The notes under the pieces were generated by a model that was not told the origin of the DNA, ran no database searches, and saw nothing but the letters and a program-made list of their open reading frames with translations. The translations under genes were made by a program, and so were the position numbers. A DNA stretch of 64,000 nt from Pseudonocardia sp. SCN 73-27 (GTDB lineage Bacteria > Actinomycetota > Actinomycetes > Mycobacteriales > Pseudonocardiaceae), in the NCBI GenBank assembly GCA_001725415.1, contig MEGH01000001.1, forward strand, positions 124,001-188,000, given 5' to 3'. Positions 1-64,000 of this stretch are shown here, piece after piece (the stretch's first letter is position 1; every line of letters starts with the position of its first letter).

Positions 1-72
1 GCTACGGCGACCACGCCGCATCGTCGTCGCGAACTCGTCCCGACGGGTGAGCCGGGCCCCGGCCGGCAGCAC
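1..72 (-). CDS. rnpA: Ribonuclease P protein component, N-terminal part only
   Basis: Protein subunit of RNase P, which removes the 5' leader of tRNA precursors. Only the first 24 codons lie in the window; they begin [20 protein letters not shown], the usual RnpA start (L..L....F), from a GTG at 72, and run off the left edge. It follows rpmH by 12 bp on the same strand, the standard rpmH-rnpA pair beside the origin. The identification rests on this short N-terminus plus the position. Confidence 0.8.
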
Positions 73-84
73 TCCGCTGCCTGA

Positions 85-228
85 TCAGGCGGAGAGCTTG
101 TCGCGTCCCTTGCTGCGACGCGCAGCGAGGATCGCGCGGCCCGCGCGAGTGCGCATACGCAGCCGGAAACCGTGCTTGCGCGCCCGACGGCGGTTGTTCG
201 GCTGGAAGGTGCGCTTGCCCTTGCTCAC
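85..228 (-). CDS. rpmH: 50S ribosomal protein L34
   Basis: Structural protein of the large ribosomal subunit. The 47-residue product begins [20 protein letters not shown] and continues with the conserved [11 protein letters not shown] block; length and sequence match L34 fully. GTG start at 228, too short to stand out among longer frames. It is divergent from dnaA, as in most bacteria, and leads into rnpA. Confidence 0.97.
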
Positions 229-645
229 TGTCGGCTCTCCTGGTCGACGCCGGCCCTGCGAACAGGCGGCGTCGTGTCGCTATGGACGATGTCTCGGGTG
301 GTGCGGTGGTGCTCGGACAGGCCGACGAGCCCGTGGGCAGACGACCTCGCGAACGATCGGCGGCACGCAGAACGTGCCAGTCCTCGGACGCGGCTCGTTC
401 AAGGGTACGCAGCGCCCGAAGAGGGGGTCAAACCGCCCCCGCCGTCGGCTTCGTGCCGCGCGTGCAAGCCGACACGCCGAGGTGGACGAGGCAGGCCCGA
501 GGGCGCCTTGTGGCATCGGGCCGGGGGTTGTTACCTTCCCCCCTCACAGTTCGATCCGGGGGGATCGGGAACACCCGCTCCGAACACGCCGACGTGGGCC
601 CGCGAGACGCCCACGGTCGAATGCTGCGTACGGTCTGCGCACAAG

Positions 646-654
646 TGTGGATAA
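646..654 (-). promoter_or_regulatory. Perfect DnaA box upstream of dnaA
   Basis: TGTGGATAA, the complement of the consensus TTATCCACA, lies about 120 bp upstream of the dnaA start in the 545-bp rpmH-dnaA spacer (229-773). Such boxes near dnaA promoters usually serve autoregulation by DnaA; that role is inferred. I see no gene in the rest of the spacer. Confidence 0.7.
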
Positions 655-773
655 CTCTGGGGATCGACTGCGGGGACCCGACGGGTCTCCCGGCGTCCGG
701 TCGACAGCGGTCCGTCGTGCGCGAGGGACCGCCCCCGAAAGAACGGACGAGAGCTGCGGAGGGAGCAGGCCCG

Positions 774-2483
774 GTGACCGACCAGCCAGGGGATCTGGGA
801 AAGGTCTGGAACCGGGTCATCGCGGACCTGTCCGGCGCGTCCGGTGAGGCGGGGGCGGCGACGCTCTCGGCACAGCAGCGGGCCTTCCTCCGGCTGACCC
901 GCCCGCTCGGGCTCCTCGACGGCACCGCGCTCCTCGCCGCCCCGAGCGAGTTCGCCAAGGACGCGATCGAGCGCATCCTTCGCAAGCCGATCAGCGACGC
1001 CCTCGGCCGGCACCTCGGCGTGCAGGTGAACCTGGCCGTCGTCGTCGACGCCTCGGCCGCGTCCGGCGGCACCGAGGTCCCCGATCCGCCCGACCCGCGC
1101 ATCGCCGGCCGTGTCACCCCGGCCGGCGCCCTCGACCGGTCCGTCCCGCTCGCCGCCGACGTCGACCCCTCCGTCGAGGCGGACGCGCTGTCCCCCAACG
1201 GCAACGGTGTGGTCAACGGCCAGGACCTCGAGTCGCCGGCCGTCGCCGAGCGGGTCGACTTCGGCGCCGGACCGCTGCCCGAGGCACCCGGCGCACCGGA
1301 GGTCGACGGCGGTTTCGCCGACAACGGCCCCGTGGGCGGGTCGCTCGGCCGGATCGGCGGGGCCGGACCGCAGGGCGGCGACGGCCGTCCCGGCCAGGAC
1401 GGCTGGCCCACCTACTCCGCGCCCGCCCCCGACGCCGCGGCGCGCTCGCGGTCGATGCTGAACGAGAAGTACACCTTCGACACCTTCGTGATCGGCGCCT
1501 CCAACCGGTTCAGCCACGCCGCGTCCGTCGCCGTCGCCGAGGCGCCGGCGCGCGCCTACAACCCGTTGTTCATCTGGGGCGAGTCCGGGCTGGGCAAGAC
1601 CCACCTGCTGCACGCCGTGGGGCACTACGCGCAGCGGCTGTTCCCGGGGATGCGGGTGCGCTACGTCAGCACCGAGGAGTTCACGAACGACTTCATCAAC
1701 AGTCTTCGTGACGACCGCAAGGTCGCCTTCCAGCGCCGCTACCGCGACGTCGACGTCCTGCTCGTCGACGACATCCAGTTCCTGGAGGGCAAGGAAGGTA
1801 CGCAGGAGGAGTTCTTCCACACCTTCAACACCCTCCACAACTCCAACAAGCAGATCGTCGTCTCCTCCGACCGCCCGCCAAAGCGCCTCGAGACCCTCGA
1901 GGACCGCATGCGCACGCGGTTCGAGTGGGGCCTCATCACCGACATCCAGCCGCCCGAGCTCGAGACGCGCATCGCGATCCTGCGCAAGAAGGCGGCACAG
2001 GACCGGTTGGCCGTCCCCGGCGACGTGCTGGAGTTCATCGCCGCCCGCATCGAGCGCAACATCCGCGAGCTCGAGGGCGCGCTGATCCGGGTCACGGCGT
2101 TCGCGTCGCTGAACCGGCAGCCGGTCGACACCCAACTCGCCGAGATCGTGCTGCGCGACCTCATCGGCGACTCCGCCGCCTCGGAGATCACCGCGCCGAC
2201 GATCATGGCCGTCACGGCCGAGTTCTTCGACGTGACCATGGACGAGCTGTGCGGCCCGGGGAAGACGAAGGCACTCGCGCAGGCCCGTCAGATCGCGATG
2301 TATCTGTGCCGCGAGCTGACCGACCTGTCCCTGCCCCGGATCGGCCAGACCTTCGGCGGCCGCGACCACACCACGGTCATGCACGCCGACAAGAAGATCC
2401 GCAACGAGATCTCGCTGCGCCGCAAGACGTTCGAGCAGGTGCAGGAGCTGACGGCCCGCATCAAGCAGCGCGCCCGCCGCTGA
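774..2483 (+). CDS. dnaA: Chromosomal replication initiator protein DnaA
   Basis: AAA+ ATPase that binds DnaA boxes and opens oriC. The 569-residue product has an N-terminal domain I ([19 protein letters not shown]), a long low-complexity linker (about residues 95-225) rich in Pro, Gly, Ala and Asp as is typical of actinomycetes, Walker [10 protein letters not shown], Walker [10 protein letters not shown], and the C-terminal box-binding signature [15 protein letters not shown]. The GTG at 774 was chosen because GGAG precedes it and domain I begins there; the frame is open further upstream but without family similarity. Confidence 0.97.
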
Positions 2484-2551
2484 TCTCCTACCGACGACGG
2501 TCGTTGCGCCCCAACGCATCCGCCCGAACCTGTGCTGCCGTCGTCGGTGTC

Positions 2552-2604
2552 CGAACGAACGGCACAGTGCGGCAGTTCAGTCGCGCGACTGTGCCGTTCG
2601 TTCG
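2552..2604. repeat. 17-bp perfect inverted repeat after dnaA
   Basis: CGAACGAACGGCACAGT at 2552-2568 and its exact complement ACTGTGCCGTTCGTTCG at 2588-2604 are separated by 19 nt, 69 bp past the dnaA stop. It could be a factor-independent-like terminator (no T tract follows) or a cruciform at the edge of oriC. The structure is directly visible; the role is not. Confidence 0.75.
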
Positions 2605-2761
2605 CCGAGGAGCCGGTGCGGCGGGTGTCGCAAGCCCGCGACGCCGAGCAGGTCGCCGGAGCGCGCCCTCAGATCTCGGGACACGTTCGACGGTCGGAGC
2701 GACGTCGAACGTTCCGGCAGCGCGGGTCGAGCGCTCCCGTCGGTCTCGACGGCCGCCGGCC

Positions 2762-3022
2762 CCGAGAGCCCGCTGCCCGTCCGAGAGCCCGCTGCCCGTC
2801 CCACGAGCCCGCGGCCGACCGAGTCCGCGGACCCGAGGGCCAGCCGATCCGCGAGCCAGCCGATCCGCGAGCCGGCCGGCGGTTCGAGAGATCGCCGCCG
2901 ACCCGGGGCGCGGGGACACGCGACTGCAGCCGCCGACCGCGGCCGGGTCCGAGCCCGCAGCGCCGCCCACCTCCTCGCGCGCGGGCGGCTTCCGGCGGGC
3001 GGCTCCCGGCGGGCGGCTCCCG
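2762..3022. repeat. Three unrelated short tandem repeats in the dnaA-dnaN spacer
   Basis: Within 260 bp there are a 19-bp unit twice (2762-2799, CCGAGAGCCCGCTGCCCGT), a 16-bp unit twice (2841-2872, CAGCCGATCCGCGAGC) and a 14-bp unit three times (2981-3022, GCGGGCGGCTYCCG). All are GC-rich and unrelated to DnaA boxes. They account for part of the length of this 1.4-kb spacer; no gene is visible in it. Confidence 0.75.
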
Positions 3023-3388
3023 GCCCGCAACCTCACGGTCGTCCGCGCCGCGACGGCACACCAACGAAGTTGCGCGCAGGTCCTGTCCGGCCCGGGCGCA
3101 GCATCGTGAGAAGAGCCGATGCCGCCGACCGGTGGCCTCTCACACTTCTCGGTGGTACCGGTCGTCTCTGCGTGTCGCTCCGGGCTGAACCGCTCGCCGT
3201 CGGCTAGGCCACGTTCGGCGCAAGCGGGGATCGCGAGGGCGTGTCCGTCGCACCCCTCTTCGTCACGCTCCGTTGACTGTCGTGTGCCTCGCGGGACAAG
3301 AGTGGGTTCCGCCGCAGTCCTCGCGCCCGCCGCGACCGGGACGACCGGTCGCACAGCGTCGGCGCACGACCACTTTTTCACCCACATC

Positions 3389-3660
3389 TGGGGACAACTC
3401 TGTGGATTGACGGCCGGAGGCCCGTGGATCGTTGCCCTCGGATCCGTGGACAACTCGTGTGGACGCCGGGGATGGATCCGGGACAACGGGGGTCGGGCGG
3501 AGGTTGTCCACGGCCGGCGGCCGCCCTCCACCGGCCGTCCCCGGGTGACGTCCCCATCGCGCCGCACCGTGCGACCTGCGGCGATGGCGCCCATCCACAT
3601 CATCCACAGGCCCTATTGCTGTTGCTGGATCTCTCTCTTGAGAAATACACAAGAAGAGAA
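3389..3660. other. oriC: Replication origin oriC, DnaA-box cluster
   Basis: The dnaN-proximal third of the spacer carries near-consensus DnaA boxes in both orientations: TGGGGACAA (3389), TGTGGATTG (3401), CGTGGACAA (3445), TGTGGACGC (3458), TTGTCCACG (3504), and two abutting boxes CCATCCACA and TCATCCACA (3591 and 3600). A locally AT-richer stretch follows (about 3615-3660) and could be the unwinding element. The position between dnaA and dnaN is the actinobacterial norm. Box positions are seen; exact origin limits are inferred. Confidence 0.85.
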
Positions 3661-3909
3661 GGGCGGTGGATGGGGGAGCGTCCGGTCGGCACGAGGAGGT
3701 GCCGGGAAGGGCGGACGGCCCGGCGTGACACCGGCGCCGCGGAGGCTCTACGGTGGTCCGGCCGACCTGGTCCTCCCCGGCTGTCGTCCGCGTCCCGACT
3801 TCGTCCCGTTCGCGTCCGGCTCCGTCCGTCAGGTCGGCACGTTGCTCGTCTCCGGGTGCCTGGCCATCCGGTCGCAGTCTCGTGGCCGTCGGTGAAAGGT
3901 CCTCACGTC

Positions 3910-5055
3910 ATGAAGTTCCGGGTCGAACGCGACGTCCTGGCCGATGCCGCGGCGTGGGTCGCGCGCAGCCTGCCCGCACGGCCGCCGGTCCCGGTCCTGG
4001 GCGGTGTCCTCATCCAGGGCGGAGGGGACCCGGGCGCGGAGACGTTGACGGTGTCGGGTTTCGACTACGAGACCTCGGCCCGGGTGGAGCTGGACGCGAC
4101 GATCGGCGATCCGGGTCAGGTCCTGGTGTCGGGCCGGCTGCTCGCGGACATCACGCGGGCGTTGCCCCCCAAGCCGGTGGACCTGGTGGTCGACGGGGCG
4201 CGCGCGACGATCAACTGCGGCAGCAGCCGGTTCAGCCTGCCGACGATGCCGGTCGAGGACTATCCGCAGCTGCCGGCGATGCCGCAGCGGGCGGGTTCGG
4301 TGCAGGCCGACAAACTGGCGGCGGCGGTGGCGCAGGTCGCGGTGGCGGCGGGTCGCGACGACACGCTGCCGATGCTGACGGGTGTGCGGCTGGAGATCGA
4401 AGGAACGCGGCTGACGCTGGCGGCGACCGACCGGTTCCGGCTGGCGGTCCGCGAGCTCGACTGGGAGCCCGAGGACGCGTCGGTGTCCACGGCGGTGCTG
4501 ATCCCGGCACGGACGCTCGCCGAGGTCGCGAAGACGTTGTCGGGTGCGGGGACCGTCGAGATCGCCTTGTCGGCGGGCGACGGGATGCTCGGCCTGACGG
4601 GCAACGGCCGCCGGGCGACGACGCGGCTGCTCGACGCGGAGTTCCCGCGGTTCCGGCAGCTGATCCCGGCGGAGAGCACGACAGCGGCCGAGATCGAGGT
4701 GTCGGTGCTGGTCGAGGCGATCAAGCGTGTCGCGCTGGTCGCCGACCGGGTCGCGCAGATCCGGCTGGAGTTCGGCGAGGACGGGCTGCGGCTGGCCGCG
4801 GGCGGCGACGACGTGGGCAGCGCCGAGGAGGAGATCCCCTGCATCCTCACGGGCGAGGGGCTGACCATCGCGTTCAACCCGTCGTACCTGCTGGATGCGT
4901 TGGGCGCCTTGCACACCGAGCGCACACAGCTGACCTTCACGACGCCGAACCGGCCTGCGCTGGTGCGTCCGGTGGTGGCATCGTCGGGTGGCGACGCGCC
5001 GGCCGACGAGAGCGGTTACCTGCACCTGCTGATGCCGGTGCGGCTGCCCGGCTGA
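3910..5055 (+). CDS. dnaN: DNA polymerase III beta subunit (sliding clamp)
   Basis: Forms the ring that tethers DNA polymerase III to DNA. The 381-residue product begins [20 protein letters not shown] and has the three-domain clamp layout, ending in the conserved LLMPVRLPG tail (M-P-x-R near the C-terminus). ATG at 3910 is preceded by GAAAGG. The frame is open far upstream into oriC, but similarity begins at this ATG. recF follows after 65 bp. Confidence 0.97.
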
Positions 5056-5120
5056 TCCGGTGACCGTCGGTCCCCCTCGTTAGTCTGGCGGGGTTCCACG
5101 CACGCGATCGACGGGAGCCC

Positions 5121-6266
5121 GTGGTGCATCTGCGGCGGCTGGCCGTCACCGACTTCCGTTCGTGGGAGCAGGCCGATCTGGAGCTCGACCCGGGGGTCAC
5201 GGTCCTCGTGGGGTCGAACGGGGTCGGGAAGACGAACCTGGCCGAGGCGATCGGCTACATCGCGACGCTGGGCTCGCACCGGGTGTCCACGGATGCGCCG
5301 CTGATCCGGCGTGGTGCGGCGCGGGCGGTGGTGCGCGGCGTCGTGGTGAACCAGGGCCGTGAGCTGGCCGTGGAGCTGGAGATCACGGCGGGCAAGGCCA
5401 ACCGGGCGCGGGTGAACCGGGCGCCGGTGCCGCGCACGCGTGACGTGCTGGGCATCCTGCGCACGGTGCTGTTCGCGCCGGAGGACCTGGCGCTGGTGCG
5501 CGGTGACCCGGGGGAGCGGCGCCGGTTCCTCGACGACCTGCTGGTGGCCCGCTACCCGCGTTTCGCGGGGGTCCGGGCCGACTACGAGCGGGTGCTGCGG
5601 CAGCGGTCCGCCCTGTTGAAGACGGCGCGTTCGGGCGGTGATCTGCGCACGCTCGACGTGTGGGACGGGCACCTGGCCCGGCACGGCGCCGAGCTGTTGG
5701 CGGGCCGGCTCGACCTGGTCGCGGGGCTGGCGCCGCCCGCGGTGGCGGCGTTCGCCGATGTGGCTCCGTCGTCGGATCCTGCTGCGCTGCGGTACCGGTC
5801 GAGCCTCGACGGGGAGCTGGTCGCGGATGCGGCGGTGCTCGAGGAGGGACTGCTGGAGGCGTTGGGCCGGGTCCGCAAGCAGGAGGTGGAGCGCGGGGTG
5901 TGCCTGGTGGGCCCGCACCGCGACGAGCTGGAGATCCGGCTGGGCGAGGGCCCGGCCAAGGGGTATGCGAGCCACGGTGAGTCGTGGGCGCTGGCGCTGG
6001 CGTTGCGTCTGGGGTCGTACCGGCTGCTGCAGAGCGACGACGTCGAGCCGGTCCTGGTCCTCGACGACGTGTTCGCGGAGCTGGACGCGCGGCGGCGCCG
6101 TGCGTTGGCTGCGGTCGCCGCACAGGCGGAGCAGGTCGTCGTGACGGCGGCGGTCGCGGAGGACGTCCCGGAGGAGCTCGGGGGTGTCCGGATCGCGGTG
6201 AGTGGTGGGAAGGCCGTCCGCACATCGGCGGTTCCAGCCGACGATCAGCGGGTGGCGACGACATGA
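5121..6266 (+). CDS. recF: DNA replication and repair protein RecF
   Basis: SMC-like ATPase that loads RecA at gapped DNA. The 381-residue product has Walker [10 protein letters not shown] near residue 33, a signature region ([15 protein letters not shown]) and Walker [13 protein letters not shown]. Start is one of two adjacent GTG codons (5121 or 5124); GGGAG at about 5113 fits 5124 slightly better. It follows dnaN directly, without the gnd gene found between them in some actinomycetes. Confidence 0.95.
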
Positions 6267-6314
6267 CCTGCGCCGGAACGATCCGTTCCCGAGGGGCCGT
6301 TCAGGGCGCCACCC

Positions 6315-6344
6315 TGTGGACAACACTGTGGATACTGTGGATAA
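6315..6344 (-). promoter_or_regulatory. Three clustered DnaA boxes between recF and the DUF721 gene
   Basis: TGTGGACAA (6315-6323), TGTGGATAC (6327-6335) and TGTGGATAA (6336-6344) lie in the same orientation, the last two abutting. Two match DnaA-box consensus exactly and one has a single change. They sit in the recF-DUF721 gap (6267-6408), about 2.7 kb from the main cluster. Likely a DnaA-regulated promoter or an auxiliary DnaA-binding locus. Confidence 0.7.
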
Positions 6345-6408
6345 CTCGAGTGGATCTGGTGACAGCTCCCGGGAACCACCGCCCGTCGACGGGAAGGCGC
6401 CGCCGATC

Positions 6409-7014
6409 GTGAGTGACGACGACCACTCTGTCCCCACCCCTGGGGACAACGGGGGTCCGGCCGCTCGTCGCGGCGGGGCGCGCGATGGTGTGGGGACGGA
6501 CGGTCTGCGCGGTCCGGACCTGGCACGTGAGGCGTTGCGGGCGGCCCGGGAGGCGTCGGCGCAGCGGGCGTCGGAGCGTGCGGCGTCGGGGGAGCCGCGC
6601 CGGCGGCGGGCCGGTGGCCGGGGGAACCGGCGTCGCTGGTCGGGCCCGGGTCCTGACGACCGGGACCCCCAGCCGTTCGGGAAGATGCTGTCGCGGGTGT
6701 CGATGGACCGCGGCTGGTCGCCGCGGCTGACCGACGCGACGGTCCTCGGGCGCTGGCCGCAGCTGGTGGGCCCGGACATCGCCGACCACTGCACGCCGGT
6801 GTCGTTGCGCGACGGCGAGCTGACGTTGCAGGCGGAGTCGACGGCGTGGGCGACGCAGCTGCGGACGTTGCAGCGCCAGCTGCTGGCGCGGCTCGCGGCT
6901 GCGGTGGGCGACGGTGTGGTGCGCCGGATCCGGGTTGTCGGGCCGTCGGCGCCGAGCTGGCGGCACGGGCCGCGGCACGTGCGTGGCCGGGGTCCGCGCG
7001 ACACGTACGGATGA
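6409..7014 (+). CDS. DUF721 domain protein, RecF-GyrB intergenic gene
   Basis: About 201 residues. The conserved DciA/DUF721-type part lies in the C-terminal half ([20 protein letters not shown] to [19 protein letters not shown]), after a basic low-complexity N-terminus. This family sits between recF and gyrB in most actinobacteria; DciA relatives help load the replicative helicase, a role only inferred here. GTG at 6409 (GGGAAGG upstream) starts [16 protein letters not shown]. Longer starts at 6316 or 6202 would place the DnaA boxes or the recF tail inside the gene and look less likely. Confidence 0.8.
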
Positions 7015-9345
<2,331 letters not shown>

Positions 9346-9388
9346 TCCACACACATGTCCTAGACGCACGTATGGATAAGAGGAACTC

Positions 9389-11908
<2,520 letters not shown>

Positions 11909-11966
11909 CCCCTGCAGCGATGATCGAGCTGGTCACCGTGCCGAGCACCGAGGAGAGCGCCACCTC

Positions 11967-12986
11967 GTGAGCGAGAACAGCAAGCAGGCCGACGAGAGCG
12001 GTCGCGTCGCCACCGGCGACGCGGCCGCCCCCGCCACCGGGTCCGACGCCGCTCCCACGGCGGACACGGCCGGCAACGGGACGGCGGCCGGTTCCCCGGC
12101 GGCCGGGTCGCCGTCGCCGACCGCGCCTGCCGCACCGTCGTCCGGGTCGCCCCGGTCGTCGTCGGGGGGCAACGGTGCGGAGCCGGCGGCGCCCGCCGTC
12201 GACCCGGCCGACGCACCCACCGAGGTCCGGCCCGCGGTGCGCAACGGCAACGGGGCGGTCGACGTGACCAAACCCGCCGCGACGCAGGCGGTGCCGGGCA
12301 ACGGGAAGCCCAGCCCCACCGCCCGCCCGGTGCCGACGCCCCGGCCGGCCGAGGACACCGTCCACATCGCCCCGGCCGACACCGCCGGTGCCCCGGTCGA
12401 CGGTCAGGGCGTCCCCGCGCCCGGGCCGCACGCCGAGACCCCGCCGCCGTGGCAGCGCATGCCCGGGTCGGAACCGGTCGCGGCCGCACAGGCCCCGGTC
12501 GCCGACAACCCGCCCGTCGCCGGTGGACTCTTCGACGGCCCCACCGCCTACCTGGACCCCGCCGAGGCCCGCACCGCCGAACACCAGGGTCCCGGCGCGC
12601 CCGCCATGACCGCCGCACCCCGGCGGCCGCGGCAGGCGGCACTGCAGCTCAAGCGTCTCGACCCCTGGTCGGTGCTCAAGCTGGCCCTCGTCCTGGCGGT
12701 CGTCATCTTCTTCATCTGGATGGTCGCGGTCGGGGTGCTCTACGGCGTCCTCGACGGCATGGGCGTCTGGGACCGCCTCAACGGCACCTACAACGACCTC
12801 GTCTCCGGTGAGACCCAGAGCGGCAGCGCCCTCATCAGCGCCGGTCGCGTCTTCGGCATCGCCGCCGTCATCGGGGCGATCAACAGCCTGCTGTTCGCCG
12901 TCGCCATGACGATCGGTGCCTTCGTCTACAACGTCTCCGCCGACCTCGTCGGCGGGGTCGAGGTCACGCTCTCCGAGCGGGACTGA
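11967..12986 (+). CDS. DUF3566 membrane protein downstream of gyrA
   Basis: 339 residues. The first ~220 are a low-complexity Ala/Pro/Gly/Ser-rich cytoplasmic region. The C-terminal DUF3566 domain begins at QLKRLDPWSVLKLALVLAVV, with two transmembrane segments (VLAVVIFFIWMVAVGVLYGVL and AAVIGAINSLLFAVAMTIGAF) joined by a loop. Actinobacteria carry this gene directly after gyrA. Its function is unknown; in mycobacteria the homologue (CwsA region/Rv0007 type) is linked to envelope and cell-shape processes. GTG at 11967 is preceded by GGAG. Confidence 0.85.
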   Translation: MSENSKQADESGRVATGDAAAPATGSDAAPTADTAGNGTAAGSPAAGSPSPTAPAAPSSGSPRSSSGGNGAEPAAPAVDPADAPTEVRPAVRNGNGAVDVTKPAATQAVPGNGKPSPTARPVPTPRPAEDTVHIAPADTAGAPVDGQGVPAPGPHAETPPPWQRMPGSEPVAAAQAPVADNPPVAGGLFDGPTAYLDPAEARTAEHQGPGAPAMTAAPRRPRQAALQLKRLDPWSVLKLALVLAVVIFFIWMVAVGVLYGVLDGMGVWDRLNGTYNDLVSGETQSGSALISAGRVFGIAAVIGAINSLLFAVAMTIGAFVYNVSADLVGGVEVTLSERD

Positions 12987-13002
12987 CCTGCGACGATCGC
13001 CT

Positions 13003-13031
13003 CCGCACCCGGCTCGACCGGGCCGGTGCGG
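13003..13031. terminator. Possible terminator hairpin before tRNA-Ile
   Basis: CCGCACC (13003-13009) pairs with GGTGCGG (13025-13031), extended by a further GG/CC pair with a bulge. It sits 17 bp past the DUF3566 stop and upstream of the tRNA. No T tract follows, which is common in high-GC actinomycetes. Confidence 0.4.
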
Positions 13032-13071
13032 GGGTGCTGGTGGGGCTGCTGTAATGTCGTCCTCGCCGCAG

Positions 13072-13145
13072 GGGCCTATAGCTCAGTTGGTTAGAGCGCG
13101 TCGCTGATAACGACGAGGTCGCTGGTTCAAATCCAGCTAGGCCCA
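13072..13145 (+). tRNA. ileT: tRNA-Ile (GAT anticodon)
   Basis: 74 nt without encoded CCA. The acceptor arms GGGCCTA and TAGGCCC pair fully, the D arm GCTCAGTTGGTTAGAGC is standard, the anticodon loop CTGATAA contains GAT, and the T arm is GCTGG-TTCAAAT-CCAGC. The position after gyrA-DUF3566 is conserved in actinobacteria. Confidence 0.97.
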
Positions 13146-13192
13146 CTCTCACGGTTTCCGGTCACACATCTCCCGTCGAGGACGTGATCTCG

Positions 13193-13306
13193 TTGAAGAA
13201 GTTCATCGCCCTGGCCGTCGTCGCCGCCGGTGCCACCCTGCTCGTCGTCGCCAAGCTCCGTGGGCGCGACGAGGAGGACCTCTGGCACGAGGCCACCACT
13301 CGCTGA
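13193..13306 (+). CDS. DLW-39 family small membrane protein
   Basis: A 37-residue protein between the two tRNA genes: a hydrophobic N-terminal segment (MKKFIALAVVAAGATLLVV) then KLRGRDEEDLWHEATTR with the family's DLW motif. Actinobacteria keep such a ~39-residue protein exactly here, between tRNA-Ile and tRNA-Ala. TTG at 13193 has GAGG 11 nt upstream. An in-frame GTG at 13184 (three residues longer) is only 2 nt from that GAGG and so less likely. Single membrane anchor predicted; function unknown. Confidence 0.85.
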   Translation: MKKFIALAVVAAGATLLVVAKLRGRDEEDLWHEATTR

Positions 13307-13340
13307 CCACCCGAGCGGGGTACCGTCGTCCCTGCGCCTC

Positions 13341-13413
13341 GGGGACGTAGCTCAATTGGCAGAGCACCGCCTTTGCAAGGCGGGGGTTAGGGGTTCGATT
13401 CCCCTCGTCTCCA
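13341..13413 (+). tRNA. alaT: tRNA-Ala (TGC anticodon)
   Basis: 73 nt without CCA. The acceptor GGGGACG pairs with CGTCTCC (one G-T pair), the anticodon loop TTTGCAA contains TGC, and the T arm is GGGG-TTCGATT-CCCC. A tyrosine-integrase remnant begins 92 bp downstream, so the 3' half of this tRNA gene is the probable attachment site of a lost integrated element. I found no second copy of the tRNA 3' end in the window. Confidence 0.97.
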
Positions 13414-13505
13414 CTACCGCTGACCTGCGAAAACGTGTAGGCCGCGCAAGCGGCTCCCGGTGACGTGACGCAAAGTGTGCCACGAACGCCGTAGCTTCCC
13501 GCCCC

Positions 13506-14021
13506 ATGGCGAAGGCGATCAATCCGCGGAAGCGTCAGCAGGGAAGCGTCGACGAGCTGCCGAGCGGCGCTCTGCGCGTGCGCGTCTACACGGGCGTCGA
13601 CCCGATCACGAAGCGCCGGTACGACCTCGTCGAGGTGGTCGCGCCCGGCCCGAAGGCATGGGACCGGGCCGAGGAGATCCGCCTGTGCTTCGTGGCCGAG
13701 GTCAAGCAGCGCCGCAGTCCGCGGACGACGGTCACCATCGACCAGCTGCTCGACCGCTACCTGGACCAGCACCAGTGCGGCAAGCGGACGGTCACCGGGT
13801 ATCGCGAGTGCGTCGACAAGCACGTCCGGCCCTTCATCGGTGACCGGAAGGTCTGGAGCATCGACGCCGACGTCCTGGACTCCCTCTACGCGGAGCTCGG
13901 ACGGTGCCGAGACACTGCACGACGCGGCGGGGGACAGACCACCAGACCCCGCGCCCGCACGACTGCGACGACCGTTGCCGACCGCAAGTGCCGGGGGGAA
14001 CGCGGCGGGCTCGACGACTGA
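13506..14021 (+). pseudogene. Tyrosine integrase, truncated and frameshifted
   Basis: The first ~135 residues match actinomycete element integrases: the N-terminal strand region (LPSGALRVRVYTGVDPITKRRYD) and a SAM-like core-binding domain (TTVTIDQLLDRYLDQH ... TGYRECVDKHVRPFIGDRKV). After LYAELGRCRD the frame degenerates, but another frame there reads RPHDCDDRCRPQ, resembling the Cys-rich segment that normally follows in such integrases, so small indels are present. The catalytic domain (R...HxxR...Y) is absent, so it cannot recombine. Its place just after tRNA-Ala marks a former integration site. Confidence 0.75.
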
Positions 14022-14160
14022 TCCGACGTCGCCGCAGCATGGCCCATTCAGGCGAGTAGGCCTACGACGCTGACCTTCGGGACCGAGGACCCTTCGCGAC
14101 TGCGCCGGTGGGCATGACCATGTCGGAGCTGCGTATGTCTCGCCCCGAGGAGTGTGACCG

Positions 14161-14700
14161 ATGCCCAGTCGAGCCGGCGCCGTAGTCGTCGGAACCGATC
14201 TGACCGACACCAGCATCCCTGCGATTTCGTTCGCGCTGCGCGAGGCAGTGTGGCGACAGTCCACGCTGACACTCGTCACCGTGGTGGACATACCGCCACG
14301 TTCGAACGCGCGTTACGGACTCCCGGACCTGGTGTTCGACGTGGACAAGGTACGTGCGCGGGCCCGCGACGAGGCAGCGGCGCAACTCGAAGACGTCGTG
14401 TCGGGGCTCCCGCCGGAACAGATCGGCCCATCGCGAGCCGTAGCAGCCACTGTGCTTGTCGAGTTCGGCGATCCCGCCGAGCAGCTCACGCACGTCGCGG
14501 CCGGAGCCGCCCTCCTCGTCGTAGGTCATCACCATCGATCCAGGTGGGGCCGGCTGATGATGGGATCCGTCGCGCTGCGTTGTGTCACCGAGGCTGTGTG
14601 CCCGACCGTGGTCGTCCCCGCCGCCAATCGGGCGGAGGCAGTACCCGAAACGGCCGCCCACCCCCTCGCGACCGCGGGACAGTCCCCGGTATCGACCTAA
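14161..14700 (+). CDS. Universal stress protein
   Basis: 179-residue UspA-fold protein: beta-strand start GAVVVGTDLTDTSIPAISFA and the C-terminal nucleotide-binding motif VVGHHHRSRWGRLMMGSVALRCV (G-x2-G-x9-G(S/T) type), which suggests an ATP-binding subclass. Other members bind ATP and support stress or hypoxia survival; the role here is inferred. ATG at 14161 with GAGG upstream. It stands alone after the integrase remnant; a second Usp lies at 39813. Confidence 0.85.
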   Translation: MPSRAGAVVVGTDLTDTSIPAISFALREAVWRQSTLTLVTVVDIPPRSNARYGLPDLVFDVDKVRARARDEAAAQLEDVVSGLPPEQIGPSRAVAATVLVEFGDPAEQLTHVAAGAALLVVGHHHRSRWGRLMMGSVALRCVTEAVCPTVVVPAANRAEAVPETAAHPLATAGQSPVST

Positions 14701-14703
14701 TGG

Positions 14704-15066
14704 CACCCACGTGTCGCCGGTGCGGTCCCGGACTTCCCACACGTCGCGGATCGTGTGCATCGAGACCTGTTGACCCAGTGCGACCGTGTGCAACCACCCG
14801 GTGACCAGCCGGCCAATTCCGGCGTGGGTTCGCCCGCCGGTCCGGCCGCGGTCAGTTCCTCGCGCACGTTCGCGGTGCCGCTCGGCAGCTTCAGATGCCA
14901 CGCAGGGCCGTCCTCGCCGGTGCGGCGAACACCAGCCGCGATCCGACCCGCCGCAGGTAGGCCGACAGTGCTGCAGTGTCGGTCGCCACGAACCGCCCGA
15001 CGGCGACGTGATGCTCACCCAGGGTCGGTCCGGCTGCCCGGCGCTGGGCGTCGGACCACTCGCCCT
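14704..15066 (-). pseudogene. CYTH-like domain remnant, frameshifted
   Basis: Read on the minus strand across two frame changes, the segment gives YLRRVGSRLVF, then TGEDGPAWHLKLPSGTANVR and EELTAA, then LVTGWLHTVALGQQVSMHTI and RDVWEVRDRTG. WHLKLP...(V)REEL followed by a L(V)xGW...RT-x-R-type strand resembles the CYTH (adenylate cyclase/thiamine triphosphatase) fold. No single frame encodes it, so it is inactive if the assignment is right. The family call is tentative. Confidence 0.35.
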
Positions 15067-15075
15067 CCTAGCACG

Positions 15076-15567
15076 TCAGGACTGTGGGGGTCGAGGGGCG
15101 GGGATCCGGTTCAGCGCCTTCTGGGCCCAGTTCCGGATGGCGTCCCAGTCCCGCAGGTCTCGTCGTTGCCGATTCGTGCGTCGAGGCGGATCGACACCGC
15201 CGAACACGGTGACGGCGATCGGATTCAGCCAGGACCGTTTGGCCAGTGCCCGGTCGAGCTGCACACGAGAGCGGCTCCACGCCTCCTCGTCGTCGGTGCG
15301 CGGCCCCATTCCGAACACGGCGACCGGCACTCCGGCGGCGAGCTCCCGGCGGTGCTGCTTGAGGAACCGATGGGCATCGCGATGCCAGCGACCGGAGTAC
15401 AGCGCACCGCCAAGCAGGACGAGGTCGCAGTCGGCCAGCGATTCACGAACCTGCCTCGCCGGCCGAAGGTCGACCTTCTCGGCCTGCTCGCGAAGCGTCG
15501 CCGCCATGGCTTCGGCGACCTTCTGGGTCGAGCCGTTCCTGGTCGCGAACGCCACCAGGATGTCCAT
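15076..15567 (-). CDS. Flavodoxin domain protein
   Basis: 163 residues with a flavodoxin-like fold: MDILVAFATRNGSTQKVAEA is the FMN phosphate-binding loop (T/S-x-N-G-S-T), followed by CDLVLLGGALYSGRWHRDAHRFL and AVFGMGPR. It resembles the protoporphyrinogen-oxidase-like flavodoxins (HemG-type domain) common in actinomycete dormancy regions. ATG at 15567 has GGAGGTGA just upstream. It lies between two eroded genes, yet is itself intact. Confidence 0.8.
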   Translation of the reverse strand: MDILVAFATRNGSTQKVAEAMAATLREQAEKVDLRPARQVRESLADCDLVLLGGALYSGRWHRDAHRFLKQHRRELAAGVPVAVFGMGPRTDDEEAWSRSRVQLDRALAKRSWLNPIAVTVFGGVDPPRRTNRQRRDLRDWDAIRNWAQKALNRIPAPRPPQS

Positions 15568-15570
15568 GAC

Positions 15571-15930
15571 TCACCTCCGGATGCTCTTCCTCGCGCGGTG
15601 GATGTTGTCCCGAACCCATTCCAACGCCGCGACGTGGTCGAGCGGCCTGAGATTCGCGGTCCCGTGGCCGAGGGCGAGGAATCCACCGGCGCCCACGCGG
15701 CAGTCGACGGGCACACACGGCGCCATAGCTCGTGGGCGAGCGCGTCGCGCATGCCGATCCACGCCGCGACCGGCCGGAGTGGCCGGTGCAGATTCGCGTC
15801 GAGCAGTGGCGCCGCCTACGGATCCAGCGGACTGGTTGCCGCCATCAACGACGCCGCCATGTACCTTTCCGCACCGCGTGCTGACGAGCATCAGCTCCTC
15901 CTCGATGCGGGTTCGAAGGGTCAGGCTCAT
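15571..15930 (-). pseudogene. Type B carboxylesterase remnant
   Basis: Starts MSLTLRTRIEEELMLVSTRC-GKVHG, like para-nitrobenzyl esterases. A second frame then gives RPLRPVAAWIGMRDALAHE, and the first frame resumes with VGAGGFLALGHGTANLRPLD and HVAALEWVRDNI, the block just before the esterase nucleophile elbow. Large parts (oxyanion segment, nucleophile Ser, all of the C-terminal two thirds) are missing and at least one frameshift is needed. Only about 120 of ~500 codons remain. Confidence 0.65.
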
Positions 15931-16690
15931 CGGAGTGCAGCCTCCTCGACAGGGGCGGAGGTCCTGACGCGGGTGGTCGGCACCGGCCAGTACGGGCAGC
16001 ATCGTGGCTCGGCCCGACCTCCAGGACCTTCGTCCAGCGGCCGAGATGGACCGCAGGATCACGGCGCCGTGACCTGCGCGACGCTCGACACCCGGGATCC
16101 GACCAAGACCCCGGGGCTGACATGGGCAGGCCGTGCAGGTGCCGTCCCGCAGCAACCGTGTGGCCGGCTGCGCGTCCCGGCTGCGACGCAGTGATCAGCA
16201 TGGAGCAGAACGATCAGATCAGGCAGATGGCGAAGGCTAGGCGGCGCGATGATCCGGGATCGGGCGGAGAGCGTGCGTCTGTGATCTTGCTGCCGCTCCC
16301 GGGTCAGTTCGGTCAGCTCCAGCTCCAGGTCGATGCCGTGGACCTGCTCATCGGGTAACCGGCGGCACAGCAGTGCGGCGTTGTAGCCGCTCATGACGGG
16401 CAACCAGAAGTACACGGTCGCTGTCTCGGTGGACGCGACCGCTACCGGCAAGGTGTCCGGATCATTCGGGCTCGCCGGCGGGGGAGCCGACACCGCGGCC
16501 GGTTCGCACACATTCACGAAGGTCACCAGAAGCTCGACGAATGTCACCGGCATGGGGACCGCGGCCACCGCCGCCGTTTCGGACCCGTCGCCGGTTTTGG
16601 TCGCGTGCGGGTGTCGCGGGCCTTCGTGCCCACTCACGGCCGACCTTGGACTCATGGGCCCGGCGCCTGCACGACCTAGCGTCGCCTGAC
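15931..16690. other. Unassigned stretch upstream of the ABC ATPase gene
   Basis: 760 bp without a recognisable gene. Overlapping high-GC3 frames exist on both strands (minus 16059-16655; plus 16393-16689, the latter Thr/Ser/Gly-rich and beta-like), but neither matches a family I know and neither has a good ribosome binding site. Decayed coding DNA is likely, given the neighbours. Confidence 0.3.
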
Positions 16691-17464
16691 ATGGACACCG
16701 CCCGGCAGCCGAGGGGTCCGGTCTTCGACGACGGCCTGGATCTGCTCGTCAACGTCCGCGACGTGGTGAAACGTTTCGGTGGCGTCGTCGCGCTCGACCA
16801 CGTCGGCCTGAGGATTCGCACAGGTGAGACACACGGGATCGTCGGGCCCACGGGAGCGGGAAAGACGACCCTGATGAGGATCATCGTGGGAAAGCTCAGA
16901 CCCGACCGCGGCTCGGCGCGGCTACTGGGCACCGACCCCCGGCGGCACGCCGTAGAACTGCAGCGCCGGGTCGCCTACCTCCCGCAGTGGCCGATCAGGT
17001 GGACCCACCTCACCGGCGACGAACTGCTCAGCACCGTCTCGTTCCAACGCGGTGGCGACGACGCGCGACGCGCCGAGTTGATCGACCGGTTCTCAGCCGA
17101 CACCACCACGCCCGGCCATGCAGACTCGCCGGGGAACCGCCAGAAGATCGAGCTGGTCGGGGCGCTCGCCTCCGGCGCGGAGCTGCTCGTCCTCGACGAG
17201 CCGACCCGCTTCCTCGACGACACCGCATCCCGGGAGCTCACTGCCGTGCTCGCCGAGGAACGCCGTCGCGGGCGCACCGTCCTTCTCACCGAGGACGCGT
17301 CATCCCTCGCGGACGGGGGCCTCGCCCCAGCGTGCCATCACCTGACACATCTCGACGCGGGACGCCCGGTCCGCCGGACCGCCATCCCGCACGTCGCGTC
17401 CCCGCACGCAGCCGACCGGCGACTCCCAGCCCTGACTCCCGGCGCCTACGGGCGGCCTCGCTGA
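16691..17464 (+). CDS. ABC transporter ATP-binding protein, orphan
   Basis: 257 residues: Walker A GPTGAGKTTLM (about residue 52), Q-loop YLPQWPIRW, a signature variant SPGNRQKIELVGAL in place of LSGGQ, Walker B LLVLDEPTRFLDD, and a switch region where Glu-Asp (LLTEDASSL) stands instead of the usual His. The SKGNRQK-like signature is typical of ABC-2 type drug or antibiotic exporters of actinomycetes. No permease lies next to it; the next gene is convergent. The missing H-loop His and missing partner suggest it may no longer transport. Confidence 0.75.
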   Translation: MDTARQPRGPVFDDGLDLLVNVRDVVKRFGGVVALDHVGLRIRTGETHGIVGPTGAGKTTLMRIIVGKLRPDRGSARLLGTDPRRHAVELQRRVAYLPQWPIRWTHLTGDELLSTVSFQRGGDDARRAELIDRFSADTTTPGHADSPGNRQKIELVGALASGAELLVLDEPTRFLDDTASRELTAVLAEERRRGRTVLLTEDASSLADGGLAPACHHLTHLDAGRPVRRTAIPHVASPHAADRRLPALTPGAYGRPR

Positions 17465-17537
17465 CCGGGACGGCGAACGCACCTGCGCCGGCGTCCGGGC
17501 TGCTAGCCAGCCGGCGTCCCGTCCGTGGCGGTGACCC

Positions 17538-17604
17538 GACGAGCCCAGCGACATGCCGCCGCTGCGCTGGCGGAGTCGTTGCCGCGTCGCTGGGCCGGCT
17601 CGTC
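17538..17604. terminator. Interrupted inverted repeat between convergent genes
   Basis: GACGAGCCCAGCGAC (17538-17552) is repeated inverted at 17586-17604 with a 4-nt insertion; the loop holds a smaller CCGCC...GGCGG hairpin. It lies between the ABC ATPase gene and the convergent TauE/SafE gene, with its right arm touching the latter's stop codon. A bidirectional terminator is the likely role. Confidence 0.4.
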
Positions 17605-18376
17605 AGCTGGGTCCTCCGACGGCGACCTGGACGAGGACGAACGCTGCGACAGCGAAGATCAAGTAGGCGAACCAGCGCTGCAACCTCGCGGTGGAGACCC
17701 GGTGGGCGAGGCGCCCAGCGAGCAGGGAGCCAATGACGGCAGTACCCGCGAAGGCGAGGGTGATGGTGGGATCGAGGTGGGCCTCGCCGAGGTGGGCGAC
17801 GAACCCGGCGGCGGAGTTGATCACGATGACGGCTAGCGAGGTGGCCACCGCCGAACCCATCGGCAGGCCGAGGAGCAGCACGAACGCCGGGATGATCAGG
17901 AAACCGCCGCCGACGCCGAACAAGCCGGTCAGGAACCCGACCGCGAGCCCGGCAGCGATGGACTTCGGGAGACAGCCGCGCCAGTTCACCCCGCCCTCGG
18001 GCAGGGCGCAGTCCCCGCCGACCCGGTTGCCGCCGGTGAGCATGCGGATGCCGGCGGCGACCATCAGCAAGGCGAACCCGGCGAGGACCAGTCGAGGATC
18101 GAGCAGTCGGTTGACTGCTGCCCCGGCGAAAGCGGCACCGGCCCCGGTCACGCCGAAGATCCCGGCGATGCGCCAGTTGATCTGCCCGCCGCGCAGTCGC
18201 GGGATCAGTGCGGCGGCCGCGGAGACCCCGACGACGATCAGCGACATCGGGATCGCCGCGGCGATCGGCACGCCGACGCCGTAGACCAGTGCGGGGACGG
18301 CGAGGATCGACCCGCCGCCGCCGAGCAGGCCGAGCAGGACCCCGATGACCACACCGAGGCCGAGTGCGGCGATCAC
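17603..18376 (-). CDS. TauE/SafE family sulfite exporter-like membrane protein
   Basis: 257 residues, about eight hydrophobic segments in two repeats, each with the family glycine motif (GLLGGGGSILAVPALVYG and GLFGVGGGFLIIPAFVLLLG). Family members export sulfite or organosulfonates. It is last in a run with the rhodanese-DUF2892 gene (7-bp gap) and the MBL-rhodanese gene, matching staphylococcal cst operons where a TauE protein removes sulfite made by the persulfide dioxygenase. GTG start at 18376. A fragment of a close homologue lies at 43082-43327. Confidence 0.88.
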   Translation of the reverse strand: MIAALGLGVVIGVLLGLLGGGGSILAVPALVYGVGVPIAAAIPMSLIVVGVSAAAALIPRLRGGQINWRIAGIFGVTGAGAAFAGAAVNRLLDPRLVLAGFALLMVAAGIRMLTGGNRVGGDCALPEGGVNWRGCLPKSIAAGLAVGFLTGLFGVGGGFLIIPAFVLLLGLPMGSAVATSLAVIVINSAAGFVAHLGEAHLDPTITLAFAGTAVIGSLLAGRLAHRVSTARLQRWFAYLIFAVAAFVLVQVAVGGPS

Positions 18377-18383
18377 GGGCTCG

Positions 18384-19037
18384 TCACCTCCCGGCGCCCG
18401 CGAGGGCGTCGAGGGTGCGGGCGGGGTCGACGGGCTTGCCGGCGCGGTTGTAGGGCAGCGCAGACAGCAGCTGCGCCATGGCGCAGGTGTCGGTCAGCGC
18501 CGAGACGGTGAGCCCGGCCCCGATGGCACCGGCGAGCGCGATCGCGGGCCGCTTCCACAGGCTGCCCAGCACACCGGCGGTGACCAGGCTGCCGGCAACC
18601 AGGCGGACCTGCCGTTCCAGCGCCCAGCGGGCCCGGCCGCGCACGACCGGTCCGCCGGCGCGCTCGAAGGCCGGGACGCCGCCGTCGAGGACGTGCAGGT
18701 CACCCATGCCGACCGCGGCCAGGCGGCGCTGGGCGTCGGTGGCCCGGACCCCGGACTGACACACCAGCACGGTGCGGTGGTCGATGCGTTCGGCGACCTG
18801 GGCGGCGTGCTCGCCGAGCAGAGACAGCGGCACGTTGTAGGAGCCGTGGATGTGCACGGTCTCGAACTCCGCGGGGCTACGAACGTCGATCACGGTGAGC
18901 TGCTCGCGGGCGTCCGTCCAGGCCCGGAGGGTCTGCGGGTCGACCGTGTGCTCCTGTGCAAGTCCGGCGGCGGCGGGTGGGCCCGACCTCGGAGGGGTGA
19001 AGCCGGCGGGGCTGCTGGAGGGGGTGTGCGTACTCAT
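18384..19037 (-). CDS. Rhodanese domain fused to DUF2892 membrane domain
   Basis: 217 residues. Residues ~30-130 form a rhodanese domain (LTVIDVRSPAEFETVHIHGS) with active-site Cys in VLVCQSGVRA. The C-terminal ~80 residues form a DUF2892 membrane domain with two hydrophobic hairpin segments and a TCAMAQLLSALPYN signature, as in YgaP. It likely handles sulfane sulfur at the membrane. ATG at 19037. Co-directional with the MBL-rhodanese gene upstream (66-bp gap) and TauE downstream, so probably one transcript from the operator at 20539. Confidence 0.88.
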   Translation of the reverse strand: MSTHTPSSSPAGFTPPRSGPPAAAGLAQEHTVDPQTLRAWTDAREQLTVIDVRSPAEFETVHIHGSYNVPLSLLGEHAAQVAERIDHRTVLVCQSGVRATDAQRRLAAVGMGDLHVLDGGVPAFERAGGPVVRGRARWALERQVRLVAGSLVTAGVLGSLWKRPAIALAGAIGAGLTVSALTDTCAMAQLLSALPYNRAGKPVDPARTLDALAGAGR

Positions 19038-19103
19038 GGTGTCCTTCGCTTGTCGGTCGGTCGGATACGAAGCCCGCAGGCAGGACGGCTCGGAGAGCCG
19101 GGT

Positions 19104-20522
19104 TCAGGCGCGGGCGGATTCGGGCTTCTCGGCGTGCAGGCCGGCGTCGGCGGCACGGGAGTAGTCGTCGTCGACCAGGACGACCTCGCGGCCGGGGTGG
19201 TCGAGGATCGACGCGGCGATCGAGGCGCGGTAGCCGGAGCCGCAGTAGACCCACACCTCGCCCTCGGGGACCTCGTCGACCCGTTCGGCGAGCTCGTGGA
19301 TCGGGATGTGGAGCGAGCCGTGGACCCCGCCGCCGGCGCGCTCGTCGTCGCGGCGGGCGTCGAGCACGGCGACCCCGTCGGGCCGCTCGGCCAGGGCGGC
19401 GGCGAGTCCGGCGAAGTCACTGACAGGGTAGGCGCGCACGGCCCGGCCGTCGGTGAGCTCGTCGATCTCCCCGTGCGCCGTCCCGGCCAGTCGGTCGATC
19501 CCGATCCGGACGAGCTCGCGGCGGGCCTGGGCGACCTGTTCGGCGGACTTGCCGATCAGGGTCAGCGGGGCCCCCCACGGGAGCAGCCAGCCCAGGTAGG
19601 TCACGAAGTTCGTGGACAGCTCGAACCCGAGTGAGCCCGCGAGGTGCCCGGCCGCGAAGGCGGTGCGCTCGCGCAGGTCAACCACCCATTCCCCGGCCTC
19701 GATCCGGCGGCGCAGCTCGGCCGGGTCCACGGGCTCCGGTAGCGACAGATCGACCGGGCCGGCACCTTCACGGTTGAGCGGGCCCATGTGCGCGTAGTAG
19801 GCCGGGAACGCGCCGAGCCCGGCGATCAGGGTCTCGACGTAGTCCTGCTCGGCCAGCGTCAGCGCGGGGTTGACCTCGGCCTGCGCGCCGACGGTCGAGG
19901 CGTCGCCGCTCGTCGGGGTGGCCGAGCAGAAGCTGCCGAACCCGTGAGTGGGGTAGACCGGGGTGTCGGCGGGCAGCTCGGCGGCCAGCCTGCGCACCGA
20001 GTGGTACTGGGCGTGGGTGAGCTGCTCGGTGTCCTCCGGGCGCACCAGGTCGGTGCGACCGGTGGCACCGTAGAGCATCGAGCCACCGGTGAACACGCCG
20101 TGGACCTGCCCGTCCGCGTCCTGCAGGACGTAGCTGACGTGGTGATGGGTGTGCCCGGGGGTGTGCAGCACCTCCAGCCGCATCCGCCCGGCCTCCAGCA
20201 CGTCGCCGTCGGCGACCGGCCGGTACTCGAAGGCCAGGTCGTCGCCGGCGGCGAGCACGTAGGTGGCACCGGTGGAGCGGGCCAGCTCGAGGCCGCCGGA
20301 GACGTAGTCGTTGTGCACGTGGGTCTCGACCACGTGCGAGAGCCTCAGCCCGCGTGCCTCGAGCAGCGCCGTGATGCGGTCGATGTCGCGCTGGGGGTCG
20401 ACCACCACGGCGGTCTCGCCGTCGTGGGCCAGGTAGCTGCGGTCGCCGAGGCTGGTGGTCTCGATCGTCTCGACCCGGAACTCCGCCGGGCCCTCGTGCA
20501 CAGTGTCGGGCGTTGCACTCAT
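19104..20522 (-). CDS. MBL-fold/rhodanese protein, persulfide dioxygenase-like
   Basis: 472 residues. The N-terminal metallo-beta-lactamase fold has the metal motif ETHVHNDYVSGG and HTPGHTHHHVSYVL, as in ETHE1/CstB persulfide dioxygenases, which use a mononuclear iron to turn persulfide into sulfite. Two rhodanese domains follow: one at ~265-350 without a Cys at the active site, and a C-terminal one with active-site Cys (VWVYCGSGYRAS). ATG at 20522 with GGAG upstream; the operator at 20539-20552 lies 17 bp before it. First gene of the MBL-rhodanese-TauE unit. Confidence 0.88.
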   Translation of the reverse strand: MSATPDTVHEGPAEFRVETIETTSLGDRSYLAHDGETAVVVDPQRDIDRITALLEARGLRLSHVVETHVHNDYVSGGLELARSTGATYVLAAGDDLAFEYRPVADGDVLEAGRMRLEVLHTPGHTHHHVSYVLQDADGQVHGVFTGGSMLYGATGRTDLVRPEDTEQLTHAQYHSVRRLAAELPADTPVYPTHGFGSFCSATPTSGDASTVGAQAEVNPALTLAEQDYVETLIAGLGAFPAYYAHMGPLNREGAGPVDLSLPEPVDPAELRRRIEAGEWVVDLRERTAFAAGHLAGSLGFELSTNFVTYLGWLLPWGAPLTLIGKSAEQVAQARRELVRIGIDRLAGTAHGEIDELTDGRAVRAYPVSDFAGLAAALAERPDGVAVLDARRDDERAGGGVHGSLHIPIHELAERVDEVPEGEVWVYCGSGYRASIAASILDHPGREVVLVDDDYSRAADAGLHAEKPESARA

Positions 20523-20538
20523 GAGAAGCTCCATTCCC

Positions 20539-20552
20539 TACCCCGTAGGGTA
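20539..20552. promoter_or_regulatory. CstR/CsoR-type operator before the MBL-rhodanese gene
   Basis: TACCCC-GT-AGGGTA, an inverted repeat with one mismatch, 17-30 bp upstream of the start at 20522. It matches the three other TACCCC-NN-GGGGTA sites in this island and the known C/G-tract operators of CsoR-family repressors. Confidence 0.7.
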
Positions 20553-20648
20553 TCTGTCGCGCCTACGTCGGCGTCTGAATCGTGTCGGCTGGTCAGCTCG
20601 TGGACGGGCTCGGCGGTGGCGCCGGGCGCTCCGCGGCGCGGGTGCGGT

Positions 20649-21044
20649 CTACTCCTGCAGGGTGTCCAGGACCGCGCTCATCCGCCGGTCGGCCTCGTCG
20701 GCGATCGGGGCGAGGTCAGGATTGTCGGTCACCGCCGCCAGGAGCTGCGGGTTCATCAGCTGCACCATCGTGCCCGTGCCGTCGGTGGCCGCTCGGACCG
20801 CGACGTTGCACGGCAGCAGCACCCCGACCCGGCGGTCGACGTTCAGGGCCCGCTCGGCGAGCTCGGGATTGCAGGCGCCGAGGATGACGAAGTCCTCGAT
20901 GTCAGCGCCGCGCTTCTGCTTCATCGTCGCGGTCAGGTCGATCTCGGTCAGTACTCCGAACCCCTGACCGGCCAAGGCCTCCCGGACGCGCGGCACGACG
21001 TCGGCATAGGGCTGGGTCGGGGTGATGGTGCGGGCGACGTCCAC
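20649..21044 (-). CDS. DUF302 domain protein
   Basis: About 131 residues, DUF302 throughout (VPRVREALAGQGFGVLTEID, ILGACNPELAERALNVDRRV, LLPCNVAVRA). DUF302 proteins are small and often found in sulfur-oxidation and redox loci; biochemical role unknown. GTG at 21044 is preceded by AGGAAGAG. It follows the single-domain rhodanese by 75 bp on the same strand, so it is probably controlled from the operator at 21463. Confidence 0.82.
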   Translation of the reverse strand: MDVARTITPTQPYADVVPRVREALAGQGFGVLTEIDLTATMKQKRGADIEDFVILGACNPELAERALNVDRRVGVLLPCNVAVRAATDGTGTMVQLMNPQLLAAVTDNPDLAPIADEADRRMSAVLDTLQE

Positions 21045-21119
21045 GGCGCAGCTCTCTTCCTGGTCGTTTCCTTCGGCTGCCGATCTGCGGGAGCCCTGGG
21101 GCACCCCGCAGGTGGGCGC

Positions 21120-21428
21120 TTACAGGCCTGTGTCGACGCGGCGTCCGGACTCCAGCCAGCCCGCGGTACCGCCGGCGACAGAGGTGGCGTCCGCCCCGGC
21201 GGCGGTCAGAGTCCGAGCGGCGGTCGCGCTCCGCCCGCCGGACTGACAGATCACGAACACCCGCTGCCCCGCGAAGCGCCCCGCCACGGCCCCCAAACCC
21301 GGCAGCGGCACGTTCACCGCCCCGGGCACGTGACCGGACGCGAACTCCTCGGGGGACCGCACGTCCAGCACCTCGAAACCATCACGCGCGCTGGCGAACC
21401 CATCCACGTCGATCTCCTTCACCTGCAT
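21120..21428 (-). CDS. Single-domain rhodanese
   Basis: 102 residues, one rhodanese domain: FEVLDVRSPEEFASGHVPGA, active-site Cys in VFVICQSGGRSA, and the end VAGGTAGWLESG. Such proteins carry sulfane sulfur as a Cys persulfide between enzymes, here plausibly to or from the MBL-rhodanese proteins. ATG at 21428; a perfect operator palindrome lies 35 bp upstream. Confidence 0.88.
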   Translation of the reverse strand: MQVKEIDVDGFASARDGFEVLDVRSPEEFASGHVPGAVNVPLPGLGAVAGRFAGQRVFVICQSGGRSATAARTLTAAGADATSVAGGTAGWLESGRRVDTGL

Positions 21429-21462
21429 ACCTCGCTCATCTCCTCACAACGTCGCACTCCAC

Positions 21463-21476
21463 TACCCCCGGGGGTA
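21463..21476. promoter_or_regulatory. CstR/CsoR-type operator before the rhodanese gene
   Basis: TACCCCCGGGGGTA, a perfect 14-bp palindrome, lies 35-48 bp upstream of the rhodanese start (21428) and just after the regulator gene that ends at 21538. Same core as the sites at 20539, 21835 and 30130. Confidence 0.8.
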
Positions 21477-21537
21477 TGCACGGGACACACATCGGCGTTC
21501 TGTGGCGCACCGACCCGCCCCGAAAGGCTTTCTGCGA

Positions 21538-21816
<279 letters not shown>

Positions 21817-21834
21817 CTACTGGGCCGCATCACG

Positions 21835-21848
21835 TACCCCGGGGGGTA
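21835..21848. promoter_or_regulatory. CstR/CsoR-type operator before the regulator gene
   Basis: TACCCC-GG-GGGGTA, a perfect inverted repeat around a 2-bp centre, 31-44 bp upstream of the regulator start at 21804. Suggests autoregulation. Confidence 0.78.
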
Positions 21849-22107
21849 TGACGCCAGGGTACTGCGCTTTATTTCGGCAGCCCGACGGCGGTTCGCCGAC
21901 TGTCCGTTGACGGGATGGCTCGGGCAAGAAGTTCTTCAGCGAGGTCTGTCACACCGCCACCGATCCGGTTGCCCTGCTTCGGGAGGCGGGATTTGCCATC
22001 GAGGAGTGTCGTCGGCTGCGATTTTCAGCGACCAGGTTCACCCAGCCCTCGACACCGCACGTCCTGGGACCGCGAGGGCACCGGCCTGACCCGAGCCCGG
22101 CTGGCGT

Positions 22108-22758
22108 TCAGCGCACGGCGGTGTCGATGGGGTGGCCCGCGAGCCGCCATTCCAGGAAGCCGTCGGTGAGTCGGACCGCCCGCCGTCCGTGCTCGGCGAG
22201 CAGGCGCACCGCGTCGTGGGAGAACACGCACAACGCGCCGCGGCAGTACGCGACGATCTCCTGATCGGCAGGAATCTCGTCGAGACGACCAGCGAGCTCG
22301 TCGAGCGGGATCGATACCGCACCGGGGATGTGGGCGGCCGCGTACTCCGGCTGGGGACGCACGTCGAGCACGATCGCGGTGCCCGCGGTGACGCGCCGGA
22401 GCAGCTCGGCGCGGTCGATCTCCTCGGTGTCGTCGGGGCCGAGGTAGGCCTCGGTCGCGGGGCGCACGTCGGCGACACGCCGCTCCGCGACCTCCCGCAG
22501 CTGTAACCAGAGCGTGGCGATGTCATCGCCGGCGAGGGCGTACTCGATGGTCGTGCCGTGACGGGTGGAGGTGATGAGCCCGGCGCGCTTGAGGGCCTGC
22601 AGGTGTGACGAGGCGGTGGTGAGCCCGAGCCGGGCGGCGGCCGCGAGGTCGGCGACGCTGCGAGGGCCCTGGGCGAGCAGGTCCAGCAGCTCCAGGCGTT
22701 TGCCGCTGCCCAGCGCCTTGCCCACCCGGGCGAGCTGCTCGAACAGCTCGGTCTTCAC
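22108..22758 (-). CDS. ArsR-family regulator fused to a rhodanese domain
   Basis: 216 residues. An N-terminal winged helix of ArsR type (LGSGKRLELLDLLAQGPRSV, recognition helix LTTASSHLQALKRAGL) is followed by a rhodanese domain with active-site Cys in VAYCRGALCVFS. No metal-binding CxC motif is visible in the helix. Fusion of a repressor with a sulfur carrier domain suggests that persulfide on its Cys could be the signal; this is inference. GTG at 22758 was chosen because the ArsR helix begins right after it. It is divergent from the broken MBL gene at 22851; an imperfect ATAT...ATAT inverted repeat (22774-22799) lies between them. Confidence 0.85.
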   Translation of the reverse strand: MKTELFEQLARVGKALGSGKRLELLDLLAQGPRSVADLAAAARLGLTTASSHLQALKRAGLITSTRHGTTIEYALAGDDIATLWLQLREVAERRVADVRPATEAYLGPDDTEEIDRAELLRRVTAGTAIVLDVRPQPEYAAAHIPGAVSIPLDELAGRLDEIPADQEIVAYCRGALCVFSHDAVRLLAEHGRRAVRLTDGFLEWRLAGHPIDTAVR

Positions 22759-22850
22759 GCTCTCGCCACCCACATATCCTCCAAAGTTCTGTGGAATATC
22801 GTAGCATCGTCCGTGAGTCTCCGGAGGCCCGCGCGCGAGGAGGTCACAAG

Positions 22851-23790
22851 GTGCCGTCATCGGTTCACATCCATGCCGGTGTCGACGAGGGGTTGGGCAA
22901 CTCCTGCTACCTGCTCGATCTTGGCGACGGGACCGCGCTGGTCGTCGACCCGCCGCGCGACCTGCGGGCCGTGCTCACCCGGGCCCGTGAGGGGGGTCTG
23001 CGGATCCGGTTCGCCACCGAGACCCACCAGCCCGCCGACTGCCTCTCCGGCGCCGTCCAGTTGGCTCACGACCACGCGCTGCCGGGTGAGACCGCGGTGT
23101 GGCCGACGCACGGTGCCGGCTCGTTCTGCTCCGCACCACCCGGTGCGGAGCTCACCTCCACCGTCGCCAACGAGCTCGCCACCAACCCGCTGCTGGCCTT
23201 GCCCGACGAGCAGTCGTTCGTCGATGCCCTGCTCGGCTCACTGAGCAGCCACCCGGGCTACTTCACCTGCTGGGCGAGCGCAACCGGCGCGGCCCGGAGG
23301 TCCTCGATGTGATCGCGGTCGGGCGGCTCGTGGCGCTGCCGGTGTCGGTGGTCGGACGACTGCGGTCCCCAGGAGCATGGGAGGCGGTGAACATCGGCGT
23401 CGAAACGATCACTGGGGAACTCGACGGCGGGGTCGACGCCTGGGCCGCTGCGGGTCACCGTCTGGCCCGCACGCGGCTGGTCGACGCGGCCGATATCGAC
23501 GCCGAAGTCGACGCCGATGACGCCGGTCACGTCAGGCGGTCGAGTACACGGCCGGGCATGTGACCGCTGCCCGGCATGTGGAACTCGGGTCGGTCGCCGA
23601 GCGGGCCACCGACCTCGCCGGCGACCTGGCTCGGATGCCGACCGTCGTGATGTGCGGGTACGGCGAGCGCGCGGCCACCGTGGCGAGCCTGCTCGAACGC
23701 GCCGGGCAGCAGGACTCGGGCATCGTCGTCGGTGGCCCGTGAGGCTGGGCCGCCGCGACCGGCGACCCCCTCGCGACGGGTGTCGACCGA
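22851..23790 (+). pseudogene. Third MBL-fold/rhodanese gene, decayed
   Basis: Begins like an intact family member (VPSSVHIHAGVDEGLGNSCY, LVVDPPRDLRAVL, ATETHQPADCLSGAVQLA). It then jumps from AHDHAL straight to PGETAVWPTHGAGSFCSAPP, so the middle of the MBL domain is lost; THQPAD also replaces the metal motif THxHAD. Frameshifts near 23265 and 23530 separate later pieces: LGERNRRGPEVLDV, and a terminal rhodanese (TAGHVTAARHVELGSVAERA, VMCGYGERAAT). A stop in VVGGP*GWAAATG ends it early. Not functional as read. Confidence 0.75.
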
Positions 23791-23807
23791 CCAGTCGCGG
23801 CCGTGAC

Positions 23808-25109
23808 GTGACCGAGTGCGACGTTCCGGGCCAGGAGGTGACCCAGCACGACGCGACGGGACGCACAGCCTTGGTCCGACTGGGGCTGCGGGAGAACGTC
23901 GTCCAGTTCTCGCTGCTGGCCGTGGTCAACCTGTTCGTCGGCGGGATGGTCGGCCTCGAACGGACCGTCACACCGCTCGTCGGCGCCGAGGTGTTCGGCC
24001 TCGGCGAGCTGACCATCGCACTGTTCGTCGTCGCGTTCGGGCTGACCAAGGCCGTCACGAACCTCGTCGGGGGTGCCGTCGTCGGACGGTTCACCCGCAG
24101 GCGCGTGCTGATCGTCGGCTGGCTCGTCGGGCTGCCGGTGCCGTTCATGCTGGCCTTCGCCACGAGCTGGTGGTGGGTGGTGGCGGCCAACGTCCTGCTC
24201 GGCATCAACCAGGGCCTGACCTGGTCGATGACGGTCAACATGAAGATCGACCTCGTCGGCCCGTCCCGCCGAGGCCTCGCCCTGGGGATCAACGAGACCG
24301 CGGGCTACCTCGGCGTCGCCCTCACCGCGCTCGCCACCGGCTACCTCGCGACCTCCCACGGCCTGCAGCCCGTGCCGGAGCTGCTCGGCGTCTGCTACGT
24401 CGTCGCAGGACTGGCGCTCGCGCTGACCGTCGTACGCGACACCGGGGCACACGCGCGGCTCGAGGTCGAACAGCACCGCGCGGCGGTCGCCTCACCGGAG
24501 CCATCGCCAGGACTGGCTCACATGTTCGCCCAGGTCAGCTGGCGCGACCGCAGCCTCGCCTCGATCAGCCAGGCTGGTCTGGTCAACAACCTCAACGATG
24601 GCCTCATTTGGGTCCTGCTGCCGGTGCTGTTGGTACGGTCCGGCGTCGCAGTCGAGGGCGTCGGCATCATCAAGGCGCTCTACCCGTTCATGTGGGCTGT
24701 CGGCATGCTCGGCACCGGGCACCTCGCCGACCGGATCGGCCGCAAGGTCCCGGTCGTCGTCGGGATGGCTGTGCAGGCGGCCGGGCTGGTGGTCATCGTG
24801 GCCGGGCTCTCGCACGCTTTCGTCGCCGGGCTCGTCGGCGCGTTCCTGCTCGGCATCGGCACCGCGCTGGTCTATCCGGCGCTGCTCGCGGCGATCAGCG
24901 ACGCTGTGCACCCGAGCGCCCGTGCCGCTGCGCTGGGCGGCTACCGGTTCTGGCGCGACACGGGCTACGCCATCGGGGCGCTGGTCGGTGGCCTCACCGC
25001 GGCGCTGGCCTCGTTGCAGATGGCAGTGCTCGTTGCCGCCGCGCTGACGGCCGCCTCCGGCCTGTGGAGCCAGGTGGGCATGCACGACCCGCGCCGCGGC
25101 CGGCGATGA
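23808..25109 (+). CDS. Major facilitator superfamily transporter
   Basis: About 433 residues with 12 predicted membrane segments. The MFS loop motif appears as GRFTRRRVLIVG in the first half and HLADRIGRKVPVVVG in the second. The NxxLGxNQGLTWSMTVNMKIDL stretch is characteristic of a subgroup found beside sulfur and arsenic genes; substrate unknown. The start is uncertain: GTG at 23808 has no clear Shine-Dalgarno sequence, and GTG at 23838 abuts AGGAG. It follows the broken MBL gene directly and may once have been in its operon. Confidence 0.82.
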   Translation: MTECDVPGQEVTQHDATGRTALVRLGLRENVVQFSLLAVVNLFVGGMVGLERTVTPLVGAEVFGLGELTIALFVVAFGLTKAVTNLVGGAVVGRFTRRRVLIVGWLVGLPVPFMLAFATSWWWVVAANVLLGINQGLTWSMTVNMKIDLVGPSRRGLALGINETAGYLGVALTALATGYLATSHGLQPVPELLGVCYVVAGLALALTVVRDTGAHARLEVEQHRAAVASPEPSPGLAHMFAQVSWRDRSLASISQAGLVNNLNDGLIWVLLPVLLVRSGVAVEGVGIIKALYPFMWAVGMLGTGHLADRIGRKVPVVVGMAVQAAGLVVIVAGLSHAFVAGLVGAFLLGIGTALVYPALLAAISDAVHPSARAAALGGYRFWRDTGYAIGALVGGLTAALASLQMAVLVAAALTAASGLWSQVGMHDPRRGRR

Positions 25110-25320
25110 GCAATGGCCGCCGTGACCCCTACCGACGTCGCATCGATCTGAACTCGCCCTCACCGCCGCGGCGGCGGACCGACACGGGCGCAACAGCATC
25201 GTCGCAGCTGCGTCGGCAGTCTGGTCGTCGAGCCGACACGGAGCAGAACTCGCGAGGGGACACAGGAGCGGCACCGAAGCCTCCCAGGCCCTTCGCCGCT
25301 CCTCGCGCGTCTCGGCCCGG

Positions 25321-25472
25321 CTAGTTCCCGGTGCTGGGGCCGACAAGTCCGGCGCAGGTGATCGCGAAGGCGTTCAGGGCCGGTTTCCACGGCATCGCCC
25401 ACCTCGCCCGCCAGAGCGCGATGATCGCCGGACAGGTGCCGCCCCAGGTGTCGATGAAGCGGAAATCATGTC
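25321..25472 (-). mobile_element. IS256-family transposase remnant
   Basis: About 50 codons on the minus strand read HDFRFIDTWGGTCPAIIALW, RARWA, then MPWKPALNAFAITCAGL. The first part matches the block of IS256 transposases ahead of the final catalytic Glu (F...WG..YP.I..LW...W), the second the C-terminal end (RW..ALNAFAI.F.GR). The ~60-80 residues normally between them, including NAIES, are missing, so the scrap has an internal deletion. No terminal inverted repeats were found. Confidence 0.6.
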
Positions 25473-26233
25473 CGGGAGACGGACCGGTCGAGGTGGTAAC
25501 CGGCCGGCGAGGAGAAGTCTGTCGTGAGTGCGAAGCGGTCGCCACGCACCAGCGTGTGGCGCCACTCCACGGGATCGCCGTGTGCGGTGCCCAGTCGCTC
25601 GACTGCGAACACAGCAACTCCCTCGTCGATCCCGAGCAGCGCGCGTTCCGGCGGGGAGGGCGCCGCCGCCCGGATACGTTCCGAGCCGCCGGTCACCGTG
25701 ATCGCACACAGGTTCGCCAACTGCTGGTACAGCGAGGTGTGGGTGAAGTCGGCGTCGATCAGCGGTGCGGCTACGGACGCCGGAAGCCAGGCGCGGTCGA
25801 CGGCGAGCGGTTCGTCGTCGGCCAGTCGCAGGCGCTCGAGGTGAACCAGCAGGCTCGACATCTCGAGACCCAGGTGAGCGGCGACGGTGCCGTCGGTGTG
25901 GACGTCCAGGACGCGCACGACACTGCGCTGGTCCCGGCCCGCGCCCTCGATCGACTCGAACAGGCTGTAGATGGCATCGACTCGCTGATCGATGCCGCGC
26001 GCCGGGAGCACACGTGCCGGCCGCCCTCGGGCGCCGAGGACCGCACCCTCCGCACGTAAGCAACCCAGAGCCTGACGCACGGTATGGCGGCTGACGGCGT
26101 ACTCGGCAGCAAGAGCGAGCTCGCCGGGAAAGTCGGCGCCGAACTCCTGACCGGCGAGTCGACGACGAAGGTCAGCGAGCAGCTGTGTCCACAGCGGCTC
26201 CCCGCAGGCTCGGACCAGGGACCTGGCTCCCAA
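25466..26233 (-). CDS. GntR-family regulator with UTRA ligand domain
   Basis: 255 residues: an N-terminal GntR winged helix (LWTQLLADLRRRLAGQEFGA, recognition region AAEYAVSRHTVRQALGCLRA) and a C-terminal UTRA (HutC-type) effector domain (LLVHLERLRLADDEPLAVDR, SLYQQLANL, FAVERLGTAHGDPVEWRHTL). The effector is unknown. TTG at 26233 directly follows a strong AAAGGAGGGGG, and gives the family's usual length. It is divergent from the DUF202 pair. Confidence 0.85.
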   Translation of the reverse strand: MGARSLVRACGEPLWTQLLADLRRRLAGQEFGADFPGELALAAEYAVSRHTVRQALGCLRAEGAVLGARGRPARVLPARGIDQRVDAIYSLFESIEGAGRDQRSVVRVLDVHTDGTVAAHLGLEMSSLLVHLERLRLADDEPLAVDRAWLPASVAAPLIDADFTHTSLYQQLANLCAITVTGGSERIRAAAPSPPERALLGIDEGVAVFAVERLGTAHGDPVEWRHTLVRGDRFALTTDFSSPAGYHLDRSVSRT

Positions 26234-26602
26234 CCCCCCCTCCTTTCGTGAGCCGGCTGCCGTTCGGCGTCCGGTGGAGCGGGCTCCCCCGGCTGGGGGC
26301 AGAGCCCCGTGCCGGATCGGTAGCAGCCGCCCGAGTGTCCCTCCGGACCGGTTCGCGCGATTTCCTGGACCGAATGTGGGCTCTCGGAACTGCTGTGCAG
26401 CCAGAGTCTCACCTCGTGGGACAACGGCAAAATGGCCGGACACGAGGGTTTCGGCGATCGATACGCTGGCCTCCGGGATGGGGCCGGCTCGACACGCTGT
26501 CCGGATCGCTCCTGGGCCCTCGCTCGTCATCTCATCGGGCAGGTACCCGCCTGATCCCTACGCCCGTGTGGCCGGTGCGGTCCTGGACGAAGGAGGCGCG
26601 AG
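26234..26602. other. GntR/DUF202 divergent intergenic region
   Basis: 369 bp between divergent starts with no credible gene; it must carry promoters in both directions. I see no clear GntR palindrome. Confidence 0.4.
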
Positions 26603-27037
26603 ATGAGGCCGACCAGCGGCGACCCGGACAGGCAGGAAGTCGGGGACCAGTCTCCTTCCGAGACGGATGGTGCGGAGCAGTCCGAGGGACCTCGACCCCC
26701 GGGGGATCCCGACTACCGTTTCACGTTGGCGAACGAACGGACCTTCCTCGCCTGGTTCCGCACCTCGCTCGCGCTGATCGCAGGCGGGGTGGCGGTCGTC
26801 CAGCTGGTTCCGGAGTTCGCCTTCCCAGGCGCTCGGCACGCCCTGGGCGTCGTGCTGACGATCGGCGGTGGGGTGCTCTCGGTGGCGGCGATCCGCCGCT
26901 GGCAGCTGGTTCAGGAGGCGATGCGGCGCGAGGAGGACCTGCCGCCGACGCGGATCCCGGCGGTGCTGGGTGTCGCGTTGGCTGTCGTCACCGTCTTCGT
27001 GGTCGTCCTGCTCGTCCTGTCTCTGGGGCGAGCATGA
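26603..27037 (+). CDS. DUF202 (YidH-type) membrane protein
   Basis: 144 residues: a charged N-terminal tail, then the DUF202 signature (RFTLANERTFLAWFRTSLAL) and three membrane segments. The family is of unknown function; members pair in tandem. ATG at 26603 has GAAGGAGG upstream. Its stop overlaps the next DUF202 gene (ATGA), so the two are translationally coupled. Confidence 0.85.
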   Translation: MRPTSGDPDRQEVGDQSPSETDGAEQSEGPRPPGDPDYRFTLANERTFLAWFRTSLALIAGGVAVVQLVPEFAFPGARHALGVVLTIGGGVLSVAAIRRWQLVQEAMRREEDLPPTRIPAVLGVALAVVTVFVVVLLVLSLGRA

Positions 27038-27387
27038 CTCGCGCCCGGAGGTCCCGGCCCCCGGCGGAGAGGCCCGGACTGCAGGGAGAACGGACCGAAC
27101 TGGCCTGGGAGCGCAGCGCCCTCGGGCTGCTCGCCGCGGCGGCGCTGCTCCTGTTCCGGCACGTCGGCCCGGGCGTCGGGCGGGTTGCGTTGGTGGCCGC
27201 CGATGTCGGGCTGGCGTTGCTCCTGATCGGGTACGGGCGCCGCCGCGGCGGCCGGATCCGCGCCCTTCGCACGCACCCGGACGGCCGCACAACGGTGCCC
27301 GACGCCCGCAGGGAGGTGCTCGGCGCCACTGCGGCGGCGGTGGCGATCGCCCTCGGCACCACAGTGGTCATCGTGCTCCGGACCTGA
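27034..27387 (+). CDS. Second DUF202-type small membrane protein
   Basis: 117 residues with a shortened DUF202 motif (GLQGERTELAWERSALGLLA) and three hydrophobic segments. Overlaps the previous gene by 4 nt. The tandem arrangement (yidH/yidG-like) suggests a two-subunit membrane complex. Convergent with the SQR gene 56 bp later. Confidence 0.82.
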   Translation: MTRARRSRPPAERPGLQGERTELAWERSALGLLAAAALLLFRHVGPGVGRVALVAADVGLALLLIGYGRRRGGRIRALRTHPDGRTTVPDARREVLGATAAAVAIALGTTVVIVLRT

Positions 27388-27443
27388 GCGCGCCGGCCTC
27401 CCGGTGCACGACCCCCGGTGCGCCGGGTGCGGCCTCGCGGTCC

Positions 27444-28649
27444 TCAGGCACGGCCCTTGAGCATGAGGTTCCAGTACAGGAAGGGCAGGCCGTAGCGCTT
27501 GAGCAGCCACATGTCGTAGCGCTCGTGGGTGGTGTCGATCAGTGGGATGGTCGGGTGCGGCTGGAGTGAGTAGTCGAACTCGCAGAGCAGCATCCGGTTG
27601 CGTGCCGTGGTGATGGGGCAGGACGCGTAGCCGTCGTACTTCGCCGTCGCCTCGCGGCCACTGATCGAGGCCAGCAGGTTCTCGACCAGCACCGGCCCCT
27701 GTTTGCGGATGGCGGCTCCGGTCTTGGAGTTCGGTGTGGAGCCGGCGTCGCCGAGTGCGAAGACGTCGGGAAAGCGCACGTGTTGCAGGGTGTGCTTGTC
27801 GACCTCGACGTAGCCGTTCGGGTTGGCGGGGTCGGCCAACGGGGTGGCTTTGAGCCAGTCGGGCGCCGACTGCGGCGGCACCACGTGCAGGAAGTCGTAC
27901 TGGACGGCGTCCTTCGTGCCGGACGCGTTGTCGGTGACGATCGCGGTCCGGCCGGCGCCGTCGATCTCGGTGACCTCGCTGTTGAGCCGCACCTCGATGC
28001 CGTAACGCGCGACGACCCGGTCCAGCTCGTCGGAGAAGACCTTGACCCCGAACATCGCCGGGGTCGGCAGGACGAGCACCACCCGGATGTCCTTCAGGAC
28101 CCCTTCCTGGCGCCAATAGTCGGCCGCGAGGTAGGCGATCTTCTGTGGCGCGCCGGCACACTTGATCGGCCCTGACGGCATGGTGAAGACCGCGGTACCG
28201 GAGCGCATCGCGCGGATACGGGCCCAGGTCCTCGGGGCCAGGCCGTAGGTGTAGTTGCTCGACACCATCGGGGTGTCGAGCGCCTCGCTCATCCCCGAGA
28301 TCTTGTGCCAGTCCAGCTGGATGCCGGGCGCCACGACGAGCTTGTCGTAGGTGACGCGACGCCCGGAACGCAGCACCACCCGCTTCTCGGCCGGGTCGAT
28401 GTCCTCGGCGGCGTCCTGGATCCAGGACGCCGTACCGGGCATGACCGAGGCCTCGGCGCGGGCGCTCTCGGCCAGCGGGGCGCGACCGCCGCCGACGAGG
28501 GTCCACAGCGGCTGGTAGTAGTGCGTCGTCGCCGGCTCGATGACGCCGACGTCCTCGTGGCCGGCCCGCTGCAGGCGTGCGGCCACGGTGATGCCGGCGG
28601 TCCCGCCGCCGACGACGAGGACTCCGTGGTGGGCGTCGGTGGGAGGCAT
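27444..28649 (-). CDS. sqr: Sulfide:quinone oxidoreductase, human SQOR-like
   Basis: 401-residue flavoprotein of the inner membrane face that oxidises sulfide and reduces quinone. FAD site VLVVGGGTAGITVAARLQRA; the family block HYYQPLWTLVGGG. The two redox Cys of the type II (mitochondrial SQOR-like) group are in GPIKCAGAPQKIAYL and YDGYASCPITTARNR, and a second FAD motif DVFALGDAGSTPNSKTGAAI is present. The C-terminus (PFLYWNLMLKGRA) matches the amphipathic membrane anchor. ATG at 28649 follows GAAGGAG. It lies 56 bp downstream of the MBL-rhodanese gene in the same direction, so sulfide to persulfide to sulfite is encoded together. Confidence 0.92.
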   Translation of the reverse strand: MPPTDAHHGVLVVGGGTAGITVAARLQRAGHEDVGVIEPATTHYYQPLWTLVGGGRAPLAESARAEASVMPGTASWIQDAAEDIDPAEKRVVLRSGRRVTYDKLVVAPGIQLDWHKISGMSEALDTPMVSSNYTYGLAPRTWARIRAMRSGTAVFTMPSGPIKCAGAPQKIAYLAADYWRQEGVLKDIRVVLVLPTPAMFGVKVFSDELDRVVARYGIEVRLNSEVTEIDGAGRTAIVTDNASGTKDAVQYDFLHVVPPQSAPDWLKATPLADPANPNGYVEVDKHTLQHVRFPDVFALGDAGSTPNSKTGAAIRKQGPVLVENLLASISGREATAKYDGYASCPITTARNRMLLCEFDYSLQPHPTIPLIDTTHERYDMWLLKRYGLPFLYWNLMLKGRA

Positions 28650-28705
28650 GTCCGAACTCCTTCGTTCTGGCGCCGTGAGGTTCTGTTGCCGTGTGGTGTT
28701 GGTGG

Positions 28706-30088
28706 TCAGCCGACCGGCTGGGTGACGGTGGAGGCCCAGGCGCTGTAGCCGCCGAGCAGGTCGGAGACGTCGTTCCACCCCTCCTTGCGCAGCAGCGCGG
28801 CAGCCACGCTGGAGCGGTAGCCGCCGGCGCAGTGCACGACGACGGGGCGGTCCCGGGGGATCTCCTCGAGGCGGTGCGGCAGCTGGGCGAGCGGGATGTG
28901 GATCGAGCCGGGAATGGTGCCGGCGACGAGCTCGCCGGAGTTGCGGACGTCGACGACCGTCGGCGGGACATCGCCGTGCCGTGCCTCGTCGAGCACCTTG
29001 GCCGTCAGGCGGCTGGCCCGGGTCACGCGGTCGGGGGTGGCGAGGAACGCGCCCTCGGGCTCGCGCAGGTAGCCGGCGACCCTGTCGAAGCCGATCCGTG
29101 CCAGGCGGACGACGATCTCCTCCTCGCGGTCCTGTGGCGCGACGACGACGATCTCCTGCTCGGCCCCCACCACGGTCCCCGAGGTCTCGGCGAAGCGGCC
29201 GTCCACGGGCACGTTGACCGAGCCGGCCAGGTGGGCGGCGGCGAACTCCTGTGGTTCCCGGGCGTCGACCACGACCGCCCCGGCATCCTGTTTCGCGAGG
29301 ACCTCGTCGAGCGTCAACGGCTCCGGGGCGTGCGCGGCGTCGAAGACCCGGTGCTGCCGGCGGTTCTGGATCGCGTCGTAGAGGAAGTAGTCCGGTGCCG
29401 AGGGCTGGCCCTCGGTGACGATCGTGACGAACTCCTCCTCGCTCATGGGTTGGCAGGCGTAGTTCATCGCGCGCTGCTCACCGATGGTGGACTGGCGCTC
29501 CGTGGAGAGGTTCTTGCCGCAGGCCGAGCCGGCGCCGTGCGCGGGGAACACGCGGACCTGGTCCGGCAGGCTCATCAGTCGCCGGATCGAGGCGTAGAGC
29601 ATCCGCCCGAGCTCGTCGGCGGTGACCCCGATCGAGGCGAGCAGATCGGGTCGACCGACATCGCCGATGAACAGCGCGTCGCCGGTGAGGACTCCGTACG
29701 GCACGTCGTCGTCGGCGTGCTCGAACACCAGGACACTGATCGATTCCGGGGTGTGCCCGGGGGTCTCCAGGATCTCGAGGGTGACGTCGCCGAGGGGGAT
29801 GCGCTCCCCGTCGGCGAGCTTGCGGGTCGGGAAGTCCGCCTCCGCCCGCCGGCCGAAGCCGATCCACGCATCCGTCGCCGCGGCCAGCTCGAGGTGGCCG
29901 GCGAGGAAGTCGGCATGGAAGTGGGTGTCGATCACGCCGACGATCGTCAGTCCGTGCGCCGTCGCGTCGGCCAGGTACTCGGCGACGTCGCGGCGGGGGT
30001 CGACGACGACGGCCTGCTTCGTCGTCTCGTCGGCGATCAGGTACGAGGCCTGGGACAGGCAGTCCAGGTAGTACTGGGTGAAGTGCAC
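28706..30088 (-). CDS. MBL-fold protein with two rhodanese domains, persulfide dioxygenase-like
   Basis: 460 residues. The MBL domain has the metal motif DTHFHADFLAGH, ETPGHTPESISVLV and GDALFIGDVGRPDL, then AHGAGSACGKNL. Two rhodanese domains follow: an inactive one (VVVDAREPQEFAAAHLAG, no Cys) and a C-terminal one with Cys (VVVHCAGGYRSSVAAALL). This is the CstB layout (dioxygenase plus sulfurtransferase). GTG at 30088 has GAGGAGG upstream. The perfect operator at 30130 lies 42 bp before it. Shares only moderate similarity with the gene at 19104, so they are distinct paralogues. Confidence 0.9.
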   Translation of the reverse strand: MHFTQYYLDCLSQASYLIADETTKQAVVVDPRRDVAEYLADATAHGLTIVGVIDTHFHADFLAGHLELAAATDAWIGFGRRAEADFPTRKLADGERIPLGDVTLEILETPGHTPESISVLVFEHADDDVPYGVLTGDALFIGDVGRPDLLASIGVTADELGRMLYASIRRLMSLPDQVRVFPAHGAGSACGKNLSTERQSTIGEQRAMNYACQPMSEEEFVTIVTEGQPSAPDYFLYDAIQNRRQHRVFDAAHAPEPLTLDEVLAKQDAGAVVVDAREPQEFAAAHLAGSVNVPVDGRFAETSGTVVGAEQEIVVVAPQDREEEIVVRLARIGFDRVAGYLREPEGAFLATPDRVTRASRLTAKVLDEARHGDVPPTVVDVRNSGELVAGTIPGSIHIPLAQLPHRLEEIPRDRPVVVHCAGGYRSSVAAALLRKEGWNDVSDLLGGYSAWASTVTQPVG

Positions 30089-30129
30089 GGGGCCCTCCTC
30101 GGAAGTCGTCCGGATGATTGAGGCAACAA

Positions 30130-30143
30130 TACCCCCGGGGGTA
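30130..30143. promoter_or_regulatory. CstR/CsoR-type operator before the MBL-SQR unit
   Basis: TACCCCCGGGGGTA, identical to the site at 21463 and extended by one more pair to ATACCCCCGGGGGTAT (30129-30144). It lies 42-55 bp upstream of the MBL-rhodanese start and between this gene and the divergent ferredoxin-NrfD gene, so it could control both directions. Confidence 0.82.
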
Positions 30144-30375
30144 TATTCCGCGGCAGGGCTGAAGGTCCCGCCGGCTGTGGGACCAGCGGCTCGGAAGTGT
30201 GGACGGAGACGCGGAGCCACCGGCCGGAGGACGCTCCGCGTCAGGACCAAGGTCCCGGTCCGGCAGGTACGAACACGGGCACACTCCCCATACGACGAGG
30301 AGGCGCCGTGCCTCGCACGACTGCGCACTGCGCCCCGCTGCCCGTCGACGCTCCTGAGCGGCCGGATGGTGACCG

Positions 30376-31914
30376 ATGAGGTACGGCTTCGCGATCGACC
30401 AGCGCACATGCATCGGCTGTCACGCGTGCACCGTGGCGTGCAAGACCGAGCACCAGATTCCGGTCGGGCAGTTCCGGACCTGGGTCAAGTACGTGGACCA
30501 GGGGACGTTCCCGAACAGCAGCCGCGAGTTCGGGGTGCTGCGGTGCAATCACTGCACGGATGCACCCTGTGTCACCATCTGCCCGACCGGCGCATTGTTC
30601 ACGCGCGACGACGGGATCGTCGACTTCGACTCCGACCGCTGCATCGGCTGCAAGAGCTGCATGCAGGGCTGCCCCTACGACGCCCTGTACCTCGACGAGG
30701 ACACCCACACCGCAGCGAAGTGCAACTTCTGCGCCCACCGGATCGACCAGGACCTCGAGCCCGCCTGCGTGGTGGTGTGCCCGACGCACTCGATCTGGGT
30801 CGGCGATCTCGACGATCCCGGCAGCGGCATCGCCCGGCTGATCTCGGGCAACGCGGTGACGGTGCGGGCGCCGGAGCAGGGCACCGGGCCGAACGTCTTC
30901 TATCTCGGCGCGGACCGGGCCGTGCTGGACCCGCTCGTCGCACCGGTGGACCGCAGCTACGTCTTCTCCTCGCCCGACGCGCAGCGCCTCGACGTCGCGC
31001 CGGATCTGCCGGGAGACCCGGTCACCCGGTCCCGGACCACCTTGAACACCGCGCACCCCCGCCCGTGGGGCTGGCGGGTGACCGCGTACCTGTGGGCCAA
31101 GGGCGTCGGGGGTGGTGCGGTGCTGGTGGCCGCGCTGGCCGTGCTGCTCGGCGTCGACCTGGGCGTGCTGGTCACGCTCGTGGCCCCTGCGCTGGGTGTC
31201 GTGGGGACCGCGGCAACGGGCGTGCTCCTCGTCTGGGACCTGAAGCGTCCCGAGCGCTTCCACTACCTCCTGACGAAGTCGAACGTTCGCTCGTGGCTGG
31301 TGAAGGGGGCCTACGCGTTGGCCGCGTTCGCCGCGGTCTCGGGTATCTGGCTGCTGCTGGGGATCGGCGTGGAGACCGGGGTGATCGGCTCGGCGCGGAC
31401 CGCGTTCACGGTGCTGGCGGCGCTCGGCGTCCCGACCGGCGTGATGGTCGCCGGCTACACCGCGTTCCTGTTCGGCCAGGCCGAGGGCCGGGACCTGTGG
31501 CAGTCGCCGTTGCTGTTCTGGCACCTGATCGTGCAGGCGGTGATGGTGGGCGCCGGCGCCCTGGGGGTGGCCGCGCTCGCCACCGGGGCCGCCGCCGACG
31601 GCCTCCGTCTGATCGCCGCCTGCCTGACCGTCGCGGCGGTCCTGCACGTCTTGATGCTGCTGCTGGAGTACGGCGGGCGGCACGCCACCCGGCAGGCGAC
31701 CGTGGCGGCGCACATGGTCACCGGCGGCCGCTACGCGCGGCAGTTCTGGCTGGGCTCGGTGGCCCTGGCCGGCGCGGCGGGGGTGCTTGCGGCCGTCGGC
31801 TGGGCCACGGCCGCGCCCGTCCTCCTCGCGGTCGCCGGGCTGGTCGTGCAGGTCGCCCTGTTGATCTACGAGTCCGTGTTCGTCCGCGCCGGGCAGGACG
31901 TGCCGCTCTCGTGA
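30376..31914 (+). CDS. Ferredoxin-NrfD fusion, SoeBC-like electron-transfer subunit
   Basis: 512 residues joining two subunits that are usually separate. Residues 1-~200 form a four-cluster DmsB/NrfC-type ferredoxin (CIGCHACTVACKTEH, CNHCTDAPCVTICPTGAL, CIGCKSCMQGCPYDAL, CNFCAHRI...C). Residues ~235-505 form an NrfD/DmsC membrane anchor with about eight segments. It passes electrons between the molybdoenzyme encoded next and the quinone pool. ATG at 30376; weak Shine-Dalgarno. No Tat signal, so the FeS part stays in the cytoplasm. Confidence 0.85.
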   Translation: MRYGFAIDQRTCIGCHACTVACKTEHQIPVGQFRTWVKYVDQGTFPNSSREFGVLRCNHCTDAPCVTICPTGALFTRDDGIVDFDSDRCIGCKSCMQGCPYDALYLDEDTHTAAKCNFCAHRIDQDLEPACVVVCPTHSIWVGDLDDPGSGIARLISGNAVTVRAPEQGTGPNVFYLGADRAVLDPLVAPVDRSYVFSSPDAQRLDVAPDLPGDPVTRSRTTLNTAHPRPWGWRVTAYLWAKGVGGGAVLVAALAVLLGVDLGVLVTLVAPALGVVGTAATGVLLVWDLKRPERFHYLLTKSNVRSWLVKGAYALAAFAAVSGIWLLLGIGVETGVIGSARTAFTVLAALGVPTGVMVAGYTAFLFGQAEGRDLWQSPLLFWHLIVQAVMVGAGALGVAALATGAAADGLRLIAACLTVAAVLHVLMLLLEYGGRHATRQATVAAHMVTGGRYARQFWLGSVALAGAAGVLAAVGWATAAPVLLAVAGLVVQVALLIYESVFVRAGQDVPLS

Positions 31915-31966
31915 CCGACCGCAGCCCTGGTACGGCGCCCACTCCTCACCCCACTCGAGGCCTGCG

Positions 31967-34876
31967 ATGACCGACACCGCTCCCACGACACAGCCCGGGA
32001 CCGCACCCGCGGCGCCGGCTGCGTCCGCGCCCGCCGAACGTCCCGGGGGGCCCGTCGGCCACCCGCTGCCCGGCGCCCGCACCCACGAGCACCTGCGCAA
32101 CTTCCCACCGGTCTCGGACTGGGACGATCACGTCCAGTTCGATCCGAAGGCGCACCCGCGCAAGGTGCCCCGCTCGTACATGCTCGTACCGACCACCTGC
32201 TTCAACTGCGAGTCGGCCTGCGGGCTATTGGCCTACGTCGACAAGGAGGACCTGTCGATCCGCAAGCTGGAGGGCAATCCCGCCCATCCCGGCTCGCGGG
32301 GCCGCAACTGCGCCAAGGGGCCGGCCACCGTCAACCAGCTGGACGACCCGGAGCGCCTCCTGCACCCGCTGCGGCGGGTCGGCGAGCGCGGTGGCGGGCG
32401 GTGGGAGCGGGTCAGCTGGGAGACCGCCCTCGACGACATCGCCGGGCGGATCCGCCGGGCCATCCTCGACGGGCGCCACGAGGAGGTCATGTACCACGTC
32501 GGCCGCCCGGGGGAGGACGGCTTCGCCGAGCGGTTCCTGCAGGCCTGGGGCGTCGACGGGCACAACAGCCACACCAACGTCTGCTCGGCGGGCGCCCGGC
32601 TCGGCCAGACGCTGTGGGGTGGCTACGACCGGCCCTCCCCGGACCACGCCAACGCCAACGTCATCCTGTTGCTGTCCAGCCACCTGGAGACCGGCCACTA
32701 CTTCAACCCGCACGCGCAGCGGATCCTGGAGGGCAAGCAGGCCGGGGCGAAGCTGGTCGTACTGGATCCGCGGATGTCCAACACGGCCGGCCATGCCGAC
32801 GTCTGGCTCGCTCCGTGGCCGGGCAGCGAGGCGGCGATCCTGCTCGCCGTCGCCTCCCACCTGCTGCGCAGCCGCCGGATCGACGAGCCCTACCTGCGGC
32901 GCTGGTTCAACTGGCCGACCTACCTGCGCGAGCGCCACCCGGACGTGGAACCCACCTTCGACGCCTTCCTCGACCGGCTGGAGGCCGACTACGCCGGCTA
33001 CACCGTCGACTTCGCGGCGGAGGAGGCGCAGGTTCCGGCGGGGCGGATCGAGGAGATCGCGGAGCTGGTCGCCGGCTGCGACCACCGCCTCGCCGCCCAC
33101 GTCTGGCGCTCCGCCGCCGCCGGCAACCTGGGCGGATGGCAGGTGGCCCGTGCCCTGTGGTTCGTGCTGGCCCTGACGGGCTCGATCGGCACGGTGGGCG
33201 GGACCAGCCCCAACGGCTGGAACAAGTTCATCCCGCACGGTCCGGACGTCCCGGCCCACGACCACTGGAACCCGCTGCTCTGGCCGGCGGAGTACCCGCT
33301 GTCGACCAACGAGATGTCGATCCTGTTGCCGCACTTCCTGGAGGAGGGCCGCGGCCGGGTCGAGGTCTACTTCTCCCGGGTGTTCAACCCGGTCTGGACC
33401 TACCCGGACGGCTTCGCCTGGATGCGCGCGCTCTCCGACCCGGGGAAGGTCGGCCTGCACGTGGCGCTGACTCCGACGTGGTCGGAGACCGCGGAGTTCG
33501 CCGACTACGTGCTGCCCATGGGCCACGCCGCCGAGCGGCACGACACCCACTCCTACGAGACCCACTCGGCGAAGTGGCTGGGCTTCCGGCAACCGGTCCG
33601 CCGGGTCGCGATGGAGCGGCTCGGGCGGGAGGTCGCCGACACCCGTGAGGCGAACCCGGGTGAGGTCTGGGAGGAGAACGAGTTCTGGATCGAGCTGTCC
33701 TGGCGCATCGACCCGGACGGCTTCCTGGGGATCCGCCGGCACTTCGAGTCCAGGTACCGGCCCGGGCAGAAGGTCACGGTCGGGGAGTACTACCGGTGGG
33801 TCTTCGAGAACCGCGTGCCCGGCCTGCCCGAGAAGGCAGCCGCCGAGGGCATGACCCCGATGCAGTACATGCGCCGCTACGGCGTCGTCGAGGTCGCCTC
33901 CGACCTCTACCGGCAGGACGAGCGCCCCCTCACCGCCGAGGAGCTGGCCGGGGCCGAACCGGACGGCGAGGGCGTGCTGCGCACGCCCACCGATCTCGAC
34001 TCCGTCCCGCCGCTGATCGGGGAGGCCGGCGCCGTCGGCGTCCTGCACGAGGACGGCAGCGTCACCGCCGGCTGGCTCACCCCGTCGCGCAAGCTGGAGG
34101 TCTACTCCACCACGATGCGGGACTGGGGCTGGGAGGAGCACGCCACCCCCGGCTACATCCGTTCCCACGTGTCCCGGTCGGAGATCGACCTGGAGGCCGG
34201 CGAGCTGGTCCTGGTGCCGACCTTCCGACTGCCCACGCTGATCCACACCCGCTCGGGCAACGCCAAGTACCTCAACGAGATCTCCAACTCCCACCCGCTG
34301 TGGCTCAACTCGCGCGACGCCCGACGGCACGGCGTCGCAACGGGGGACCTGGTGCGGCTGTCGACCGCGATCGGCCACCTCGTCGCCCGGGTGTGGGTGA
34401 CCGAGGGCATCCGCCCCGGCGTCTGCGCCCTGTCCCACCACATGGGCCGCTGGCGACTGCACGGCAACGAGGGCAGCCGGTGGGTGCAGGGCCTGGTCGA
34501 CATCACTCATCCCGACGGGCCGGATTCCTGGCTGCTGCGCTATCGCGGCGGGGTCGAGCCGTTCGAGTCCGACGACCCGGACTCCTCCCGCATCTGGTGG
34601 ACCGATCCCGGGGTGCATCAGAACCTCGCCTTCGGGGTTCAGCCCGACCCGTGGTCGGGGATGCACTGCTGGCTGCAGAAGGTGCGGATGGAGAAGGCCC
34701 GCCCCGGCGACCGGTACGGCGACGTCTACGTCGACGCCCGCCGCTCGCGCGAGGTCTACCGGGAGTGGCTGGCCAGGGCCCGGCCAGCGCTCGGGCCCGG
34801 CGGGCAGCGCCGGCCCGAGTTCCTCATGCGACCGGTCAAACCGCGTCGCCGAGGTTTCCGGGTGACCCAGCCGTGA
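31967..34876 (+). CDS. Molybdopterin oxidoreductase, SoeA-like sulfite dehydrogenase subunit
   Basis: 969 residues of the DMSO-reductase superfamily: an N-terminal 4Fe-4S site (TCFNCESACGLLAYVDKED ... GRNCAKG), a likely Cys molybdenum ligand in SHTNVCSAGARLGQT, MGD-binding parts (ILLLSSHLETGHYFNPHAQR) and a C-terminal dinucleotide-binding domain. No twin-Arg signal, so it is cytoplasmic, as are SoeA proteins, which oxidise sulfite to sulfate; polysulfide and thiosulfate reductases of this family are exported. Context (SQR, persulfide dioxygenases, sulfite exporter) supports sulfite as substrate. The call at the level of substrate is inference. Confidence 0.8.
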   Translation: MTDTAPTTQPGTAPAAPAASAPAERPGGPVGHPLPGARTHEHLRNFPPVSDWDDHVQFDPKAHPRKVPRSYMLVPTTCFNCESACGLLAYVDKEDLSIRKLEGNPAHPGSRGRNCAKGPATVNQLDDPERLLHPLRRVGERGGGRWERVSWETALDDIAGRIRRAILDGRHEEVMYHVGRPGEDGFAERFLQAWGVDGHNSHTNVCSAGARLGQTLWGGYDRPSPDHANANVILLLSSHLETGHYFNPHAQRILEGKQAGAKLVVLDPRMSNTAGHADVWLAPWPGSEAAILLAVASHLLRSRRIDEPYLRRWFNWPTYLRERHPDVEPTFDAFLDRLEADYAGYTVDFAAEEAQVPAGRIEEIAELVAGCDHRLAAHVWRSAAAGNLGGWQVARALWFVLALTGSIGTVGGTSPNGWNKFIPHGPDVPAHDHWNPLLWPAEYPLSTNEMSILLPHFLEEGRGRVEVYFSRVFNPVWTYPDGFAWMRALSDPGKVGLHVALTPTWSETAEFADYVLPMGHAAERHDTHSYETHSAKWLGFRQPVRRVAMERLGREVADTREANPGEVWEENEFWIELSWRIDPDGFLGIRRHFESRYRPGQKVTVGEYYRWVFENRVPGLPEKAAAEGMTPMQYMRRYGVVEVASDLYRQDERPLTAEELAGAEPDGEGVLRTPTDLDSVPPLIGEAGAVGVLHEDGSVTAGWLTPSRKLEVYSTTMRDWGWEEHATPGYIRSHVSRSEIDLEAGELVLVPTFRLPTLIHTRSGNAKYLNEISNSHPLWLNSRDARRHGVATGDLVRLSTAIGHLVARVWVTEGIRPGVCALSHHMGRWRLHGNEGSRWVQGLVDITHPDGPDSWLLRYRGGVEPFESDDPDSSRIWWTDPGVHQNLAFGVQPDPWSGMHCWLQKVRMEKARPGDRYGDVYVDARRSREVYREWLARARPALGPGGQRRPEFLMRPVKPRRRGFRVTQP

Positions 34877-36000
34877 CCTCGCTGCTCGGCCGCCGTGTCG
34901 AGGTCGACGTCGGACACCTCCGCGCGGCGGTGGCCGCGGTGACCGACCCCGAGCTCGGTCTGCCGCTGGGTGAGGTCGACATGCTCGGCGAGGTACGGGC
35001 CGGTCGTAGCGGACGGGTACACATCGTTCTTCGGCTGACGACGGGGAGCTGCCCCCTCGCCGCCGAGCTGATCGACGCCGTGATCGACGCCGCTCGGCAG
35101 GTGCCCGGTGTTCGACAGGTCTCGGTCGACACCCAGGTGATGAGCGTCCGGGAGCGCACCGAGCTGGCCGAGCGGCTACGGCGAGATGCGCCACGGATCG
35201 ACTCGGTGCTCGTCGAAGGGCGACCGGCGGTCTACGCCGTGGCCAGCGGTAAGGGCGGCGTCGGCAAGAGCACCGTGACCGCCAACCTGGCCACGGCCCT
35301 GGCCGTGCAGGGCAAGCGGGTCGGGGTGCTCGACGCCGACGTCTGGGGCTACTCGATACCTCAGCTGTTCGGTGTTCGGCGCAACCCCGTCGTCCTCGGC
35401 GAGGCCATGCTGCCCGTCCCCGCGCACGGGGTGCTGCTCATGTCGGTCGGCTTCTTCGTCGACGAGGACAGCCCGGTCGTCTGGCGCGGCCCCATGCTGC
35501 ACAAGGCGCTCGAGCAGTTCCTGCGTGACACGCACTGGGGCCGGCTCGACACGCTCGTGGTCGATCTCCCGCCCGGGACCGGCGACGCGGCGCTCTCCCT
35601 GCTCGACCTGCTCCCCGACGCCGCGCTGCTCGCCGTGACGACCCCGCAGACGACCGCCCGGGTGGTGGCGCGGCGGATGGCGCGCATGGCCACCGACGCC
35701 GGGATGCCGATCGCCGGGGTCGTGGAGAACCTGGCTGCGGCGATCTGCCCCGCCTGTGGCGAGCAGACCGCTGTGTTCGGTGAGGGCGGCGGCGCGCTGC
35801 TCGCCGAGGAAGCCCACGCCCCGCTACTCGGACAGGTACCGTCCGACGCCGAGCTCCGTCGAGCGGCAGATGTCGGCGTGCCGGTCGTGCTCGCCTCACC
35901 GCAGTCCGCGTCGGCCCGCGAACTCACCCGGATCGCTGCCACGCTGCCGCCGCTACGGCGAAGCCTCGCCCACCGACCGCTTCCCCTCTCGGTGCTCTGA
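34873..36000 (+). CDS. Mrp/NBP35-type P-loop ATPase with MIP18 domain
   Basis: 375 residues. Residues ~8-95 form a MIP18/FSCA domain (VAAVTDPELGLPLGEVDML). An Mrp ATPase follows with the deviant Walker A AVASGKGGVGKSTVTANLA, a DADVWGYSIPQLFG switch region and ICPACGEQTAVFGEGGG near the C-terminus, giving the CxxC cluster-binding pair. Mrp proteins carry and insert Fe-S clusters. The GTG start overlaps the molybdoenzyme stop (GTGA), so it is coupled to it and probably serves that cluster-rich complex. Confidence 0.87.
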   Translation: MTSLLGRRVEVDVGHLRAAVAAVTDPELGLPLGEVDMLGEVRAGRSGRVHIVLRLTTGSCPLAAELIDAVIDAARQVPGVRQVSVDTQVMSVRERTELAERLRRDAPRIDSVLVEGRPAVYAVASGKGGVGKSTVTANLATALAVQGKRVGVLDADVWGYSIPQLFGVRRNPVVLGEAMLPVPAHGVLLMSVGFFVDEDSPVVWRGPMLHKALEQFLRDTHWGRLDTLVVDLPPGTGDAALSLLDLLPDAALLAVTTPQTTARVVARRMARMATDAGMPIAGVVENLAAAICPACGEQTAVFGEGGGALLAEEAHAPLLGQVPSDAELRRAADVGVPVVLASPQSASARELTRIAATLPPLRRSLAHRPLPLSVL

Positions 36001-36024
36001 TCGTCACCGGACGCCGGCGCTGGG

Positions 36025-37482
36025 TCACCGGAGGCTGACCGGGGCGGAGCCGGGGTTCACCTCCTCGCCGTGCTCTGCCTTCTCCTCGTGCCCGGTTGCG
36101 CGAGTGGTCAGCACCGCGGCCAGGGCTGCCCCGGCCAGGATCGCGACTGCTAGCCGCGGCCCGCCTGTGGGGCCGGGTAGCACGCTGAGGGCGAGGGTGA
36201 CCAGCGCGACGCCCAGAGCGGTACCGAGGCTGCGGGCCATGTTGACCAGGCCACCGCCAGTGGCTGCTGCCTTCAGCGAGATCGCGCCCATGACCTGGCT
36301 GTTGTTGGCGGGGCTGAACAGGCCGAGGCCGAGTCCGAGGAGAGCCAGGAGCCCGGCCATCCAGGGCGCGGTGAGGGGCACGACCAGCAGCGCGGCAAGG
36401 GCGGCGACCGCAAGCGCGGCACCGGCCGTCGAGCGCCGGCGGTCGGTCCAGCGAGGTGGCAGGACGCGTTCGGCCCCGGCTGCCGCAAGGGCGAACCCGG
36501 CAGGGAGCGCGGTCAGGACCAGCCCGGCGTGCATCGCCGACCCCCCGGAGCGGGTCACGACGAGCGGCACCAACACGAGCGGCCCGAACAGGACCAGATA
36601 GCCACACAGCGCGCCGAGTAGTCCATACGCCACCGTGCGGTCTGCCACCAGCGTCCGATCAAGCAGGGGTGTCGTCGCCCGGCGCTGACGGGCGACGAAC
36701 GCAGCCGCCGCCGCAGCCGCGACCACCAGGAGCGGAGCGGCCACCCACGCGGGCGGCCCGAGACCGGCGACCACGGACATCCCGAGCAGCAGGGTGGTGG
36801 TCGACGCGGCCAGCAGCAGGGTCCCGAGGTGGTCCCAGGGCCCGGCGGCGGTGCGGTGCCGGGTACGTGGGAGCAGGAACAAGCCTGCGACCACGGCCAC
36901 TGCGCCGATGGGGACATTGATGCCGAACACCCACCGCCAACCCAGCGTCGAGACCAGAATTCCGCCGATCGTCGGGCCCAGCGCCAGGCCCAGGGCCTGG
37001 GCGGCTGCCTGCACCCCGAGTGCTGCTCGGCGGCGTCCCTCGGGTGCGCTGGTCGTCACCAACGCAACGCTGTTGGCCTGTAGCAACGCCGCGCCGAGGG
37101 CCTGGACCAGGCGAAACCCGGTCAACGCGGCCAGCGATGGGGCAAGCCCGCAGGCCAACGACGCCAGCGAGAACACCACGAAGCCATAGGTGTAGGTGAG
37201 CTTGCGGCCGTGCACATCGGCCAGGCGGCCGACCGGGATCAGCAATGCCGTCAGGCCCAGCAGGTAGGCCAGTGACACCCACTGCACCGCGGCCAACGAG
37301 ACCCCGAACTCGACCTGCAGCGGCTGGTAGATCAGGGTGACGATGCTGGCGTCGAGCTGCCCCATGAACGCACCGAGACACACCGTGCCCACGGCCACCC
37401 AGCCGGCGTACGGCCAGTCGCGAACCAGCGCCGGCCGTGCCGGCTCACGGGTCAGGATTCCCCACCGGGCCGCGCTGCTCAT
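36025..37482 (-). CDS. MFS drug:proton antiporter, EmrB/QacA (DHA2) type
   Basis: 485 residues with 14 predicted membrane segments. DHA2 motifs: the first segment with LDASIVTLIYQPLQVEF (motif D1), loop motif GRLADVHGRKLTY, and motif C LGPTIGGILVSTLGWRW. Such proteins expel lipophilic drugs. ATG at 37482 overlaps the lgt stop, so the two genes are coupled downstream of lgt. The divergent MarR gene at 38438 is a candidate regulator. Confidence 0.87.
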   Translation of the reverse strand: MSSAARWGILTREPARPALVRDWPYAGWVAVGTVCLGAFMGQLDASIVTLIYQPLQVEFGVSLAAVQWVSLAYLLGLTALLIPVGRLADVHGRKLTYTYGFVVFSLASLACGLAPSLAALTGFRLVQALGAALLQANSVALVTTSAPEGRRRAALGVQAAAQALGLALGPTIGGILVSTLGWRWVFGINVPIGAVAVVAGLFLLPRTRHRTAAGPWDHLGTLLLAASTTTLLLGMSVVAGLGPPAWVAAPLLVVAAAAAAAFVARQRRATTPLLDRTLVADRTVAYGLLGALCGYLVLFGPLVLVPLVVTRSGGSAMHAGLVLTALPAGFALAAAGAERVLPPRWTDRRRSTAGAALAVAALAALLVVPLTAPWMAGLLALLGLGLGLFSPANNSQVMGAISLKAAATGGGLVNMARSLGTALGVALVTLALSVLPGPTGGPRLAVAILAGAALAAVLTTRATGHEEKAEHGEEVNPGSAPVSLR

Positions 37483-38309
37483 CGACGCAGCTCCGCCGAT
37501 TCGTCGGGCGGCTTCTGCGCGCTCGAGCGGCGCCGGATCAGGAAGACCAGCGCACCGAGGAAGACGACCAGACTCGTCCAATCGTTGAGGCGCAACCCCA
37601 GGACGTGGTTGGCATGGTCGACGCGCAGCGCCTCGACCCAGGCTCGGCCGGCGGTGTAGGCCGCCACATACAGGGCGAACAATCGGCCCCGGCGCAGCCC
37701 GAAGCGACGTTCCGCCCAGACCAGCAGCAAGGCGACGCCGACGTCCCAGAGGGATTCATAGAGGAAGGTGGGCTGATACATCGCAATATCGGGCGTATCG
37801 GGTGGACGATGCGCGGGATCGATTTCCAGACCCCACGGCAATGTCGTCGGGCCGCCGAAGAGCTCCTGGTTGAAGTAGTTGCCCCACCGCCCGATCGCCT
37901 GCGCCAGCACCAGTGGAGGGGCCATGGCATCGGCGAAGTCGGCCAGCCTGATGCCCCGGCGCCGGCAACCGATCCACGCGCCCAGCGCGCCGAGCGCCAC
38001 CGCTCCCCAGATCCCGAGGCCCCCGTCCCAGATGTACAGGGCGCGGATCGGCTCACGGCCGGGCGCGAAGTACAGCTCGGGATCGCTGATCACGTGGTAG
38101 AGGCGTCCTCCGACGATGCCGAAGGGAACCGCCCAGATCGCCACATCCAGTACGTCGTCCGCGGCGCCCCCGCGCGCGACCCAGCGCCTGCGGGTCCACC
38201 AGACCGCGACCGCGATCCCGAGGAGGATGCACAGCGCATACGCGCGGATCGGCAGCGGCCCGAGATGCCAGACTCCCTGCGGGGGGCTCGGTATGTACGC
38301 CAGGACCAT
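37479..38309 (-). CDS. lgt: Prolipoprotein diacylglyceryl transferase
   Basis: 276-residue membrane enzyme that attaches diacylglycerol to lipobox Cys. The Lgt signature GRWGNYFNQELFGGPTTLPWG and the early motif IRAYALCILLGI, together with about seven membrane segments, make the assignment firm. ATG at 38309. The pairing with a drug pump and MarR is unusual; in most actinomycetes lgt lies next to trpA or other housekeeping genes, so this may be a second copy. Confidence 0.92.
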   Translation of the reverse strand: MVLAYIPSPPQGVWHLGPLPIRAYALCILLGIAVAVWWTRRRWVARGGAADDVLDVAIWAVPFGIVGGRLYHVISDPELYFAPGREPIRALYIWDGGLGIWGAVALGALGAWIGCRRRGIRLADFADAMAPPLVLAQAIGRWGNYFNQELFGGPTTLPWGLEIDPAHRPPDTPDIAMYQPTFLYESLWDVGVALLLVWAERRFGLRRGRLFALYVAAYTAGRAWVEALRVDHANHVLGLRLNDWTSLVVFLGALVFLIRRRSSAQKPPDESAELRR

Positions 38310-38437
38310 GCGGGAGCGCTCCTCACACGAGGTCGACACGGGGCGCACAGTGCGAGCACCTGCGCCTCGGCTACCACGGAATCGTATCGGACACCGAAAT
38401 AATCGAAGACCGACGCACTTGTCGCTACGGTAGCGCC

Positions 38438-38944
38438 ATGAGCAATCAGCGCCCGGCCGAGAACGCCTCGCTCGACGCCCGCGCGCTCACCGCGGTCGTG
38501 ACCGGCCTGCGCCGCGTCCTGCGCACCAGCATTCGCACCGACTACCCCTGGGAGGCCCTCCCGATGGCGCAGGTCGAGCTGCTGATGACGGTGAGCGAGC
38601 ACCAGCCGGCCCGGATCGGTGAGCTTGCGGCCCGGCTCCGCCTGGCCCCGAACACCGTCAGCGGTCTCGTGCAAGCGCTCGTCGAGGCGGGCCTCGCTTC
38701 CCGTCGGACCAACCCGGACGACCGTCGGGCCAGCCTCGTCGCGCTGACCGACACCGGCGCCGAACTGCTCGACGGCTGGGACCGCGCGCACCAGGAGCGC
38801 ATCGACGCCGCGCTCACCGGTCTGCCGCCGCACGAACGCGAGGCGATCCATGCCGCGATCCCGGCACTGGCCGCCTTCGTAGAGCAGCTCCGTAGTACTG
38901 CCGACCAGCCGCCTCCTCCCACGCCGTGCTGCGGGGGCCGATGA
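38438..38944 (+). CDS. MarR-family transcriptional regulator
   Basis: 168 residues with a MarR winged helix (AQVELLMTVSEHQPARIGEL, AARLRLAPNTVSGLVQALVE, wing LASRRTNPDDRRASLVALTD). The tail ends PPPPTPCCGGR, with a Cys pair that could sense oxidation or metals (speculative). ATG at 38438, divergent from the lgt-MFS pair across a 128-bp gap, so it probably represses that pair. Confidence 0.87.
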   Translation: MSNQRPAENASLDARALTAVVTGLRRVLRTSIRTDYPWEALPMAQVELLMTVSEHQPARIGELAARLRLAPNTVSGLVQALVEAGLASRRTNPDDRRASLVALTDTGAELLDGWDRAHQERIDAALTGLPPHEREAIHAAIPALAAFVEQLRSTADQPPPPTPCCGGR

Positions 38945-39483
38945 GGTGACATGTCGAAATATGACCGCAGGCCGGCCCGCGCACGCGGCGTGCGGGAGAC
39001 TTCGTTCACGAAGGCGCCGACGCGTGGGGCTGTCCCTCAGCTCGTGGTCGCGTCCCAGCTCCGTGCGATGGGCGAAACTCTGTCAAGAGCCCTCGGGCCC
39101 GAGCCTACGACTACCCCTGGTCCTCAACGTCGAGTCACACCGGCGGACGGGGGCGCGGCGCCGGCCAGCGGGGCGACGCAGTAGCGGTGCCGCGGGACGA
39201 GTCGGAGGCTGCGAAGCTGACGCCCTCAGCTCAGCGCGCGCCACGGCAATGGTCACGCGACCGGTGAGGACGGTCGATGACGTCACTGATCTGGGTCGTG
39301 GCCGCCCGCGTGTTGGGTGGGCGCGCTCGCGCTGTTCGGGGCCGAACTGCTGTCAGAGATGGCTGGACCGGAGCGGGCTCGGGAGAAGGTCGTGCACACG
39401 ATCAGCTTCACCACTGGCCAGGCATCCTTGCTGCCCGCGCCGGGTAGCACGGGGCCGGCCTGATGCAGGCGCCGACCGGCTCG
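38945..39483. other. Unassigned stretch after the MarR gene
   Basis: About 540 bp with no recognisable gene. A short plus-strand run at 39330-39463 reads protein-like (ALFGAELLSEMAGPERAREK) and stops, but I cannot name it; it may be the tail of a broken gene. Confidence 0.3.
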
Positions 39484-39702
39484 TCAACCCTGATCTCCAC
39501 CGCGGCGCTGTGCCGCGAATTCCTCGCGCAGCCGGTTGATCTCCTCCAGGGCGGCGAGGTGGCGTTCCAGGTCCTCGTCCGAGCGTCGGCGCCCGTAGCC
39601 GGGCTCCCGGTACGGGCGCGCATCTTCGTCGGGGCCTGTGTATCCGCTTGGAGGTCCACGCCCGCAGTGCCGAACGGCCCCCCGATTCCGGGGGCTCGCC
39701 AA
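39484..39702 (-). CDS. Small hypothetical protein, helical and charged
   Basis: A 72-residue frame whose second half is strongly helical and charged (RRRSDEDLERHLAALEEINR, LREEFAAQRRGG). No family recognised and no clear ribosome binding site. It may be real or the end of a decayed gene; it is antisense to nothing else credible. Confidence 0.3.
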   Translation of the reverse strand: MASPRNRGAVRHCGRGPPSGYTGPDEDARPYREPGYGRRRSDEDLERHLAALEEINRLREEFAAQRRGGDQG

Positions 39703-39812
39703 GTGCAGACCGGCGCTGCAGAACCGGGTCCAGCGGCTCTGCCCGCGCTGTCGCGCTTGCCCTAGAACGGGTTCGGAGCCGGAAGCGGCACGGGCACGGG
39801 AGCGGGGACACC

Positions 39813-40280
39813 ATGAGCGAACAGCAACAGCCGGCGCCGATCGTGGTCGGCGTCAACGGATCGGTGCGAAGCATCAACGGATTGCGCTGGGCGGCCCGGC
39901 AGGCTCGGCTGACCGGCGCCGAGGTGCAAGCAGTGGTCGGGTGGGAGGTCCCTGTGACGATCATGGTGGTGCCGACCTATACCGAGGCGGACTATGCGCG
40001 CGACGCCCGCCAGGTCCTTGACCGGGCTGTCGCAGAGGTCCAGGCTGAGGAGCCGGATGTGCGGATCACCGCGCACCTGATCCAGAAGCGGGCCGGGCTC
40101 GCCCTCACCAACGCCGCGGAGGGCGCGCAGCTGCTGGTGGTGGGCAGCCACAGCTACAGCGGCGACGAGCTGCCCGGCGTGCACCTGGGCTCGGTCGCGT
40201 CCTACTGCGTTCATCACGCGTCTTGCCCGGTGGTCGTGATCCGCGGCCACCAGCTGCCAGCGACCGGGACCAGCGGCTGA
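39813..40280 (+). CDS. Universal stress protein
   Basis: 155 residues, single UspA domain: [20 protein letters not shown] at the start and [29 protein letters not shown] near the end, a degenerate form of the G-x2-G-x9-G(S/T) ATP loop. ATG at 39813 is preceded by GGAGCGGGGA. Directly followed by the broken ctaD piece. Confidence 0.87.
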
Positions 40281-40302
40281 TCCCATTCGTGACGGCCACC
40301 CG

Positions 40303-40824
40303 ATGCTGTTCGCGATCGGGTTCGCCGCCACGTTCCTCCTCGGCGGGATGACCGGTGTCCTGCTCGCGTCCCCGCCGCTGGACTTCCACGTCACCGACAC
40401 CTACTTCGTGGTGGCGCACTTCCACTACGTGCTGTTCGGGACGATCGTGTTCGCGACGTTCTCCGGCATCTACTTCTGGTTCCCGAAGATGACCGGCCGG
40501 ATGATGGACGAGACGCTGGGCAAGGTTCATTTCTGTCTGACGTTCGTCGGCTTCCACGCGACGTTCCTGGTGCAGCACTGGCTGGGCAACGAGGGCATGC
40601 CCCGGCGTTACGCCGACTACCTGTCGTGCCCGCCGCCGCGGCACGACTTCACCGAGCTGCCCCGGATCCGGTCCGAGCGGCCGGCGTTCGAGCTGCACCA
40701 CCCGCACCTGGTCGAGCAGTTCCTGCGCGAGGCACACGTCGACGGGCACCCCGCTCCATCAGAGGCCGCAGCCGAGCGAGTGGGGCGCGAGGAGCAGCCC
40801 GATGCCGATCCGCGCTCGCGCTGA
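40303..40824 (+). pseudogene. ctaD: Cytochrome c oxidase subunit I fragment with internal deletion
   Basis: Only the C-terminal third of CtaD remains: [40 protein letters not shown] (containing the heme-ligand His pair region), then [13 protein letters not shown]. The sequence then jumps in frame to [20 protein letters not shown], skipping the last membrane helix and ~45 residues. The N-terminal two thirds, with the copper-B His and Tyr, are missing. About 174 codons of ~560 remain, so it cannot form an oxidase subunit. Confidence 0.85.
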
Positions 40825-40959
40825 GCCGACTGCGCCGAACGAGTACGGAGGCGCGAGCCGCGACCGAGGCTTGCATGGCTGGCTCGGAGCAGGAAACGGG
40901 CGTGCACTGCGGTCACCGAGGAATCGTGCCTCAGCCGCAGGCCTTGCACTCAATCGCGT

Positions 40960-41568
40960 TCAGCGCGAGGCCACTTCGGGTGCGGTCGCGCAGACGAGGG
41001 TGTCGATTGCATACCGGAGCTTGCCGTCGACCTCGACCGGCCGGCGGACTCTTTCCGCGACCTGCACCTGAAGGCTGTGCAACAGCGAGGTGACCTGCGC
41101 CGGGGTCTGCAGCACGGCCGGGTCCTGCGGACCGCCGACCCCGCCGTCGAGGTTCGTCAGGTCGTGGGCCACCAGCAGGAACGTGCCGCCGGGCGCGAGC
41201 GCCGCGGCAGCCGTGCCGAGCGCCTGGCGTAGCTGCTCCTCCGGCAGTTGCAGGTAGGCCACGACGACCAGGTCGAAGGTCCGGCCCGGCTGCCACCTGG
41301 TCACGTCGGCGACGAGCAGGCGCACGTCCAGCCCGCGCTGGGCGGCCGCAGTTCGTGCCTTCTCGATGGCCACGGAGGAGAAGTCGACCCCCGTGACTGT
41401 CCAGCCCTGCTCGGCCAACCAGAGCGCGTTGCGACCCTCACCGCAGGCGAGGTCCAGCGCGCTGCCGGGCTGCAGGCCGGACACTTGGTCGGCGACCGTC
41501 CGGTTGGGGCCCGCCGACCAGACCAGATCGGATGCCGCGTACCGCTGGTCCCATCCTCGTGCGTCCAC
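40960..41568 (-). CDS. Class I SAM-dependent methyltransferase
   Basis: 202 residues of the Rossmann methyltransferase fold: motif I ALDLACGEGRNALWLAEQGW, motif II acidic TGVDFSSVAIEKA, motif IV FDLVVVAYLQLPEEQ and LAPGGTFLLVAHD. It begins WDQRYAASDLVWSAGPN, a layout seen in TehB/thiopurine-like methyltransferases that handle small thiols or metalloids; substrate not determinable. GTG at 41568 has AAGGAGG upstream. Confidence 0.85.
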   Translation of the reverse strand: MDARGWDQRYAASDLVWSAGPNRTVADQVSGLQPGSALDLACGEGRNALWLAEQGWTVTGVDFSSVAIEKARTAAAQRGLDVRLLVADVTRWQPGRTFDLVVVAYLQLPEEQLRQALGTAAAALAPGGTFLLVAHDLTNLDGGVGGPQDPAVLQTPAQVTSLLHSLQVQVAERVRRPVEVDGKLRYAIDTLVCATAPEVASR

Positions 41569-41670
41569 GCTGCCCTCCTTCGTTCGGCGTGACACAGGAC
41601 ATGGTGCCCGGGGGTACCTGTGGCCTGCGTCCATGGGTGGCGTACAGGAAGTCCGAAAGGGCAGAGTCCG

Positions 41671-42309
41671 TCAGGCGCAGCGTTGGAACGCGGGCAGGTG
41701 GTTGTCCTGGGAGGCGGCACGGAGACCGTCGAGGACGCGGACGACGTCGGGGTACGCCCGGACCTGAGGGATGAGCTCGTCATATAGCTGCACGTCGGCC
41801 TGCTCCGCGGCGACACCTGCTGCGCAGGCGGCGGCACGGGTGGGCGGGGCCGGCCGCCCCGGAGAAGCGGTGGCCGGAAGTGCGACCTGGTGAGCTGCCG
41901 CGACGGCTTCGAGTTCGGCGATGTGTTGAGCTTCCGCTCGAGCGATCTGCGAGAACGGCGGAATCTGTCCGAAGGCGGCCACCACGTTGTCGTAGGTCGC
42001 CTTCGCGTCGCGTTCCTCCTCGATCGCGCGGGTCAGCACCGCGGTGAGGTCTGCACTCGCCGTCGGAGTGACCACTGCTGACGGAGTGGTCGCCGCGGGC
42101 GGTGTGGCCGCTGCCGGTGATGAGCCTGTCGGCTCGCTGTTCTGCGCGCATCCGGAGGCAAGGCCTCCGAGCAGCAGGGCGACGAGGAGGGCCTTGGGAA
42201 TTCTCCGAGCCGTCGCGATGGACCGCCGGCGCGACCGACTGGGCAGCAGTGCAGCCGACGGCGACGCGTTCACTGTGCTGACCTTCATGAGTGGCTGCTT
42301 CGTCGTCAT
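41671..42309 (-). CDS. DUF2202-type ferritin-like lipoprotein
   Basis: 212 residues. A basic N-terminus and hydrophobic stretch (IPKALLVALLLGGLASGC) end in a lipobox, so it is probably a surface lipoprotein. After a Pro/Ala/Thr linker comes a four-helix ferritin-like domain (LTRAIEEERDAKATYDNVVA, IARAEAQHIAELEAVAAAHQ) with the E-x-H metal-ligand pattern of DUF2202. Function unknown. ATG at 42309, with a possible internal ATG at 42288. Confidence 0.82.
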   Translation of the reverse strand: MTTKQPLMKVSTVNASPSAALLPSRSRRRSIATARRIPKALLVALLLGGLASGCAQNSEPTGSSPAAATPPAATTPSAVVTPTASADLTAVLTRAIEEERDAKATYDNVVAAFGQIPPFSQIARAEAQHIAELEAVAAAHQVALPATASPGRPAPPTRAAACAAGVAAEQADVQLYDELIPQVRAYPDVVRVLDGLRAASQDNHLPAFQRCA

Positions 42310-42480
42310 TTGTCTCCCCCTCCGCTCCCGGACCCCGGTGAGCCTGGGGGACGGGCTTGAAAGTCCGCGCTGACCGAGCGGGAGGAATTAGGCCCTGCCG
42401 GTCGATCGAGGGCTTCAGCCGATCTCGGGATCGTCCCGGTCAACAGGGGCTTCCGTCCCGATGCGCCCCCAGGAGGGCGC

Positions 42481-43012
42481 TCAGCGGACGAGGAGCGTGG
42501 CCATCATGCCGGCGCGTCCTCGTGGTCGAGGATGTGGCAGTGGTAGACGCTGCGACCGGTACGGGTGTTGACCGGGATGCGTAGCCGCACCCACCCGCCC
42601 GGTGGCACGAGCACCACGTCCTGCGGCACGGCGGCCATGGGTCTCCCGTCGCTGGCCGCGACGACGGGTGAACGGCCAGACGTGCAGGTGGAAGGGGTGG
42701 GCGAGCGGGCCGGTATCGGTCACGGTCCAGTCTCCGACGGTGCCGTGATGATCTGGTCGTCGCGGGCGGGATCGAAGGAGCGTTGGGGGAGCGGGTGGTG
42801 GTCGCGGAGGCAGGCGGGGGTTCGGCGGGCAAGGTGGCCGCAGCGCGGGTGTCGCCGCCGGGCCGTCGACGACCAAGGTCACGAGGGTGACCGGTCCTGT
42901 CGACACCGGTGGAGCGCCGCCCCATGCCGGCCATCGCGGGGCCCCGGTCGTAGGGGTTGGTGAGCAGGGTGAAGCGGCCGTGGCATTCGGGAGATGCGTT
43001 GATCAGCCGCCG
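42481..43012 (-). pseudogene. Multicopper oxidase C-terminal remnant
   Basis: Fragments in different frames reconstruct the last cupredoxin domain: RLINAS..., FTLLTNPYDRG, GPVTLVTLVVDGPAATPAL, DTGPLAHPFHLHVWPFT, VPQDVVLVPPGGWVRLRIPV, SVYHCHILDHED, AGMMATLLVR*. HPFHLH and HCH...H are the copper motifs. At least three frameshifts separate them, one being a 2-nt gain after DHED, and the first two domains are gone. Confidence 0.8.
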
Positions 43013-43081
43013 GCGCTGGGCGCGGCCGGGACGGTCGGCTGGTACTGGCGGCGGCGACTGATCGGCCGCGGGCTCGTCGCG

Positions 43082-43327
43082 ACCGATCTTCCAGCACTGA
43101 TCGCCGTCGGCGGTACTGCTGCTCGTCGATCTCACCGCGGGCGAACCGTTCGGCGAGTAGGCGGCGAGCCCCGACGAACCCGGCGCCCGAGTTGATCACG
43201 ATGACGGACAAGGAGGTGGCCACCGCCGCGCCCAGGGGTGGGCCGAGCAGCAGGACGAAGGCGGGGACGTTCAGAAACCGCCGTCGACACCGAACAGGCC
43301 GGTCAGGAACCTGACGGCCAGCCCGGC
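43082..43327 (-). pseudogene. TauE/SafE fragment joined to a SHOCT-domain fragment
   Basis: Minus-strand bases 43195-43327 closely match 17821-17960, the TauE/SafE gene (VATSLSVIVINSGAGFV against VATSLAVIVINSAAGFV), with small indels. After GAGFV the frame passes into ARRLLAERFARGEIDEQQYR, a SHOCT domain that normally ends small proteins next to multicopper oxidases. Two unrelated gene scraps have thus been joined. Confidence 0.7.
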
Positions 43328-43387
43328 CTGCTGGGTGTGCACTACCCGAGCGACGTCCTCGCCGGGGGCCTTCTCGGCGTTGCCTGA
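43328..43387 (+). pseudogene. PAP2 phosphatase C-terminal scrap
   Basis: Nineteen codons and a stop, LLGVHYPSDVLAGGLLGVA, match the last motif of PAP2-superfamily phosphatases (G-x-H-Y/F-x-S-D-V-x-A-G). Upstream sequence switches at once to the TauE scrap on the other strand, so only this end remains. The gap 43388-43524 shows nothing further. Confidence 0.5.
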
Positions 43388-43524
43388 GCGTTCCTCACGA
43401 TCGCCGAATCGGTACACCGAGGCGGAGGAGCAGCGGAGTCGACGGCGGTGACCTGCGGCAGAGCTGAGGCGGGTAACCCTCCGACACCTGACGAGTCGGA
43501 TACGTCAGCCGCAGAGGGTCGGTC

Positions 43525-43743
43525 TCAGCGTGGCGTGGCCTCGATCCGCAGGGCGAGGGTGGGGCATGCCTCGACGGCGGCCCGGGCGTCGCGCTGGTCG
43601 TCGCGGCCCAGCGGCCGTCCGGTGCGGCCGTCGGCGAGGATGGGATAGCCCCATTCGTCCAGGTCGATGTGGTCGGGGAGAAGGTCTGCGCACAGCCCGT
43701 GCGCTGCGCAGGCGATCGGATCGACGCGTAGACGTTTGATCAT
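43525..43743 (-). CDS. Ferredoxin, 3Fe-4S type
   Basis: 72 residues: MIKRLRVDPIACAAHGLCAD gives two of the cluster Cys with the C-x2-H-G-x-C pattern of actinomycete 3Fe-4S ferredoxins, and ACPTLAL the last. Cytoplasmic single-electron carrier. Its ATG overlaps the NuoF-like stop (ATGA), so it is the last gene of the six-gene operon and the likely partner of that flavoprotein. Confidence 0.88.
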   Translation of the reverse strand: MIKRLRVDPIACAAHGLCADLLPDHIDLDEWGYPILADGRTGRPLGRDDQRDARAAVEACPTLALRIEATPR

Positions 43744-45062
43744 CGAAACTCCAGCGGGAAGATCATGGGAGCGCCCGCGGCGAGGCAGGGGCGACCGGTC
43801 AGGTGGTCGCGCAGGTCCGCGGAGAAGACGTCGAGAGCGGTCCGGGTGAGTCGTGCGGCGCCATCGGGCAGCGCACAGGCTCCTCTGCCGGTGACCAGGT
43901 CCAGTCGATGACGGAGGCGGTCGTGGGCGTGGCGGGCGTCGCGGGAGCCGGCGGCGATCGCGGCCAGATCGGCGGCGACGGCAGGGAGCCCGAACAGGCA
44001 CGGTCCGCACTGGCCCGCCGACTGATCGGCGAGGAAGCGGACCAGCCGGGCGGTGTGGGCGAGCCCGCACGCGCCGGACGGCAGCGGAAGCAGTGTCGGG
44101 ACGCCGAGCGCGGCACCTGCGGCGCGCATCGCGGTGTGCGTCAATGGCGTCTCGATCGCCGTCGCGGGCAGCCATGCACCGCCGTAGCCGCCGGACAGCA
44201 CCGCCTGGACGTGTCCGGAGGGGCCGCCGCAGAGCTCGATGGCCGCCCGCACGGTCGTCCCGGCGGCCACCTCGACCACCCCAGGGGTGTGGACGGCACC
44301 GTCGATGCTGACCAGCAGGGTGCCGGGTAGGTCGGGGGTACCCAGCTCGCGGAACCAGGGGGCGCCGTTGCGGGCTATGAGGGCGATGTGGGCGAGCGTC
44401 TCGATGTTGTCGACGAGCGTCGGGGCTCCTCCGACGCCGCGATCGGTGGGTCGTGGTGGGCTGGTCGTCGGCGTCGCCGGGCCGCCGGAGAGGAAGTTGA
44501 CCAGTGCGGTCTCCTCGCTGGCGACGTAGCGGGCGGGGACGCCGCGCACCCGGACCGGGACCGGGCCCTGCCGTTGCGCTGCGAGAGTGCGCAGGCGTGG
44601 ACCGGGGCCGTCGGGGCCGTCGTGGATGGCGAGGATCGCGGACTCGGCGCCGAGCGTGCGTGCGACGAGCTCGATGCCGTCGAGGACGAGATGGGGGGCG
44701 CAATCGAGCAGCGCGGCGTCCTTGCAGGAGGCCGGTTCTCCCTCGCACCCGTTGGCCACGACGACCGGGCGTCGGCGTCGGTCGGCGACCGCGCGCAGTT
44801 TGACCGAGGTCGGGAACCCTGCGCCTCCGCGCCCGCGCAGACCGGCGGCGTGGACGAGGTCGACGAGCTCGTCGGCGGTGAGATGCGGCAGTGGACCGTA
44901 CCGACGTCGATGGGTGGTGAGATCGTCGGCACGTCCGCCGGCGGACCAGCCGGCGAGCAGGCGTGAGGGGCTCGGCGTGGCCGCCCGAGCCCGGGTTGGC
45001 TGCGGAGTGTGATCCGTTCGCGGAACGGTGTCGGCAAGGGGGTGCGTGCCGGTTGGGTTCAC
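43740..45062 (-). CDS. NuoF-like NADH-binding flavoprotein
   Basis: 440 residues, complex I 51-kDa type: the NADH/FMN loop AGLRGRGGAGFPTSVKLRAV, VVANGCEGEPASCKD, VDNIETLAHI, a SLBB-like strand region (LVSIDGAVHTPGVVEVAAGT), and the C-terminal cluster domain with GQCGPCLFGLP and GRGACALPDGA. It should oxidise NADH (or reduce NAD) and exchange electrons with the ferredoxin. No NuoE or NuoG lies nearby. GTG at 45062 overlaps the stop of the SGAS-tail protein gene. Confidence 0.87.
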   Translation of the reverse strand: MNPTGTHPLADTVPRTDHTPQPTRARAATPSPSRLLAGWSAGGRADDLTTHRRRYGPLPHLTADELVDLVHAAGLRGRGGAGFPTSVKLRAVADRRRRPVVVANGCEGEPASCKDAALLDCAPHLVLDGIELVARTLGAESAILAIHDGPDGPGPRLRTLAAQRQGPVPVRVRGVPARYVASEETALVNFLSGGPATPTTSPPRPTDRGVGGAPTLVDNIETLAHIALIARNGAPWFRELGTPDLPGTLLVSIDGAVHTPGVVEVAAGTTVRAAIELCGGPSGHVQAVLSGGYGGAWLPATAIETPLTHTAMRAAGAALGVPTLLPLPSGACGLAHTARLVRFLADQSAGQCGPCLFGLPAVAADLAAIAAGSRDARHAHDRLRHRLDLVTGRGACALPDGAARLTRTALDVFSADLRDHLTGRPCLAAGAPMIFPLEFR

Positions 45063-45415
45063 GATGCTCCCGAGGTGACGTGAGAGATTCCCGGCGCTGT
45101 GTGCTGGGGCGCGAGCGTCGGCGGTTGCAGGCGTGATCCGCTTCCGACGTCTCCTCGACCGGCGACGGCCGATGGGCTGCCGTTCGGGGCGACGCTGTCG
45201 GGGGCCGTAGGTGTGTCGGAAGCGGTGATCGGATGGGCGAAGATCAGGGCGGCGACCGCGGTGGCGACGACGCCCCCTGTTGCGGTCCAGCTGGTGACGG
45301 TCCGGGTGCGACGCAGGCCCTCGTCGCGGGCGGCTCGGCGTGCACGGGGGTCGCGTGTCCCAGGGGCGCGGACGGGACGACCGCCGTTCGGCGGGGGTGT
45401 CCGGGTGGTGGTCAT
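45059..45415 (-). CDS. Single-pass membrane protein with C-terminal TSGAS tail
   Basis: 118 residues: a basic cytoplasmic N-terminus (RRAARDEGLRRTRTVTSW), one membrane segment (ATGGVVATAVAALIFAH), then a disordered Pro/Ser/Thr/Gly stretch ending exactly in GISHVTSGAS. The end resembles the ApbE flavinylation motif (S/T-G-A-S/T), but there is no FMN-binding domain. It is a paralogue of the protein at 46980-47438. Start ATG at 45415. Its stop overlaps the NuoF-like gene. Family not known to me; a flavin-carrier role is inferred. Confidence 0.75.
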   Translation of the reverse strand: MTTTRTPPPNGGRPVRAPGTRDPRARRAARDEGLRRTRTVTSWTATGGVVATAVAALIFAHPITASDTPTAPDSVAPNGSPSAVAGRGDVGSGSRLQPPTLAPQHTAPGISHVTSGAS

Positions 45416-45499
45416 GACCTCAGACAACCCGTCAATTCTTGGAGGTTCCGTGGGAGGTCGGAGTCGGTTCGGCACGCACAAGGTCACGGCGCACGGCGA

Positions 45500-46045
45500 T
45501 CACCTCAGGTGTTCGCTTCGCGATCCGTCGGACCAGATGAGTGCGCGCCACAACAGGCCGGCGGTCGCGGCGGCGACGCAGCAGAGAGTCAGGACGAGGA
45601 TCCACCCGGTCGTGGTGTCGGGGCCCCCGAGCCCGAGTCCGTGCACGACGGCGAGCGGCCAGCAGGCGTAGGCGGCCATGTGTACGACTCGCCAGGTCCG
45701 CAACCCTATCCGGGCGCGCAGCAGGCTGGTGAGGATCAGCGCGGCGAGCAGATCGAATGCGGCAGCGCCGAGGCCGAGCCAGAAAGCCTGGTAGCCCGAG
45801 GTGAAGGGGACGACGACGTCGACCCAGCGGATCGGCACGTAGCCGTCGAGCACGGCTGTGACGACGTGGAGCGCGACGAAGGCGACAGCCAGCAGAGAGG
45901 CGTTGCGGTGCAGGCGGGCCAGCGCGAACCGGGGCCAGCGCGCGGTCGCTGCGCGGGCGATGCCGGAGATACCGAGCACGAGGGTGGTCGTCAGCAGCAC
46001 GAGCGAGACGAGGCCGGCGGCCCGGCTGGCGTACCAGGTCCACAT
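45500..46045 (-). CDS. Ferric reductase-like transmembrane b-type cytochrome
   Basis: 181 residues with about six membrane segments. His residues sit in pairs on the helices (ARLHRNASLLAVAFVALHVV, TWRVVHMAAYACWPLAVVHG), as expected for two b hemes in the ferric-reductase domain (MsrQ/YedZ-like). It lacks the cytoplasmic FAD/NADPH part of true ferric reductases. ATG at 46045 overlaps the apbE stop. It is the probable route of electrons across the membrane. Confidence 0.85.
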   Translation of the reverse strand: MWTWYASRAAGLVSLVLLTTTLVLGISGIARAATARWPRFALARLHRNASLLAVAFVALHVVTAVLDGYVPIRWVDVVVPFTSGYQAFWLGLGAAAFDLLAALILTSLLRARIGLRTWRVVHMAAYACWPLAVVHGLGLGGPDTTTGWILVLTLCCVAAATAGLLWRALIWSDGSRSEHLR

Positions 46046-46983
46046 CAGAGATCGCCTTCGTTCTCCGGCGGCCACTGACCGATGGTGCGGACCTGGCCGT
46101 CGTCGCCGACCAGCCGTGCGGGGAGGCCCGCGGTGGTGAGCCACCCGGGCGCGGCGGCTCCGAGCAGGAGTGAGGCGGTGGCGGCGATGTTGGCGTCGAC
46201 GCAGGCGCCGGCGGCCACGGTGACGGTCCGCCAGCCACTCTGAGCAGGCAGCCCGGTACGTGGGTCGACCACGTGATGGCAGTGACGGCGGCCCCGCCGC
46301 CACCGTCGCCGAGTGGTGCCGGAGGTCGCCAGCCCGCCGGAGGCGAGGGAGATCACCGGGCCCGGGCCGGCCTGAGCGTGGTCGTCGGTGACATGTATCC
46401 GCCATCCGCCGGCCGGTGGAGGGCCTGCGACGGCGAGGTCACCGCCGAGGCTGATGAGTACTCCGCACCCGGTTCGCCCGGCGATCCGCGTGGCGGCCAG
46501 GTCGGCGGCCAGGGCTTTGGCGGTGGACCCGAGATCGATCCGGGTGCCGCGCGGGACGAGCAGCGAGCGATCGGCCGGGCTCCAGGCCAACCGCCACCAT
46601 CCGGGCGCCGGCACGGGCACGATGTCGGCATCGGTGTCGGTGACCTCGGCGAGGTCCCGGTCGTAGCCGAGGGCGTCCATGCACGTGCCGACGGTCGGGT
46701 CGAGGAGGCCGTCGGTGATCCTGGCTGCGCGCAGCGCGGCGTCGAGGTGCACTGCGAGGACGGCGCCCACCTGCACAGCGTGGCCGGCCTGGTGCTCGAC
46801 AGTGCGGACCTCGGAGTCGGGCCGGAAGCGCGAGCATGCTCGGTCGAGATCGTCGAGGTCCTGACGGAGCATCTCGACGGCGATCGGGAGGGCGATGCGG
46901 TCGGTGATCACCACGGTCGCGGTGGTCCCGATCGCGGGGAACGACTCGGAGGCATCGGGCCCGACGATCACCGGAGCCGTCAC
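46045..46983 (-). CDS. apbE: FAD:protein FMN transferase
   Basis: 312 residues of the ApbE family, which moves FMN from FAD onto Ser/Thr of target proteins. Motifs: FPAIGTTATVVI near the start, ITDGLLDPTVG, RIDLGSTAKALAADLAA (Mg/FAD site), VLISLGGDLAV and HHVVDPRTGLPA. No signal peptide or lipobox is visible, so export is not evident; this matters for targets with outward tails. GTG at 46983 overlaps the stop of the upstream TSGSS-tail gene, pointing to that protein as substrate. Confidence 0.88.
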   Translation of the reverse strand: MTAPVIVGPDASESFPAIGTTATVVITDRIALPIAVEMLRQDLDDLDRACSRFRPDSEVRTVEHQAGHAVQVGAVLAVHLDAALRAARITDGLLDPTVGTCMDALGYDRDLAEVTDTDADIVPVPAPGWWRLAWSPADRSLLVPRGTRIDLGSTAKALAADLAATRIAGRTGCGVLISLGGDLAVAGPPPAGGWRIHVTDDHAQAGPGPVISLASGGLATSGTTRRRWRRGRRHCHHVVDPRTGLPAQSGWRTVTVAAGACVDANIAATASLLLGAAAPGWLTTAGLPARLVGDDGQVRTIGQWPPENEGDL

Positions 46984-47438
46984 GAGGAGCCCGAGGTGGC
47001 GTGGGAGTAGCTGCGGACCGTCGGAGGGGACACCGGTGCAACCGGTGCCGCGGGCGGCTGCAGCCCCTGCCCGGACGCTCCCTGCCCGGACGCTCCCTGC
47101 CCACTCGGCGACTGCCCAGCCGATCCTGACGACGAGTGATGGGTGGTGTGTGAGCGCCGTGGAGCCGGGATGGATGTGGTCGGGGCGGCGGTGTCGGGGT
47201 TCACGCTCTGGCCGGGGGAGACATCGCCCGGGGAGTCCTGGCTGCCGAGGGTGGGAGCGGTCGGGATCGTGTCGGCGGCGGCGTCGGAGGTCTGGGCGCC
47301 GGCGGGGCTCTGCGCGAGCACGAACGCGGCGAGCGCGGTGGCCGCGGCACCGCCGACCGCAGTCCAGGTCGTGACCGTCGAGGCGCGGCGCAGGCCCCGG
47401 TCACGAGCGTCGGCGCGGATGCGTTGTGACTCGTTCAC
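46980..47438 (-). CDS. Single-pass membrane protein with C-terminal TSGSS tail
   Basis: 152 residues with the same plan as the 45059-45415 protein: a basic N-terminus (RIRADARDRGLRRASTVTTW), one membrane segment (AVGGAAATALAAFVLAQ), a long low-complexity exterior including three GQGASGQG-type repeats, and the end RSYSHATSGSS. The shared SHxTSGxS end, at the very C-terminus of both, is the most conserved part outside the membrane region. GTG at 47438. First gene of the operon; its stop overlaps apbE. Confidence 0.72.
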   Translation of the reverse strand: MNESQRIRADARDRGLRRASTVTTWTAVGGAAATALAAFVLAQSPAGAQTSDAAADTIPTAPTLGSQDSPGDVSPGQSVNPDTAAPTTSIPAPRRSHTTHHSSSGSAGQSPSGQGASGQGASGQGLQPPAAPVAPVSPPTVRSYSHATSGSS

Positions 47439-47563
47439 GCGCCCCACCCAACTCCGGTGTTCTTGGAGAATCCTGGGTATCACTGCACCCGGCTGGAGCA
47501 TCCGAGGTCGGCGCATGCAGGTCCGCCGCGGTGAGCGAGGTGGCGCGGCGGCCGACGCGGTCC

Positions 47564-48013
47564 ATGATTGCCGCCGTGACCACCGAACCCGGACATGACG
47601 TCGCCGCGCACATCGGCCGGCCGTGGGTGCTGCTCGTCGAGGACGAGGCGGAGTTGGCGGGGACGCTGCCGGTCGGCGCCGCCCGCTTGGCGCTGGACGC
47701 GCGCGAGGTCGTCGCGGGTTCGACACGGACTGCGTTGTCGCAGCGCGAATGCGACCTGCTCGCGGCGTTGGCGGCGCGGCCGCGGCAGGTGTTCGGGCGT
47801 GACGACCTGCTGGCGCCGGCGTTCCAGGAGGCGGAGAACCCGGTGGTCGTCGACACCTGTGTGCACGACCTGCGGCGCAAGCTCGGTCGCGGTGTCGTCG
47901 AGACCGTTCGCGGCCGGGGCTACCGCCTCGGCACACCTCTCCCGGAGGCAGACGGTCCGGACGGCAGCTCGACGGACGGCGCGGGCGCTACCGCCGACCG
48001 GCCGCTCGGATGA
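47564..48013 (+). CDS. OmpR-type response regulator lacking most of its receiver domain
   Basis: 149 residues. It starts like a normal receiver (WVLLVEDEAELA) but passes in frame to GTLPVGAARLALDAREV and a complete winged helix (ALSQRECDLLAALAARPRQV, VDTCVHDLRRKLGRGVVETV, RGRGYRLG). About 90 residues including the phospho-acceptor Asp are absent. It may be an in-frame deletion product that still binds DNA. Start uncertain (ATG 47564 or GTG 47576). Its stop overlaps the kinase gene. Divergent from the six-gene operon by 125 bp, so a likely regulator of it. Confidence 0.78.
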   Translation: MIAAVTTEPGHDVAAHIGRPWVLLVEDEAELAGTLPVGAARLALDAREVVAGSTRTALSQRECDLLAALAARPRQVFGRDDLLAPAFQEAENPVVVDTCVHDLRRKLGRGVVETVRGRGYRLGTPLPEADGPDGSSTDGAGATADRPLG

Positions 48014-49257
48014 CTCGCGGTGGCGCCACGGGCGAAGCCGTTCTCGCCCGGCGTGCCGCCGTGCGGCTCGGGGTGCAGGCTGCGGTGCTCGCGGGACTGA
48101 TCGTCGTCGCGTTGACGGCGGTGGCCATCGTGGTCCTGCTCGACGCGCAGCGAACCCAGGTCGGCGCGGCGTTGCAGGAGGCGATCGACCGTGCGGACGA
48201 CGCCACGGACCCGCCTGCGGGCATGTTCCTGGTGTTGCGTGAGCCGACCGGGTCGGTGAGAGCGACCCCGAGGCTGCCAACCGGTGTCGCGGACCCGAAC
48301 AGCCTCTCACTGGCCGCAGACGGAGCATCGGTACCGACGAGGGAGCGCAGTGTTCGTGGGGTGCGGTACGAGATCGCGACGCAGTTGCGTGACGACGGCG
48401 TCACCGTCCAGGCGATCCTCGACCTGACGGCCAACCACAGCGCACGCAACCAGCTCCTCGCCACCATGTTCGCCACCGGGCTCGCCGGGCTCCTCGTGGC
48501 CGGGGCGGCCGGGACCTGGCTCGGCCGCCGGGCCCTGACCCCGCTCTCGGGTGCGCTGTCGCTGCAACGACGCTTCGTCGCCGACGCGGGCCACGAACTG
48601 CGGACCCCGCTGACGTTGCTCGGCACTCGCGCGCAGCTGCTGCGCAGGCGCCTGCGCCGTGATCCCGACGCCGATCCGCAGCTGCTCGCGGAGGTCGAGG
48701 GTGTCGTCAGCGACGCGGGCCGACTCACCGCGATCCTCGAGGACCTGTTGCTCGCCGCCGATCCGTTGGGCGTGCGGCCCCGCGAGCCGGTGGACCTGGC
48801 CGAGCTGTGCCGCGACGTGCTCGCCGCCGCGGCAGCCGCCGCCGAGGACCGAGGCATCGAGTTGCGGCTCGACGTCGAAGGAGCCGTGCGGGCCGTCGGA
48901 TCCACGGCGGCCCTGCGTCGGGCGGTCACCGCGCTGATCGACAACGCCGTGCGGCACGCGACCCACACCGTCGACGTCAGGGTGCGCTCCGAGGGTGCCA
49001 CCGCCGCCCTCGAGGTCGCCGATGACGGGAGCGGCGTCGATCCGGCGGTGGCGCCTCGGCTGTTCGAACGGTTCGCCACGGCCGCTCGGCCGGGGGAGTC
49101 GGGTGAGCGTCGCTACGGTCTCGGCCTCGCCCTCGTGGCGGAGATCGCAACCGCCCACGAGGGCCGGGTGACACTCCTGGGCACCACCGGCGGCGCCACG
49201 TTCCGGCTCTCGATTCCCGCCGCCGACCCGTCTTCACAGCCTCCAAGGAAGCTCTGA
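48010..49257 (+). CDS. Sensor histidine kinase
   Basis: 415 residues: two membrane segments (~22-44 and ~150-172) flank a short extracytoplasmic sensor of about 100 residues. Then come an H-box FVADAGHELRTPLTLLGTRA, N-box LIDNAVRHA, G-boxes VADDGSGVD and YGLGLALV. ATG overlaps the response-regulator stop (ATGA). The kinase appears intact although its partner regulator lacks the phospho-acceptor site. Confidence 0.88.
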   Translation: MTRGGATGEAVLARRAAVRLGVQAAVLAGLIVVALTAVAIVVLLDAQRTQVGAALQEAIDRADDATDPPAGMFLVLREPTGSVRATPRLPTGVADPNSLSLAADGASVPTRERSVRGVRYEIATQLRDDGVTVQAILDLTANHSARNQLLATMFATGLAGLLVAGAAGTWLGRRALTPLSGALSLQRRFVADAGHELRTPLTLLGTRAQLLRRRLRRDPDADPQLLAEVEGVVSDAGRLTAILEDLLLAADPLGVRPREPVDLAELCRDVLAAAAAAAEDRGIELRLDVEGAVRAVGSTAALRRAVTALIDNAVRHATHTVDVRVRSEGATAALEVADDGSGVDPAVAPRLFERFATAARPGESGERRYGLGLALVAEIATAHEGRVTLLGTTGGATFRLSIPAADPSSQPPRKL

Positions 49258-49311
49258 GATTGCGCCGCGACGATCGGAGCCGTACCTGACCGACTGCGGA
49301 AGGCCTGATCG

Positions 49312-49875
49312 TTGCCCACGTTCATGTTCGGACTTCCGTTGCACCCCTTGGTGGTCCACGCGGTCATCGTGTTGGTCCCGGCGGCCGTGATCGGATCGGT
49401 GCTGGTCGCGGTGTGGCCGCGCGTCCGTGCCCGGTGGGCATGGCCGGTCGTCGCGCTCACCGCCATGGCGACGCTCGCCATCCCCGTCGCCACCAGCACC
49501 GGGGAAGGCCTGGAACGCAACATCCCCCGCACCCCGTCGATCCAGGCGCACGTCGAGCTGGGGGACCAGCTGCTGGTCTTCGTCGCCGCGATGCTGGTGT
49601 GCGTGGCGGCACTCGTGGCGCTCGACCGCATGCGCCGCCGTCGCACCGCGGACGCGACGCTGGCCGCACACCGGGCCGGACCCGGCACCATGGCCGCGCC
49701 GCGGATCCGCGATGGTCAGGCCCAGGTAGCCGCCCTCGTGCTGGCCGTGCTCACGGTAGGGTTCGCGCTGGTGTCGGCGGTGCAGGTCGTCCGCATCGGT
49801 GACAGTGGCGCCCGCGCCGCGTGGGGGAGTCTCCAGTACGCGCCGCAGCCATGGCCGGTCGGGCGTGACGGGTGA
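49312..49875 (+). CDS. DUF2231 membrane protein
   Basis: 187 residues with four hydrophobic segments and the family start FGLPLHPLVVHAVIVLVPAA (conserved G-x-P-x-H-P). Members are thought to bind heme or work in membrane redox, unproven. TTG at 49312 has GGAAGG 9 nt upstream; an internal ATG at 49324 is the alternative. Follows the kinase by 54 bp, so probably in its transcript. Confidence 0.82.
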   Translation: MPTFMFGLPLHPLVVHAVIVLVPAAVIGSVLVAVWPRVRARWAWPVVALTAMATLAIPVATSTGEGLERNIPRTPSIQAHVELGDQLLVFVAAMLVCVAALVALDRMRRRRTADATLAAHRAGPGTMAAPRIRDGQAQVAALVLAVLTVGFALVSAVQVVRIGDSGARAAWGSLQYAPQPWPVGRDG

Positions 49876-50480
49876 GCACCCCGTGGAGTCCACGCCGGCG
49901 TCCCAGTTCACGACTCCGGCGGTATCAGCGCAGGTCGGGCGGCGAGACGTGGTCCCAGATGCTGTCCCCGCTGTAGCGGCGACAGCGCTTCCCCTGAATC
50001 TGCCACGGCCCAGACTCTGCGGGCACGTCACGTCACGGGAGTCGCACCGATGGCGGTAGACGATCCCCTCGGCCACCGGGCGGCCGTCGCGGAACTGACG
50101 GCCGCAACGACCAGTCGACGACGGCAGCAGCGTGGCGATCGGCGCCCACACTGGACGTCGGAGTGCAGCGCAGTCCGCGACACCGATCACGCATCTCTCG
50201 ACCACGAGCTCCCATTCGGGAGACACAGCCCTTAGCCCTAATTGGCTGACCGTCTTCGGCGGGCGATCGGCCTCGAGGAACTGCCACCTCCAGGCCCCGG
50301 CGCGCGACAGCCCGCTCGACGGCGGGACTGTTCGCCCTGGCCCCCCGTTTACCGTCCGCTAAGCAGTCGCGTGTCGACCTGTAACTGAACCTCGCCTATC
50401 GTTCGGATCCGAGGATCCTTTGAAGTCTGGCGTCAATTTCAGATGCGGCGGGGTTGACCTTGAATGGCGTACGGAAATAC
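49876..50480. other. Gene-free stretch after the DUF2231 gene
   Basis: About 600 bp without a credible gene. GC content falls toward the right end, marking the shift into a compositionally different segment. Confidence 0.4.
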
Positions 50481-50585
50481 ATGTCGAACGTGGGGCGCCT
50501 ACTTGTGTTGGTCGGCGCGGGCAGTTTCATCGTCGGGTTGGCGATCGCGGCTGTCCTCACGGCAGTGCTGCTGGTTCTCGGGTGA
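50481..50585 (+). CDS. Possible 34-residue membrane peptide
   Basis: ATG at 50481 opens MSNVGRLLVLVGAGSFIVGL, then AIAAVLTAVLLVLG and a stop: nearly the whole peptide is one hydrophobic helix. GGAAA lies upstream. Small, unassigned and unsupported by homology; plausible because of its clean start, helix and stop. Confidence 0.35.
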   Translation: MSNVGRLLVLVGAGSFIVGLAIAAVLTAVLLVLG

Positions 50586-50918
50586 CCGCCCCGCTACAGC
50601 TTTGCGCGCTGACTTCACGGTCGCGAGATCACGCTGTGCGAGACCAGTCCGACCGTGACGACAGAGGAGATCGTCTCCGCAGAAAGGAGGCAGACCAGCG
50701 ATCTGCGAACCGTGCACGGTGTCGCGTCGGACGGCGAGGTCGTCATCAGCGTGCACAAGCGGGCGGCCCGGACGTGGCCACGGGATTGCGGCGTCGTCTC
50801 CTACGCACTCACCACCGGTGAGCATCTTCCGCGCCGAGGACGACATCCATTCAGTCCTGGCAGGCGCGATCTCGGATCGTCGTTCGGGACAGCTCGCGGG
50901 CGGTGAGGCCGCGCCCGT

Positions 50919-51281
50919 CTATGACCCATGCCGTGCTCGACGTCCGCGCCCCCCCGGGACCCTTGCCCTCGTATCGCGAATCGCGAAGGGGGCCGCGAGG
51001 GAGATCGCGGAAAGGATAGGGGTCGGCCCGAGACGTCGGCCGACGCTGACCTCCGGTCTCCCGAACCCGAACCCGTCAGTCAACAGTCCGTCCGCGAGCT
51101 CGATTGCGCGCAAATCCACCGTGCCCGATATCTGTGCACGGGATACCGACGATCGGAACTGGTCCATCGCTTGCTCTGCGACGACCGACAGCTTACGCAG
51201 CGCTTGCCTCGCCGCCCACAAACTGGAACCAGACAACCAGGCAAGGGTGAATCGCAATGATGACAGATCACGTTCAATCAT
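50919..51281 (-). CDS. Hypothetical protein, doubtful
   Basis: A 120-residue minus-strand frame (MIERDLSSLRFTLAWLSGSS...) overlapping the start of the FkbM gene by 25 nt. No family recognised; Ala/Arg-rich end. Kept because nothing else occupies 50586-51256, but it may be chance. Confidence 0.25.
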   Translation of the reverse strand: MIERDLSSLRFTLAWLSGSSLWAARQALRKLSVVAEQAMDQFRSSVSRAQISGTVDLRAIELADGLLTDGFGFGRPEVSVGRRLGPTPILSAISLAAPFAIRDTRARVPGGRGRRARHGS

Positions 51282-52231
51282 CGATCAACGACGGACAGCC
51301 CGTGCGATTTTGTCGCAGTGGTCCTGGAATCAGAGATGCTGCTGTTGTGGCCGTATTACGTGCCGCATTCTTTGTCGTCAACCACACCGTCAGGCGCGGG
51401 CACTACACAACGTGCCGCATGGTGGGGACTCTAGCGTCCTCCGGCGCATATGCCGAATTTATCGTACCCGGCGGAGGCCGTTTCCGCGCCCATCCACGGG
51501 ATGGCTATTGGATGCGGAGCTTGTCCGTGCAGCGACGTTACGAGCCCGAACTGCTCCCCGTCGTTGAGAAGGCCTTGCAGGTGGGCATGCGGTTCCTGGA
51601 CTGCGGAGCCAACCTTGGATGGTGGGCGGTGATCGCAGGCTCAACTCAGCAGGGTCCCGAACGGGTGCTGGCCGTAGAGGCCTCGCCCTCGACATTCCGG
51701 GGTCTATCGGAAAACCATCGTCTAAACGGAGACACCTTCCGCACGCTGCAGGCCGCTGTGTGGTCGCGCAGCGGCGAGACCGTCGACTTCGTCGAGGCCC
51801 GCGAAAGTGCGGCATCGAGCGTGGCGCAGACGAGCCTCCCGATGATGGTCACGGGCCGTCATCGTCGTGTTCCGACCGCGACATTGGATGAACTACTCAC
51901 CGCGGTTGCGCCCGATGGGGAGCCCGTGTTGTGCAAACTCGACGTGGAGGGTGCGGAGGTCGAAGCGTTGAGCACGTCGGAGCTGATTCGCAGTGGCGAT
52001 GTTGCCGTCGTGTTCGAGGATCACGGCAGCGATCCGACGAGCGCCACGTCCATGTGGTTCCTCGAACGCGGCTACATCGTGCACGTCCCAGCCCCCGACG
52101 GGACCCTGATGCGCATAACCGACATTGCGTCGATCAACGCGTTCAAGGTCGACCCTGCGCGCGGTTACAACTTCCTTGCGTGGGCGGTGGGCGGCGCCGC
52201 CGAGCAGCTGTTCGGACCGCAGGTGCGTTGA
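51257..52231 (+). CDS. FkbM-family methyltransferase
   Basis: 324 residues: SAM motif I FLDCGANLGWWAVIAGST, an acidic LAVEASPSTF, and the FkbM motif LCKLDVEGAEVEAL. FkbM enzymes O-methylate sugars or natural products. The gene is noticeably lower in GC and richer in A/T-ending codons than its neighbours, and sits in a lower-GC patch, pointing to recent acquisition. ATG at 51257 (a second ATG follows at once). No glycosyltransferases adjoin it. Confidence 0.85.
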   Translation: MMTDHVQSSINDGQPVRFCRSGPGIRDAAVVAVLRAAFFVVNHTVRRGHYTTCRMVGTLASSGAYAEFIVPGGGRFRAHPRDGYWMRSLSVQRRYEPELLPVVEKALQVGMRFLDCGANLGWWAVIAGSTQQGPERVLAVEASPSTFRGLSENHRLNGDTFRTLQAAVWSRSGETVDFVEARESAASSVAQTSLPMMVTGRHRRVPTATLDELLTAVAPDGEPVLCKLDVEGAEVEALSTSELIRSGDVAVVFEDHGSDPTSATSMWFLERGYIVHVPAPDGTLMRITDIASINAFKVDPARGYNFLAWAVGGAAEQLFGPQVR

Positions 52232-52281
52232 CATCATGACGCGAAGCGACGGCGTTGACCTCGGGCCGGCCGCTGAACACG

Positions 52282-52322
52282 CGGGTGAGGTGGAGCTCCC
52301 GGCAGGAGCACCACCTCACCCG
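52282..52322. terminator. Strong hairpin after the FkbM gene
   Basis: CGGGTGAGGTGG (52282-52293) pairs perfectly with CCACCTCACCCG (52311-52322); inside, after one A-A mismatch, GCTCC pairs with GGAGC around a 5-nt loop. No T tract. It lies 51 bp past the FkbM stop, so terminator is the likely role. Confidence 0.6.
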
Positions 52323-52566
52323 TTCGAACCTGCCCCACTCGCACACCTCGAAGACATGTCCGTCAACGTCGCGGCCGGCCTCGACAACACCCGCCAGAAC
52401 GTCCGGGCCCGTTGAACGAGGGCCTTCGGTACCCACCCACCTGCAGCCATCGACTGGCAGAGACACACGAAGAGGCCGCGAATCTGCTTCATCGCGTGCT
52501 GCCCAGGCCGAACACCATCGACACATCGGGACGGATCGACTCCCTCCCGCCCGGCGGCATCCGGCG

Positions 52567-53316
52567 GTGAGCACACTTGGTCCCGTGCTCGTCGATCTGC
52601 TGCCGAAACTGCTCGTCGCCTCGGTCGCTGCGTTCGCGCTCGCGTTGCTGTCCGCGGTGGCCGGGTTCGGCGGTGGGGTGTTGCTCCTGCCAGTGTTCAC
52701 CGCCCTGTTCGGGCTGCGAGCCGCTATCCCGATCCTCACCCTGACCCAGCTGTCCAGCAACGGCTCCAGGATCTGGTTCAACCGCAGTGAGCTGCGCTGG
52801 TCCCCGATCGGCTGGTTCGCCCTCGGCGCCATCCCCTGCGCCGTCGTCGGTGGGCTACTCCTCGCGCACGCCCCCCTCTCCCCGCTGAAACGGCTGCTCG
52901 GAGCCTTCCTGATCGCCGTCGTCATCTGGCGACGGCTCAGACCCGAACCGCGGAAGCCCCCTGAACCGGCATTCGGCGCGGTCGGCGCCGTCTCCGGGCT
53001 CGGCTCCGCCCTGCTCGGCTCGGTCGGCCCCCTGACTGCCCCGTTCTTCCTCGCCCTCGGCCTGACCCGCGGCGCCTACATCGGCACCGCGGCCGCCAGC
53101 GCGCTGACCATGCATTTCACCAAGATCGCCACCTACGGCGCCGGGGAACTGCTCACCGCCCAGGTGCTGTTGTTCGGGATCGCTCTCACGCCCGCGTCAC
53201 TGCTCGGCACCTGGGCCGGCAAAAAGATCGTCGGCTGCATCAGCGACCACCTCTTCGTACTGCTCGTCGAGATCGGTCTGATCGTTGCGGGCGTGATCTT
53301 CCTGCTCGGTCTGTGA
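52567..53316 (+). CDS. TauE/SafE family permease
   Basis: 249 residues, about eight membrane segments, with AVAGFGGGVLLLPVFTALFG in the first repeat and GSVGPLTAPFFLALGLTRGA in the second. Only distantly like the gene at 17603, so probably another substrate. GTG at 52567 fits the start of the first helix; Shine-Dalgarno is weak. It stands alone between the hairpin at 52282 and the sigma factor gene. Confidence 0.82.
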   Translation: MSTLGPVLVDLLPKLLVASVAAFALALLSAVAGFGGGVLLLPVFTALFGLRAAIPILTLTQLSSNGSRIWFNRSELRWSPIGWFALGAIPCAVVGGLLLAHAPLSPLKRLLGAFLIAVVIWRRLRPEPRKPPEPAFGAVGAVSGLGSALLGSVGPLTAPFFLALGLTRGAYIGTAAASALTMHFTKIATYGAGELLTAQVLLFGIALTPASLLGTWAGKKIVGCISDHLFVLLVEIGLIVAGVIFLLGL

Positions 53317-53642
53317 CGTCAAGGCCGATCCGATGGACCGCGAGTTCAGTCAAGAAGCGCGTCGAACTTCGCAGCCACGCGAGCCGGCTCCGACATCCGT
53401 GCTCGGGGCGAGGCCGTCCGGCAGAACCACGAACCCGCTGCCATGACACGCCGTGTGACACGAAACAACGCGGAATTCCGTCGGGGCGGGGTTCTCCGAG
53501 ACACCGATGGATGCTGTTGTCGCTGGTAGTGAGCAGGGTCGACGCTGTCGGCCAGCTGTGCATCCCGGGTCGGGTGGCCGGTCTCGAAGTGCCAAGACCG
53601 GCGCGTCCGAACCGGTGGGGCTCGGCCGCGCGAACGTCGGGT
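53317..53642. other. Upstream region of the sigma factor gene
   Basis: 326 bp with no supported gene; presumably the sigma-factor promoter. The sigma frame is open through it, but family similarity begins only after 53643. Confidence 0.35.
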
Positions 53643-54269
53643 GTGAACGATCCGAGAGCCGTTGCGCCGGCGGAACGAGTCGGCGCATCGCCGCCCTCGG
53701 ACGAGGTGCTGCTCGCCCGCATCGCGGAGGGCCGCACGGAAGCTCTGGCCGCCTTGTACGACCGGTACGGCCGACGTGCCTGGTCGTTGGCGCGCAGCAT
53801 CTGTCGTGACGACGCACTCGCCGAGGACGCGGTCCAGGAGGCGTTCCTCGGCGTCTGGCGGGACGCGAGCAGGTTCGATCCTGATCGCGGCCGCGTCTCC
53901 TCGTGGCTGCTCACGGTCGTCCACCGGCGCGCGGTGGACCTGGTGCGGCGGGAGGAGTCCCGCCGCCGACGCACCACGGTGCTCGACGAGTCGACCGAGC
54001 TCCCGGAGCTGCCCGCTGCGGAGAACGAGGCGATCGACGCGGTCGTCGCCGGATCGGTGCGCAAGGCGATGGGAACGTTGCCGGACGACCAGCGGCGGGC
54101 TCTGACGCTCGCCTACTTCGGCGGATACACCCAGCGCGAGGTCGCGGCGCTGACCGGGGTACCGCTGGGCACCGTGAAGTCGCGAACCTTCGCGGGGCTC
54201 GCCCGACTGCGCACGACGTTGGGCGACGCGTTCGGATCGCAGTGCATCACCGACCAGGACGTCCGATGA
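53643..54269 (+). CDS. ECF sigma factor, SigK-like
   Basis: 208 residues with region 2 (LYDRYGRRAWSLARSICRDD, AEDAVQEAFLGVWRDASRFD, SSWLLTVVHRRAVDLVR) and region 4 (LPDDQRRALTLAYFGGYTQR-EVAALTGVPLGTVKSRTFAG). It directs RNA polymerase to a small regulon. GTG at 53643; the stop overlaps the anti-sigma gene (ATGA). Together with the RskA-like gene and a fasciclin lipoprotein it copies the mycobacterial sigK-rskA-mpt83 arrangement, hence the SigK-like label. Confidence 0.87.
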   Translation: MNDPRAVAPAERVGASPPSDEVLLARIAEGRTEALAALYDRYGRRAWSLARSICRDDALAEDAVQEAFLGVWRDASRFDPDRGRVSSWLLTVVHRRAVDLVRREESRRRRTTVLDESTELPELPAAENEAIDAVVAGSVRKAMGTLPDDQRRALTLAYFGGYTQREVAALTGVPLGTVKSRTFAGLARLRTTLGDAFGSQCITDQDVR

Positions 54270-55033
54270 CTGCGCGGACGGGGCCGTGCGCGATGAGCAG
54301 GCATGTCGCCGGGCACGCCCTGCACGCGCTGGAGCCGGACGAGGAGCTCGCGGTCACGGCGCACCTCCGCGGCTGCGCCGAGTGCGCCCAGGCTCTGCGT
54401 GGTCACCACGCGGTTCTCGGCGCCCTCGGTGCCGCGGTGCCGAGCACGGCGCCGCCGCTGCGGTTGCGGGAACGGATCCTGCGCGCCGCGAACGGTGAGC
54501 CGGTGTCGCCGCTGCGGGTGGTCGATGGAGGTGCGCCGGCTCCGCCAGCGCGGGCGCGGACCCTCGGCCGACGCCGGGTGGCGGCGGCCGCGGCGGTGTT
54601 CGCGATCGTCATCGGCGGGTTGGCAGGGCAGGCGTCGAGCCTCGCCGGCCAGCGCGACACCGCGATCGCACAGGCCCAGGAGCTGGGGCGCATCGTCACG
54701 GGGCTGGACACACCGGGGAGTAGGCACGCGACCCTGACCGACGGGCACGGCGCGCCGGTCGCGGCGGTCGTCGTCGGTTCCGGGGCCGTCCAGGTGGTGA
54801 CGGCCGACCTGCGTGCCAACGACGCGACCCGCACCGTCTACGTGCTGTGGGGTCTCGACGGGGCCGCGGCACCACAAGCGCTCGGCACCTTCGACGCCGG
54901 GCCGGCCGCCCCGGAGGTTGTGCGGATCGCGTCGACGGCCCCCGTGTCGGCATACGCGGTGTCGGTGGAGCCGGGCCGCGCCGCGCCCGCTGCGCCGACG
55001 GAGGTCGTCGCCAGCGGGCAGGTCGTCGTCTGA
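54266..55033 (+). CDS. Anti-sigma factor, RskA-like
   Basis: 255 residues. N-terminal zinc-finger-like anti-sigma domain (GHALHALEPDEELAVTAHLR, GCAECAQALRGHHAVLGALG: H...C-x2-C), one membrane segment (VAAAAAVFAIVIGGLAG, ~112-130), and an extracytoplasmic RskA domain (TRTVYVLWGLDGAAAPQALG, FDAGPAAPEVVRI). It should hold the sigma factor at the membrane until cut by regulated proteolysis. ATG overlaps the sigma stop. Confidence 0.88.
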   Translation: MTARTGPCAMSRHVAGHALHALEPDEELAVTAHLRGCAECAQALRGHHAVLGALGAAVPSTAPPLRLRERILRAANGEPVSPLRVVDGGAPAPPARARTLGRRRVAAAAAVFAIVIGGLAGQASSLAGQRDTAIAQAQELGRIVTGLDTPGSRHATLTDGHGAPVAAVVVGSGAVQVVTADLRANDATRTVYVLWGLDGAAAPQALGTFDAGPAAPEVVRIASTAPVSAYAVSVEPGRAAPAAPTEVVASGQVVV

Positions 55034-55302
55034 CGACTACGCGGCCGGCGCGCCTGGTTCGAATTGTGTGGTGATTCCGACAGGAATTTCCGGCGTTGTT
55101 GCGGAGCGATTCGCTGGGCACCGGTTACTGCGTCTCCTGCGTGCGTAACCGTCTCACCACCTGGGCAGATGTCACCTGATCGGAGTCGAACCGGATCGGC
55201 GGTGAATTCGAAGCGGAAGTTTCCGTGAACCGCCCGGCTCCCTTGTCGCGAAAGTTCGATGACAGGCCCGGACGAGCCGGGCCGAAAGCACTGGAGAATC
55301 CG

Positions 55303-55986
55303 ATGAAGAAGCCTTTCCGGCTCGCCGCCGCCGGCGCGATCGCCGCGCTCACCGTCACCCTCGCGGCGTGTGGGGGTGGCTCGGGCTCCGGCTCGACGAC
55401 GGCGTCCTCCGCGCCCATGTCGGCGCCCGCGTCGGCCTCGGCGTCCGCTGCCGCGTCGAGCGGTGTGACCACCAACGCCGACGTGTTCGGTCCGGCCTGC
55501 AGCCAGCTGCCGCAGGGTGAGGCGCCGGGCTCGCTGAACAGCATGGGCCCGCAGCCCGTCGCGAGTGCGGCGAGCACGAACCCGCTGCTCACCACGCTGG
55601 TGACGGCCGTCGGCAAGGTCCCCGGCTTGGCCGACACCCTCAACAGCCAGAAGGCGATCACTGTCTTCGCCCCGTACAACGGCGCCTTCGACGCGGTGCA
55701 GACCCAGCTGGGCAGCCAGGCGTTCAACGAGTTGCTGGCCAACCCGACGCAGCTCGGCGGCCTGCTCAGCTACCACGTCGTCCCGCAGCGGTACGACGCC
55801 AAGGGCCTCGTCGCGGCCGGCACCACGACCGAGCTCGCCGGTGGCACGCTGAAGATCGGTGGCACCCCCGAGGCACCGACGGTGACCGACGGAAAGGGCA
55901 ACACCGCCAAGATCCTGTGCGGCAACATCCCGACCTCGAACGCGACCGTCTTCGTGATCGACAAGGTGCTCATGCCGGCGAGCTGA
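55303..55986 (+). CDS. Fasciclin-domain lipoprotein, MPT83-like
   Basis: 227 residues: a lipoprotein signal peptide ending in LTVTLAACGGG, a Ser/Ala linker, then one FAS1 domain (NPLLTTLVTAVGKVPGLADT, ITVFAPYNGAFDAV, LLSYHVVPQRYDAKGL, FVIDKVLMPAS). Surface adhesion-type protein like mycobacterial MPT83/MPT70. ATG at 55303 has GGAG upstream. Probable target of the adjacent sigma factor. A strong terminator follows. Confidence 0.92.
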   Translation: MKKPFRLAAAGAIAALTVTLAACGGGSGSGSTTASSAPMSAPASASASAAASSGVTTNADVFGPACSQLPQGEAPGSLNSMGPQPVASAASTNPLLTTLVTAVGKVPGLADTLNSQKAITVFAPYNGAFDAVQTQLGSQAFNELLANPTQLGGLLSYHVVPQRYDAKGLVAAGTTTELAGGTLKIGGTPEAPTVTDGKGNTAKILCGNIPTSNATVFVIDKVLMPAS

Positions 55987-56001
55987 TCGCAGTCGTGGCG
56001 G

Positions 56002-56035
56002 GAAGGGCGGGTGCCGGACCGGGCACCCGCCCTTC
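56002..56035. terminator. Terminator after the fasciclin gene
   Basis: A 13-bp perfect stem, AAGGGCGGGTGCC (56003-56015) with GGCACCCGCCCTT (56022-56034), a 6-nt loop, and one extra G-C pair at the base; TTCTCGTG follows. It lies between convergent genes and may serve both. Confidence 0.85.
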
Positions 56036-56077
56036 TCGTGTGCCAGGGACACACCTCGCGGGCCCGAGGCGGCGAGG

Positions 56078-57748
56078 TCAGGCGGGGTTCGCCGCGACGA
56101 CGGCGATGTCGGCCACGACGATCTTGCCGCTCCCGCGGCGGTGGAACGTCCACGCCGACGACAGGTTCTGCACCATCTGCAGCCCCCGTCCCCGGGCCGC
56201 CCGCACGTCGAGGGGCTGGAGGCGCGGCTCGTCGGGGGACTCGTCGGCGACCTCGACACGCACGTTGCCGGGGGTCACCGTGACGGTGAGGCTGAACGGC
56301 GTGCGGGCGTGGTCGACGGCGTTGCTGGCCAGCTCGTTGGCGACGAGAAGCGCGTCCTCGACGGTGTCGTCGTCGATCTGCCGGCCAGTGAGGAACGCCC
56401 GCAGGTCGCGCCGGACGTGGGTGGAGGCATCCGGCACGGGGTCGTAGTCCTGCCGCATGCTCCTCCCCTCGTGCGGTTCCGTCGGGTCGTCTGCGAGGTC
56501 GGAGTGCTCGGGAGGTGGGTCGGCGACACCATGTCCGTCCGCGACCGGTGACGACGAGCTGGTCAGCAGCGCCACGGCGCGGTCGTCGGCGCGGACGGGC
56601 TTGAGGGAGTCGACGGTCCCGAGCAGCGCGTCGAGGACCGCGTCCGGTTCCGACCGCCAGTGCGTGCCGGCCTCGGCGAGCAGCGGGGTGAGGACGTCGA
56701 CGAGGCCGTCGATCCAGAGCAGCTCGCCGCCCGCGTCGCGGGCCTCGATGAGTCCGTCGGTGTAGAGCAGCAGCGCCCACCCGTCCGGCAGGCCGACCTC
56801 GACGGGCTCCCACGTCGTGCCGAGGTGCACCCCCAGCGGAACGCCGAGCGCGTGGTCGGGAAGCGGGCGGGGCGTCGTCCCGTCGAGCAGCAGGGGCGGT
56901 GGATGGCCGGCGAGGTAGAGGTCCGCGTGCCGGCGGTCCGCGGCGACGGAGATCATCGCGACCGTGGTGAACAGCGTTCGGTCGTGCCGCTCGGTGACGA
57001 GGACCCGGTCGAGCACCGGCAGCACGTGGCCGGCGGGGACGCCGGCGAGGATGAGCGTGCGCCAGGCGATCCGAAGGCTCACCCCGACGGCGGCCTCGTC
57101 GGGGCCGTGCCCGCTGACGTCGCCGACGATGGCGTGCAGGGTGCCGTCCTCGGTCTCGATGGTGTCGTAGAAGTCCCCGCCGAGCAGCAGCTGCTTCGAG
57201 CCCGGCTGGTATCGGGCCGTGACCGTGATGCCCTGGTCCTGTACGAGCGCGGTCGGGAGCAGGCCTCGGCCGAGGCGACGGTTCTCCTGCTCGTGCACGC
57301 GCGCCACGTGCAGCTGGTGGGCGAGCCGCTCGGCGTGGCGTCGTTCGACGGCGTACTGGACGGCACGGGTGAGCAGCTGCCCGTCGACTCTCCCTTTGAT
57401 CAGGTAGTCCTCGGCGCCGGCGGCGACGGCGGCGTGGCCGCGGGACTCGTCGACGTCGCCGGTGAGGACGACGATCGCCGGGTGGCCCTCGACAGAGAGG
57501 AGGCGCGTCAGCGCGTCGAGGCCGGTCGCGTCGGGCAGGTGCATGTCGAGCAGGACGCAGTCGATCCCGCCGGTCGCGGTGACCGCTTCGGCGAGGCTGC
57601 GCACGTGGACGACGTCGTGGATCTCGCCGACGTCGGCGAAGAGCTCCGACACGAGAAGCGCGTCGCCGGCGTCGTCCTCGACGAGCAGGACACGGATGGG
57701 ACGGGGTCCCGCGTCCGTCGGTGATCCTGTGGTCGCCGGCGTGGACAT
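56078..57748 (-). CDS. Response regulator-SpoIIE phosphatase-HATPase fusion
   Basis: 556 residues in three parts. Residues ~18-135: a receiver domain with phospho-Asp in CVLLDMHLPDATGLDAL. Residues ~165-395: a PP2C/SpoIIE phosphatase (GGDFYDTIETEDGTLHAIVG-DVSGHGPDEAA, LLLYTDGLIEARDAGGELLW). Residues ~435-555: a RsbW-type HATPase (ANELASNAVDHARTPFSLTV, ARGRGLQMVQNLSSAW). Such proteins control stress sigma factors by dephosphorylating STAS antagonists while the kinase part binds sigma factors or phosphorylates antagonists. ATG at 57748 follows GAGGAG. A STAS protein is encoded at 61506. Confidence 0.88.
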   Translation of the reverse strand: MSTPATTGSPTDAGPRPIRVLLVEDDAGDALLVSELFADVGEIHDVVHVRSLAEAVTATGGIDCVLLDMHLPDATGLDALTRLLSVEGHPAIVVLTGDVDESRGHAAVAAGAEDYLIKGRVDGQLLTRAVQYAVERRHAERLAHQLHVARVHEQENRRLGRGLLPTALVQDQGITVTARYQPGSKQLLLGGDFYDTIETEDGTLHAIVGDVSGHGPDEAAVGVSLRIAWRTLILAGVPAGHVLPVLDRVLVTERHDRTLFTTVAMISVAADRRHADLYLAGHPPPLLLDGTTPRPLPDHALGVPLGVHLGTTWEPVEVGLPDGWALLLYTDGLIEARDAGGELLWIDGLVDVLTPLLAEAGTHWRSEPDAVLDALLGTVDSLKPVRADDRAVALLTSSSSPVADGHGVADPPPEHSDLADDPTEPHEGRSMRQDYDPVPDASTHVRRDLRAFLTGRQIDDDTVEDALLVANELASNAVDHARTPFSLTVTVTPGNVRVEVADESPDEPRLQPLDVRAARGRGLQMVQNLSSAWTFHRRGSGKIVVADIAVVAANPA

Positions 57749-58549
57749 CGGCACACGCTCCTCTCGACCGTGACCCGCACGAGAGTAGCCACTCGCGGCT
57801 CCCGCCGCGGGACGGAACCGTGTCGCGCCGCAGCACGACTCGAGGGGTGCTGAGCGTCTCAGAAGCGGATGGCGAAGACGACGACGTCTCAGCCGCATCG
57901 GAGGCCGAATCACCGACGGCGGGTCGGTGACGAGCAGCGCGCCGAGCAGAGCGATCCCGATGGTGGGCAGGACGAACCGCGGCCCGACCTCGGATTCCGG
58001 ATCGGCCCGGGTCGAAAGCGCCCGTCGGCTTGGTCGCTCGGCGTTACCTGGCCTGGACTCGCCGAGCTCACGGGCCTGCGCCGGCCCGGGAGGGACGGGT
58101 CCTGGTGGGCGTCGAGGGCCTTCGATTCCCCCGGCCCACCGCCCGGCAGACCGTGGTCCGGCCCGTGTCATCGAGCGCGGTCGCAGTAGCCTGCGGGCGT
58201 ACGGCGCAACCACTGGTGGCTGTGAGGAGCAGTGTGCAGGGCGGGCAAGGGCGCGGCGTCGAGAGGGCTGGTGCTCGATGCCGGCGCGTTCCGGGAGGCG
58301 CACGGCTGCCTTGCGCGCCGCTCGATGCCCCGTCGTGCTCACCGACGGGTTGCTCGGCAGATCGGCGCCCAACGCGCAGGACCAGCGCTCTCGCACGGAA
58401 CGGCCCTGCGCGAGAAGGAGGCGCGCTTCTGCGCCTGGCCGAGACCTCGCCGCTCGGCGTCGCAGCGATCGTGCACGAGGTGGGAGTTGACGAGAGTGAT
58501 CGCGAGCCACTGAGCCCTGTCGCGGAGGGCAAACGGGGAGCTGATTGCG
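57749..58549. other. Long spacer between divergent signalling genes
   Basis: About 800 bp without a supported gene. A short minus-strand run around 57900-58005 (PRFVLPTIGIALLGALLVTD) looks like a membrane-protein scrap but has no identifiable family. Presumably also holds the divergent promoters. Confidence 0.35.
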
Positions 58550-59833
58550 ATGAACGTGGTGCTGGACTCAGCTGCGCGAAGTGCGATCTTCACGCACTCC
58601 GCGGCTCCGTACCTGCTTCTCGACCGGGACCTGACGATCAGGGCGAGCAACCCGGCCTACCTCGCCGCAACGGAACGCAGTGTCGAGGACACCGTCGGAC
58701 GTCCGATGTTCGAGGCGTTCCCCGACAACCCGAACGATCCCGGCGCGGATGGCGTCCGCAACCTGTCCGCTTCCTTCCAACGGGTCCTGCGTCGCAAACG
58801 TGTGCACGAGATGCAGGTTCAGCGCTACGACGTGCGGCCGACCCGTTCCTCCGGATCCTTTGAACGCAAGTATTGGGCTCCGATCAACACCCCGCTGCTC
58901 GACGAAAGTGGCGACGTCGCCGCGATCCTCCACCACGTCGAGGACCTCAGCACAGCGGTGGCCCGGCTCGGCCTGGACCAGCCCACCGCCGACCTGACCG
59001 GGCCCGAGCTGCGCCAACTTGCCATCGGTGCACGGCGACTGTGGGCGAGGACGGCGACGTTGGAGGCGCGCGCCGGGCGCCTCGACGAGGCGCTCACCGC
59101 CCTGGTCGCTGCACGAGGAGCCACCGACACCGACGTCGGAGTCGACCGGCGGGCACAGCTGTGGCGGGTGGTGGCCGCGCACGTCGACGACGCGCCCTGG
59201 ACCGGGTGGGCCTCCGCCGTCTGTCAGGCGGCTGTCGAACTGCTCGACACCGTCGAGGCCGCGACGCTGTCCCTCGTGCGCGACGACGGCCGCCTGCAAC
59301 TCCTCACCGCGACCAGCCAGTGGGCGGCGGAACTGGACGTCCTCGAACGGCGAGCCGACGAGGGCCCCTCGCTCACGGCGGTGAGCACCGGCTTGCCGGT
59401 GATCGCGGATCCGCTCGAAGACGAGCAGCACCGCTGGCCGCTCTTCGTCGCCGCCGCATCCGACGCGCACCTCGAAGCCGTGGCGGCCTACCCTCTGGCG
59501 CTGACCCGCCGGCCTCTGGGGGTGCTCGTTCTCCACCGGCGCACCATGCCGATGCGCCCGACCCGCAGCGAGCACGCCGACGCCTCGGTCCTCGCCGAGC
59601 TCGCGCTCACCGGGATCGTCGCCGACTACGACAAACTCTCAGAAGCCTTCGGCGCCAGTCCCGCTGGGCCCGACCTGGCCATCGTTGCCGTCGCCGCTCG
59701 TGTCCTGGCACTGCGTCGAGACATCAGCCGAGACGAAGCACTGGGCAGGATCCGGCTGCATGCGCTCTCGACGGGGAAGACGATCGTCGAGACCGCACAC
59801 GAGGTCGTGACGCGAACCGTCCGGCTCACGTAG
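58550..59833 (+). CDS. PAS-GAF-ANTAR signalling protein
   Basis: 427 residues: PAS domain at ~15-130 (YLLLDRDLTIRASNPAYLAA, WAPINTPLLDESGDVAAILH), a helical linker, GAF domain at ~215-355 (LQLLTATSQWAAELDVLERR, GVLVLHRRTMPMRP), and a C-terminal ANTAR-like RNA-binding segment (AARVLALRRDISRDEALGRI). ANTAR proteins act by antitermination on paired RNA hairpins. ATG at 58550. Its last 208 nt overlap the convergent GAF-ANTAR gene. Confidence 0.82.
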   Translation: MNVVLDSAARSAIFTHSAAPYLLLDRDLTIRASNPAYLAATERSVEDTVGRPMFEAFPDNPNDPGADGVRNLSASFQRVLRRKRVHEMQVQRYDVRPTRSSGSFERKYWAPINTPLLDESGDVAAILHHVEDLSTAVARLGLDQPTADLTGPELRQLAIGARRLWARTATLEARAGRLDEALTALVAARGATDTDVGVDRRAQLWRVVAAHVDDAPWTGWASAVCQAAVELLDTVEAATLSLVRDDGRLQLLTATSQWAAELDVLERRADEGPSLTAVSTGLPVIADPLEDEQHRWPLFVAAASDAHLEAVAAYPLALTRRPLGVLVLHRRTMPMRPTRSEHADASVLAELALTGIVADYDKLSEAFGASPAGPDLAIVAVAARVLALRRDISRDEALGRIRLHALSTGKTIVETAHEVVTRTVRLT

Positions 59834-60477
59834 CCGAGGTCGCAGAACAGCTCGGGTCCGACGTTCATGCGTTCGGATACCGAGCGCAGGATCTCGAAGG
59901 CCTCGGCGTCGTCGATGCCCTGGCGTTCCATGAGGATGCCTTTGGCTTGGCCGATGACGTCGCGGTTGCGCAGCGCATTGCGCAGGTCGGCGTTGAGCTG
60001 GGCGGCGGTCGCGGCCTGGGCGCGGGCGTCGAGAACTGCGGTGGTGTGGGCGGCCAGGACCATCGCGATTCCGTGGTCGGCCGTGTCGAGGCCACCGCGG
60101 GAGAAGGACATGAAGTTCAACGCTCCGACCCGCGCAGGCGTCCTGTGGGCGAAGAGGCCGACGGAGAGCACGCTCTGTACGCCGTGCTCGACCGCGGCCG
60201 GCCCCCACCGGGCCACACGGGGATCGGCCCCGACGTCGGAGGAGGCGAACGGGCTGAGCGCAGCGAGGCGGCACGCGACGACGCAGGGGCCTTCCCGGAG
60301 CCGGTACTGCAGCTCGTCGAGGCGCACGGCCAGCGGGTCGGAGGCGGCGACGGTGTCGAAGGTTCCTTCTTCGCTTCGAAGGGTGACGCTGACCAGGTTC
60401 GCGACGGGCAGCAGAGCATGTCCTGCGTCGATGACGACGCCCAGGGCGTCGGCTTCGCGGAACCTACGCGTCGGCAT
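59626..60477 (-). CDS. GAF-ANTAR regulator with an abnormal C-terminus
   Basis: 283 residues as read: a GAF domain (DAGHALLPVANLVSVTLRSE, REGPCVVACRLAALSPFASS, LFAHRTPARVGALNFMSFSR), then ANTAR (LRNALRNRDVIGQAKGILME-RQGIDDAEAFEILRSVSERM). Normal ANTAR ends soon after SERMN with a short helix; here the frame runs ~75 codons further, antisense to the PAS-GAF-ANTAR gene, with no family similarity. The true stop has probably been lost. ATG at 60477. Confidence 0.8.
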   Translation of the reverse strand: MPTRRFREADALGVVIDAGHALLPVANLVSVTLRSEEGTFDTVAASDPLAVRLDELQYRLREGPCVVACRLAALSPFASSDVGADPRVARWGPAAVEHGVQSVLSVGLFAHRTPARVGALNFMSFSRGGLDTADHGIAMVLAAHTTAVLDARAQAATAAQLNADLRNALRNRDVIGQAKGILMERQGIDDAEAFEILRSVSERMNVGPELFCDLGYVSRTVRVTTSCAVSTIVFPVESACSRILPSASSRLMSRRSARTRAATATMARSGPAGLAPKASESLS

Positions 60478-60667
60478 CGCTGACTCTCCTCTCGCGTCGC
60501 GGTGCGATGCTCCAGCACGCCAGCTGAATAGTTAAAGCCTATGACTGAGACTTGCTAGCCACAAGTCCCACGAAGCGCGGCAAGCCGCCGGTGAGTCTAC
60601 GTCTCCAAGTGGAGGTTGTCGGTCCGGGTGCTGGGTGAGCCGCTATCGTGTGCGGGGAGGAGGGCGC

Positions 60668-61189
60668 ATGACTGGTCTCGACCAGCTCGACGACGAGGAC
60701 TACCCGTCGGTGTCGATGGGGCAGGCGGCGGAGCTGCTGGATGTGCAGCAGGCCTTTCTGCGCAGTCTCGACGCTGCGGGGGTGTTGCACCCGCACCGGA
60801 CGTCTGGTGGGCATCGTCGCTACTCCCGGCGTCAGCTCGCCCAGGCCGTGCGGTTGCGCACGCTCGTCGATGCCGGGCACAACCTCACCTCGGCGCAGAT
60901 GATCCTCGAGCTCGAGGGGCAGGTCGCTGCCAGCGACGACGCGCGGCGCCGTGCCGATGACGCGCGCGACGAGGCCCGGCGCGATCGCGATCATGCTGAG
61001 GCGGAGCGGGACCGCGCGAACACCGATCAGGCGCGCGCCGTACGGGACCGAGACGTCGCGCAGACCGATCTACGCGAGCGGTCCGAGCAACTTCGCGCCG
61101 TGCGCCGCGAGCTGGATCAGGCCCGCGTGCAGATCACCGATCTCACCGACCGTCTCGGTCGCAGCGATGGCCGTCCCCGGCAGACCTGA
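60668..61189 (+). CDS. MerR-type helix-turn-helix protein with coiled-coil tail
   Basis: 173 residues: MerR DNA-binding head (SVSMGQAAELLDVQQAFLRS, LHPHRTSGGHRRYSRRQLAQ) and then a very charged Arg/Asp/Glu coiled coil (RRRADDARDEARRDRDHAEA...) without a ligand domain or metal Cys. Similar small MerR proteins occur in actinomycete stress loci. ATG at 60668; an upstream GTG at 60635 is possible. Confidence 0.83.
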   Translation: MTGLDQLDDEDYPSVSMGQAAELLDVQQAFLRSLDAAGVLHPHRTSGGHRRYSRRQLAQAVRLRTLVDAGHNLTSAQMILELEGQVAASDDARRRADDARDEARRDRDHAEAERDRANTDQARAVRDRDVAQTDLRERSEQLRAVRRELDQARVQITDLTDRLGRSDGRPRQT

Positions 61190-61505
61190 TCGGTTCCCTC
61201 GTCGATCGACGCCTTCCTCGACGCCTCGGACACGCTCACCCGGCGGCTCGCTCGGCGGTCGGCGACCTCGGTGAGCGCTTGGATTCTGCGGAGCTCGTCG
61301 AACCGCTCGAGTGACGGCACGTGCTCCCGAACGGCCGTTCCCGCCGCCGTACCCGTGACGCAGCCGCCGTACCTGCGACGCAGTCGTGTGGCAGCGCCCG
61401 CGGGGGGTTGCCGCGGTGGCGCGGTCGTGGTTCCGTCGTGTCCGGTCGCCACGGTGGATCCCCTGGCGATTCCCGATGCTCTCGACCGGAGCGAGGACGG
61501 CGGCC
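61190..61505. other. Gene-free gap before the STAS gene
   Basis: 316 bp with no supported gene; presumably promoter region for the STAS and CheB genes. Long frames on the minus strand here are low-complexity antisense readings. Confidence 0.35.
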
Positions 61506-61871
61506 ATGGCACACCGGGACGACGGTCGGCCATCGGGGACCTGGCGGAGCGCGGGGGCCGCGGGAGAGGTGTCGCGTCCACGACCCGGCACGGCGGTCGT
61601 CGTCGTGGCCGGTGAGCTCGACCTCGCCAACTGCGACGACTTCGGGAGCTGGCTGGCCGGGCAGGACGCGGCGACGCTGCTGGTCGACCTGACCGGGGTG
61701 CGTTTCCTGGCCGTGTGTGCGGCACGCAAGCTGGCCAACGTCCAGAATGACGTGGTCGCCCGCGAGGGATTCTTCCGCGTGCGGGTGGGCGACGACCCGG
61801 TGATCCGCCTGATCCTGGACGTGGCAGGGCCGTTCGTGATCGTCGACGCCACGCTCGACGCCTCCGCCTGA
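61506..61871 (+). CDS. STAS-domain anti-sigma factor antagonist
   Basis: 121 residues, one STAS domain: AVVVVAGELDLANCDDFGSW, LLVDLTGVRFLAVCAARKLA. In the usual phospho-Ser position of DxSGxxxL the sequence has DLTGVRFLAVCA, so the acceptor would be the Ala/Val-Cys region rather than Ser; classic switching by Ser phosphorylation may be lost. ATG at 61506. May partner the SpoIIE/HATPase fusion at 56078. Confidence 0.78.
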   Translation: MAHRDDGRPSGTWRSAGAAGEVSRPRPGTAVVVVAGELDLANCDDFGSWLAGQDAATLLVDLTGVRFLAVCAARKLANVQNDVVAREGFFRVRVGDDPVIRLILDVAGPFVIVDATLDASA

Positions 61872-61974
61872 CCGTCGCCGGTGTCGGCGGACCGGCATGG
61901 TCGTGCGTGAGGTGTGCGGCGGCTCTGCGTGGGTAGGAGAACTCGGAACCGGCCGGTGGCGAGGAGGTGCTGGC

Positions 61975-63048
61975 GTGGCGGTCACCTCGCGACGCGACGA
62001 CACACCGCCGGCGTCGGCGGTCGTGGTCGTCGGCGCCTCCGCGGGCGGCGTCGAGGCCTTGCGCGCCTTCGTCGGGGCGCTGCCGCCGGCACTGCCCGCG
62101 GCGGTCGTGGTCGTGCTGCACATCCCCGCCGACGCCCCGAGCGCGCTCGCCGCGATCCTGCACCGCGCGGGGCCCCTGCGGGCGGTGACGGCCGCGCACG
62201 GGAGCCTGTTGTCGGCGGGCACCGTGTTCACCGCGCCCGCCGACCATCACGTCGTCGTGGCGGACGGCCACCTGCATCTGTCGCGCGGGCCTCGTGAGAA
62301 CGGCCATCGTCCGGCGGTGGACCCGCTGTTCCGGTCCGCGGCGGTCGACTTCGGGTCGCGCGCAATCGGCGTCGTCCTCTCGGGCAACCGTGATGACGGG
62401 ACGGCCGGGCTGGCCGATCTCGTTCGTCATGGCGGCCTGGCTCTCGTCCAGGACCCGGAGGAGGCCGTCTACGACGGCATGCCGCGCAGCGCGCTCCAGC
62501 ACGTGCACGGTGCGCGGGCCATGCCCGCGGTGAAGCTGGGTGCGACGGTCGCGGAACTGCTGGCCGGGTCGACGGTCCTGCCCGGGGACCTGTCGACGAC
62601 GGCCGCCGGCGCCGGGCGCGATCAGCTGACCGAGGTGGAGGCTCGGATGGCGGCCGACGAGTACGAGGACCCGCACGGTACCCCTGGTCTCGACGACGCG
62701 GAGCCGTCCGGACTGTCCTGCCCCGACTGCGACGGCGTGCTGTTCCGCCTGCCGGGGGCGCCGCCGCCGAGGTTCCGTTGTCGCGTGGGCCATGCCTGGT
62801 CGCCGGCCAGCCTGGCCGCGCAGCAGGACGTCAACATCGGGGCGGCCCTCTGGTCGGCGGCACGCGCCTTGGCCGAGAAGGCGGAGCTGCACCAGCGGCT
62901 CGGTGTGTCGGCGGCGACGGCGGGCCGCCACGAGGCGGCCGCCGATCACCGGTACCGGGCCGAGCAGGCCGAGGGCGAGGCGGCGGTCCTGCGACGGATG
63001 CTGGCCCGCGGGGTCGGCGGCGAGGAGGGCGGGAAGGGTGTCGGCTAG
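61975..63048 (+). CDS. CheB-type methylesterase
   Basis: 357 residues. The CheB catalytic domain has the Ser in VVVVGASAGGVEALRAFVG, His in AAVVVVLHIPADAPSALAAI, and SGNRDDGTAGLADLVRHGGL with Asp. No receiver domain precedes it. The C-terminal ~130 residues carry a CxxC...C zinc-like segment (GLSCPDCDGVLFRLPGAPPP, CRVGHAWS) found in stand-alone CheB proteins paired with CheR/PAS kinases. GTG at 61975 has GAGGAGG upstream. CheR follows after 58 bp. Confidence 0.87.
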   Translation: MAVTSRRDDTPPASAVVVVGASAGGVEALRAFVGALPPALPAAVVVVLHIPADAPSALAAILHRAGPLRAVTAAHGSLLSAGTVFTAPADHHVVVADGHLHLSRGPRENGHRPAVDPLFRSAAVDFGSRAIGVVLSGNRDDGTAGLADLVRHGGLALVQDPEEAVYDGMPRSALQHVHGARAMPAVKLGATVAELLAGSTVLPGDLSTTAAGAGRDQLTEVEARMAADEYEDPHGTPGLDDAEPSGLSCPDCDGVLFRLPGAPPPRFRCRVGHAWSPASLAAQQDVNIGAALWSAARALAEKAELHQRLGVSAATAGRHEAAADHRYRAEQAEGEAAVLRRMLARGVGGEEGGKGVG

Positions 63049-63106
63049 TCTCGCTCGCGCGCCCCGCTGAGGGGGCTTGCGCGGCCGAGTGATCAGGAGT
63101 GGGCCG

Positions 63107-64000
63107 TTGTCGCAGCCGGATCCGGACTTCGAGGCCTTGCTGCAGCACCTGAAGCAGACCCGTGGGTTCGACTTCACCGGGTACAAGCGCAGCAGCCTGG
63201 TGCGGCGGTGGCGCGGCGCATGTCGCAGGTAGGGCTCACCGAGTACGGCGACTACCTCGACCACCTCGAGCTGCACGCCGAGGAGTTCACCGCACTCTTC
63301 AACACGATCCTGATCAACGTCACGGGTTTCTTCCGTGACCCCGACGCGTGGGACTACCTGCGCACCGAGGTGTTGCCCGCGCTGCTGGCGAGCAAGAGCG
63401 CGACCGAGCCGGTGCGGGTCTGGAGCGCCGGCTGCGCGTCGGGCGAGGAGGCCTACACCCTCGCGATCGTGCTGGCCGAGATGCTCGGTCCTGCCGAGTT
63501 CCGGGACCGCGTGAAGATCTACGCCACCGACGTCGACGAGGAAGCGCTGTCGCACGCGCGGCAGGGCATGTACTCCGAGCGCGAGGTGAGCGGTGTCCCT
63601 GAGGAGCTGCGCGACCGGTACTTCGAGCAGCTCGGAGGCCGGTTCACGTTCCGAAAGGACCTGCGCCGCTCGGTGATCTTCGGTCGCAACGACCTCGTGC
63701 AGGACGCCCCGATCTCGCGCATCGACCTGCTGGTGTGCCGCAACACGCTCATGTATTTCAATGCCGAGACGCAGGCGCGCATCCTGGCGCGTTTCCACTT
63801 CGGGCTCTCGGAGCCCGGAGTGCTGTTCCTGGGCAAGGCCGAGATGCTGCTCAGCCACGGCACGATGTTCCTGCCGATCGACCTCAAGCGTCGTACCTTC
63901 CGCAAGACCCCGCGTGTCACGCCCCAGAACGGGACGCTGTTCGCCGACCCGCCGCCCATGGCCACCCGGACGGCGCCCGACGGCATCGAGCTGCTGCGCG
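63107..64000 (+). pseudogene. CheR-type methyltransferase with a 1-nt frameshift, cut by window end
   Basis: Begins with TTG at 63107 (AGGAG upstream): SQPDPDFEALLQHLKQTRGF, DFTGYKRSSLVRR. In this frame it soon stops, but the next frame continues at once with VARRMSQVGLTEYGDYLDHL, LINVTGFFRDPDAWDYL, the SAM motif VRVWSAGCASGEEAYTLAIV, and LVCRNTLMYFNAETQARILA. A single missing G near 63204-63211 restores the family reading. It is either a real mutation or a sequence error. The 3' part (often PAS/kinase) lies beyond the window. Confidence 0.82.

Follow-up and report, generated by a model that had tools for sequence, protein, structure and literature searches.

The closest described systems are the MsrQ-like flavinylation clusters of Actinobacteria, which combine ApbE with a PF01794 cytochrome and, in 31 cases, with a NuoF-like protein (Meheust et al. 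2021, PMC8238504). That survey kept only clusters in which ApbE, FMN-bind, DUF3570 or DUF2271 carried a signal peptide or lipid site, and 4% of its genomes (670) had apbE but no known substrate (PMC8238504). The ApbE target motif is described as seven residues long, DxxSGA[ST], and in the Flavin-tag (Tong et al. 2021) it is placed at a terminus as D-x-x-[ST]-G-A-[ST] and receives FMN on its last residue, such 7-aa tags working best at N- or C-termini (PMC12052999). In FMN_red proteins, the ApbE site is reported to lie on an unstructured C-terminal extension, with the FMN near the protein's own folded flavin pocket (PMC11334425).

The window analysed here, a stretch of 64,000 nucleotides from Pseudonocardia sp. 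SCN 73-27, harbors an operon with the order tail1-apbE-cytochrome b-tail2-NuoF-like-ferredoxin. Its features and the neighbouring regulatory genes are as follows:

46980..47438, minus strand: tail1; the chosen start is GTG 47438, by position, but the gene may begin further upstream in the same frame
46983..47006, minus strand: last eight codons of tail1 (SHATSGSS), the last Ser being the predicted FMN site
46045..46983, minus strand: apbE of the tail type, FAD:protein FMN transferase fold
45500..46045, minus strand: transmembrane cytochrome b, NOX/MsrQ-like, with four conserved His (46, 60, 122, 135) and no flavin/NAD domain
45059..45415, minus strand: tail2, architecture as in tail1, C-terminus SHVTSGAS
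45062..45085, minus strand: last eight codons of tail2 (SHVTSGAS)
43740..45062, minus strand: NuoF-like NADH:FMN/4Fe-4S subunit with conserved Cys332, 352, 355 and 396
43525..43743, minus strand: single-cluster ferredoxin, CxxHxxC...CP, three conserved Cys
47426..48013, plus strand: OmpR-type response regulator ORF, matched in its DNA-binding domain alone, divergent from the operon
48010..49257, plus strand: sensor histidine kinase, partner of the response regulator

All six minus-strand genes of the preliminary description were recovered where it had placed them. It had also counted five overlapping junctions, one too many: four of the five overlap, by 4 bp at tail1/apbE and tail2/nuoF (GTGA) and at nuoF/ferredoxin (ATGA) and by 1 bp at apbE/cytochrome (TGATG), while an 84-bp gap separates the cytochrome gene from tail2. 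The position of tail2 between the cytochrome and nuoF genes is peculiar to the window among the loci scanned for it. The Pfam matches of the operon proteins are ApbE (7e-50), Ferric_reduct (1.7e-8), Complex1_51K (5.1e-33) and Fer4_15 (3e-11).

Tail1 has an Arg-rich N-terminus (RDRGLRRASTVTTW), one transmembrane segment and then a disordered-looking arm of about 110 aa; the median arm length of the tails is 78 aa. Neither tail1 nor tail2 matched a family above cut-off, FMN_bind (PF04205) included. From hydrophobicity and charge counts, by which the ApbE signal peptide was also judged, the charge rule predicts an N-in/C-out orientation in 94 of 97 tails (88 of them distinct, near-copies from the same species being included). 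The hydrophobicity scan gave no obvious signal peptide for the window ApbE, as had been stated before. ApbE, the NuoF-like protein and the ferredoxin all look cytosolic, which would suit a tail whose C-terminus is itself cytosolic and whose flavin arm shuttles electrons from NuoF and ferredoxin to the inner heme and not outside; this is very unlikely given the charge rule, and the role is already filled by the ferredoxin. On visual inspection, FMN_bind systems in this genus raise the same question of a cytosolic ApbE and an exterior target. Tat export was considered as an answer to this topology puzzle and rejected as a rule because the twin arginine, close to the transmembrane segment in 73/97 tails, is replaced in others (LQR in L008, RHR in L011). 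In 75/97 tails, the hydrophobic segment is followed by an A-x-A stretch, as might be the case if the tail were a cleaved secretory protein releasing its FMN peptide as a diffusible extracellular shuttle. However, A-x-A would be expected by chance because the arms are Ala-rich, and tethering suits long arms, so that we consider cleavage unlikely and retain an exterior, membrane-tethered arm as the preferred reading.

The two tails end in SYSHATSGSS and GISHVTSGAS, in agreement with the shared ending SH(V/A)TSG(A/S)S first reported for them; the SGAS of tail2 matches the ApbE target motif exactly and the SGSS of tail1 is a variant of it. Among 80 named loci with tail-type ApbE, the upstream ORF carries a strict [ST]G[ASG][ST] end in 73, the remainder being five near-misses, one divergent tail and one locus (L110) without a tail. 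A choice of upstream ORF blind to the motif still gave the strict end in 70/80. The same end is found on 6 of 918 other ORFs of these loci, five of which are further or displaced tails, and within tail arms the motif was seen at 36 of 7466 positions. Its frequency at tail ends exceeds chance. In the main group, strong conservation of the arm is limited to the last 7 residues, close to the eight or so that had been singled out; the bits of the last four positions are partly made by selection because the tails of this tally were picked by a loose [ST][GK]x[ST] end (97/100), and positions -5 to -7 are unaffected. The register of this conserved end is that of the known 7-residue target DxxSGA[ST]. 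Its Asp at position 1 (-7) is mostly lost (His in 38/88, Asp in 4/88) and the Ala is often replaced by Gly; an Asp to Ala change at position 1 is described as having a minor effect in one tested substrate (PMC12052999).

The association of tail and apbE is far more general than the single window, in some actinobacteria. The genome of the window itself contains three apbE genes, and immediately upstream of every one lies the gene for a short protein with one transmembrane segment whose C-terminus reads SG[AS]S before the stop codon. Searches for FMN_bind, DUF2271 and DUF3570 gave no match in this whole genome, so the FMN-binding domain earlier noted as missing from the operon is absent from the entire genome too. 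In the same genus, a tail is adjacent at 19/19 loci read with tail-type ApbE, a count that includes the three just mentioned and leaves out four further tail-type ApbE hits; five such hits have no locus of their own, one of which (G000:C4, L005) was read. One further locus of the genus, with a partial ApbE hit (L023), has no tail and no upstream ORF. A tail model was run on 25 same-genus genomes, with at most 108 first-look candidates scored in each, and at E <= 1e-5 it had no match in 18/18 genomes without tail-type apbE; matches in the other seven are there by construction, their tails having built the model. None of the 29 loci in which ApbE is of the other type carries a tail. The expected constant company of tail and apbE is seen as adjacency in nearly every locus read of the main group. 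Among more distant relatives (n=19), the strict motif is present in 2; in most of the remainder the ends are variant or displaced, and L117, L118 and L128 show no clear tail end. FMN_bind is also present in 26 of the 37 named genomes with tails that were checked for it, and the tails do not generally replace it.

The window ApbE scores 170.5 bits against PF02424 (curated cut-off 25.6). Its AF2 model (pLDDT 91) superposes with a TM of about 0.8 on FmnB and TmApbE, up to 0.81 for FmnB 7esa, and an ApbE fold is confirmed at the level of this prediction. The catalytic residues of V. cholerae ApbE are given as Ser241/His257/Asp285 (PMC12052999). The window protein keeps S221, H237 and T269 and has N265 at the usual catalytic/metal Asp. 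Counterparts of S221 and H237 are kept in 99/99 tail-type rows (90 distinct, near-copies from the same species included), all of which have Asn at the Asp position, where FMN_bind-related ApbE has Asp in 33/33 rows (4/4 and 29/29). By this Asn/Asp split in the alignment, the tail partner is a distinct type of ApbE, and its transferase activity is not guaranteed because of the replacement. C-terminal peptides also serve as sorting signals, docking ligands or degrons. The SGAS end could be a recognition peptide for docking, processing or degradation, with ApbE acting on another protein or as a FAD hydrolase, an activity described for a Treponema homologue (PMC4767422). The Asn would fit such a role, but none of the three ApbE substrate domains tested has a match in the genome, the register of the tails fits the 7-residue motif, and tails are missing from 29/29 loci whose ApbE is of the other type, all of which makes it very improbable; we prefer the tail as the flavinylated substrate.

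The cytochrome b beside apbE (181 aa) matches PF01794 (Ferric_reduct) at 35 bits against a cut-off of 28; this is the sole family above cut-off, the FAD/NADPH domain of NOX being absent. Its model can be likened to NOX5, STEAP and SpNOX, with weak Foldseek E-values (best 0.022, none at 0.001), and its four His are kept in 79-80 of 80 loci. The NuoF-like protein, at 208.4 bits, lies far below the TIGR01959 equivalog cut-off of 558.65. In 67 loci the sequence extends at least 3 kb beyond apbE; the cytochrome is found downstream in 66 of them, and the cytochrome, nuoF and ferredoxin genes all follow in that order in 62. The order is plain in 60 of these, and in L070 and L077 a short spurious second nuoF piece overlaps the cytochrome, the main nuoF match coming after it. 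A strict tail accompanies the complete set in 58/62 loci. L050 and L066 lack nuoF and ferredoxin, L059 nuoF, L069 ferredoxin, and L110 these three genes as well as the tail. In G347, a tail-apbE pair has no cytochrome within 1.45 kb downstream, and a second tail is unlinked.

The operon probably encodes a transmembrane electron-transfer module that is complete in itself and in which a natural flavin tag without a folded domain serves as the outermost carrier; we infer the flavinylation, the topology, the direction of transfer and the acceptor. The first step, which is strongly supported, would be the transfer of FMN from FAD by the co-encoded ApbE onto the tail's C-terminal Ser (S-G-A/G/S-S-COOH). 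Attachment would most likely be cytosolic, before or during export, because ApbE shows no obvious signal peptide; the tail C-terminus would be made last and cross the membrane last. One transmembrane helix would anchor the tail N-in/C-out, which would put the FMN on the far end of a flexible arm. Electrons would then pass from NADH to the NuoF-like protein (FMN, 4Fe-4S), the one-cluster ferredoxin, the inner and then the outer heme of the NOX/MsrQ-like cytochrome b and the tethered FMN, a feed already proposed in the preliminary description and supported, as far as sequences can indicate, by conserved gene content and cofactor-ligand residues. Finally, the swinging flavin may hand electrons to some extracytoplasmic acceptor, none being seen nearby. 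We also suggest, as a doubtful extension, a new class of ApbE substrate without flavin-binding fold, which would accept FMN on its C-terminal residue, and a matched ApbE subtype without the catalytic/metal Asp, for which the free alpha-carboxylate of the last Ser would stand in (substrate-assisted catalysis); the enzyme would therefore be restricted to chain ends. Its product, a flavin on a flexible tether, would be comparable to the swinging arms of lipoyl or biotin, but with electrons as the cargo.

Neighbouring genes were scanned as hand-picked, mostly longer ORFs (75/134 downstream and 84/149 upstream, drawn from the 143 and 195 that a rough gene caller had predicted), and tallied over the first 25 families on each side. 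Response-regulator (16/84) and histidine-kinase (7/84) families are the commonest neighbours in the upstream set. An extra constant partner beyond the five genes was rejected in these ORFs, where no redox family recurred and OmpR-type regulators and kinases alone did; no gene for a terminal acceptor recurred either. The tail could be flavinylated in a module that is an NADH oxidase, a ferric reductase or a redox sensor for the neighbouring two-component system and not a long-range outward conduit. This is a serious possibility, although not the one we favor: the NOX/STEAP-like cytochrome fold, the lack of a recurring acceptor enzyme and the regulator and kinase genes, which also flank the window operon, are consistent with it, but regulators are not universal in the scanned sets and a sensor has no obvious need for its own NADH-NuoF-ferredoxin supply.

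If an outward electron-transfer module is correct, a covalent flavin can carry electrons across the cell envelope without a folded pocket, and the tail together with its own ApbE would give a naturally occurring C-terminal flavin tag usable for protein labelling. The tails are a concrete candidate substrate for the apbE genes of these actinobacteria and come with an enzyme subtype matched to them. In the 2021 survey, which required a signal peptide or lipid site, an ApbE that lacks a signal peptide and is paired with an unlisted tail would normally have been filtered out, and since the survey's set of 670 was filtered for signal peptides, tail-type apbE genes are probably mostly outside it. 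Nothing among the open-access (PMC) titles and abstracts searched suggests that such tails have been described. The MsrQ-like clusters have ApbE and the PF01794 cytochrome in common with the tail operon, and in some cases the NuoF-like protein, whereas the FMN-binding domain gene that is typical of them, if not universal, is lacking here. The window cytochrome shares its predicted fold and conserved His positions with the NOX/STEAP core but has no FAD/NADPH domain, its electrons apparently coming from the NuoF-like protein and ferredoxin. The NuoF-like protein shares the Nuo51 FMN, SLBB and 4Fe-4S domains with NuoF of complex I, but falls far below the equivalog cut-off and adjoins a single ferredoxin. 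The predicted site in the tails lies on a disordered-looking stretch, as does the unstructured one described for FMN_red proteins, but the tails have no recognisable domain. Finally, the short terminal motif recalls the Flavin-tag, which is an engineered tool, whereas the tails are natural and have their Ser at the extreme C-terminus, the Asp mostly lost and a disordered-looking, membrane-tethered arm.

The genes under study form one operon in the window:

43525-47438, minus strand: six-gene operon of tail1, apbE, a small cytochrome b gene (cytb), tail2, a NuoF-like gene (nuoF) and a one-cluster ferredoxin gene (fd)

The preliminary description had the six minus-strand genes and their place right; of the five overlaps it reported, four are present, and cytb and tail2 are spaced by an 84-bp gap. 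The two tails are single-segment proteins, as had been described: an Arg-rich N-terminus leads into the hydrophobic segment, which is followed by an arm rich in Pro, Ser, Thr, Gly and Ala. They do end in SH(V/A)TSG(A/S)S (SHATSGSS in tail1, SHVTSGAS in tail2). Neither has an above-cut-off match in Pfam or NCBIfam. The same C-terminus of the tail protein occurs in a same-genus genome (L008) and in P. dioxanivorans (L037), pointing to Pseudonocardia as the most likely genus. A divergent two-component gene pair lies upstream; its response regulator ORF (47426-48013) has a DNA-binding domain as sole match and an apparently shortened receiver domain. Downstream of the operon are, at 42481-42906, a multicopper-oxidase-like fragment (HPFHLHVWPF; match weak, below cut-off) and, at 41671-42309, a lipoprotein-like ORF with weak family matches only.

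The lack of an FMN-binding domain noted earlier extends to the whole genome: no FMN_bind, DUF2271 or DUF3570 match was found anywhere in it, so that the tested known ApbE substrate domains are absent and the tail stands alone. Its three apbE genes are each immediately preceded by a tail ending in SGAS or SGSS. A model built from 18 tails, this genome's four among them, matched these four at E <= 0.01 and no others here (108 of 208 first-look candidates scored), all four being within the three apbE operons.

Among 60 genomes of the genus, 29 have an ApbE match and 11 have FMN_bind. The ApbE type that adjoins tails (at least 44% identity) has an adjacent tail in 19/19 loci read, three of them from the window's genome, a count that leaves out a partial match with no upstream ORF (L023) and four unread matches. 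No tail was found at the 11 loci of more distant ApbE genes (30-40% identity; L024-L034). In L031-L034 the gene adjoins an FMN_bind match, and the seven others (L024-L030) form a separate degenerate ApbE-like group. In all seven, other residues stand at the catalytic Ser, His and Asp positions, and the group is possibly a repurposed pseudo-enzyme; the gene of L028 has a fatty acid desaturase on one side and an MFS transporter on the other (Pfam), and most of the other neighbourhoods look similar by eye, that of L024 being without the desaturase. A tail-model search of 25 same-genus genomes gave no tail at E <= 1e-5 in the 18 without the closer-type ApbE, two of which have weak matches near 0.003; the seven with this type match the model by construction. 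G347, from another family of the same order, encodes an ApbE together with an adjoining tail, no cytochrome within 1.45 kb downstream, and a second, unlinked tail. At L158 (~7500-7710) of this genome a tail ending in VVSGGS neighbours an ORF that has no Pfam match and looks membrane-anchored; in the surrounding 16 kb no apbE, cytochrome, NuoF or ferredoxin was found, apbE and its own tail being elsewhere in the genome.

In named genomes, the best 80 loci among the matches listed come from Pseudonocardia, Amycolatopsis, Streptomyces and other Actinomycetota, including Acidimicrobiia and Thermoleophilia, as well as two Dormibacterota and one MAG labelled Acidobacteriota. The expected co-occurrence of tail and apbE is borne out in this set: in 73/80 loci the upstream ORF ends exactly in [ST]G[ASG][ST], and a motif-blind choice of this ORF by codon bias and hydrophobicity gave such an end in 70/80. 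Control ORFs of the same loci end in the motif in 6/918 cases, five of which are displaced or extra tails. Of the seven remaining loci, four have single-residue variants (SGQS, SGVS, SGNS, SKAS), L086 has the motif six residues ahead of the C-terminus, L069 has a divergent tail ending in SGGS, and at L110 no tail was found. At L110 the tail-type apbE is followed by a family-92 glycosyl hydrolase; cytochrome, NuoF and ferredoxin were not found there either. Second, stand-alone tails ending in TTTGAS or TSTGAS (L092:1780-2049, L103:1607-1984, L105:1641-2156) are encoded on the strand opposite to the main operon, upstream of it and adjoining regulator genes. FMN_bind also occurs in 26 of the 37 tail-carrying genomes checked among these best matches listed, so the tail adds to FMN_bind and is no general replacement. 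In Streptomyces nymphaeiformis one contig carries the tail operon and, ~4 kb upstream of it, an FMN_bind match (L042:5-382), placing both kinds of flavin carrier side by side.

A phylum-wide sample of 246 genomes contains 19, the window's among them, whose ApbE matches the tail-type profile at E <= 1e-50. The strict motif is present in only 2 of 19 distant loci read from other genomes of this sample; in most others a similar arm finishes in a variant of it (SSGS, SRAS, SRGS, TGGSTPPP), and L117, L118 and L128 have no clear tail end. The tails of L120, L123 and L125 end in a Cys-flanked PSG[SN] segment (CYTTPSGSTVCS, CYTSPSGNVTCY and CYSTPSGNVRCY), a possible disulfide-looped form of the predicted flavin site.

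The last residues are the most conserved, as anticipated: among 88 distinct tails information reaches 1.46-3.2 bits at positions -1 to -4, partly through the selection of tails, and 1.15-1.72 bits at -5 to -7, versus only 0.15-0.93 at -8 to -30. This 7-residue block coincides with the ApbE target motif D-x-x-[ST]-G-A-[ST] given in section 8 of PMC12052999, the Asp being mostly lost and His commonest in its place. In 37/88 tails (3.3 expected from shuffling) a second short motif, L-x-[PA]-P, is present 10-40 residues ahead of the C-terminus. The arm is 34-203 aa long (median 78), and charge favours an N-in/C-out orientation in 94/97 tails.

The structure predicted for ApbE (pLDDT 91) matches those of known flavin transferases. 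Two members of the catalytic triad, Ser and His, are kept, and the Asp position (Asp285 of V. cholerae ApbE in section 7 of PMC12052999) is Asn in 99/99 tail-type rows (90 distinct), as placed by HMMER alignments and equal spacing (Ser257-His273-Asp301 in FmnB versus 221-237-265). We infer that the same position corresponds to the metal-site Asp, which in the E. coli protein is D283 (PMC4767422). The residue is Asp in 4/4 FMN_bind-adjacent same-genus enzymes and in 29/29 homologues of this type sampled class-wide; an FMN_bind-like end with D..SGA[ST] is detectable near 18 of these 29, and a tail near none. The 19 distant relatives have E in nine cases, N in eight and D in two, so Asn goes closely with a C-terminal acceptor in the main group of sequences, but not universally. 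The Asn-for-Asp exchange suggests the hypothesis that the substrate may itself assist catalysis through the free carboxylate of its last residue.

The order apbE-cytb-nuoF-fd is kept in 62/67 loci with at least 3 kb downstream, 58 of these 62 with a strict tail, again among the best matches listed. In the same matches four His of the cytochrome are each kept in 79-80 of 80. The NuoF-like protein keeps four Cys (68-69 of 72) and the ferredoxin three (67-68 of 68). The predicted cytochrome model (pLDDT 89) is nearest to the membrane cores of NOX5, STEAP and SpNOX, with modest statistics (best E 0.022). A scan of 75 downstream and 84 upstream neighbour ORFs found no other recurring redox gene.

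With the gene set, residues and motif as read from the sequences, ApbE most likely flavinylates the last Ser of the tail, which would then be a tethered FMN carrier; electrons would most likely pass from NADH through the NuoF-like protein, the ferredoxin and the two-heme cytochrome to the tail, the topology, electron direction and acceptor all being putative. We consider this full mechanism likely, with a confidence slightly lowered by the weak motif in distant relatives. When 98 rows of the tail-type ApbE were scanned for hydrophobicity, no signal peptide was obvious: the median is 1.24, and the five highest rows reach 1.8-2.1, mostly on a VLLVT-like strand. Same-genus FMN_bind systems also pair, by eye, a signal-less ApbE with an exported-looking substrate, so that cytosolic modification ahead of export may be general in actinobacteria; the motif of FMN_bind-like proteins in the class-wide sample lies 17-21 residues from the C-terminus. 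Flavinylation of the tail could be tested directly by co-expression.

The tail-ApbE system is real and conserved across many actinobacteria. We found nothing among the open-access papers listed to suggest a prior description of such tails. The general plan of an MsrQ-like cytochrome with apbE, sometimes with NuoF, was published in 2021 (PMC8238504); that survey retained a cluster only if one of four target proteins carried a signal peptide or lipid site, which would explain how tails could be missed. The short flavin tags of PMC12052999 are an engineered tool. What is new here is an ApbE-based electron transfer with a predicted domainless, C-terminal flavin site.
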